Origin: Brevinematia bacterium
GTDB taxonomy: Bacteria; Spirochaetota; Brevinematia; DTOW01
Assembly (NCBI GenBank): GCA_039630355.1
Contig: JBCNVF010000092.1
Span: 1-35,040 of the forward strand
Reading direction: 5' to 3'
DNA: 35,040 nt
The notes beneath the pieces are model-generated. The model was given only the letters and a program-made list of their open reading frames with translations, did not search any database and was not told where the DNA came from. A program made the translations under genes and the position numbers. This document shows, one piece after another, positions 1 to 35,040 of the stretch (positions are counted from its first letter, which is position 1; the number at the start of each line of letters is the position of its first letter).

Positions 1-195
1 TATCAGATCTTGAAAGATTTAGGAGTAAAAAGTGTAAGACTTATGACAAACAATCCTAGGAAAGTTCAGAGACTTCAGGAATTCGGAGTTAAGGTTAACG
101 AAAGAGTCCCAATAGTAGTAGGAATAAACAAGTACAATCAAAAGTATCTTGAAACCAAAGCAAAAAAAATGGGACACATCATTGACCTATTCTAA
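1..195 (+). CDS. ribA: GTP cyclohydrolase II (RibA or RibBA), C-terminal end
   Basis: This is the last 64 codons of a gene that begins outside the window; the reading frame is open from base 1 to a TAA at 193-195. The residues LGVKSVRLMTNNPRK, then ERVPIVVG and YLETKAKKMGH, match the conserved C-terminus of GTP cyclohydrolase II, which opens the GTP imidazole ring in the first step of riboflavin synthesis. In most bacteria this domain is fused behind DHBP synthase (RibBA); the N-terminal part is not visible, so fused and stand-alone forms cannot be told apart. The gene ends convergently with the next one and the two overlap by 9 bases. The family call is firm; the exact symbol is less so. Confidence 0.88.
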   Translation, partial: YQILKDLGVKSVRLMTNNPRKVQRLQEFGVKVNERVPIVVGINKYNQKYLETKAKKMGHIIDLF

Positions 196-1665
196 TCCAA
201 AACTACTACTAGAGATAATTTCATTCATTATTTCATCCAAAAGCTTTGACATCTCTTCAATGATTCTAATATCGTTTCTATACTCTTCAGTAGAGTAGAC
301 CACTATCCTTTTGTCCGCAAATTTCTTGCGAATCTCTATATACTTATTTATCATCGCTATCCTTTCTTCAAGCGTATCAATAGTTTTAGATAACTTTACC
401 ATACTTGCCCTTATCCTCTTTATCTCATCTACATCTCGCTCAAGCTCTTTATCCTTCCTCACAGCCAACTGAACTTGAGCATTTGTAATCAGAGAAAATA
501 CTTTATCAACACTTTGAGAAAGTCTTTCTATTTTTTCCTCTATCTCTACAACTTTTCTCTTAAGTTCTCCGTTTCCCACAACCACAGGAATTTGATAAAC
601 AGGCGCAGGTGAGGTAACTTGGGGTGATAATGGCATAAAATTGGTTAGAAAATTTGTTACGAAGTTGGTAACTATATTAGTTGTTACTACTTCCTCGCGA
701 GAAACTACTTCCTGAGTCTTTACACTCACTATCTCATTCGTTACGAAAACATAATTTGTTACAAATACTACTTTCTGTTCCTCTTGCTTAACAACAGGTA
801 CAGAAACTACTTTCTCCTGCGGTGGTTTAGTGTCTTCCAACTCAGGAAAATACTGAGACGATGAAAGAACAACTTTAACGCTTTTTGCTACATTTGGAGC
901 AAGTTGCAAACCTTCAAAGAATATCGCTACTGCACAATCTTCACTACTCGTTTCCGAAAACTTATACCTTAAAAAAGGAGATGGTTCTACATCCCATGTG
1001 GTTATATTCAACTTTCTCCAGTTTGAGAAAATTATCCTACTGGGAGTAGGTGTCCAGAAAATATAAAGACTATTAGGATGATTTATGTCTGAAGACGAAA
1101 CTACATAAGAAATCATATTATTCTGATTTATCAACAGCTCGTGATCTATTGGGTTTTTACCATCTAAATAGAACTTAGGCTTATTCTCATTTTCTCCAAA
1201 AAATGTATCAAACAAATATCTAACACCCACATTCTTTGAAACATTTCCCCTATTCATAAGCTTCAATTCCACTTCTATACTATCCTCCTCTTGAGTGTAA
1301 TTATTTTTTACAAAACTAAACGTTACCACTACCACTACATCTTGAATATTGCACTGAAAGCTAAATTTCCCATCCTTAGTCAACATAGGTGGAGTTATTA
1401 CTTTACCCTCGTTTAAGTTATACGACATCCCATCAATGTTAAGAATAATATACGAAGTCGGAGGAATGTTGAAAAATAGTAAATCTTTTGAATATTCAGC
1501 AGATGGCACAAACTCCCTCTGTAAGGTAAACCTATAATTTACATCGTCAAATATTAGCTTTAGATACTTATTCTTGAATTCAACTATAGTTGCCTCAGAG
1601 TTAAAGCTAAAAGCGGAAAGCAAAACCGAAAGCAAAACTATTGAAATGGTGCAGTATGATTTCAT
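187..1665 (-). CDS. Exported protein with xxTN tetrad repeat and C-terminal coiled coil
   Basis: Not a family I recognise. Residues 1-25 look like a signal peptide (hydrophobic core LLSVLLSAFSF). Residues about 28-275 are rich in beta-prone, aromatic segments and may form a globular extracytoplasmic domain. Residues 300-343 carry repeated hydrophobic pairs followed by TN (TN at 303, 309, 329, 333, 337 and 341), the last four spaced exactly 4 residues apart. A proline-rich linker (345-360) follows, then heptad-like, charge-rich sequence to the end (about 365-485), probably a coiled coil. The ATG overlaps the stop of the upstream gene in an ATGA arrangement and has a GGAGGG ribosome site, so the two are translationally coupled. 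The upstream gene carries the same repeat, which suggests that the two products work together in the periplasm or at the cell surface. That last point is inference. Confidence 0.75.
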   Translation of the reverse strand: MKSYCTISIVLLSVLLSAFSFNSEATIVEFKNKYLKLIFDDVNYRFTLQREFVPSAEYSKDLLFFNIPPTSYIILNIDGMSYNLNEGKVITPPMLTKDGKFSFQCNIQDVVVVVTFSFVKNNYTQEEDSIEVELKLMNRGNVSKNVGVRYLFDTFFGENENKPKFYLDGKNPIDHELLINQNNMISYVVSSSDINHPNSLYIFWTPTPSRIIFSNWRKLNITTWDVEPSPFLRYKFSETSSEDCAVAIFFEGLQLAPNVAKSVKVVLSSSQYFPELEDTKPPQEKVVSVPVVKQEEQKVVFVTNYVFVTNEIVSVKTQEVVSREEVVTTNIVTNFVTNFLTNFMPLSPQVTSPAPVYQIPVVVGNGELKRKVVEIEEKIERLSQSVDKVFSLITNAQVQLAVRKDKELERDVDEIKRIRASMVKLSKTIDTLEERIAMINKYIEIRKKFADKRIVVYSTEEYRNDIRIIEEMSKLLDEIMNEIISSSSFGLE

Positions 1666-2510
1666 TTTTTGCCCTCCACCTTCTTTTTAAGCAATTCCTG
1701 AATCAAAAGTGCTTTCTCGTTGAGCTTCAGTAGTCTAGTTTTTATATCTGTTAACCTATTCAACTCTTCCAGATCTTCTTCTTTCTTACTGACCTCCTCA
1801 GCTTTCTCTTTGACCTTAACAAGATTACTTAAAACTTCTTCTGAAACAACTTCTTGGTAGTTTGTAACTACATTTGTTACATAATTTGTGACTATTTTCA
1901 ACTCCACTTCTTTTTGAGTTATTTGGTTAGTTATCACTATCTCATTGGTGAAGTAATTCGTTATCCAATTAGTAAAATAATTAGTAAAAGCTTTAAGATC
2001 AGGCTGTTCAACTCGTTTTGAAATGTAAGCAGATGAAGGTTGAGAAACAACATCTGGTAGTTTTATCTCTTTTTGCTTTTGATAGCGCTGTAACTCTAAA
2101 AACACCTTCTCGTATTTCTTTTCTTCACCTTTTTCGTGGTATATTACTCCCAAAAGTTTCATTGCAGTCATCCATACTTCACTTCCTTTACTACTAGTTC
2201 TGATGCTTACCAAAAGGTATCTCTTTGCCTTATCATATTCCCCAATTTCGTAGAATATATACCCCAAATACATGCTGGCTTTTGGGAAAAATGAAGACTC
2301 AGGATATTCGTTAAATATGACCTCAAGTTTTTCTATCGCAGTCTGGAAATCTCCCCTATTGTAAGCATTAAGCCCAGAGTCAAATAAGATCTTAGCTATT
2401 GAGCCATAAACATAACCGCTAAAAGTCAGGATTATTATAAAGCCGGCCAACCATCTAACACCCACATACATAATTATAATTATCGTTTTTGTCCAAAGCA
2501 TAATTTTCAC
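1662..2510 (-). CDS. TPR-containing envelope protein with xxTN tetrad repeat
   Basis: A hydrophobic segment at residues 21-36 (after a basic, hydrophobic lead) acts as signal or anchor. Residues 38-145 hold TPR-like helices, e.g. ILFDSGLNAYNRGDFQTAIE and MYLGYIFYEIGEYDKAKRYL, resembling the TPR part of YbgF/CpoB or outer-membrane assembly lipoproteins; no lipobox cysteine is visible. Residues 175-217 contain eight TN dipeptides (176, 180, 184, 188, 194, 208, 212, 216), mostly 4 residues apart and preceded by bulky hydrophobic residues. A Lys/Glu-rich coiled coil (about 225-280) ends the protein. The start is uncertain: the ATG at 2510 has no good ribosome site, and an ATG 13 codons later is an alternative. 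It overlaps the downstream repeat protein by 4 bases. TPR suggests a scaffold; the function is unknown. Confidence 0.72.
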   Translation of the reverse strand: MKIMLWTKTIIIIMYVGVRWLAGFIIILTFSGYVYGSIAKILFDSGLNAYNRGDFQTAIEKLEVIFNEYPESSFFPKASMYLGYIFYEIGEYDKAKRYLLVSIRTSSKGSEVWMTAMKLLGVIYHEKGEEKKYEKVFLELQRYQKQKEIKLPDVVSQPSSAYISKRVEQPDLKAFTNYFTNWITNYFTNEIVITNQITQKEVELKIVTNYVTNVVTNYQEVVSEEVLSNLVKVKEKAEEVSKKEEDLEELNRLTDIKTRLLKLNEKALLIQELLKKKVEGKK

Positions 2511-2837
2511 TCAGACACTTTTTATTCCTACTTTGCACTTTCAATAGTGCCTTAACTCTTCCTACAAGTAGGAAAAATAGTAGTTGGAAACTTCTTGAAG
2601 ATGTTTGGGGAAAACATTGCCCTTGCATACACTATGAGCCTAAAAACATGGGAAAAACGAGAGAAACAGTCAGGGTAATATTCAGAAATCTACATTGACA
2701 CAGAAATAGGCAGAAAAACAAAATAATAAAATACCCTTTAGGCTTACACAAAGGCTGTAAGAGAGCTGATGTGAACAATAGCTAGGGAGTAAAAAAAGTG
2801 CTAAAAGAGAATCAAATTTTTAGCATAGAGGATTGCT
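2511..2837. other. Divergent intergenic region, no gene seen
   Basis: This 327-base gap lies between the divergent TPR gene and rluD. I see no convincing coding sequence on either strand. It contains the TTCCTAC dyad listed separately, and a TTGACA hexamer at 2695-2700 that could be a -35 box for rluD, but no good -10 stands at the right distance (AATAAT lies 21 bases on). AGAGG at 2827-2831 is the ribosome site of rluD. Confidence 0.5.
2525..2574. repeat. TTCCTAC repeats including a 16-bp dyad (operator-like)
   Basis: TTCCTAC occurs at 2525-2531 and again at 2559-2565, where it is followed after AA by its exact reverse complement GTAGGAA (2568-2574). The dyad has 7-bp arms. It lies 15-64 bases upstream of the first possible start of the TPR/xxTN gene, where an operator would be expected. 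There is no T-run on either strand, so it is not an intrinsic terminator. The regulatory role is inference. Confidence 0.4.
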
Positions 2838-3752
2838 ATGAGAATAATCTGTTCTAGCGAAGACGAAGGACATAGGGTAGATGTGGTTATATCCAGATAT
2901 GTGCCCTTTACAAGAAGCCAGGTTAAATCTAAAGTTAGCATAGTATATGTAAATGGACAAGTGAAAAACTTTGGATACAAGGTTAAAAAGGGGGATATAA
3001 TAGAGTTTGAAGACATTGAACCTGAGAAAATAGATCTTGAACCAGAACCAATCAAGATTGAGATTCTATACCAAGATGATGATATTGCAATAATTAATAA
3101 ACCACACAATATGGTGGTCCACCCGGCACCTGGACACTGGACAGGAACTCTTGTTAATGCCATTCTCCACAATCTCAAGGACAAATTGTCAACGTCTGGT
3201 GGGTATTTAAGACCTGGGATTGTTCATCGCCTTGATAAGGAAACTTCTGGAGTTATGGTTATAGCACTTAATGACAAGGCGCACTATAAACTAGCCAATT
3301 TATTTAAGAATAAACTCGTCCAAAAAGAATATTGGGCCATAGTTCACGGCAGAATACTAGAAAAAAGCTTCACAGTTAAAAAAGCTATAGCTAGAAATCC
3401 AAATAACCGTTTAAAAATGATAGTTTCCGAAAAAGGTAAGGAGGCAACAACGGAATTTGAGCTTATCTCCTCAACTGAAAAATTTTCGCTTGTGATAGCA
3501 AGACCTATAACTGGTAGAACACACCAAATACGGGTTCACCTAAAAAGCGTGTCACATCCAATAGTAGGTGACCCTCTATACGGCTTTAACCCTAAAATGT
3601 ATATCTCAATGTTCAATCTTCCGGAGGGATTTATTCCCCTGGTTGCGAAAAAACTAGTTTTCCCTCATCCCATTAGAGATGAAATTATGTATTTTGAAAT
3701 AGAACTACCAGAAGAATTTGTAAATCTTGCTAAGACATTATCATTGATCTAA
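2838..3752 (+). CDS. rluD: 23S rRNA/RluD-family pseudouridine synthase
   Basis: This 304-residue protein has the standard RluA/RluD build: an S4 RNA-binding domain at residues 10-58 (RSQVKSKVSIVYVNGQV) followed by the catalytic domain. The signature HRLDKETSG is at 130-138, with D133 as the expected catalytic aspartate; RTHQIRVHL further on is the conserved substrate-site motif. It should convert uridines to pseudouridine in 23S rRNA (RluD modifies helix 69 in E. coli), but the RluA, RluC and RluD subgroups cannot be separated safely by eye. The start is fixed by AGAGG six bases before the ATG. The stop is 3 bases from the end of the converging activase gene, with no terminator hairpin between them. 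Confidence 0.9.
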   Translation: MRIICSSEDEGHRVDVVISRYVPFTRSQVKSKVSIVYVNGQVKNFGYKVKKGDIIEFEDIEPEKIDLEPEPIKIEILYQDDDIAIINKPHNMVVHPAPGHWTGTLVNAILHNLKDKLSTSGGYLRPGIVHRLDKETSGVMVIALNDKAHYKLANLFKNKLVQKEYWAIVHGRILEKSFTVKKAIARNPNNRLKMIVSEKGKEATTEFELISSTEKFSLVIARPITGRTHQIRVHLKSVSHPIVGDPLYGFNPKMYISMFNLPEGFIPLVAKKLVFPHPIRDEIMYFEIELPEEFVNLAKTLSLI

Positions 3753-3755
3753 GAG

Positions 3756-6700
3756 TTAAAAGTAGGATTTCAAAAATGTTCTTAGCCTCTCATTTTCATC
3801 TTTTCTGCCGTCATAGAAGACATTTACAATAGGAATACCTAACTCTTTGGAAATGTTGTTGAAAATAGCAGTAGTTATATTGCCCGGCATACAAGTAAAT
3901 GGAGCTACATTTACAACCAATTTAGCCCCTTGCTCTTTAAATTTTATTGCTCTCCCAACAATAATTGGAGCTTCAGTGCCAAAACCTTCAGGTAAATACT
4001 TTCTTGCCTCAGACATGATCTCCTCAATCTCAGGTTCAAGCCTATCTCCTGTAACCTCCTTCGCTATTTCATAAACCTCTCTTTCAATCTTTCTATAATA
4101 ATTCCCCTTGAACCCTTCAGCTAAAAATCCAATAACATCCATCGTAAGTTTTGATCTTCTTTTAACAAAGTAATTGATATACCATATCCACTCAAAAAAT
4201 GGGGTTACCCAAGCCTCACCACCACATTCCTCTATGACTTCTATAAGCCCATCATTAGAAAATGGGTCAAATCTAACATAAATTTCTCCAACCACACCTA
4301 TCAGGGGTTTCTCTCTAGTTTCTTTTTCTATCTCCTTAAACCTTTTAACGCATTTCTCAAAGGCGACGAATATATCCTCTCCTCCCTCTATGGCTTTCTC
4401 CAGATAAGAGATAGACTCTGTATAAGTTCTTTTTGCTTCACCTTTAACCCTTTCATAAGGAGCAATTCTATTTCTACACTTAAGAAGCCAGTCATAAACC
4501 ACCAGAGCTTTTGCTAAGAACTTCCTTACTTTGTAAGGAAGTCCAGCATACCCGTTATAACAAGTAGGAGAAACCACCGGTATTTTAAAACCTTCCTTTT
4601 CTAGGATAATCTTCTGGAGTAAAGCATACTGACCGAATCTACACGGACCTGAGGAAGTTGGCATAAAAAGAATGTTCTTTCCATCAGTAGTATTGCTCAT
4701 CTTATTAACAAATGTGCCTACTGTGGTAATACAAGGTAAGCACTCTGAACCTCTTGTAAGGCTCCTGCCTATCTTGTAATCTTTTTCCGTAGTTGTGGGT
4801 AATGCTTCCGCATCTATCCCAAATCTCCTCAGACTACTAGCAAACAATCTAGCTCCATCTGGCTGAAGAGGAGGTATCCATACCTTACCAAGCTTCAAGT
4901 CTTTACTACTTCCATCAGTAAAGCAAACTTTTACATTCTGTACCTCTCTCTGTTCTTTCTCATCTCTTTGTTCCTTTATAACATTGTAAAATGCTTCTAA
5001 CCTTGTCTGGAAAACTGCATCTCCACCGTACTCATCAAGCTCAAGTATCAAAAAGGGCTTTTTACTAAATACCTCCTCAAGGTAAGTAAGTAGAAAAGAA
5101 TCTGGACCACAAGGAAATGTGCCTAGAAACACAGGATATAGATTCTCCTTTTCTTTCACAAATTCAGCAACCCTTAGCATCTCCCGCGGTAAATACCAGT
5201 ACATATTGTCACAATAACCATTATCTTTTCCAAATTTCCTCAGCAACATCCAAGGAATTACCGGAACAGAAAGATTAGCTATTTTTAAAGGAACATTCAT
5301 ATTGAGTGTATTTGAAAAGATGATATAAGGTCTTCCAAAAAGAACTATATAACTACCACTAGAATCTTGGATTAAGCTGTAAACCTCTTCACCGAGTCTC
5401 CTCATCCTCTCCTCAAACTCCTTTTGAACCTCAATAGCATTAGAAAGAGCCCTCTCAATATCCTTTTTACTAAAGCCAAAAGGCTTAAAATACTCTTCAA
5501 GTTGGTCTACAAGGTGACGATTACTGGTACTAAAATCAAAAACCGGTATAAGTAGTTCGGCACCTTTCTGATCATTACGAGTTACTACATACTTTAGAAA
5601 TGCCGGCAATGACTGAACATACGGACAGAAATGATTATACTTATTCTTTTCCCCAAAAGGATGGTTAAGCATAGATGGGATGAATATATATCCACCTTTT
5701 CTCTCAGTAAGCTCCGCTGTAATTCCGTATGCTAACTTCACAGGTAAGCAAAAGTCCGCAGAAGCTAACTCTACACCCTTTTCCAGTGTTTTCCTTCCCA
5801 AAACATCCACAACTACGGTATCAAAACCTAATTCTTCTAAAAAAGTTTTATAGAAAGGAAGTAGAGAATACACCGTGAAAATATTAGGAATATAAACGAT
5901 TCTTTCACAATTCCCTGACTTATCACCAGTGTTTTTAGTATAGTCCCGAAAGATACTCTCATATTTTTCGTATATTTCAAATTCTTTAACCCTTCTTCTG
6001 CCTTTAGAGTCACTTTCTCTACCACATTGGTAACCAAACGAGGTTGTTCTCTCCCCGGAACTTAAGTGTGTAATCTTACATAAGTTTTCACAGTACTTAC
6101 AGGTGCTAAAGTATATACTAACTTCTCTATTACTAACATCAAATCCTAGAAACTTCGTTACTCCCACCTTACCTATCCAATCTTTTGCCATAATAGCAAT
6201 GCCGATTGCCCCCATAAGGTGACAAAAAGGAGAAACAACAATTTCTCTATTTAGAACCTTCTCAAAAGCTCCGACAAGAGCTTTATTTCTCGCAGTAGCT
6301 CCTTGAAAGACTACCTTTCCTTTAGGAAGATATTTTTTCCCAACCACCCTATTTAAATAGTTATGGACAACCGAGTAAGTGCAAGAAGCCATCACTTCTT
6401 CCACAGAAAACCCTTTGCTAAGAAGATCCTCAATGTCCTGCTCCATAAAGACCGAACACCTTTCCTGAGTGTAAGGAGGAGAAATACCCATAATTTTATC
6501 ACTAACTTCCTTTATATTAAGTCCAAACTTTTTTGCCTGTTCTTCAAGGAATGAGCCAGTCCCAGCAGAACAGATGTAGTTCATGCTACAATCAAAAACT
6601 TTACCATTCCTAAGCCTTACATATTTAGAGTCCTGTCCTCCTATTTCAAATATCACTTCAGCATCAGGGAAAAAGTGAAGAGCTCCCTTTGCATGAGCTG

Positions 6701-7919
6701 TGATTTCATTCTCAATAACATCAGCTCCAATGTATTCCCCAACCAACTTTCTACCAGATCCTGTTGTTCCCACTCCAAGAACTACTACTTCACTTCTTTT
6801 CTCATCCTTAACCTTACTCAGAACCTGAAATATTCTATTGATAGCCTTTATAGGTTCTCCACCAGTTCTAGTATAGAAGCTAGCAATTATCCTCAGGTTT
6901 TCATCCATAAGAACACATTTGGTGCTAGTTGATCCTATGTCAATGCCTAGATAAATCTTTAGCGTTGTCCCTTCTTCCCAATTATATATTCCAATCTCAA
7001 CTCCATCAAGCTCTATTACATAACCTTCGGAAGCCGGATATTTACTCCTCTCAATCAGAATATGAGGGCTTTTCTCAAACACCTCTTTACCATTCTTTTT
7101 ACCTACTAAAAACTCCAAATCCCCAAGGTAATAAGCTTTTGAAAACCGTTGATCGGCAAGGCTTACAGCTCCCAAAGCTTGCAAAAAATTAGAGTTCGGA
7201 TCAACTACTAAATTATCACCTAAGTACTCTCTAAGATAGTGGACAAAGAATTTATTCTGAGACAATCCTCCTACTAAAACAACTTTCCCATCTATATTCC
7301 TACCCCTAAGAAGCGAGTTTAAAACAGTTCTAGCCATGCTTCTACACAAACCTGCCCATATCTCAACTTTAGAATACCCTTCCTGCTGACGATTTACTAA
7401 ATCCGTTTTTGCAAACACTGTGCACCTTGAAGCTACTGCCGGCGGTTGAGAATAAGGAATTTCCCACCTCTCAATCTCTTCATAACTTACAGAAAGCCTC
7501 TCCCTCTGCTGATCAAAGAAAGCTCCTGTTCCAGCAGCACACACAGAATTAGTCCACAAATTTTTTAATTTAAAATTCTCATCTAGCTCTACAAGCTTAG
7601 AGGATCTTGCCCCAACATCAAGTATATACCTAACCTTGCCTATATACTTTCTCACACCTTCTATCAAACACTTGGTTCCATCAAAAAATGGGGCCTTCTC
7701 CAAACTGGCAAAAAAGCTTCCAGTAAATCCTACATATTTCTCACCAAAAGCTTCTAATAACCCTTTCAAATTCTCAATAACTCTCTTGCCATGAAAAACC
7801 GAAACTTTATCAACAACTTCACCATTCTTAACTCCAACAACTTTAAGGTATAAACTCCCTACATCTATACCTATCCCTTCAATCTCCTTATCTAAATTAA
7901 ACACTCTCTCTTCCACCAT
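3756..7919 (-). CDS. Giant 2-hydroxyacyl-CoA dehydratase activase-related protein
   Basis: A 1387-residue fusion. Two BadF/BadG/BcrA/HgdC-type ATPase domains come first: GIGIDVGS at 16-22 with C127 (CAAGTG) and C166, and LGIDIGSTSTK at 324-334 with C450 (CSAGTG) and C488. In the family, the two cysteines per domain hold a [4Fe-4S] cluster shared across a dimer; here both halves are in one chain. A cysteine cluster follows (C607, C610, C614, C632), then a region like the activase-associated DUF2229 (about 660-900), and a C-terminal part resembling the HgdB-type dehydratase subunit, with Cys-containing motifs such as CGPDSF and APFTCMPGN. Such proteins occur in many anaerobes; the substrate is not established. 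No separate dehydratase subunits are nearby. A TTGCAC-18-TATAAT promoter lies upstream, and no Shine-Dalgarno site is obvious before the ATG. Confidence 0.88.
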   Translation of the reverse strand: MVEERVFNLDKEIEGIGIDVGSLYLKVVGVKNGEVVDKVSVFHGKRVIENLKGLLEAFGEKYVGFTGSFFASLEKAPFFDGTKCLIEGVRKYIGKVRYILDVGARSSKLVELDENFKLKNLWTNSVCAAGTGAFFDQQRERLSVSYEEIERWEIPYSQPPAVASRCTVFAKTDLVNRQQEGYSKVEIWAGLCRSMARTVLNSLLRGRNIDGKVVLVGGLSQNKFFVHYLREYLGDNLVVDPNSNFLQALGAVSLADQRFSKAYYLGDLEFLVGKKNGKEVFEKSPHILIERSKYPASEGYVIELDGVEIGIYNWEEGTTLKIYLGIDIGSTSTKCVLMDENLRIIASFYTRTGGEPIKAINRIFQVLSKVKDEKRSEVVVLGVGTTGSGRKLVGEYIGADVIENEITAHAKGALHFFPDAEVIFEIGGQDSKYVRLRNGKVFDCSMNYICSAGTGSFLEEQAKKFGLNIKEVSDKIMGISPPYTQERCSVFMEQDIEDLLSKGFSVEEVMASCTYSVVHNYLNRVVGKKYLPKGKVVFQGATARNKALVGAFEKVLNREIVVSPFCHLMGAIGIAIMAKDWIGKVGVTKFLGFDVSNREVSIYFSTCKYCENLCKITHLSSGERTTSFGYQCGRESDSKGRRRVKEFEIYEKYESIFRDYTKNTGDKSGNCERIVYIPNIFTVYSLLPFYKTFLEELGFDTVVVDVLGRKTLEKGVELASADFCLPVKLAYGITAELTERKGGYIFIPSMLNHPFGEKNKYNHFCPYVQSLPAFLKYVVTRNDQKGAELLIPVFDFSTSNRHLVDQLEEYFKPFGFSKKDIERALSNAIEVQKEFEERMRRLGEEVYSLIQDSSGSYIVLFGRPYIIFSNTLNMNVPLKIANLSVPVIPWMLLRKFGKDNGYCDNMYWYLPREMLRVAEFVKEKENLYPVFLGTFPCGPDSFLLTYLEEVFSKKPFLILELDEYGGDAVFQTRLEAFYNVIKEQRDEKEQREVQNVKVCFTDGSSKDLKLGKVWIPPLQPDGARLFASSLRRFGIDAEALPTTTEKDYKIGRSLTRGSECLPCITTVGTFVNKMSNTTDGKNILFMPTSSGPCRFGQYALLQKIILEKEGFKIPVVSPTCYNGYAGLPYKVRKFLAKALVVYDWLLKCRNRIAPYERVKGEAKRTYTESISYLEKAIEGGEDIFVAFEKCVKRFKEIEKETREKPLIGVVGEIYVRFDPFSNDGLIEVIEECGGEAWVTPFFEWIWYINYFVKRRSKLTMDVIGFLAEGFKGNYYRKIEREVYEIAKEVTGDRLEPEIEEIMSEARKYLPEGFGTEAPIIVGRAIKFKEQGAKLVVNVAPFTCMPGNITTAIFNNISKELGIPIVNVFYDGRKDENERLRTFLKSYF

Positions 7920-7946
7920 CGTAGTAAAAACTGAATACTCACTTTA

Positions 7947-7976
7947 ATTATACTCTAACCACAAAGAAAAGTGCAA
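7947..7976 (-). promoter_or_regulatory. Sigma-70-type promoter of the activase gene
   Basis: On the minus strand TTGCAC (7976-7971) is followed after 18 bases by a perfect TATAAT (7952-7947). Transcription would begin near 7940, giving a leader of about 20 bases for the gene starting at 7919. That leader contains no clear Shine-Dalgarno sequence. Confidence 0.65.
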
Positions 7977-8096
7977 ATACCTAACCATCAAAACCAGAAA
8001 AGCACAAAACTTCTCTAAGTCTCAAGTAGTACCTGCTAATCACAAAACATCAGCTTACACCAAACTTTTTACAGAACTATTAGAAAATTTATCCAG

Positions 8097-8106
8097 TCTT
8101 GACAGG
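8097..8106 (+). repeat. Short dispersed repeat, copy 1 (TCTTGACAGG)
   Basis: The 10-mer TCTTGACAGG also occurs at 21775-21784. Flanking bases are similar in both copies: ACTAT plus AGAAAA upstream and a GC-containing stretch ending in GAGAA downstream, so the related segment is about 45 bases. Both copies lie in long gaps upstream of plus-strand genes. The 10-mer contains a -35-like TTGACA. The role is unknown. Confidence 0.3.
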
Positions 8107-8233
8107 AACTGCGAGAAAAAAACATCCCCAGCTATAAACTCTAGATTTCATTGTATTAAAACTACTTCATCCCTCTCTTTCCCTATTTGAGTTTAGCAAA
8201 AGCTTTAAAAGAAAATATAGCGAGAGGTTAAAA

Positions 8234-9625
8234 ATGAAAATTGCAGAATTCACAAAAGAACTTAAGAGATTTCTAAAGGCAAAACTTGAAGGTTGTAGGC
8301 ACTTTATAGTTGCTAATTTCATACCCTTCAAGAGATACGACTTAATGATATACAAAGAACTTACAACCAGCTACCTGGTGTCCTTTTTGATAATGTCACT
8401 AGTAGTTTGGCTTAAAGAGATTTACCTAATATACATTCAATATATCCAGAAAGGAGCCCAACTCTGGACAACACTTAGCATATTTTTCTACAGTCTACCT
8501 TTTACAATGGCTATAACCATTCCTGCGGGTATGGTAATGGCTACCTTGCTAACGTTTAATAAACTCTCAATCAATCTTGAAATTCTGATGCTACGCTTAA
8601 GCGGTGTAAGAAAAATTAGGCTTTTCCTGCCCGTTTTTGTATTCTCCTTAGTTATCCTAGGAATAACCTTCCTATTCTTTGATACCGTTTTAATAAGAGG
8701 CAATGAAATGTATCTCAGATCTATGATCAAAATGAGAATAGAAAAACCGTTTATAGACATCGCTCCAGGTGAGTTTCCTAAGATCGGGGAATTCAACATA
8801 GGGTTTGAAGAGATAAGCGGGAACGAAATGATAGGAGTAGAAATCTACCAAAACTTTGCTGAAGGCGAAAGAATAATTAAGGCTAGCAAGGGTGTAATAA
8901 TTTCCTCTGGGGATCTACCTTACTACAAGATTCTTTTAAACGATGGAACCTTTATTGAGAAATCCAAAAGAGGAGAAGTCTTCTCCTCACAGTTTAAAGA
9001 AGCAGAACTGAGAGTAGATTACGAAATCTCTTACATTCCAACTTTCAATACCGAAACACAACCACGAGTTATGTCAAGATATAAAACAGGCAGAATTATT
9101 GAAAATATGAAAAAACAAGATAACGTTTTGAAAAGTTTACTTGAGCTTAGTAATCTCAACTCCAACCTCATTGAGGAATACAAAGAAGTTTTACTCACCC
9201 TGCCCCAATATCTGGTAGCCCTAGCTTTCGGCGGTAAGGAAAGGGATAAAACAATAGAAAACTTCAACAACACCATAGTAACAATTTCCAAGCTACATCA
9301 AGATATCAGAAAAGTCAATACCAGATTTGAGATGATTGACTACAATGTTTTTGTTTTTGAACAACACAAGAAAACATCTATACCAGTATCTGCAATAGTT
9401 TACGGACTGGTAGGATTCGTTTTTGGTATAATGATAAAGGTAAGGACGGGTAGAGGAGGCTCACTGATAATAGGAATAGTGGTGATACTACTTCAGACAT
9501 ACCTTACATTTGTAGCTGAGATTCCCGTAAGAAATGGAGAATTAGACCCAATAACTGCTGCATGGTATTCCAATGTTATATTATCTCTACCTGCTTTGTA
9601 TCTCTTACTACGAGAAAAGATCTAA
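8234..9625 (+). CDS. LptF/LptG-family LPS export permease
   Basis: A YjgP/YjgQ-type permease. LptF and LptG form the membrane part of the LptB2FG transporter that pulls lipopolysaccharide from the inner membrane. Membrane segments are visible at about residues 44-70, 82-108, 130-152, 383-402, 410-428 and 445-460; the typical IPAGMVMATLLTFNKLS stretch is at 97-113 and the LSGVR loop at 122-126. Between the last beta-rich part (about 180-280) and HKKTSIPVSAIVYGLVG (378-394) sits a roughly 95-residue helical stretch, and there is a 38-residue N-terminal extension, so the protein (463 aa) is longer than the usual 350-400. AGAGG six bases ahead of the ATG supports the start. Its 3' end overlaps the converging ATPase gene by 4 bases. 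LptF versus LptG is undecided. Confidence 0.85.
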   Translation: MKIAEFTKELKRFLKAKLEGCRHFIVANFIPFKRYDLMIYKELTTSYLVSFLIMSLVVWLKEIYLIYIQYIQKGAQLWTTLSIFFYSLPFTMAITIPAGMVMATLLTFNKLSINLEILMLRLSGVRKIRLFLPVFVFSLVILGITFLFFDTVLIRGNEMYLRSMIKMRIEKPFIDIAPGEFPKIGEFNIGFEEISGNEMIGVEIYQNFAEGERIIKASKGVIISSGDLPYYKILLNDGTFIEKSKRGEVFSSQFKEAELRVDYEISYIPTFNTETQPRVMSRYKTGRIIENMKKQDNVLKSLLELSNLNSNLIEEYKEVLLTLPQYLVALAFGGKERDKTIENFNNTIVTISKLHQDIRKVNTRFEMIDYNVFVFEQHKKTSIPVSAIVYGLVGFVFGIMIKVRTGRGGSLIIGIVVILLQTYLTFVAEIPVRNGELDPITAAWYSNVILSLPALYLLLREKI

Positions 9626-10371
9626 AATACCCTTATAGGTCCTTCACTTAGGCCTTTAAGAAATTGCTGTGTATATTCATTACCTGAGTTAAACATTTCT
9701 TCTAAGTCTCCGAAAAAGACAATTCTATGATCTTCAAGCATTAACAACTTTCCTCCTATCTTTTTCATAACCTCAATATCATGAGTGACAACTACTATTG
9801 GTATCTGGAGGTAATTTTTTAAGTCTATTATTGATGACATCACATAATCCGATGTTATAGGATCAAGTCCTGTAGTAGGTTCATCAAGGAAAAGAATTTT
9901 AGGGTAGGTTGATATAGTTCTAGCAAGTGCAACCCTTTTTCTCATACCACCACTAAGCTCAGATGGCATTTTTTCTCCAACATTCGGCAACCCCACCATC
10001 TCAAGCACCTCTTTAACCCTCCTACGAGCCTTCTCCCCAGTTATTCTCCTTACATTCTCTATAACAAAAAGGATGTTTTCTTCTACAGTAAGCGAATCAA
10101 ACAGTGCTCCACTCTGAAACAAAAACCCAACATCTCTCCAGAACTCTTCAAGCTCCTTCTCCTTAAGAGAAGTTATGTCAACTCCATTTAAAATTACTCT
10201 ACCCCTTTCAGGTTCCAAAAGCCTAACAATTGTTTTTATCAACACACTCTTGCCCATTCCACTCCTTCCTATTATCAATAATCTATCAGAGTCAAGCGAA
10301 AATGTTATATTATCCAATACTTTCAAGTTATTGAAAGACTTACACAAATTCCTAACCTCAATCACACTCAT
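9622..10371 (-). CDS. ABC transporter ATPase, MlaF/Ttg2A-like
   Basis: A complete 249-residue ABC ATPase: Walker A GRSGMGKS at 35-42, Q-loop FQSGALFDSLTV near 85-95, signature LSGGM at 139-143, Walker B ILFLDEP at 159-165, followed by TTGLDP, and switch histidine H197. The Q-loop sequence and LSGGMRKRVALAR are characteristic of the MlaF family, which drives phospholipid exchange between the membranes together with permease MlaE and the MCE protein MlaD. Neither partner is adjacent, so this is an orphan ATPase that must find its permease elsewhere. It begins 6 bases after the ECF sigma gene and is probably in one operon with that gene and the LysM lipoprotein. The link to an envelope stress response is inference. 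Confidence 0.82.
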   Translation of the reverse strand: MSVIEVRNLCKSFNNLKVLDNITFSLDSDRLLIIGRSGMGKSVLIKTIVRLLEPERGRVILNGVDITSLKEKELEEFWRDVGFLFQSGALFDSLTVEENILFVIENVRRITGEKARRRVKEVLEMVGLPNVGEKMPSELSGGMRKRVALARTISTYPKILFLDEPTTGLDPITSDYVMSSIIDLKNYLQIPIVVVTHDIEVMKKIGGKLLMLEDHRIVFFGDLEEMFNSGNEYTQQFLKGLSEGPIRVF

Positions 10372-10377
10372 ACCACT

Positions 10378-10911
10378 TCATCTTCTACTCCACTCCTCCT
10401 CAAAATTCCTCATAGCTCTCTCAAGAATATAGTAAACCTTCCTAACAGAACAACCAATAATTCTTGAGATCTCTTCGGGTGTCATTCCTTGGTAATACCT
10501 AAGGAAGATAACCTCTCTTTCTTCCCTTGGAAGCCTTGAGATTACATCTCTGACTTGGTTTATTAGATCTACATCAAAATCATAAGGATTATTAACGTAT
10601 CTCTCTATTCTAAGGTCAGTATCTTTACTTTTCAGCTTCCTTAGAAAGTCGTAACAGTAGTTTCTCACGAGTGAATAAAACCAAGGAAAGAACTTCTTCC
10701 TTCCGTCAAACTTCTTCAATTTCAATGAAAGTTTGAGGAAGGTTTCTTGGACAAAGTCATCTATCTCATTCAGTGGTATACCCATAGTTCTGCCAAAGTC
10801 ATACACAAAATTTACGTATTTTTCATATATTAAGGTAAAGGCCTCCTCTTTTCTCTTACCACCCTTTGAAAAAAAGTCATCTATTAGTTCTTCATCACTG
10901 ACACTAAACAT
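10378..10911 (-). CDS. ECF-type RNA polymerase sigma factor
   Basis: At 177 residues this has the two-domain form of extracytoplasmic-function sigma factors. Region 2 is at about 22-95 (FTLIYEKYVNFVYDFGR, then DDFVQETFLKL and FFPWFYSLVRNYCYDFLRKL); region 4 is at about 115-172 (LPREEREVIFLRYYQGMTPEEIS followed by a helix-turn-helix). Such factors redirect RNA polymerase, often to envelope or stress genes. No anti-sigma factor is next to it: the neighbour upstream is a LysM lipoprotein (9 bases away) and the one downstream an MlaF-like ATPase (6 bases). The ATG lacks a strong ribosome site, so translation may depend on coupling to the upstream gene. It ends in TGA, which confirms that TGA is read as stop here. 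Confidence 0.86.
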   Translation of the reverse strand: MFSVSDEELIDDFFSKGGKRKEEAFTLIYEKYVNFVYDFGRTMGIPLNEIDDFVQETFLKLSLKLKKFDGRKKFFPWFYSLVRNYCYDFLRKLKSKDTDLRIERYVNNPYDFDVDLINQVRDVISRLPREEREVIFLRYYQGMTPEEISRIIGCSVRKVYYILERAMRNFEEEWSRR

Positions 10912-10920
10912 GCAAAGTAC

Positions 10921-12264
10921 TTATTCTTCAGGAATTTCTGGAATCTTAAGTTCCACACCTATCTCTATCACATCTGGATCTTTTATCTTATCTCTGTTCA
11001 AGGTAAATATCTTTGGCCACCACCAATACCCACCTCTAAAAAGTTTACCAGCAATTTTTGATAAGAAATCACCTTTTTCTACAATGTAACTACCTACAAC
11101 CTTGGGCTCAGTAGTGACTCTTTTCTTAGCTTTCCTTTTCTCTATTTCACTTACAACTACATTAAGCTCTTCTACTTTAAGAGAGTACATATCCAAAAGT
11201 TCGTTAACTCTATCTAGCTTTTCAAGAGAATCTTCGTAATTACCTTTGTTATGATCCTCTTGAGCCTGTGAGTAAAGACTCCTTATCTCTTCTCTCATCT
11301 TCTGAAGTTCAGATTCAAGTGAAGACCTGTAACTTTCAAGCTCCCTCTCAGACATACCTTTAACTTTCTCCTCACTACTATACTCAGAAGTTACTTTTTC
11401 TTCATAAGTCAGAGATACTCTGAATTCTGCACCATTAAACGCTTCTAGTTCTTTGTTGCTCCCAAAATACAGAAACCTGATCTTAAGTTTATTAATTTTA
11501 AGCTCTTTCATTCTATTGCCGATATCCTCTAATTCCTGTTGACTTTTTCCTTTAAGTTTTTCAGAAAGCTCATCTAGCTTTTTAATTGCCTCCCTTGACT
11601 TCTCTATACTTTCATTCAACTTAGCCTCATTTAGGAATGCTTTGGCTTGGCTCGTTATCTCTTCTATTTCCATAACTTCTGCAGAAAGCCACTTTGCTAC
11701 TCTCTTCAACTTCTCAGTCCTTGAAAGGACTCTATTCAGTTCTGTTCTTGCTGTATTCCATTTATCTTTCAACTCTCTAACAGTAGGTTCTACTTCTGAA
11801 ATAACTCTTCTGGAATTTGTCAGAGACTCATAGTAATTTGATGAATTATAGAGCGATAACGAAGTTTGGTACGAATTTGTAAGATTCTTGAAACTTTCAG
11901 GATACACTACTTCCATTCTCAAATCCTTAGACTCCTTTAGCAAAGAACTAACCTTTGACATCTCTTCCTCTGCTTTCTTCTTTCTAGAGTTCATTATTGC
12001 TATTTCCGAATTTGTTATTGAGGTTAGAGCTTTTACTTTAGCTTCATCATTTTTTCCCACGGAAACAAGATTAGTAGCCTCTGTATAATTCTTTTCTGCC
12101 ACAGTATACTCTTTTTCTGACAATACTGGTGCTCCCTCACTGCGAGCCAATTCCAGCTTCTCTTTTGCCAGTTGTATCTCTTTATCAGGCTTTGGAGCAG
12201 GACATGCACCTAAAAAGCTTGTCACCAGTAACAAAACTATTCCAAAGATTGTAAATTTTCTCAT
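10921..12264 (-). CDS. Lipoprotein with coiled coil and C-terminal LysM domain
   Basis: The chosen ATG at 12264 has a perfect AGGAGGAG site and yields a clean lipoprotein signal: MRKF, a hydrophobic core, then LGAC with the lipidated cysteine at residue 21. A longer frame back to 12336 has no such support. Residues 25-385 are almost wholly helical, rich in Glu, Lys and Ser, with repeated ALTSITNSEIAIM-like and ESLTNSRRVISE-like segments suggesting helical hairpins. Residues 391-447 form a LysM domain (YIVEKGDFLSKIAGKLF, then WWWPKIFTLNRDKI), which binds peptidoglycan. The protein would tether a lipid anchor in the outer or inner membrane to the cell wall. It leads a likely operon with an ECF sigma factor and an MlaF-like ATPase; a sensor or structural role in envelope integrity is inference. 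Confidence 0.82.
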   Translation of the reverse strand: MRKFTIFGIVLLLVTSFLGACPAPKPDKEIQLAKEKLELARSEGAPVLSEKEYTVAEKNYTEATNLVSVGKNDEAKVKALTSITNSEIAIMNSRKKKAEEEMSKVSSLLKESKDLRMEVVYPESFKNLTNSYQTSLSLYNSSNYYESLTNSRRVISEVEPTVRELKDKWNTARTELNRVLSRTEKLKRVAKWLSAEVMEIEEITSQAKAFLNEAKLNESIEKSREAIKKLDELSEKLKGKSQQELEDIGNRMKELKINKLKIRFLYFGSNKELEAFNGAEFRVSLTYEEKVTSEYSSEEKVKGMSERELESYRSSLESELQKMREEIRSLYSQAQEDHNKGNYEDSLEKLDRVNELLDMYSLKVEELNVVVSEIEKRKAKKRVTTEPKVVGSYIVEKGDFLSKIAGKLFRGGYWWWPKIFTLNRDKIKDPDVIEIGVELKIPEIPEE

Positions 12265-12357
12265 ACCACTCCTCCTAACATCTAGATAGAAATAATAATA
12301 AATAAGTGCCAGCCAAGTTTCTACAAAAAACAACAACTGTCACTGGTAATCCGAACT

Positions 12358-13083
12358 TTACCTTGTTAACTCAGAAGCTTTTGGCAAGCCTCGGGTTGAC
12401 TCTATTATACTATGGTATATAAACTCTGACAGTCTAAGCAATTGCTTTTCATCTAATCCGAAGAACCTAAATCCACAAAACAGGGCATCACGCCTTACTA
12501 GAAATACCTTTGTTTTCACAACAACATTCCCGAATATCAATTCACAAGGATAAGCCTTGTTATTTATAAACATATTTGCTTCTTCTTCAGTCCGAAAATT
12601 AGCACTCACTCCTCCTGCACTCACATCAAATACCTGTCCCTCAATGACTCTGTTCGGAAGTATCTCAACTCTTAGAAGTCCATAATCAACTTTTACCCTG
12701 TAATGTTTTCTTTTATCGTCATCCTTAATAGGCAAGGTTTGAAGAATCTCATAAATCTTTTCTGATATGTAGTATGGTTGCAGAGCACTGTCAACAATGC
12801 CTGATACTCCTTTCTGCAGGAGTTCTTTCAGCTTAGCAGGGGACTTTTCCGAGGTTACCAATATTATGTATTTTTTAGTCTCACTTATTTTACCAACAAC
12901 ACTGAAGCCCTGCTCTGGAAACATCTTATTTATTCCATCCACATCAATAACGAATACATCAAATTCACCGTTGTTTGCCTGGTCAGAGAATATATGGTTT
13001 ACATAATATCCACGAGATATAAGAAAAACTCCAATTGCTTTTGATAAGGTTGGGCTATTTGAAACAACACCAACTTTTACCAT
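12358..13083 (-). CDS. Receiver-like plus PilZ domain protein (c-di-GMP effector)
   Basis: Residues 1-115 look like a CheY-type receiver fold (KVGVVSNSPTLSKAIGVFLISRGY, then FDVFVIDVDG and YIILVTSEKSPAKLKELLQKG); D47 and D49 lie at the end of beta 3, but the phosphorylation site pattern is not classical. Residues 124-225 are a PilZ domain: RKHYR fits the RxxxR c-di-GMP contact and DVSAGG the second D-x-S-x-x-G motif, so nucleotide binding is expected. PilZ proteins control motility, secretion or the envelope. A GAF/HD-GYP phosphodiesterase lies about 3.6 kb away. No Shine-Dalgarno site stands before the ATG, but a promoter-like TTGAAT-17-TAAATT ends six bases upstream, suggesting a leaderless mRNA. 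Confidence 0.82.
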   Translation of the reverse strand: MVKVGVVSNSPTLSKAIGVFLISRGYYVNHIFSDQANNGEFDVFVIDVDGINKMFPEQGFSVVGKISETKKYIILVTSEKSPAKLKELLQKGVSGIVDSALQPYYISEKIYEILQTLPIKDDDKRKHYRVKVDYGLLRVEILPNRVIEGQVFDVSAGGVSANFRTEEEANMFINNKAYPCELIFGNVVVKTKVFLVRRDALFCGFRFFGLDEKQLLRLSEFIYHSIIESTRGLPKASELTR

Positions 13084-13089
13084 AAAAAC

Positions 13090-13118
13090 AATTTAACAAA
13101 AACTCATAACTGATTCAA
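13090..13118 (-). promoter_or_regulatory. Putative promoter of a leaderless PilZ gene
   Basis: Minus-strand TTGAAT (13118-13113), a 17-base spacer and TAAATT (13095-13090). Only six bases separate the -10 from the ATG at 13083, so transcription should start on or next to the start codon. The promoter sits wholly in the 39-base gap after rpiA. The -10 matches the consensus at 4 of 6 positions, so this is less certain than the other two cases. Confidence 0.45.
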
Positions 13119-13122
13119 GAAG

Positions 13123-13797
13123 TTATACAAACCTATACCATCCATCTTCAGTACCAACTATTATCATTGAGAACTTTGTGAAAATGCCGTTCTCTATTAT
13201 TCCTGGAATACTTTTCAACCACCTTTCTGTTTCAACTGGATTCTCAAGTCTCATTTGACACTCAAGTAAGAAGTTACCATTATCACTTACCACTGGTCCG
13301 AGTTTTCCTTTACCCACTCTAAGCCTAGGATTAAACTCTTCAAGCTGTCTCATTACAATTGGTGCTGCAAACGGCAACACTTCCATATTTACTACTCCCT
13401 CAAGAACTCCATCAGTTACTTTAGTTTCATCGACTATTACTATAAACCTCTCTGCATTGTAATCCACAATCTTCTCCCTAGTCAACGCTCCCCCCCCACC
13501 TTTAAGAAGTGCTATCTTATTTACCTTATCCGCACCGTCTATTGCTATATCTATCCTCTCAACAGCATCCGTATCTGTCACCAATATCCCATTTTCTATC
13601 GCTAACATCCGCGAAGCGTAAGATGTTGTCACACAAACAACCTTTAATCCCTTCTTAACCTCATCCCCGAGAAGCTTTATAAACTCTTGAACAGTTGTCC
13701 CACTACCAAGACCTATTACCATGTTATCTTTCACCCACTCTCTCACATACTCTAATGCACCTAAAGCGGAATTTATTTTACCTTTAACAGTATCCAT
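13123..13797 (-). CDS. rpiA: Ribose-5-phosphate isomerase A
   Basis: Interconverts ribose 5-phosphate and ribulose 5-phosphate in the pentose phosphate pathway. All RpiA landmarks are present in its 224 residues: the phosphate-binding GLGSGTT at 29-35, DGADKV from 87 and KGGGGALTREKI at 99-110, whose Lys and Glu belong to the active site. AGAGAGG ahead of the ATG supports the start. It follows the flavin-reductase-like gene by 10 bases and is probably the last gene of the tRNA-secE-nusG unit. The KGGGG codons include a run of eight G residues (plus-strand C at 13490-13497), which is notable in such an AT-rich genome and could be slippage-prone. Confidence 0.95.
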   Translation of the reverse strand: MDTVKGKINSALGALEYVREWVKDNMVIGLGSGTTVQEFIKLLGDEVKKGLKVVCVTTSYASRMLAIENGILVTDTDAVERIDIAIDGADKVNKIALLKGGGGALTREKIVDYNAERFIVIVDETKVTDGVLEGVVNMEVLPFAAPIVMRQLEEFNPRLRVGKGKLGPVVSDNGNFLLECQMRLENPVETERWLKSIPGIIENGIFTKFSMIIVGTEDGWYRFV

Positions 13798-13807
13798 AAC
13801 TGCCTCT

Positions 13808-14347
13808 CTAAAAATCTCTCAAGATTCTAAGTTTTATATACCCTTCGCCAGCTACATAGAGAATAGGACTCACTTTGTCAGGAATATAGTTGCCACTACT
13901 ATCAAAAACATCGTCATCTACAAGCACGTTCATAACCTCACCAACGATTAAATTGTGGTCACCTACTTCCTCATCCTTAACCAACTTACACTCATACACT
14001 GCAAATGAGAGTGGAATATAGAAAACACCATCCAAAATACCTCTCTCAAGAGGTATATTGAACTTCTCTATTTTATCAACATCCCTTCCAGAATAGAAAC
14101 CAAGTTTATCAACTATGTCCAGATGTTTCCAATCTAAAAAGTTCACGGAAAAACTCTTGGACCTACTAAGAAGTTCATAAGTGAATCTTCTCTTTGAGAT
14201 CATTACTGAAAAATATCTAGGATTAATGGAAGATATAGTTGTCCAGGCAGCAGGCATAGCGTTAGTTCTACCTTGAAAAGACGTAACTATTACACATACT
14301 ACACTTGGGAAAAAACTGTAAAATCCCTTGTCGCTTTTCCTCAACAT
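13808..14347 (-). CDS. Flavin reductase-like (FMN-binding) protein
   Basis: A 179-residue member of the flavin reductase-like/FMN-binding split-barrel family. The typical run is visible: PSVVCVIVTSFQGRTNAMPAA near residues 14-35, then a serine/threonine-rich strand, ISKRRFTYELL, and SKSFSVNFLD. The substrate cannot be read from sequence; relatives include ferric or FMN reductases and archaeal flavoredoxins. I choose the ATG at 14347, which follows the nusG stop by one base (TAG-T-ATG) and has GGAAAGAG upstream; the in-frame TTG at 14371 would lie inside nusG. Its position straight after nusG, where rplK is normally found, is unusual. Confidence 0.83.
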   Translation of the reverse strand: MLRKSDKGFYSFFPSVVCVIVTSFQGRTNAMPAAWTTISSINPRYFSVMISKRRFTYELLSRSKSFSVNFLDWKHLDIVDKLGFYSGRDVDKIEKFNIPLERGILDGVFYIPLSFAVYECKLVKDEEVGDHNLIVGEVMNVLVDDDVFDSSGNYIPDKVSPILYVAGEGYIKLRILRDF

Positions 14348-14348
14348 A

Positions 14349-14939
14349 CTACACTCTTTCCACTTGATCAAAATTTATATTCAACGGCGTTTCTCGGTTG
14401 AAGATAGTTACACTCACTTTGAGCTTATATTTATCAGGATAAACCTCAACCACCGTTCCAACAAGTCCTTTAAACGGACCCTCCACTATTTTTACCTGAT
14501 CACCAGGCTCAAACGAAGAGGAAAGATCAACAAAAGCTCTACTCTTGAATTCACCCGTTTTCTCAAAAATATTTCTTACCTCCTCTATAGTCAAAGGTTT
14601 TGGAGGAACCCTAAAAGATCTTACACCACTTTGCTCTGTCTTAGCCCCTAGAAAACCAATTACTCCGTGGATGTTCTTTACTGTCCTTAGAAATGATTCA
14701 AGTTTCTGCTCTTCAGTAGGAAGGTCCATTTCCAAAAGAATATATCCTGGGAATATTCTCTGTTTCTTTACTATTTTCTTATCACCTCTTCCCCTAACTT
14801 CAACATTCTCCATAGGTATTTTTATGTCAACTATGACCTTTCTTACATCTTCATTCTTTTCCATCTCCTTTTTTATTTTATCCACAACACTATTCTCAAG
14901 ACCTGAGATGGTATGTAACACATACCAAGCTCTACCCAT
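14349..14939 (-). CDS. nusG: Transcription antitermination factor NusG
   Basis: NusG binds RNA polymerase and couples it to Rho and to the ribosome. The N-terminal NGN domain begins RAWYVLHTISGLE and contains RIFPGYILLEMDL and VIGFLGAK; the C-terminal KOW domain is at about residues 143-195 (FEPGDQVKIVEGPFKGLVGTVVEV). Length (196-198 residues) is normal. Two ATGs lie 6 bases apart; AGAAGG is 3 bases from the first (14945) and 9 from the second (14939), so I favour the second. It follows secE by 13 bases, the standard pairing. It is not followed by rplK-rplA-rplJ-rplL-rpoB, as in most bacteria, but by a flavin-reductase-like gene and rpiA. Confidence 0.95.
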   Translation of the reverse strand: MGRAWYVLHTISGLENSVVDKIKKEMEKNEDVRKVIVDIKIPMENVEVRGRGDKKIVKKQRIFPGYILLEMDLPTEEQKLESFLRTVKNIHGVIGFLGAKTEQSGVRSFRVPPKPLTIEEVRNIFEKTGEFKSRAFVDLSSSFEPGDQVKIVEGPFKGLVGTVVEVYPDKYKLKVSVTIFNRETPLNINFDQVERV

Positions 14940-14952
14940 ACACATCTACCTT

Positions 14953-15147
14953 CTACTTTAGAATTAGTCCAACTAATGTTGAAGCAACAAAATCTATAAA
15001 CCCCAAGATTATAGAAAGGATTATTACAAAGACTATTACTATTGCTGAAGAAGATATAACCTCCTCTTTCGGTGGCCATGAAACTTTCTTCATTTCCTCG
15101 GCAACATCCTTAAAAAATTGTATCACTCTCTTAGCAATACCTATCAT
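14953..15147 (-). CDS. secE: Preprotein translocase subunit SecE
   Basis: A 64-residue single-span SecE, the small essential clamp subunit of the SecYEG channel. The amphipathic helix FFKDVAEEMKKVSWPPKEEV at residues 11-30 contains the family motif (VxWP), and residues 33-62 form the transmembrane helix. AGGTAGG lies just ahead of the ATG. It stands between tRNA-Trp (23 bases upstream) and nusG, the classic tRNA-Trp-secE-nusG order seen in many bacteria. Confidence 0.95.
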   Translation of the reverse strand: MIGIAKRVIQFFKDVAEEMKKVSWPPKEEVISSSAIVIVFVIILSIILGFIDFVASTLVGLILK

Positions 15148-15170
15148 ACGCCTACCTCAGGCAAAATATT

Positions 15171-15245
15171 CAGGCCTGGTGGGGCTCGAACCCACAACCT
15201 CCGGATTTGGAGTCCGGCGCTCTAGCCAATTCGAGCTACAGGCCT
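15171..15245 (-). tRNA. trnW: tRNA-Trp (anticodon CCA)
   Basis: On the minus strand the acceptor stem AGGCCTG (15245-15239) pairs with CAGGCCT (15178-15172). The anticodon arm CCGGA-CTCCAAA-TCCGG has CCA as anticodon, and the T arm contains GGTTCGAGCC. The discriminator base at 15171 is G, as expected for bacterial tRNA-Trp. The 3' CCA is not encoded (AAT follows), unlike in the adjacent tRNA-Leu. Confidence 0.95.
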
Positions 15246-15249
15246 ACGG

Positions 15250-15335
15250 TGGTGGGGATGGAGGGACTCGAACCCTCACGGGTCTTCACCCAGGGGATTT
15301 TAAGTCCCCCGCGTCTGCCATTCCGCCACATCCCC
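15250..15335 (-). tRNA. trnL: tRNA-Leu (anticodon TAA)
   Basis: On the minus strand the acceptor stem GGGGATG (15335-15329) pairs with CATCCCC (15260-15254). The anticodon arm has loop CTTAAAA with anticodon TAA, and the long variable arm TGGGTGAAGACCCG marks a class II tRNA. The T arm contains GGTTCGAGTCC. Discriminator A at 15253 is followed by an encoded CCA (15252-15250). Only four bases separate it from tRNA-Trp, so the two are co-transcribed. Confidence 0.95.
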
Positions 15336-15348
15336 AACTAACCTTGAT

Positions 15349-15378
15349 ATTATACATAACCTATCTCAACCATTTCAA
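15349..15378 (-). promoter_or_regulatory. Promoter of the tRNA-Leu/tRNA-Trp/secE/nusG unit
   Basis: Minus-strand TTGAAA (15378-15373), 18 bases, then a perfect TATAAT (15354-15349). The predicted start near 15342 is 7 bases before the tRNA-Leu 5' end. It is the only good promoter upstream of the run tRNA-Leu, tRNA-Trp, secE, nusG, flavin reductase and rpiA. No hairpin terminator was seen inside that run. Confidence 0.75.
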
Positions 15379-15438
15379 CTTCAACAATTCCAGAACACCC
15401 AAGTCTCACCTAAAAACATCCTCACAGGAACGAACCTC

Positions 15439-15467
15439 TTGAGATACAACCCCTCTTTTCCTATAAT
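15439..15467 (+). promoter_or_regulatory. Promoter of a leaderless zinc-ribbon gene
   Basis: TTGAGA (15439-15444), 17 bases, TATAAT (15462-15467): 11 of 12 consensus bases at ideal spacing. The ATG at 15477 begins nine bases after the -10, so the transcript should start 0-4 bases before it. No Shine-Dalgarno sequence precedes the ATG. Confidence 0.7.
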
Positions 15468-15476
15468 ATTATTACC

Positions 15477-16274
15477 ATGAAAGAGAAAACCTTCGGAAAA
15501 TATAGAATAATATCCTCAAAAGTAAACTTATGGGTATTCATAAATTTAAATACCATCAGATCTTATGAAGACTTCCACAAATTGGATTTTGTTAACAGAG
15601 CCCAAAAATATACAAACACTTCCTTCCAAAAGCTTTGGAATTTCTTTGCGACAACTCCAGTGCTTGAAGCTTGGTGGAATGGAGAAAAACTAATATCAGA
15701 GTTTTTGGTAAATATAGATAAACAGAGAAAAGTATACCCACTGGAACATTTAGATCTTTTCATAAACGAGAGGCTCATACCACTAGAAATCCTACCATCC
15801 ATAATCTCTGACTTCTTAGGCCTTGAATCTTCAAGAGAAATAAAAACCTGTGATGAGAATGCCATAAAGAATATAGAAGTTTTGTGCTTGTGTAAAGTAT
15901 GTGACAGAAAAGTATTTCCAAGCGAGATAGCAGAACAACTTAGTAATACTGAAGGTGTATGCTATTATTGTCTCAACAAACTCTCCCCTGAGATAAGAAG
16001 GGAAATAGAAACTCCATATCTTTTTAAAAAAAGGATAAACGAAACATGGAAAGCACTAACTGAAAAACAGAGAGAACAATTACTATTCAATATCCTAAGA
16101 GAAAGTAGAAAACCCCTAGGAATAGAAGGAATCCAGAAACTCAAAGCACTCGCAAAAAAACTCTCTACAATTGAATCCATATTCAGCGTAGACTTTTCCC
16201 CCGAAGAACTAGAATCAGTTGTAAGAAAGTTAGACAAAGACTACTTTATCATTTGGTGGGAGAAAATAAAATAG
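15477..16274 (+). CDS. Unrecognised protein with a four-cysteine zinc ribbon
   Basis: A 265-residue protein I do not recognise. Residues 1-120 are mixed alpha/beta with several Trp and Phe residues (SFQKLWNFF, EAWWNGEKL). Residues 137-165 contain CLCKVC (C137, C139, C142) and CYYC (C162, C165); C139-C142 with C162-C165 make a probable zinc ribbon. The C-terminal 90 residues are helical and charged (KALTEKQREQLLFNILRES), rather like a DNA- or protein-binding helical bundle. The start is supported by the promoter that ends just upstream, implying leaderless translation. The next gene's ribosome site overlaps this gene's stop, so the two are coupled, and a GAF/HD-GYP gene follows. A role in c-di-GMP signalling is suggested only by this neighbourhood. 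Confidence 0.7.
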   Translation: MKEKTFGKYRIISSKVNLWVFINLNTIRSYEDFHKLDFVNRAQKYTNTSFQKLWNFFATTPVLEAWWNGEKLISEFLVNIDKQRKVYPLEHLDLFINERLIPLEILPSIISDFLGLESSREIKTCDENAIKNIEVLCLCKVCDRKVFPSEIAEQLSNTEGVCYYCLNKLSPEIRREIETPYLFKKRINETWKALTEKQREQLLFNILRESRKPLGIEGIQKLKALAKKLSTIESIFSVDFSPEELESVVRKLDKDYFIIWWEKIK

Positions 16275-16285
16275 GAGAAGCGAAT

Positions 16286-16705
16286 ATGCATAAACAAAAT
16301 GCAAAGAAAATTCCCAACAGCAACTTAAATTCCTCAACCAACAATAACACAGAGTTCACCAAAAGCAAAAAGAATCTTACTCCTACTAACAAAAAGCATC
16401 ACAAATACTTTGACGTAACTTACAGCATAGATTACTCAAAAATAACAGGCACCTGTCCCATATGTTCCAAACACACAATCTATGACCCATCCAATATAGT
16501 GATAGAAGGACATGTGTTTCACTTTGAGTGTGTAGTAAACTACATAAAAGAAAAGTTTGGAACCGAAAGCAACAACAAAATCCTTTATACCGGATCTAAT
16601 ACCTTTGGAATCTTCTGGGAAAGCAGAGATACTAAGAAAACAGAACTACTAAAAAAGGTGAACCTAAAGGATACCTTATATGAGTATATTAAGGCAAACA
16701 CTTAA
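16286..16705 (+). CDS. Unrecognised small treble-clef/RING-like zinc-finger protein
   Basis: A 139-residue protein from the ATG at 16286, which has AGGAGAAG five bases ahead; an in-frame TTG at 16253 lies inside the previous gene and is unlikely. Residues 1-45 are Asn/Ser/Lys-rich and probably disordered. The core has CPIC at 57-60 and H76, H79, C82 in HVFHFEC, giving C-x2-C-x15-H-x2-H-x2-C, which resembles a RING-like or treble-clef finger. The C-terminal third is helical. The last 26 bases overlap the start of the GAF/HD-GYP gene, so the two should be made in step. The function is unknown; a binding partner or adaptor of the phosphodiesterase is a reasonable guess. Confidence 0.68.
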   Translation: MHKQNAKKIPNSNLNSSTNNNTEFTKSKKNLTPTNKKHHKYFDVTYSIDYSKITGTCPICSKHTIYDPSNIVIEGHVFHFECVVNYIKEKFGTESNNKILYTGSNTFGIFWESRDTKKTELLKKVNLKDTLYEYIKANT

Positions 16706-18167
16706 TTTGATAAATACATTACAAAAAGCGCTATTAAATGGTGAATACCCTCACTCTAAAACTCTGATTTCCCTTTGCATCCAAGCACTAGGAAATGAAA
16801 TTCCTTTTGGCATCTACACCGAAACATCAAAAGGCTTCCTGAATGTGTTCAAGTCTGAGAAAAAGACGAAGGTTCTAAAAGATGTGGTAAGCGAAAATGA
16901 AATATCTAAAAAAATCAGAAAGCTAGGAGACGAAACATTCTTTGACATAGCAATATTCTTCAGGAAATTCCAAAGAAAGATTCTGATAAGAGTATCCTTA
17001 CCTCCCTTGCTTCAGCCAGATGAAGAAAACTTAAGCGAAGTAATAAACAGCTTCTATTCCTTTCAAGAACTCTATGATAGAAATTATGTCCTCTTAGAAC
17101 TTATCAAGATCCTCAAAGCAACGGCAGAAGTTGATGATATTGAGGAAGTTATAGAAAATGCAACAAAAGTAACCAAAAAACTTTTGGGAACCCAAGGAGC
17201 TTCAATTTTACTTAAGGACGAAAAAAAAGACGAACTCTTCTTTAAGGTAGTAGAAAGTGAAAAAAGTGACAAAATAAAAGAGGTTAGAATACCTACAAGT
17301 AAAGGAATAGCAGGATATACTGCAAGAACAGGAAAATCACTGATCGTCAACGATGTATCTTCGCATCCTGAATTTTATAGTAAAGTTGACGAAAAAAGCG
17401 GCTTCACAACGAAATCACTAATCTCCGCAGCTATAAAACCCCTGAACAGAACAATAGGAGTAATCGAAGCAGTAAACAAACTAAGGGAAACAAATTTTAC
17501 AGAAGAAGATTTGGAACTTCTAGAGACTATAGCAGACATACTAGGAATAAGCTTAATAAACTCAATACTTCATCAGAAAATTAATAAAATCTCAACCGAC
17601 ATAATAAAAGCTCTAATAACCGCCCTTGAAGCTAGAGACGAATACACAAAAGGACATTCTTACAGAGTTCAAATATTTTCAGTCAAAATCGCTCGCGCTT
17701 TAGGATTACCTTCAAAGAAAATTAAAAAGGTAGAACTATCTTCAATTCTACATGATATTGGCAAAATAGGAATTCCTGACAACATTCTCAGAAAACCAGG
17801 GAAACTCTCAGAGGAAGAATACGAAACAATAAAAAAGCACCCTATCATAGGCTACAATATCCTAAGCTCAGTTGAAGGACTTGAAGATATCCTAGATGGT
17901 ATAAAATACCATCATGAGAAGTTTGACGGAACCGGATACCCCGAAGGTCTAAAGGGTAAGGATATACCACTTATAGCAAGAATAATAGCTGTTGCTGATA
18001 CACTTGACGCTATGACCTCAGACAGACCTTACCGAAAAGCATTACCACTTGAAATAGCACTAGAAGAGATAAAAAAAGTCAAAGGAACCCAGTTAGACCC
18101 CGAAATTGTAGAAACTTTCCTAAACTCATTCTCCAAAACAGAAGAAACACTTCAAGATAATATGTAG
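16680..18167 (+). CDS. GAF domain/HD-GYP cyclic-di-GMP phosphodiesterase
   Basis: A soluble 495-residue signalling enzyme. Residues 1-145 form a helical N-terminal part without a known domain; 150-297 are a GAF sensor (TQGASILLKD, GIAGYTARTGKSLIVNDVSS, ISAAIKPLNRTIGVIEAVNK); 308-485 are HD-GYP. Catalytic and metal residues are intact: HSYRVQ from 326, HDIGKIGIPD from 358, and HHEKFDGTGYPEG from 411, which carries the GYP signature. The expected activity is hydrolysis of c-di-GMP to pGpG or GMP, under control of a ligand bound by GAF. It begins inside the preceding zinc-finger gene (26-base overlap), with AAAGGA about ten bases upstream. The only candidate c-di-GMP receptor in the window is the PilZ protein at 12358-13083. 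Confidence 0.92.
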   Translation: MSILRQTLNLINTLQKALLNGEYPHSKTLISLCIQALGNEIPFGIYTETSKGFLNVFKSEKKTKVLKDVVSENEISKKIRKLGDETFFDIAIFFRKFQRKILIRVSLPPLLQPDEENLSEVINSFYSFQELYDRNYVLLELIKILKATAEVDDIEEVIENATKVTKKLLGTQGASILLKDEKKDELFFKVVESEKSDKIKEVRIPTSKGIAGYTARTGKSLIVNDVSSHPEFYSKVDEKSGFTTKSLISAAIKPLNRTIGVIEAVNKLRETNFTEEDLELLETIADILGISLINSILHQKINKISTDIIKALITALEARDEYTKGHSYRVQIFSVKIARALGLPSKKIKKVELSSILHDIGKIGIPDNILRKPGKLSEEEYETIKKHPIIGYNILSSVEGLEDILDGIKYHHEKFDGTGYPEGLKGKDIPLIARIIAVADTLDAMTSDRPYRKALPLEIALEEIKKVKGTQLDPEIVETFLNSFSKTEETLQDNM

Positions 18168-18198
18168 AAAATATCCCTAAACTCTAAAATCATAACCG

Positions 18199-18432
18199 CT
18201 AAGAAAGATTCAACATCTTATCTATAATCGGCTTGTTAAAACCAACAATAACTTTACCATTTATCACAACCACAGGAACACCCATCTGCCCAGATATCCT
18301 CACCATCTCCATCGCTTTTACCTCATCCTTAGACACATCATAGTCCACAAACTTAATGCCCTTGGACCTAAGATAATTCTTAAGCATATTGCAATAGGGA
18401 CAAGTCGGTGTAGAATAAACCTTTACATCCAT
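18199..18432 (-). CDS. Glutaredoxin-like thiol-disulfide protein
   Basis: A 77-residue glutaredoxin fold with active site CPYC (C11, C14), the cis-Pro segment GVPVVVINGK near 52-61 and the C-terminal GF motif. It is of the short NrdH/Uxx-star type that accepts electrons from thioredoxin reductase or glutathione-like thiols and reduces proteins such as ribonucleotide reductase. AGGAGGT lies ahead of the ATG. It has its own strong promoter with overlapping palindromes (18450-18497), separate from the dcd gene upstream, so redox-dependent control seems likely. The 3' end faces the HD-GYP gene, 31 bases away. Confidence 0.88.
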   Translation of the reverse strand: MDVKVYSTPTCPYCNMLKNYLRSKGIKFVDYDVSKDEVKAMEMVRISGQMGVPVVVINGKVIVGFNKPIIDKMLNLS

Positions 18433-18449
18433 AAGCCTTACCTCCTAAA

Positions 18450-18477
18450 TATACTAGCTACTGTATATAGTATACTA
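18450..18477. promoter_or_regulatory. Operator-like palindromes over the glutaredoxin promoter
   Basis: TATACTA (18450-18456) and its reverse complement TAGTATA (18468-18474) are separated by 11 bases. The second copy is itself part of the 10-bp perfect palindrome TAGTATACTA (18468-18477), which covers the -10 box. A repressor bound here would block RNA polymerase. The regulator is unknown. Confidence 0.45.
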
Positions 18478-18497
18478 AAATATTTCCAACAAGTCAA
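18469..18497 (-). promoter_or_regulatory. Promoter of the glutaredoxin gene
   Basis: Minus-strand TTGACT (18497-18492), a 17-base spacer and TATACT (18474-18469), 10 of 12 consensus bases. The predicted start near 18462 gives a leader of about 30 bases containing AGGAGGT. Confidence 0.72.
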
Positions 18498-18532
18498 GAG
18501 ATTTCAGTGTATTACTGCTGATGTAATCTTTT

Positions 18533-19060
18533 CTAAAGCTGGTTGAATTCCTCATACATTTTACTTATGACTATATCCTTGCTTTTTGAGTACTTACCTT
18601 GGTACACTCTGGTAATTTCGCCACTTACTTCGCAGTAGTATATCTGACAGATCTCAATAAAAGGATATACTATCACGGGTTTTATCACAGAAATTTCAAG
18701 TGTCCAATAGCCTTCAAATCCTATATCTCCAAACCCAGCAGTAGCATGCACAGAAATTCCTAGCCTACCTATGCTTGATCTTCCTTCAATCATAGGAACA
18801 TATTTCTTAGTAATTGTATACTCTACAGTTCTACCTAAGTAAAGCTTTCCTGGCTCAAGTAAAAAGCCACTTTCTGGGATAACTATGACTCTATAGTTTG
18901 TTGGCTTTTTTAAATCTAATACATCGTCAGTTAGCTCAAAAAGTTCGTTGTGAAGCCTCAAATTATAGGAGTTAGGGTTCAAGAACCTCTCTTCAAACGG
19001 CTCTATTACTATATTCCCTTCCTTTATTTCTTCAAGTATCTTCTGAGAAGTTAAAATCAT
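18533..19060 (-). CDS. dcd: dCTP deaminase
   Basis: Deaminates dCTP to dUTP in pyrimidine deoxynucleotide synthesis; some relatives also cleave dUTP to dUMP. The 175-residue frame from ATG 19060 starts with the family's MILTSQKILEEI. GRSSIGRLG is at 93-101, HATAGFGDIGFEGYWTLE follows at 105-122 (E122 is the expected catalytic base), and YQGKYSKSKD is near the C-terminus. A longer frame starting at 19126 would overlap the upstream gene and has no ribosome site. The upstream YfhO gene ends 23 bases away, so the two may share a transcript. Mono- and bifunctional forms cannot be told apart by eye. Confidence 0.9.
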   Translation of the reverse strand: MILTSQKILEEIKEGNIVIEPFEERFLNPNSYNLRLHNELFELTDDVLDLKKPTNYRVIVIPESGFLLEPGKLYLGRTVEYTITKKYVPMIEGRSSIGRLGISVHATAGFGDIGFEGYWTLEISVIKPVIVYPFIEICQIYYCEVSGEITRVYQGKYSKSKDIVISKMYEEFNQL

Positions 19061-19083
19061 CCTACACCTACTCAATACAAATA

Positions 19084-21543
19084 CTAGAAGCGCAGACCTA
19101 CCAAACCTAGCGCCCCAAAAAAGCATATTAAGAGAAACATCTGTATTAGTGAAAATACTGAAAATGAGTTAAACTTGAACTCAACTATATACTCTCCCTG
19201 AGAGTCAAAATAGACCGCTTGAGCTAAGTAATTTGCCTTAAGGATTTCTTTCTTTTTTCCATTGACCAGACACTCCCATTTTGGATGGTAGTAATTGTTA
19301 AAAACTAGAAAGCATTTATCACTTACAAATACCTTCAGCTTAGCATAATTTCCAGAATATTCTAGCACTGAGATGTCATGTTGAAGGTTATGAGAAGGAG
19401 AGAAGTTAGTAATATCATTTGTCAAAAGAACACTATTTTTTAGAACCTCTATTGGTAACATCAAGATCATTTCAATCTGTCCATTATACTTTATATAGTT
19501 AGGAGTAATGAAAAATCTTGGCAACGAATTAGTAACTTCGTAGACATAAAAGAAATTGGAAACAGATTGTTGATCCTCTGAAAGGTAAATACTACAATAC
19601 AAGTTTGTATAATACTTTAGAATAGGAACTTGTAGAAAAACGGGATGACTCGGAGGTAGTTCTGTTAGGAAATACTTGGTTCCATATTTAGCCATAACAT
19701 CAAAGTTGAAGGAGTTGATGATAGGAAGCAGCTTTATATACTCATCCGGCAATCTTGAAGCAGCAATAGACTGTATTGTCTCAAGCTTATGGTATGGGAA
19801 CAAAAACGTGAAGTAGTGATTAGCAAATCCTGAATACATAACAACCCTCGCTTGTTCTTCTTTCAACTTATCCTTCATAAACCTGACAACTTCTGTCTCC
19901 TTATAAAGCTTACTAGGATCAACTTCTTTAAATAAGGGCTTTACAGTAACAAACATATTTACAAACACCATTAGGAGAAAGACCACAAAGGTTGTGTCAA
20001 AAACCAAAGACCTTCCAAAAGCTTTCTCCTCAGGCTTTACCCTTACACCTACAACTTTCTCTAGAACGTATAGAAGTAAAGTTCCAGCTATCACAAACAA
20101 GAAAGAAGTTCCAACAGAACTTATTATATTCTCACTTATCCTGCTAGCAATAGAATAGTCGTATTGATGTTGATAGGCAAAGTGCATAGTTATCTCTGCT
20201 TTTACACCTGAAAGTATGAGATAACTTAGAAAAAGTACACCTGAGTAAACTAGAAGTATGCTTAGAAACAGTCTGTTCTCCTTAGTGCCATTTCCTACCC
20301 CTTTTACGAAAGAATCAATGGAAAAAGCTGACATTATTACCAAAGATATTGTGAAAATATCCATCCATTTTGCAGGAACTCTCAGTTTATCAAAATACGG
20401 AATCTGTGTAAGCAAATAAAAAGGCGTTGGGAAATAGCGAGCAATAGAGAACAGGAAAGAAATAATGGCAACAACAGCCCAGAAAACAAAATGCAGCTTT
20501 CTTTCTCTTTCCCAATTCCTGAAGTAGAGCAGTGCCAAGATGACAAAAGGAAGAACAAAAACATTAGCGTAAGCATCTATGCCAAGCCTAAAATTTCTCA
20601 TCCCCTGCTTAGTAGCCTCATATCCAAAATCTTGTGCTGCTCTTCCCCAGTATGGCAGTTCTGGATCATTGGAAAAATACCCAAACAACCCAGGCACAAA
20701 AAAGTTCAAAATCTCCTCAGGAGGATAGGAAAACTGTACTAAAAACCTCCATTTACTCTCAGGATCACCCTCAACAGAACCAATCTGTTGCATCTGAGCA
20801 AACCCAAACATCCCTTTTATGGAAACAAAGGAGAATGCAACAAATACAACAAATATTGACAAAGGAACTAAAATGAGTTTTAGTAAAGTATTCCAGTTGA
20901 TTTTCAAAATCTCAGATATTCTGTTAAACCTTATCAAAGAAAGGAATATTATGTAAGCTCCTAGAACAATCCCAAAATAAATAGTTCTCTGAAAATCCGC
21001 AAAAGCAAGTCCTATTGACACACCAGCTATTATAACAAGCAAAGATAGTTTAAAAATACCATGTTCCTTGGAATATACATACTTTACTATTCCTAGCGCT
21101 AAAAGCAAAAATCCAAGAGATCCGATAATATGCCCCCCTAATACTGACAAAACACCCATTGTTGTTAGAGATATACTCACTGCACCAAATAAAGCCCCCC
21201 ACATCGTAAGTCCAGAGCTTCTCAGAAATATATACATTCCTATAAATGAAACTACAATATACAGAGCAATATCAAAAATAGGAACCCTCTCATATCCAAT
21301 TATTTTACCGAAAAAAATGGGCAGATTAAAACTCACCCCTAGTGGAAGTCCCAGAAGATAATTAAAGTTCCAGTGTTCATTTTCCAATCTCCACAGAGCT
21401 TCTGAAACATTTCTTATTACTCCTACATTACCATCAATCCCGTAAAATGTCTTGCCTGAGATAAGAGGAGGTAGTATAACCACCAATGTAAATACCACAA
21501 CAAGAAAAGCACTTATGATAAAGGATTTCGATAAGTTACTCAT
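19084..21543 (-). CDS. YfhO-family multi-spanning membrane protein
   Basis: An 819-residue integral membrane protein with about 12-14 hydrophobic spans, a first helix at residues 10-30, a cluster up to about 540, a soluble part of about 230 residues, and a final helix at the C-terminus. The soluble part ends with CLVNGKKKEILKANYLAQAV and GEYIVEFKF, the hallmark C-terminal beta domain of the YfhO family. YfhO in Gram-positives glycosylates lipoteichoic acid, and the fold is that of GT-C glycosyltransferases; in a bacterium with an outer membrane the acceptor is unknown. AGGGAT precedes the ATG weakly. A short dispersed repeat lies 89 bases upstream. It probably leads the unit with dcd. Confidence 0.8.
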   Translation of the reverse strand: MSNLSKSFIISAFLVVVFTLVVILPPLISGKTFYGIDGNVGVIRNVSEALWRLENEHWNFNYLLGLPLGVSFNLPIFFGKIIGYERVPIFDIALYIVVSFIGMYIFLRSSGLTMWGALFGAVSISLTTMGVLSVLGGHIIGSLGFLLLALGIVKYVYSKEHGIFKLSLLVIIAGVSIGLAFADFQRTIYFGIVLGAYIIFLSLIRFNRISEILKINWNTLLKLILVPLSIFVVFVAFSFVSIKGMFGFAQMQQIGSVEGDPESKWRFLVQFSYPPEEILNFFVPGLFGYFSNDPELPYWGRAAQDFGYEATKQGMRNFRLGIDAYANVFVLPFVILALLYFRNWERERKLHFVFWAVVAIISFLFSIARYFPTPFYLLTQIPYFDKLRVPAKWMDIFTISLVIMSAFSIDSFVKGVGNGTKENRLFLSILLVYSGVLFLSYLILSGVKAEITMHFAYQHQYDYSIASRISENIISSVGTSFLFVIAGTLLLYVLEKVVGVRVKPEEKAFGRSLVFDTTFVVFLLMVFVNMFVTVKPLFKEVDPSKLYKETEVVRFMKDKLKEEQARVVMYSGFANHYFTFLFPYHKLETIQSIAASRLPDEYIKLLPIINSFNFDVMAKYGTKYFLTELPPSHPVFLQVPILKYYTNLYCSIYLSEDQQSVSNFFYVYEVTNSLPRFFITPNYIKYNGQIEMILMLPIEVLKNSVLLTNDITNFSPSHNLQHDISVLEYSGNYAKLKVFVSDKCFLVFNNYYHPKWECLVNGKKKEILKANYLAQAVYFDSQGEYIVEFKFNSFSVFSLIQMFLLICFFGALGLVGLRF

Positions 21544-21631
21544 ACCAATCCCTTTGCTCTATACTTTTATAAGCATTTTAAAAAACTCTAAACTCCCAAA
21601 TCAAATAAACCCCTTTAGCAATAACAAATTC

Positions 21632-21650
21632 CAATCTTCATTAGGTAAGT
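21632..21650 (+). repeat. Dispersed repeat CAATCTTCATTAGGTAAGT, copy 1
   Basis: This 19-base sequence is identical at 25610-25628. Weaker similarity continues on both sides: TAAACTTT stands 10-14 bases downstream in both copies, and the upstream flanks (AACAAATTC and AACGAGTTT) are alike. Both copies lie 74-89 bases upstream of a minus-strand start codon. The 5' part resembles GTTTCAAT-type CRISPR repeats, but there is no array. Confidence 0.45.
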
Positions 21651-21774
21651 AAGCAAGGTTCTAAACTTTTCTTACTCTTGCTCATCCCCTTTGGTTCTAG
21701 ATAGCGTTCTTTGGTAACAAAACTTTACTTCATACCGGATCTCTCAGGCACTATCAAGAAAAGTATTTACTCAA

Positions 21775-21784
21775 TCTTGACAGG
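21775..21784 (+). repeat. Short dispersed repeat, copy 2 (TCTTGACAGG)
   Basis: Matches 8097-8106. ACTAT-CAAGAAAA lies upstream and CGCAGGAGAA downstream, each with a slightly altered equivalent at the first copy. The position, upstream of a plus-strand gene in a long gap, is also shared. Confidence 0.3.
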
Positions 21785-21856
21785 GATCGCAGGAGAAGTA
21801 AAAGAAAAGTTATACCTAATTGCTAATTGGAACTTATTGACTACCTCAGCACAACT

Positions 21857-21886
21857 TTGAAAGAAAAGTCCGAGTAAATTGATAAT
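21857..21886 (+). promoter_or_regulatory. Promoter of the phosphohexomutase gene
   Basis: TTGAAA (21857-21862), 18 bases, GATAAT (21881-21886). The predicted start near 21893 leaves a short leader containing GGAGGT, which sets the ATG at 21910. Confidence 0.55.
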
Positions 21887-21909
21887 TTTTCACAGTCATG
21901 GAGGTAGTA

Positions 21910-23685
21910 ATGGAAGAACTAAGGAAACTACCTATATCTGATAAAGCGAAAGAAAACATAACTTTGTGGATAGAAGAGTTTGGAGAAGAGATTAGGAGAG
22001 AAGTAATTTCACTTATAGAGGGCAAAAAATTTGATGAGCTTGAGGAAAGGTTTTGCAAGAGACTTGAATTTGGAACGGGGGGAATGAGAGGCAAGATGGT
22101 GATAGGACCTAACGGAATGAATAAATACACTGTGAGAATAGCAACTCAAGGATTTGCTAATTACCTGAAAAAAGTTGTCATCAACAAACCCCTTTCTTGT
22201 GTAATAGGGTACGATACGAGGAAAAATTCTCTTTCATTTGCAATGGAATCCGCAAGAGTTATTGTAGCAAATGGCATAAATTGCTATTTTCTGAAGATTC
22301 CAATGCCAACCCCATTTATATCGTTTGCCATAAGGTATCTAAGAGCATCTGGAGGAATTATAATAACAGCTTCCCACAATCCTCCAGATTACAATGGTTA
22401 TAAGGTATACTGGGATGACGGTTCACAGGTAGTTTCTCCTCATGATAAGGGGATTATTGAAGAGGTCTATAAAATAACATCTTCAAAAGAAATAGAGACA
22501 ATTTCGGAGGAAGAACTAAAAAACTCTCCGTTGTTTAGGGAAGTTTTAGAGGATATCAAGGAAGCTTATCTCAAAGTTTTGAAGGTAAATCTAAGCGAAC
22601 TTTATGAAGTTGAAGATACAAGTGTTAGGAAAAATATAAGAATAGCATATACACCTCTACACGGAACTTCACTCAACCTAACAATTGACGCTCTAAAACA
22701 CCTAGGATTTGAAAATATTTTTCTCGTTGATGAGGAATGCACAACAGATGGAACTTTCTCTGCAGTTCCTTCACCAAACCCAGAAGACGATAGCTCTTTT
22801 TCAAGAGTTATAGAACTATCTAAAAGAACTAACTCTAGTGTATTTTTTGCTAGCGATCCAGATGCAGATAGGGTGAGAGCTGGCATAAATGTAAACGGCG
22901 AGATAACTCTTTTCTCTGGTAATCAACTTGCATCAATGATGCTAGACTGGATTCTATCAAAACTTCTCCAAAAAGGTGCTCTTCCGGAAAATGGATTTGT
23001 TGTAACAACAATCGTAACCACAGATCTCATCAGAAAGATTGCCAGTAGCTTCGGCATAGAAACTTTCTTTACACTAACAGGGTTTAAGTATATAGGTGAG
23101 AAAATAAGACAATTTGAAGGTAAAAGAAGATTTATATTTGGATGCGAAGAAAGCATAGGGTATCTCTATGGAGATGACGTTAGAGATAAAGACTCTGTAA
23201 TATCAACCTGTATTCTAGCACTTATGACAGAAGATCTTACAAGGAATGGAAGAAATTTAAAAGATTACTTGATGGATATCTTCAGAAGATATGGAATCCA
23301 CATAGAGAGTCTGTTGTCTCTTGAGTTTGAAGGAGTAGATGGAGCAAAGAAGATAAGCGATATAATTGAAAAAGTGAAAAGAGAAAAAATAGAAACATTT
23401 GCAGGACTTAGGGTATTGTCTAGAATAGACCTGAAGAATAAGGTAATTGAAGATTTCGAAAAAGGAACAAAAGAGGAGTTTAAAACCGATCTACCCCCAT
23501 CAAGTGTGATAATAATTAACCTTGAAGGTAACAATAGATTCATAGTTAGACCTTCGGGTACAGAACCAAAGGTCAAGGTGTATTTTTTCAGTGAGTTTGG
23601 TAAAGATGTTGAAAACCTAGAAAAATATGAAATGGAACATAAGAAACTGCTGGATGAATTCAAGAGAGTGTTTCTTACAAATTAA
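21910..23685 (+). CDS. Phosphoglucomutase/phosphomannomutase
   Basis: A 591-residue alpha-D-phosphohexomutase that moves a phosphate between the 1 and 6 positions of glucose or mannose, feeding glycogen, LPS and cell-wall sugars. Landmarks: GTGGMRG at 55-61, the phosphoserine loop TASHNP with S155, metal loop DPDADR (about 316), sugar loop GCEESIGYLYG and phosphate loop RPSGTEPK near the C-terminus. Its length and the N-terminal FGTGGMRG arrangement match the PgcA/PGM2-like subgroup rather than the shorter ManB/AlgC type. Start: GGAGGT stands four bases before the ATG at 21910; the ATG at 21898 overlaps that site and is unlikely. It appears to be transcribed alone. Confidence 0.92.
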   Translation: MEELRKLPISDKAKENITLWIEEFGEEIRREVISLIEGKKFDELEERFCKRLEFGTGGMRGKMVIGPNGMNKYTVRIATQGFANYLKKVVINKPLSCVIGYDTRKNSLSFAMESARVIVANGINCYFLKIPMPTPFISFAIRYLRASGGIIITASHNPPDYNGYKVYWDDGSQVVSPHDKGIIEEVYKITSSKEIETISEEELKNSPLFREVLEDIKEAYLKVLKVNLSELYEVEDTSVRKNIRIAYTPLHGTSLNLTIDALKHLGFENIFLVDEECTTDGTFSAVPSPNPEDDSSFSRVIELSKRTNSSVFFASDPDADRVRAGINVNGEITLFSGNQLASMMLDWILSKLLQKGALPENGFVVTTIVTTDLIRKIASSFGIETFFTLTGFKYIGEKIRQFEGKRRFIFGCEESIGYLYGDDVRDKDSVISTCILALMTEDLTRNGRNLKDYLMDIFRRYGIHIESLLSLEFEGVDGAKKISDIIEKVKREKIETFAGLRVLSRIDLKNKVIEDFEKGTKEEFKTDLPPSSVIIINLEGNNRFIVRPSGTEPKVKVYFFSEFGKDVENLEKYEMEHKKLLDEFKRVFLTN

Positions 23686-23713
23686 CAAGTTAAAATGGTT
23701 ATAAAAACTAAGC

Positions 23714-24520
23714 TTAAAATAAATTTCCTAAGTATTCTATTCTCACCATTCTCTCAAAGTAAGGTAAAAAAGAATTGTTTAAGAGTAGCGAAACACCTAA
23801 GGCTCTTGTAGGTGAAAGCTTTATCTGTGCAAAAACAGATGAATTTGTCAACCGTTCTGCAGACAAAAATAAGTTATCTATCCCAAAAGATATGGTCAAC
23901 ATGTCGGAGACTTTCAAGTATGAGGATAGAAAGAGTGAGGTATTTTTAAAAGAAACATCTCCAACAGGTAATAAAGGAAACTTGACTCCAAAAACAATAT
24001 CAGAGTATGAGTTAAACAAAGATTTATACCTCACAGCCATTGGAATATGTATGCCATATAGGACCTTGCTATAGTAATCTGGAGAAAAGGCTTTTCCAGA
24101 TGTTCCACAAGAATAGTTATCAATAGCAACTGAAAGCGAAAAACCATTTAACTCATTCAGAATGTTAAGTTTTAATGTAACCAATGGTATTCCCAAAAAG
24201 ACCTCGGAGTTACCAATTACTCCCTGCATATCCTCGCTTATCCCTATAGTTAAGAAATCCCATAATCCTACGTACAGCTTTGTAGTTAAACTTCCTTGGG
24301 AATACACAAGGAAGTCTATCATAAACATTCCTCGTGATAATGTATAAGGAGTCTGATTAGGTCCCAGTAGAAATTCATAAGTGTACACTGGTGAAAAGGT
24401 TGTTACTGATTCCTCTATCACTATTTTCCTGCTTCCCACTACCTCATCTCCAAACGCTGGGCAAAGTATAAATGAAAAAATAATTAAAACTATTAACCTT
24501 AACCTAAAACTCTCATACAT
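23714..24520 (-). CDS. Predicted outer-membrane beta-barrel protein
   Basis: Not a family I can name. Residues 1-24 are a signal peptide (hydrophobic LIVLIIFSFIL, cleavage likely after AFG). The mature part of about 244 residues is made of alternating-pattern strands (KLYVGLWDFLTIGISED, LTISFGIDNLFLSAE, YLGNLF) and ends in a terminal phenylalanine, as outer-membrane barrels recognised by BamA do. Glycine and aromatic residues fall where strand ends would be. GGAGAG stands nine bases ahead of the ATG. It follows plsX by two bases, so it is the last gene of the plsX unit. A porin or assembly role is possible; nothing shows the substrate. Confidence 0.68.
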   Translation of the reverse strand: MYESFRLRLIVLIIFSFILCPAFGDEVVGSRKIVIEESVTTFSPVYTYEFLLGPNQTPYTLSRGMFMIDFLVYSQGSLTTKLYVGLWDFLTIGISEDMQGVIGNSEVFLGIPLVTLKLNILNELNGFSLSVAIDNYSCGTSGKAFSPDYYSKVLYGIHIPMAVRYKSLFNSYSDIVFGVKFPLLPVGDVSFKNTSLFLSSYLKVSDMLTISFGIDNLFLSAERLTNSSVFAQIKLSPTRALGVSLLLNNSFLPYFERMVRIEYLGNLF

Positions 24521-24522
24521 CT

Positions 24523-25536
24523 CTAAATCTCTCCGAACTCCTTTATAATTCTCTGAATTTTTTCTTGAAGGTTTAGTCTTGAAATTGAAGCAGAGTAAAG
24601 TATACCGCTTTTTATACTTTTCGCATTGGAAGCACCGTGTCCTACAAACACACTTCCATTCACACCTAGTAACGCAGCAGCACCATACTCACTAACATCC
24701 GTTCTCTTTCTGAATTTCCTCAGTGCTATCTTTATAAAAGCACCAAGTATAAAGCCATACCACTTTGACATAATCTCTTGTTTCATAAGTTTTGACAGAG
24801 CCTTACTAGCTCCCTCGGAAGATTTTAGCACAATGTTTCCTGTAAATCCATCGGTTACTATTACATCAACATCCCCTAGGAAGATATCATTTCCCTCAAC
24901 ATTACCGATAAAAGATTCTCCTAACTTTTCCTGCATAAGAACTCTTGCCTTTCTAACAACCTCCGTTCCCTTGTATTCCTCCTCCCCTATATTCAGTAAA
25001 CCTACCTTCGGCCGATAAGTTCTCAAAACATTCTCAACAAAGACTTTCCCCATAATACCAAATACTACGTAATCCTTGGCACTAAGTTCAACACTAGCAC
25101 CTACATCTAACAAAACTCTGAAACCATATATTGAAGGAATAACAGTAGCTAATGCAGGTTTTGAAACCCCCTCTATTCTACCAAGTTTCAACACCGAACT
25201 TACAACCACCGCCCCTGTATTTCCCGGTGAAAAAAACGCTGATACTTTACCTTTTTCCAATAAATCTAGAGCAACTAATATTGATGAATTCTTTTTCTTC
25301 CTACTTGCGCTAAATGGCTCATCTGTCATCTCTATGACTTCGGAAGCATTTACTATATCAAATTTTGACTTCTTCAGTATCCTCTTAGAATAATTACTAA
25401 GAGCTTCTTTTATCAAAGACTCCTTACCTACCATAACAACATGAACATCCTTATGAAGAGCTGACTTTATACACCCCTTGACTGCTTCCCTTATCCCTCT
25501 TTCAGCCCCCATAACATCAACAGCAACAGATACCAT
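24523..25536 (-). CDS. plsX: Phosphate acyltransferase PlsX
   Basis: PlsX makes acyl-phosphate from acyl-ACP, the first step of phospholipid synthesis by the PlsX/PlsY route. The 337-residue frame begins VSVAVDVMGAERG, the N-terminal DxMG signature; SARKKKNSSI (residues about 75-84), FFSPGNTGAVV and ADKIVTDGF-like VDVIVTDGFTGNIVLK are further family motifs, with VFVGHGASN near the end. I choose the ATG at 25536, which has AGAGGAT upstream, over an in-frame start at 25602. In many bacteria plsX stands with rpmF or fab genes; here it is followed by a beta-barrel gene. Confidence 0.93.
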   Translation of the reverse strand: MVSVAVDVMGAERGIREAVKGCIKSALHKDVHVVMVGKESLIKEALSNYSKRILKKSKFDIVNASEVIEMTDEPFSASRKKKNSSILVALDLLEKGKVSAFFSPGNTGAVVVSSVLKLGRIEGVSKPALATVIPSIYGFRVLLDVGASVELSAKDYVVFGIMGKVFVENVLRTYRPKVGLLNIGEEEYKGTEVVRKARVLMQEKLGESFIGNVEGNDIFLGDVDVIVTDGFTGNIVLKSSEGASKALSKLMKQEIMSKWYGFILGAFIKIALRKFRKRTDVSEYGAAALLGVNGSVFVGHGASNAKSIKSGILYSASISRLNLQEKIQRIIKEFGEI

Positions 25537-25609
25537 AATATCCTCTGGAAACATTTTAAAAATAGCCTGACCGTAATTACAAATCCGTTTATACGGAGCC
25601 AACGAGTTT

Positions 25610-25628
25610 CAATCTTCATTAGGTAAGT
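25610..25628 (+). repeat. Dispersed repeat CAATCTTCATTAGGTAAGT, copy 2
   Basis: Identical over 19 bases to 21632-21650 and preceded here by GAGTTT, so that GTTTCAAT is formed. It lies 74 bases upstream of the plsX start, in the 176-base gap after rnhB. On the minus strand it reads ACTTACCTAATGAAGATTG, oriented toward plsX, as copy 1 is toward the YfhO gene. Function unknown. Confidence 0.45.
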
Positions 25629-25712
25629 TGCTTTAAACTTTCCTGATAATTGCAATAATCCATCTTACTCCAAGCTAAATTAAGTTTTGCTATTCCTCAA
25701 ATTCCTCGCAGT

Positions 25713-26456
25713 TTAGCTAACTTTTTGAATATCCTCAAACAGTTCCCGTGAGTTTCCCAATTTCTTCAAAACGAAAGAAGTTCTGTGAATTTCGGAAAAT
25801 CCGTATTTCTTTATAGCGAAAGTGTGGTCCCTAGTGCAATATCCTTTATTCTTATCAAGTCTATATTCTGGATAGTTTACGGACACATGTCTCATATACC
25901 TATCCCTCAGAACCTTAGCTACAACGGAAGCAATAGAATTAGCATGAACATATCTATCTGCCTTCTTTATCGGCAAGTAATACGAAAAACCATCTTCAGA
26001 TACCTTACCATCAAATTTTTTCAATTTACTATAAATATCCAAGTATTTTCCCAACACCTCTTTCGGCAGAATTCTTGCTAAAAGAAAATCCTCAAACCTT
26101 TTACTCTTTATGTCAACATAATCTGTGATTATTAGCCTTGGTAAGAACTTCAAATTAATCAGGGATTTAAGTATTGCAATTCTGAGAGCTATCCCTATTC
26201 CAAAACTATCTATTTCTTTATTTGATACAAATCCTACTCCGATGTCATACACTCTTTTTGTTATTTCAGGCAATAACTTTTCTCTCTTTCCAGGAGAGAG
26301 TAGCTTAGAATCTTTGACACCTTCAATCACAATTGAAGGATCAACAATAACAGCACAAACAAGCATAGGTCCAGCAATACATCCCCTTCCTACTTCATCT
26401 ATACCTACTACATAATCAAATTGTTTCAACAATCTCGTCAGATCCTTAAACTTCAT
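25713..26456 (-). CDS. rnhB: Ribonuclease HII
   Basis: Cuts RNA in RNA/DNA hybrids and removes misincorporated ribonucleotides. The motif GIDEVGRGCIAGP at 18-30 supplies the catalytic D20 and E21; KDSKLLSPGKREKL, ANSIASVVAKVLRDRYM and NKGYCTRDH with IHRTSF near the C-terminus complete the family pattern. At 247 residues it is slightly longer than E. coli RnhB because of an insert of about 30 residues near 125-160 (ILPKEVLGKYLDIYSKLKK). It follows coaE by 10 bases and belongs to the frr-uppS-coaE-rnhB run. Confidence 0.92.
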   Translation of the reverse strand: MKFKDLTRLLKQFDYVVGIDEVGRGCIAGPMLVCAVIVDPSIVIEGVKDSKLLSPGKREKLLPEITKRVYDIGVGFVSNKEIDSFGIGIALRIAILKSLINLKFLPRLIITDYVDIKSKRFEDFLLARILPKEVLGKYLDIYSKLKKFDGKVSEDGFSYYLPIKKADRYVHANSIASVVAKVLRDRYMRHVSVNYPEYRLDKNKGYCTRDHTFAIKKYGFSEIHRTSFVLKKLGNSRELFEDIQKVS

Positions 26457-26466
26457 AGCAACCGGT

Positions 26467-27072
26467 TCATATTTTTACTATGGAGAATATTTTCTCTTCA
26501 ACTTCTCTCTCAAGATCACCAATGGTGGAGTTGTTATAGATTACGATATCAACCATATCCTCAACATCAGAAAGTTTTTTCTGAAAACTTATTCGCTTTA
26601 AAACTTCATTCTCTTCAAAACCTCTAAGTCTTGCCCTTTCCACTATTTTGTTCTCATCTGACTCAACATAAACTATAAGGTTACAAAATTCGTTAAGTCC
26701 TATCTCAAAAAGTAGTGCAGCATTGATGCAATAAAAACCATCCTTCTCAATCTCCAATCTTACAAGTTCCTTTATAGTACCGTGTGTAAGTTTATTCAGA
26801 AGCTGTAGCTTCATAGGGTCAGAAAAAACAATACTTGCTAACTTCTTTCTGTCAATTCTCCCGCTATCATCCAATATATCCTTGCTTATCATTCTAAGTA
26901 TTTCGTCTTTCCTTATTTCTAATACCCTATGACCAACTCTATCAACATCAATAACCCTAAATCCCCTTCCTTCAAGAATCCTACAGACAGTATTTTTCCC
27001 TGAAAGCATTCTACCAGTTACACCTACAATAAACCTTTTCGGGATCCGCGGCTTTAGAGGTCTTCTGCCCAT
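26467..27072 (-). CDS. coaE: Dephospho-CoA kinase
   Basis: Adds the 3'-phosphate in the last step of coenzyme A synthesis. The P-loop GVTGRMLSGKNT lies at 17-28, about ten residues further in than usual because of a basic N-terminal tail. The DVDRVGHRVLE segment (37-47) is the substrate-binding DxD-like motif, and INAALLFEIGLNEF is the conserved lid region. One oddity: the P-loop reads GKNT where GKST is the rule; Asn replaces the first Ser/Thr and the next Thr may take its place. AGAGGTAG ahead of the ATG supports the start. It is tightly packed between uppS (6 bases) and rnhB (10 bases). Confidence 0.9.
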   Translation of the reverse strand: MGRRPLKPRIPKRFIVGVTGRMLSGKNTVCRILEGRGFRVIDVDRVGHRVLEIRKDEILRMISKDILDDSGRIDRKKLASIVFSDPMKLQLLNKLTHGTIKELVRLEIEKDGFYCINAALLFEIGLNEFCNLIVYVESDENKIVERARLRGFEENEVLKRISFQKKLSDVEDMVDIVIYNNSTIGDLEREVEEKIFSIVKI

Positions 27073-27078
27073 AAAGCT

Positions 27079-27822
27079 CTACCTCTTAGTAATTCTACCA
27101 AACCTTCTCTCTCTAGATTGATAATCTTTTATAGCCTCAACTAGATCTTCGGGTCTGAAATCAGGCCAAAGTGTCTTGGTAAAATAAAACTCAGAATAGG
27201 CAGATCTCCAAAGCATGAAATTGCTTATCCTTTGTTCGGCGCTAGTTCGTATAATAAGGTCAACATCCGGAACTTCTGGATGATAGATATACCTTGATAC
27301 CACCGTCTCATCAATACTTTCCTTAGTTATCTCCCCCTTTTCAAAAGCTTCTAAAATCCCCTTAATTGCCGTCACTATCTCCCACCTACCACTATAATTA
27401 AAAGCACTGCACAGAGTGTAAAGGCTCCCTTCCTTAGTTTCATTCTCAAGCACCTCTATCATTTCCGCAAGTTCTTCCGGAATACCCTCCTTCTCACCCA
27501 AATGCAAAAATCTAACACTCTTTTCCTTAAACTCCTTTATTTTCTCTTTGACAACCTTAAGTGCCATAGACATAAGAAAATCCACTTCTTCTCTGCTTCT
27601 CTGCCAATTTTCCCTAGAAAAAGCATATACAGTTATGTATGGAATTCTCAGATACCTGTTAAATTCCAATATCCTCTCCAATGCCTTCAATCCTTCCTTA
27701 TGTCCTTCCACTCTAGGCAGTCCCCTAGCTTCGGCCCACCTGCCATTACCATCCATTATTATTCCAACATGAGTTGGTAAATTATTTCTATCAATCTTAC
27801 TAACAAGATGTTCAAAATCCAT
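27079..27822 (-). CDS. uppS: Undecaprenyl diphosphate synthase
   Basis: Condenses isopentenyl diphosphate units on farnesyl diphosphate to make the C55 lipid carrier for peptidoglycan and LPS. Motifs: HVGIIMDGNGRWA at 18-30 with catalytic D24, GHKEGLKALERI, YAFSRENWQR and DLIIRTSAEQRISNFMLW, then YSEFYFTKTLWPDF. The usual RTSGE appears as RTSAE, a mild change at a normally glycine position. Length (247 residues) is standard. It begins 4 bases after the frr stop; frr-uppS is a common pairing, though the usual next genes cdsA and dxr are replaced by coaE and rnhB. Confidence 0.95.
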   Translation of the reverse strand: MDFEHLVSKIDRNNLPTHVGIIMDGNGRWAEARGLPRVEGHKEGLKALERILEFNRYLRIPYITVYAFSRENWQRSREEVDFLMSMALKVVKEKIKEFKEKSVRFLHLGEKEGIPEELAEMIEVLENETKEGSLYTLCSAFNYSGRWEIVTAIKGILEAFEKGEITKESIDETVVSRYIYHPEVPDVDLIIRTSAEQRISNFMLWRSAYSEFYFTKTLWPDFRPEDLVEAIKDYQSRERRFGRITKR

Positions 27823-27826
27823 TTCC

Positions 27827-28411
27827 CTAAACTTCCATAATCTCCTTTTCCTTAACTTTTGTTAAGGAATCAACTTTCTCTATATATTCATGAGTAAGTT
27901 TATCTATCTCCTGCTCAAATCTTCTCTCTAGATCCTCACTAATGTGCGCAGATTCTTTCGCTTCCCTAACAATTTTTAAATACTTATGCCTAACATTTCT
28001 GATAGCAACCTTTATTTCTTCCGCTTTTGTGTGCAGAAATTTAATCATTTCTTTCTTCCTTTCCTCCGTCAATGGTGGAAAACTCACCCTTATATTAACC
28101 CCATCAACAGTAATACCAAGCCCAAGATTGGAAACTAATAAAGCCTTCTCAATATTCTTTATCACACTTTTGTCCCAAGGAGATATAACCACGGTAGAAG
28201 GATCACTAACAGAAAGAGTGGCTATCTGCTTTAAAGGAGTTAAGCTATTATAGTAGTCTACCTTCACATCTTCAAGAATAAGAGTATTCGCTCTTCCCGT
28301 TCTTATTTTTTTTAATTCACCCTTATACACACTAATACTTTCTTCAAAATGGTTTTTTAATTCTTCTTTCACTTGGTTGAAATTAAATTCTTTTTTCTCT
28401 TTTTCCTTCAT
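27827..28411 (-). CDS. frr: Ribosome recycling factor
   Basis: Splits the post-termination ribosome together with EF-G. The 194-residue helical protein has the family segments KGELKKIRTGRANTLIL (about 30-46), TPLKQIATLSVSDPSTVVISPWDK and IRVSFPPLTEERKKEM, and ends in the long helix of domain I. A 10-residue Lys/Glu tail extends the N-terminus. AAGGGGG precedes the ATG, and a TTGAAG-18-TAAAAT promoter lies 21-50 bases upstream. It is first in the tight run frr-uppS-coaE-rnhB. The usual upstream genes (pyrH, tsf, rpsB) are not here; a divergent rimM takes their place. Confidence 0.95.
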   Translation of the reverse strand: MKEKEKKEFNFNQVKEELKNHFEESISVYKGELKKIRTGRANTLILEDVKVDYYNSLTPLKQIATLSVSDPSTVVISPWDKSVIKNIEKALLVSNLGLGITVDGVNIRVSFPPLTEERKKEMIKFLHTKAEEIKVAIRNVRHKYLKIVREAKESAHISEDLERRFEQEIDKLTHEYIEKVDSLTKVKEKEIMEV

Positions 28412-28431
28412 AGCAACCCCCTTGCAGTAGT

Positions 28432-28461
28432 ATTTTAATCAAAAACCACCCTCCGCTTCAA
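28432..28461 (-). promoter_or_regulatory. Promoter of the frr-uppS-coaE-rnhB unit
   Basis: Minus-strand TTGAAG (28461-28456), 18 bases, TAAAAT (28437-28432). The predicted start near 28425 is about 14 bases before the frr ATG, and the leader contains AAGGGGG. Confidence 0.5.
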
Positions 28462-28516
28462 ACATCCTTTGTAGCTAAGTTGCACTTCTAACTCAATTTA
28501 CATTGAAAATTGTAAA

Positions 28517-29023
28517 ATGGAAGATAGATACGTTGAGGTAGGCAGAATTATAGGTAGATTTAAGCTTGAAAACAAGATAAAAGTTGAATCACTACTTGAT
28601 ACAGTTGAAGAATTATTGAAACTTAACGAATACTACATCAAAACCTTAACAGGTTTTAAGAAAATAGACCTATATGTTGAATCTATTGGACCTAATCATC
28701 TGATCTATAAAGTTGAAAATTTTAACCCAAAACTTATTGATCATCTTAAAGGCAAACTACTTTTTACCCACTACAAAAACTTACCAAAGCTCAAGGAAAA
28801 CCAATTCTACATAGCCGATCTTGAAGATTGCAGAATATACGACAGCACAGAAAAGGAGATAGCTCCCCTAAAAAGAATTCTCACAGATGGCAAAAATTAC
28901 TTCCTAGAATTTCTAGATTATATTATACCATTTACAAAAAGATATGTGAAATCTGTTGATATTCAAAACAAAAAAATAGTCCTTACGGAAATCTTTTTCC
29001 AAGAAAAAGACTACCTGAAATAA
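28517..29023 (+). CDS. rimM: Divergent 16S rRNA processing protein RimM
   Basis: RimM helps mature the 30S head region by binding ribosomal protein S19. This 168-residue protein is weakly conserved but keeps the layout: VEVGRIIGRFKLENKIKVE at the N-terminus (the usual VGxIxxxxGxxGxxxV), the domain boundary NQFYIADLEDCRIYD at about 95-109, and YIIPFTKRYVKSVDIQNKKIVL near the C-terminus, matching the iPfv...v..vD pattern. It stands alone, divergent from frr, whereas rimM is commonly found with rpsP and trmD. No Shine-Dalgarno sequence precedes the ATG. The call rests on pattern recognition of the barrel motifs; profile searches would settle it. Confidence 0.75.
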   Translation: MEDRYVEVGRIIGRFKLENKIKVESLLDTVEELLKLNEYYIKTLTGFKKIDLYVESIGPNHLIYKVENFNPKLIDHLKGKLLFTHYKNLPKLKENQFYIADLEDCRIYDSTEKEIAPLKRILTDGKNYFLEFLDYIIPFTKRYVKSVDIQNKKIVLTEIFFQEKDYLK

Positions 29024-29376
29024 TTCCTCCTGAAAAACTCCTATCCCTTCTCACAGTTTCTATAAGGAATGTATGAGCATTTTAACAAAAACTGGAGACC
29101 TTATCTAGACAATGGTTGTTATCAACGGTAGAAACTTTAATAAATTGCTAAACGATGATCTGCCAAACAATAATCTTGTTGAAAACATCTTCATAGTTAG
29201 TCCTATACTGCCTCCTGATTCTGTTAGGAACCTTAGGATGAGATAAAGTTGGAATCTGCGTTAAGATATTGATCAAAATGAGCTTTAGAGTTTATTGAAT
29301 TGCATTTTTGAAAAAGTTGAAAAAGTAAAATATTTCCAAATAAAATCTTTTATCAAAAATGCAACAGGAGGAGAGA
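29024..29376. other. Intergenic region with one doubtful small frame
   Basis: A 353-base gap between rimM and the cysteine synthase gene. The only notable frame is 29112-29246. AGGAGG at 29366-29371 is the ribosome site of the next gene, five bases before its ATG. TTAGGA occurs twice close together (29224-29239). I found no hairpin terminator and no strong promoter. Confidence 0.4.
29112..29246 (+). CDS. Possible 44-residue small protein
   Basis: ATG at 29112 to TAA at 29246. The product contains FIVSPILPPDSVRNLRMR at its C-terminus, which looks protein-like in composition, and its codon use resembles that of neighbours. Against it: the nearest GGAG is 14 bases from the ATG and I recognise no family. 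It could be a remnant or chance. Confidence 0.2.
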   Translation: MVVINGRNFNKLLNDDLPNNNLVENIFIVSPILPPDSVRNLRMR

Positions 29377-30282
29377 ATGACTGTTGCCAACTCCATAAAA
29401 GATCTTATAGGTAAGACACCTATTCTTAGGATGGATAAGATATCGCAGGGTGGAAAAATATTTGCCAAGCTTGAGTGGTATAACATAGGAGGTTCTGTGA
29501 AAGATAGACTTGCATTGTACCTAATTGAGTATGCTGAAGTTTCAGGAAAGCTTGATAGGAACAAGACAATAATAGAAGCAACCTCAGGGAACACTGGGAT
29601 AGGACTTGCGATGATTGCAGCTTTTAAAGGTTATAAGATAGACATAGTTATGCCCGAATCTGTAAGTATTGAGAGGAGGAAAATAATAAAAGCTTATGGT
29701 GCAAATTTAATTCTATCTCCTGGTGATAAAGGAACAGGTGGTGCGGTAGAGCTAAAGAGGGAACTTCTAGAGAAATACCCTGATAAATATGTAGATCTGG
29801 ATCAATTTAAAGATCCTGCAAACATTTTAGCCCACTATCAGACAACAGGTAAGGAAATAATTGAGCAGATGGATGGTAAAGTAGATATGGTGGTAGTGGG
29901 GATAGGCACTGCAGGTACAGGAGTAGGTGTTTCTATGAGGCTTAAGGAGTTTAACCAAGGCATAAAGATTATTGGTGTTATGCCTAAGTTGGGGGTGAAA
30001 ATCCAAGGTATGAGAAATCCAAACGAACCAAATCCTACCCAACTTTTCAGACCTGAGTGTTTTGATGAGATAGTAGAGATAGAAAACGAAGAAGTTCCGA
30101 AAACCTATGAAGTTGCTAGAGAAGTTGCTAAAAAGGAAGGGTTACTTGTTGGAATGAGTGCAGCATCATTGCTTTATGTTGCAATCAAAAAATCCAAAGA
30201 ACTTCCTTCGGATAAAAACATAGTTGTGATTCTACCAGATAGTGGTATGAAATACTTAAGCACGCAACTATTTGAAGATTAA
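29377..30282 (+). CDS. cysK: Cysteine synthase (PLP-dependent)
   Basis: Makes cysteine from O-acetylserine (or a related substrate) and sulfide. In the 301-residue frame, IGKTPILRM (11-19) and NIGGSVKDR (36-44) carry the PLP lysine K42; ATSGNTGIGLAM (68-79) is the substrate loop, GTAGTGVGV the PLP-phosphate site and LPDSGMKYLST the C-terminal motif. AGGAGG five bases before the ATG at 29377 fixes the start; the ATG at 29359 overlaps it. CysK, CysM and cystathionine beta-synthase-type variants are hard to tell apart, so the symbol is approximate. The gene overlaps the converging oxidoreductase beta gene by 4 bases. Confidence 0.88.
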   Translation: MTVANSIKDLIGKTPILRMDKISQGGKIFAKLEWYNIGGSVKDRLALYLIEYAEVSGKLDRNKTIIEATSGNTGIGLAMIAAFKGYKIDIVMPESVSIERRKIIKAYGANLILSPGDKGTGGAVELKRELLEKYPDKYVDLDQFKDPANILAHYQTTGKEIIEQMDGKVDMVVVGIGTAGTGVGVSMRLKEFNQGIKIIGVMPKLGVKIQGMRNPNEPNPTQLFRPECFDEIVEIENEEVPKTYEVAREVAKKEGLLVGMSAASLLYVAIKKSKELPSDKNIVVILPDSGMKYLSTQLFED

Positions 30283-30635
30283 CCTAATTTTCCGTATTTA
30301 TCTTTAAACACTCCTAACGGAAAGTATTTTATCATTTCCTTCTCAATCCACTTATTTGCTTCAACTGGAGAAAGATACCACTCATTAGGACAAGGACTAA
30401 GAACTTCAACAAAAGTATAACCTTTTCCCTCTATTTGCAACCTGAAGGCCTTTTTTACCGCTTGTTTTGTTGCATTGATTGTCTTAGCTGAGGTGATGGC
30501 AGTTCTTTCAACATATACGGGTGCTTCGAGCATAGCTATCATTTCTGCTATTCTCATAGGGTAACCTTCAGTATCCGGATTTCTTCCATATGGTGAAGTT
30601 TTCGTAACCTGTCCTGGGATTGTAGTAGGTGCCAT
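30279..30635 (-). CDS. 2-oxoacid:ferredoxin oxidoreductase beta subunit, C-terminal part (after in-frame TGA)
   Basis: This frame continues the gene at 30639-31031 without a shift. The reading runs GMTG, TGA (30641-30639), CAA, ATG and then APTTIPGQVTKTSPYGRN. The family sequence here is GMTGGQMAPTT, so TGA stands exactly where a glycine codon (GGA, one base different) is expected. The rest (TSPYGRNPDTEGYPMR, ERTAITSAKTIN, LSPCPNEWYLSP) is fully conserved and shows no other damage. Possible reasons are a recent nonsense mutation, a sequencing error, or readthrough/recoding; an ATG two codons after the TGA would also allow re-initiation, but no ribosome site precedes it. A split enzyme from two chains is conceivable but unproven. 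Confidence 0.75.
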   Translation of the reverse strand: MAPTTIPGQVTKTSPYGRNPDTEGYPMRIAEMIAMLEAPVYVERTAITSAKTINATKQAVKKAFRLQIEGKGYTFVEVLSPCPNEWYLSPVEANKWIEKEMIKYFPLGVFKDKYGKLG

Positions 30636-30638
30636 TTG

Positions 30639-31031
30639 TCAACCTGTCATCCCATAGGTAGCATTATTGACGAATATAATGGTAATATTTTCTCCTCTAT
30701 TGGCAGCATGTAATGTTTCTGCAAGACCAATAGCTGCAAGGTCACCATCTCCTTGATATCCAAACACTATTAGCTCTGGTCTTGCTCTCTTTATCCCCGT
30801 TGCAACTGCAGCAACTCTGCCGTGTGCAGCTTCACACATATCAATATCCCAATAGTCATAAGCACTTACTGCACACCCAACAGGTGCTATCCCAATCACC
30901 CTTTCTCTTATATCAAGCTCATCTATAACCTCAGCAATGACTCTGTGTAATATTCCATGTCCACAGCCTGGGCAATAGTGAGGCTTGTTATCGGTCATGG
31001 ATTTAGGTTTATCAAAAATCAATTTCGTCAT
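30639..31031 (-). CDS. 2-oxoacid:ferredoxin oxidoreductase beta subunit, N-terminal part (TPP domain)
   Basis: The thiamine-diphosphate-binding beta subunit of a KorB/VorC-type oxidoreductase that decarboxylates 2-oxoacids to acyl-CoA and reduces ferredoxin. CPGCGHG at 20-26 and C53 carry iron-sulfur ligands of the family; GDGD at 94-97 and NN at 122-123 form the TPP/Mg motif. The reading stops at a TGA after GMTG (residue 130) and resumes in frame in the adjacent piece; together they make a normal 250-codon gene. The start is the ATG at 31031, with GGAGGG just upstream; the TTG at 31043 is unlikely. The alpha gene ends 17 bases upstream. Substrate specificity cannot be read from sequence. 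Confidence 0.82.
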
Positions 31032-31048
31032 TTTACCCTCCAAAAAAT

Positions 31049-32107
31049 CTACGCTTTAAGTAACTCAAGAGTATGTTCCATAATTTTCTTTTCCTCGGGC
31101 AAAGTTCCACCCATTCTACCGTAGAAATTAACAGGTTTGTAATCCTTCACAGAAAGTCTCACATCCTCTACCATCTGTCCAGCACTCATTTCAACAACTA
31201 AGAACCCCCTAAGGTGCCTTTGCAAAGCAAGCTCCATAAGTCTGTATTCTGGAAAGGGATACACACTTTGTAGCCTAAAAGTTCCAACCTTATATCCTTC
31301 AGCTCTCATCTTCTTCGTAACTGATTTACATATTCTAGCAGGTATACCATAGGCAACAAGTATAACCTCAGCATCTTCTACCATAAACTCTTCATACATT
31401 ACAAATTCAGCTTTTATTCTTGCATATTTTTGCTGAAGTTTCATATTATTAATTTCAACACCGGTATCATCAAGCCAAAGGGTTCTTACAACATTTCTAG
31501 GTCTTCCTTTAGCACCTGTCAAAGCCCAAGGTTTTTCGTAGACCTTGGGAGTGTAGTTCTGTGGAAACTCTGCGGGTTCAACCATCTGTCCGACTATACC
31601 ATCAACAAGGATGAGCACAGGAATGAGGTATTTATCAGCTAGTTCAAATGCTAAAATAGTCAGATCTATCATCTCTTGCACATATGCAGGAGTCAAAACT
31701 ATGAGTCTGTAGTCTCCATGTCCTCCTCCCTTCACAGCCTGAAAATAATCCCCTTGAGCACCAGCTATGTTTCCTAACCCAGGACCTCCTCTCATAACAT
31801 TGGCAATAACACAAGGAAGATGCCCTGCAGCAAGGTAGGAGACCCCTTCTTGCATAAGACTGAAGCCGGGAGATGAAGTTGTTGTCATAGCTTTGACACC
31901 AGCAGCAGCAGCACCAAAGACCATATTGATCGCTGCAGTCTCACTCTCAGCTTGCAAAAAAACCCCCCCAACCTCTTTCATTCTTCTAGCCATGTAAGCA
32001 CTTATTTCGTTCTGAGGAGTTATAGGATAACCAAAGTAGTACCTACACCCAGCTAAAATCGCTGCCTCTGCCAAAACTTCATTCCCTTTAAGAAGCTGTT
32101 TCATCAT
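31049..32107 (-). CDS. vorB: 2-oxoacid:ferredoxin oxidoreductase alpha subunit (VorB/KorA-like)
   Basis: The pyrimidine-binding alpha subunit. Of about 352 residues, [22 protein letters not shown] near the N-terminus, [34 protein letters not shown] and [10 protein letters not shown] are typical of the family labelled VorB; the C-terminal domain has the transketolase-like fold. Length shows that the gamma domain is not fused here. GAGGGGG precedes two ATGs (32107 and 32104), and a longer frame to 32137 would overlap the ferredoxin gene. The codons for GGVFLQ include a run of seven G followed by seven T (31956-31969), a possible slippage site. The substrate (2-oxoisovalerate, 2-oxoglutarate or pyruvate) is not determined. 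Confidence 0.87.
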
Positions 32108-32114
32108 TTCCCCC

Positions 32115-32378
32115 TCAAGCAGAAGATCCAACAACACTCTCTTCCTTAATGTATACTCTTATAGCTAAATCTGGACACACAATAGCACATCTCTTGCACC
32201 CCGTGCACCTTTCATTTAAAGTTGCTTCAACATATATCCACCCCTTTGAGTTAAACTTACCACTGGAATCTATAACTCCTTCAGGACATTCATAAACACA
32301 CAAAAGACAACCTTTACACCTCTCAGGATCAACCTCTATAAATGTTGAAACAAGCTTACCTTTCACTAGTCTCTCCAT
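32115..32378 (-). CDS. Ferredoxin-type delta subunit, 2 x [4Fe-4S]
   Basis: An 87-residue electron carrier with two complete cluster motifs, C21-C24-C27-C31 and C58-C61-C64-C68, each CxxCxxCxxxC(P). It would receive electrons from the TPP half-reaction of the oxidoreductase encoded directly downstream and pass them to soluble ferredoxin. The ATG at 32378 is preceded by GGAGGT; the upstream TTG at 32414 is not credible. It is first in the gene order delta-alpha-beta, the usual order for VOR/KOR, in which a gamma gene normally follows. No gamma gene is present here. Confidence 0.88.
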   Translation of the reverse strand: MERLVKGKLVSTFIEVDPERCKGCLLCVYECPEGVIDSSGKFNSKGWIYVEATLNERCTGCKRCAIVCPDLAIRVYIKEESVVGSSA

Positions 32379-32454
32379 AATACCTCCAAAGTAAGAGTAA
32401 AACTCTCTTGACAAATGATTAAAAGATAACTAAAAATAATTTCAAATTCTACAG

Positions 32455-33177
32455 CTATATCTCTCTATCAATTATTTCTATATTCTTTATGACTTTTTTC
32501 CTCCTAGGATCATTTGGTAGGAGAATTTCAAGAAGCTTAGTGTAATCATCCCTAGCCTTAAAAAGCTCTCCAAGTTCGTAATAGACTCTCGCTCTTGCAA
32601 AAAGTGCAGATACGTTTCTTGGCTCAAGATTTAAAACGTAATTAAGATGTTCAAGAGCAGATTTAAAATCTCCTTTCTCTATCTTGATTATAGCAAGTGA
32701 ATACCTCGCATCAAAATAGTCCGGATTTATCCTTATAGCCTTTTCAACATTTGCTTCAGCCCTATTAACGTATTCCTCAACCTTATCCTTATCCTCTATA
32801 ACCTTTGACAGTTGAAAAAGAGAAACACCGATTATGAAATACAAATTTGCATCAGTAGGTATAAATTCTATTGCCTTCTGGGCATTTTCAATTGCAAGTC
32901 CCCACATATCCCTCATAAAGTAATGTCTAGCAAGGTTTTTGTAAATCTCCGCTCTGTAAACATCCAATTCAACCGCATCAATAACAAGTTGCAATTCCCT
33001 TCTTCCCATTTCCAAAACTTTCAAAGCTTCGTCCTTCTTTTTCCTATCAGACAACTCCTTAGCCCTATCCTTGACAGCCTTCTGTGGAGTATTCACAAGT
33101 CCCAATTGGTATCCAATGAAGAACATAAACCCACTAAGCAATACTATTCCAATTGTAACCCAGCTTCCTTTCCGCAT
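32455..33177 (-). CDS. Membrane-anchored TPR protein
   Basis: A 240-residue protein: a short basic start (MRKGSW), one transmembrane helix at about residues 7-27, then a charged linker and four or more TPR-like repeats (AEIYKNLARHYFMRDMWGLA, ANLYFIIGVSLFQLSKVIED, FDARYSLAIIKIEKGDFKSA, VSALFARARVYYELGELFKA). TPR arrays are protein-interaction scaffolds, probably outside the membrane here. The ATG at 33177 has no Shine-Dalgarno site, but a TTGAGA-18-TATAAT promoter ends six bases before it, so the mRNA is probably leaderless. A longer frame to 33237 would run through that promoter and is rejected. The role is unknown. Confidence 0.8.
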   Translation of the reverse strand: MRKGSWVTIGIVLLSGFMFFIGYQLGLVNTPQKAVKDRAKELSDRKKKDEALKVLEMGRRELQLVIDAVELDVYRAEIYKNLARHYFMRDMWGLAIENAQKAIEFIPTDANLYFIIGVSLFQLSKVIEDKDKVEEYVNRAEANVEKAIRINPDYFDARYSLAIIKIEKGDFKSALEHLNYVLNLEPRNVSALFARARVYYELGELFKARDDYTKLLEILLPNDPRRKKVIKNIEIIDREI

Positions 33178-33183
33178 ACAACT

Positions 33184-33213
33184 ATTATACTCAACAAATT
33201 CCCACAATCTCAA
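33184..33213 (-). promoter_or_regulatory. Promoter of the leaderless TPR gene
   Basis: Minus-strand TTGAGA (33213-33208), 18 bases, perfect TATAAT (33189-33184), followed by six bases and the ATG at 33177. The transcript should start at or within a base or two of the A of ATG. Confidence 0.68.
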
Positions 33214-33270
33214 CCCTAGCCTTGCCAAGAAAAACAAAAATTGATAAAAGTTCCTAGAATTCTTTGATCC

Positions 33271-33287
33271 ATCCTAAGAGTTAGGAT
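33271..33287. repeat. 17-bp dyad between the TPR gene and the CBS gene
   Basis: ATCCTAA (33271-33277), GAG, TTAGGAT (33281-33287): perfect 7-bp arms. The core TCCTA-N-TAGGA is shared with the dyad at 2559-2574. No T-run follows on either strand, so an operator is more likely than a terminator. It lies in a 247-base divergent gap with no gene. Confidence 0.35.
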
Positions 33288-33424
33288 TAGATGCTCTGGT
33301 TAAAACATTCTAAGATGTAGATCCATAGCTAACTCTGCAGATTTTTACAAATTGTTTACAAAAAGTTTTCCAAAATTTACAGATTAATATCTAGAATTTA
33401 GTACTGGTTTTGGGAGGTAACAAG

Positions 33425-33844
33425 ATGAGAGTTACGAAAAATGTGAATACAATCAAAGCTAGAGACATTATGACAACAGACTTTTTCGTATGTAAAGAAG
33501 ACTTCAGCCTATTCCTTGCCATAGATAAGATAATGAGAAAGAAAGTTCACTCAATAGTAGTGGTTGATGAAAATGGTGAAATGAGAGATATAATATCTCC
33601 TACTGACTTGCTAAAGGTGTTTTTTCTTGATTATACAGATCATCACAATATGAAGGTAGCAGATGTCACCAAAAAGAATAGAGTGATACTATACATATCG
33701 GAGGATACGAGTCTTTCCGAAATAATAAGAATAATGAGAACACACAGTATATCAACTTTGATAGTTGCAAATGAATCTCTCAGGCCTATAGGTATAGTCC
33801 ATATAAAAGATGTATTGAAGATGATAGAGACTATACTAATGTAG
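33425..33844 (+). CDS. Two-CBS-domain protein
   Basis: A 139-residue protein made almost only of a CBS pair (Bateman module): CBS1 at about 10-68 (IKARDIMTTDFFVCKEDF, then VHSIVVVDENGEMRDIISPTDLL) and CBS2 at about 76-137 (VADVTKKNRVILYISEDTS, then ISTLIVANESLRPIGIVHIKDVL). Such modules bind adenosine nucleotides and control partner proteins. GGGAGGT six bases ahead fixes the ATG at 33425. Ten bases downstream begins a PP2C-type phosphatase, so the CBS protein is probably its sensor, or shares its ligand. Which nucleotide it binds is not visible. Confidence 0.87.
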   Translation: MRVTKNVNTIKARDIMTTDFFVCKEDFSLFLAIDKIMRKKVHSIVVVDENGEMRDIISPTDLLKVFFLDYTDHHNMKVADVTKKNRVILYISEDTSLSEIIRIMRTHSISTLIVANESLRPIGIVHIKDVLKMIETILM

Positions 33845-33854
33845 GAGGTATAAA

Positions 33855-35036
33855 ATGGTAGAAACACCTAAAAAAGAACAATATTACAAGATATACGAAC
33901 CTAACAAACAGTTCCCTGTCAATTTACTAGGTTTTGCTGCAAGGAAGTCAGTTGTAGTTGACTCTAATGTTGTAACCGATGAGGTTGTAAATCTTCTCCT
34001 GAAAGATAGTGAAATAATGTTTGTAATAACAACCAATAATGATGAGATAATAAATGTTATGGAAGCTAAAGATATACTGAACATAATATCTGCCAGATTT
34101 GGTCAACATATATATGGAAACAAACCTATAATCAGAATAGCAAGTAAGTTACAGAGGAACTTTTCCATAATTGAAGCTAATAAACCAGTCAGATCAATAA
34201 TACAGAAAATCTCAAAGAATAAACAACGAATAGTCATAACAATAAATGGAAATATTTATGGAGCAACTAATCCTGATATAATTTACTCCGTCCTACTTAA
34301 GATAATAGAAGAAGACTCAAAAGAGACGGGAAGACTCCAAAATATGATAATAAATAAATCTCTCTATCCAAGTGAGATCATAAACTACGAGGCTGTATCA
34401 ATACCATCGTTTAACGCTGGAGGAGACTATATCTTTGTGAAGGATATAGATAACGATCGAGCACTAGTAGTCATAGCAGATGTATCAGGTAAAGGCACCT
34501 CTGCATCCATAATAACGAGTATGATAAGTTTCTTTTTCAAGAGTTTAGTTGAAAGTAATATAACAAAAGAAACATTAGCAAAATCAATAGTCAGACTCAA
34601 TAGTATCATCATAGACTACTTTGACTACGAAAAATACATCACAATGGTGCTATGTGTTGTTGATAAAAGATCCAAAGGCATAAGTGTAGTGAATATGGGA
34701 CATCAACCTTTATATTTATTTGGAAAGGAGGAAATCACACAGAAGAGAGCTCATAATACTCCCATAGGTCTTATGGATCTAAGCGAAGACAGTATCATTA
34801 TTGATGATATTATTCTAGAGAAAAATAAAAAAGTCTTTCTATTCACTGACGGTGTCACAGACATAAAGAACTCTGACGAAATGGAATACGGAGAAAAGAG
34901 ATTAGAGGCAATACTTCTATCCTACGAAAATATAGAGGATATAAAGTCATACTTGCTTGAGGACATTATGTCATTTTCTGAAGACCAATACCAAGTTGAT
35001 GATATATCTTTCATAATATTTGAGATTAAAGATTAG
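33855..35036 (+). CDS. SpoIIE/RsbU-type PP2C serine phosphatase with divergent CBS-like N-terminus
   Basis: A 393-residue protein, complete in the window. Residues 170-393 are a PPM/SpoIIE phosphatase with all metal aspartates visible: D191 (GGDYIF), D209 (ADVSGKGTSAS), D332 (FTDGVTD) and D382-D383 (VDDISF); MGHQPLYL is also typical. Residues 20-150 look like a worn CBS pair (VDSNVVTDEVVNLLLKDSE, VMEAKDILNII, then a second half). In known systems these enzymes dephosphorylate STAS-domain anti-anti-sigma factors and trigger partner switching. GGAGGT lies ahead of the ATG, and the upstream CBS gene ends 10 bases away, so the two form an operon. Targets and kinase are not in the window. Confidence 0.9.
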   Translation: MVETPKKEQYYKIYEPNKQFPVNLLGFAARKSVVVDSNVVTDEVVNLLLKDSEIMFVITTNNDEIINVMEAKDILNIISARFGQHIYGNKPIIRIASKLQRNFSIIEANKPVRSIIQKISKNKQRIVITINGNIYGATNPDIIYSVLLKIIEEDSKETGRLQNMIINKSLYPSEIINYEAVSIPSFNAGGDYIFVKDIDNDRALVVIADVSGKGTSASIITSMISFFFKSLVESNITKETLAKSIVRLNSIIIDYFDYEKYITMVLCVVDKRSKGISVVNMGHQPLYLFGKEEITQKRAHNTPIGLMDLSEDSIIIDDIILEKNKKVFLFTDGVTDIKNSDEMEYGEKRLEAILLSYENIEDIKSYLLEDIMSFSEDQYQVDDISFIIFEIKD

Positions 35037-35040
35037 AGAC

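Follow-up and report, generated by a model that had tools for sequence, protein, structure and literature searches.

Why the gene for a predicted c-di-GMP phosphodiesterase should be translationally coupled to two genes for zinc-finger-like proteins is the question raised by positions 15477-18167 of a 35,040-nucleotide stretch (the window) of contig JBCNVF010000092.1 from a Brevinematia genome. All three genes are on the + strand. The first (15477-16274) encodes by ORF translation P0001, of 265 aa, with a CxxC-x19-CxxC pattern; the second (16286-16705) encodes P0002, a zinc-finger protein of 139 aa counted from its ATG, a TTG-started version of the same ORF opening at 16253; and the third (16680-18167) encodes P0003, of 495 aa, composed of an N-terminal domain, a GAF domain and an HD-GYP domain. 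The coupling described in the first-pass annotation was confirmed. The TAGGAG at 16272-16277 (+) holds both the stop codon of gene 1 and the ribosome site of gene 2, the ATG of which lies 11 bases past that stop, and genes 2 and 3 overlap by exactly 26 bases (16680-16705, +), as read from the sequence. The fixed stoichiometry that had been deduced from these overlaps does not follow from them, since they indicate coupled translation only: coupling of this type speaks for joint expression and leaves stoichiometry unfixed.

The large genes around the trio are mostly on the opposite strand; upstream of it, two tRNA genes point away from gene 1. The promoter scan gave a promoter-like TTGAGA-17-TATAAT (15439-15467, +), the -10 box of which ends 9 bases 5' of the gene 1 ATG, so that the gene 1 transcript may be leaderless; a similar TTGAGATA..TATAAT is found just 5' of the gene 1 start in a related genome (G001). 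Over the whole scan, 8 sites were found against 9.8 in shuffles, with no excess, and the gene 1 promoter is a lead only. Boxes resembling a -10 element were also seen 5-9 bases before the start codons of several other genes of the window genome (L181:4616-5779, L185:6618-7289 and L184:2959-3744), a short spacing hinting at leaderless transcripts. Downstream, a glutaredoxin gene (18199-18432, -) is convergent with the end of the trio and is absent beside the trio in G003 and G004. In addition, half of a protein encoded 2.4 kb from the trio (12358-13083, -) resembles PilZ, with a score that falls slightly short of the Pfam cut-off, and in G002 a similar PilZ-like protein (L054:5557-6282, -) is encoded 6.2 kb from the trio. 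A c-di-GMP receptor near the trio is thus possible, judging from this likeness.

The trio was compared between the window genome (G000, a 1.75 Mb draft) and the four other genomes of its family (G001-G004). Its order and overlaps recur in three of the four; in the fourth, G001, the contig stops inside gene 1, after about 30 codons of P0001, and the rest of the locus falls outside the data. The P0001-P0002-P0003 order is complete in G003 and also present in G004, where the start of P0001 is missing at a contig end, while the G002 contig ends 148 residues into P0003. The P0001-P0002 pair is therefore found in G000, G002, G003 and G004, each time followed by a P0003 orthologue (partial in G002). 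The P0002/P0003 overlaps measure 26 bases in G000, 20 in G003, 11 in G002 and 20 in G004, and the P0001/P0002 junction is an ATGA overlap in G002 and G003. Since they recur in every other readable member of the family, the overlaps are beyond chance. The flanks vary: tRNA and glutaredoxin genes in G000 and, by sequence reading, an ilvD-like gene in G001, GyrA-type and ABC genes in G002, an aminopeptidase-like gene in G003 and an LptF-like gene in G004. In this one Spirochaetota family, the three genes form a real, conserved operon with coupled translation. Conservation of the trio in relatives, a test raised with the first annotation, was borne out inside the family, but outside it the genes are found apart. 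A defence or phage origin of the trio was rejected: PADLOC had no match for P0001 or P0002, and its matches for P0003, of HD and GAF type, were all weak, while P0002 had weak PHROG matches to entries with no assigned function.

P0003 is most likely a c-di-GMP phosphodiesterase, as predicted from its sequence, with hydrolysis taken from knowledge of the family, and its description as an intact enzyme agrees with the motifs. The HD-GYP domain (HD_5 in Pfam; residues 311-476, 17610-18107, +) scored 143.3 bits against a cut-off of 27.2, and the GAF domain (PF01590; residues 153-292, 17136-17555, +; E 6e-16) was also well above its cut-off. LHDIGK is found at residue 357, KKHP at 385, YHHEKFDGTGYP at 410 and VADTLDAM at 438; the HD pair, the HHExxDGxGYP motif and the further metal-ligand histidines and aspartate are all present, and the motifs are kept, with conservative changes, in both full-length orthologues. 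Among proteins of solved structure, P0003 is closest to PmGH (4mcw), which aligned with residues 147-485 at E 4e-69. At the position of PmGH E185, a third-metal ligand, P0003 has a tyrosine (D-E-Y-T-K-G-H at 320-326), and the E/D-T-G signature of the trinuclear subgroup is not found. The available part of the PmGH study (PMC4159591) distinguishes E/D-T-G from Y/F HD-GYP subgroups and expects an effect on metal-centre formation in the latter; by this tyrosine, P0003 is predicted to belong to the Y/F subgroup. The N-terminal domain (about residues 1-140; 16680-17099, +) was matched, among the loci searched, only by orthologues from the same family; compared with GAF by hhalign as a candidate second GAF domain, on the basis of four sequences, it gave a probability of 0.2%.

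The zinc-type patterns noted in P0001 and P0002 also stood, one in each protein, with ligands conserved in 4/4 and at least 79/80 sequences, respectively. In P0001 the pattern is C139-x2-C142-x19-C162-x2-C165 (15891-15971, +), with all four cysteines invariant in the four family sequences; two further cysteines, 125 and 137, are outside the invariant columns. P0001 was matched in 5 of 60 genomes, these being the five family genomes. A search of 296 genomes of the phylum gave six matches, the same five plus G237, where the match (E 9e-4) has an internal stop and lies in a 942-residue frame and was regarded as spurious, and a scan of GTDB contigs gave one locus. P0001 has thus been seen only in the family of the window genome, the same narrow range as the P0003 N-terminal domain. 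It had no Pfam match above cut-off and no NCBIfam, PADLOC or PHROG match, and its family alignment (A1) found nothing below E 0.1 among the sequences of solved structures. Its structure model is poor (mean pLDDT 53), and the Foldseek list obtained from it was uninformative. The two zinc-type sites of P0001 and P0002 did align with each other by hhalign, at a probability of 2.7%. P0001 was also considered as a RecO variant and rejected, as RecO is separately encoded on contig C49 of the window genome and no RecO model matches P0001.

P0002 has a much wider distribution. A profile of its family (alignment A3, 18 members) found it in 190/296 Spirochaetota genomes and 77/138 genera, with one copy per genome in nearly all genomes listed. 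Of the two small proteins first described as being of unknown family, P0001 is specific to this family of genomes, but P0002 is not restricted to the trio and occurs without P0001 in 186 of the 296 genomes (the 190 minus G000, G002, G003 and G004). Its single zinc-type site is C57-x2-C60-x18-H79-x2-C82 (CxxC-x18-HxxC; residues 57-82, 16454-16531, +), and the protein has only three cysteines. Among 80 loci of the family, the four ligand columns are C in 80/80, C in 79/80, H in 76 or C in 3 (79/80 together) and C in 79/80, and Y101, G103 and F107 of a YxGxxxF stretch are invariant; P0002 carries both the family's CxxC..[HC]xxC pattern and these invariant Y, G and F residues. The AlphaFold model has a confident core at about residues 50-139, with pLDDT of about 87-90 at the zinc-type site, preceded by a low-confidence tail (mean pLDDT 70.2 overall). 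Foldseek gave no match at E <= 0.001 for P0002, and the best VIA structural match had Z 4.0 over 53 residues with an rmsd of 3.0. No Pfam or NCBIfam model was above cut-off in the family members scanned, and A3 found nothing below E 0.1 among the sequences of solved structures. Weak Pfam matches to RING and DUF2175 around CxxC..HxxC were all below cut-off (17.7 bits against 25.1 for DUF2175). A RING finger has eight ligands for two zinc ions, C3HC4 or similar, whereas P0002 has three cysteines, ligands for one zinc and no RING profile above cut-off, and it was not assigned to either family. BB0700 and TP0913, putative locus names suggested by gene order, returned nothing in the literature searched. 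P0002 is, by its sequence, a member of an unnamed, single-copy, phylum-wide Spirochaetota zinc-finger family, not a partner private to the trio.

The zinc site of P0002 is most likely structural, as its three cysteines are all predicted ligands and near-invariant. This bears on the earlier suggestion that the fingers of P0001 and P0002 might respond to redox state or metal and adjust the activity of the phosphodiesterase. In DgcZ/CZB proteins, the synthesis of c-di-GMP is under zinc control, a precedent that, together with the conserved cysteine-rich zinc-type sites, gives the idea some ground. However, near-invariant cysteines that are all ligands behave as in structural sites, cysteines 125 and 137 of P0001 are not invariant, and the glutaredoxin gene is convergent and, in G003 and G004, does not adjoin the trio. 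Sensing is therefore considered very unlikely, and tuning of the enzyme by the fingers also meets the P0002-bearing genomes in which there is no HD-GYP to tune (4/25).

The neighbours of P0002 relatives were surveyed on the same strand within 2.5 kb in the 80 loci. Both YraN and HD-GYP were near the P0002-family gene in 32 loci and YraN without HD-GYP in 15 (YraN total 47/80), while GAF-HD-GYP was near it in three (the window, L053 and L055). The other 30 had neither, including one (L054) only owing to an early contig end. Further neighbours are RecO-, RplS/CoaD-, MiaB- and ArgJ-like; in eight listed loci of the same class (families f2-f5), P0002 is, by sequence reading, directly 5' of a RecO-like gene, not of HD-GYP. 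In genus g17 of family f14, three genomes have, just 5' of the P0002-family gene, a gene for a low-complexity protein that is very rich in aspartate (L058:7185-7607, L059:6404-6724 and L069:7256-7636).

In a tree, a single 36-tip clade (support 0.959; UFBoot 100) contained all 32 HD-GYPs near P0002. Also in this clade are an HD-GYP encoded on contig C65 of the window genome (L180:4348-5502), which has the same N-terminal domain, and three from the same class (L050-L052). P0003 and its orthologues are outside this core clade. Since the window genome keeps its core copy on C65, P0002 here adjoins a different, non-orthologous HD-GYP. YraN is encoded on C27 and RecO, as mentioned, on C49, so the core HD-GYP is apart from both YraN and P0002 in this genome.

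The P0002 family is thus near HD-GYP genes in two unrelated arrangements, the core one and that with P0003, and these two separate associations suggest a functional tie. The reading slightly preferred, though put at somewhat under even, is a coupled operon in which P0003 is the c-di-GMP phosphodiesterase and P0001 and P0002 are adaptors with structural zinc. From family knowledge, P0003 would hydrolyse c-di-GMP and dimerise through its GAF domain and linker helix, like PmGH, and its metal centre would be binuclear rather than trinuclear, given the tyrosine at the third-metal ligand. Less surely, P0002, which belongs to the core proteins of the phylum and has a single, structural zinc site, may have been recruited into an operon with P0001; both could be made beside nascent P0003, bind its family-specific N-terminal domain, and place or gate the enzyme.

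Almost as probable is that the genes share transcription only. P0002 would then serve a core function of spirochaetes that has nothing to do with c-di-GMP and perhaps concerns nucleic acids or ribosomes, and its place after P0001 and before P0003 would be due to chance or to needs of expression. The presence of P0002 in 190/296 genomes, mostly as a single copy, fits this, as do the RecO-, RplS/CoaD-, YraN-, MiaB- and ArgJ-like neighbours elsewhere and an N-terminal tail that is net basic in 17/18 A3 members. Of 25 P0002-bearing genomes examined, four, each 97-99% complete and belonging to family f49, had no HD_5 protein, indicating that the core job needs no HD-GYP. Moreover, YraN is close in all 32 loci with a core HD-GYP, so that the core link may be merely an old operon. 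The chance of landing beside an HD-GYP gene was estimated at about 1% per move (7 HD_5 genes in about 1,700 genes), or several percent over the contexts seen, and P0002 could have come beside one by luck. On the other hand, the trio and its coupled junctions persist while the flanks change, and two different HD-GYP types adjoin the P0002 family. YraN closeness, HD_5-free carriers and the chance of adjacency are why the adaptor and shared-transcription readings were placed nearly level.

Two further readings were weighed. GAF domains commonly bind small ligands, so P0003 might be governed by its own GAF ligand alone, with P0001 and P0002 as downstream effectors of lowered c-di-GMP; the near-threshold PilZ match 2.4 kb away would agree with this, but neither P0001 nor P0002 matches known c-di-GMP receptor families, and the reading is held to be improbable. 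A doubtful but wider proposal is that spirochaete HD-GYPs have a general partner in the P0002 family, which would be tied to the core HD-GYP in many lineages and has become tied to another one here; if true, the trio would show what this unnamed zinc protein, present in most of the phylum, does.

In the literature searched, mostly open-access, nothing describing the trio was found. P0003 is an ordinary HD-GYP protein, but its N-terminal domain is new to the libraries searched, as are P0001 and the trio as a coupled unit. Returning to the adaptor reading, tying P0002 to c-di-GMP breakdown, or to some other core process, would explain what a gene conserved through much of the phylum does, and the trio offers a small coupled operon for probing that role.

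Among known systems, the DgcZ/CZB zinc-regulated diguanylate cyclases also link zinc binding with c-di-GMP turnover, but there the zinc domain is inside the cyclase, whereas here the zinc-type proteins are separate, the enzyme is a phosphodiesterase and sensing is unsupported. The core spirochaete HD-GYP/YraN/P0002 loci (for example, L128 and L066) resemble the trio in having a P0002-family gene and an HD-GYP gene side by side in the same orientation; they differ in that their HD-GYP belongs to another clade, has another N-terminal domain and is upstream, and there is no P0001. The closest enzyme is PmGH of Persephonella marina (PDB 4mcw; PMC4159591), which has the same succession of GAF and HD-GYP domains and the same HD, HH and GYP motifs, while P0003 has a tyrosine in place of E185, an extra N-terminal domain and two coupled partner genes.
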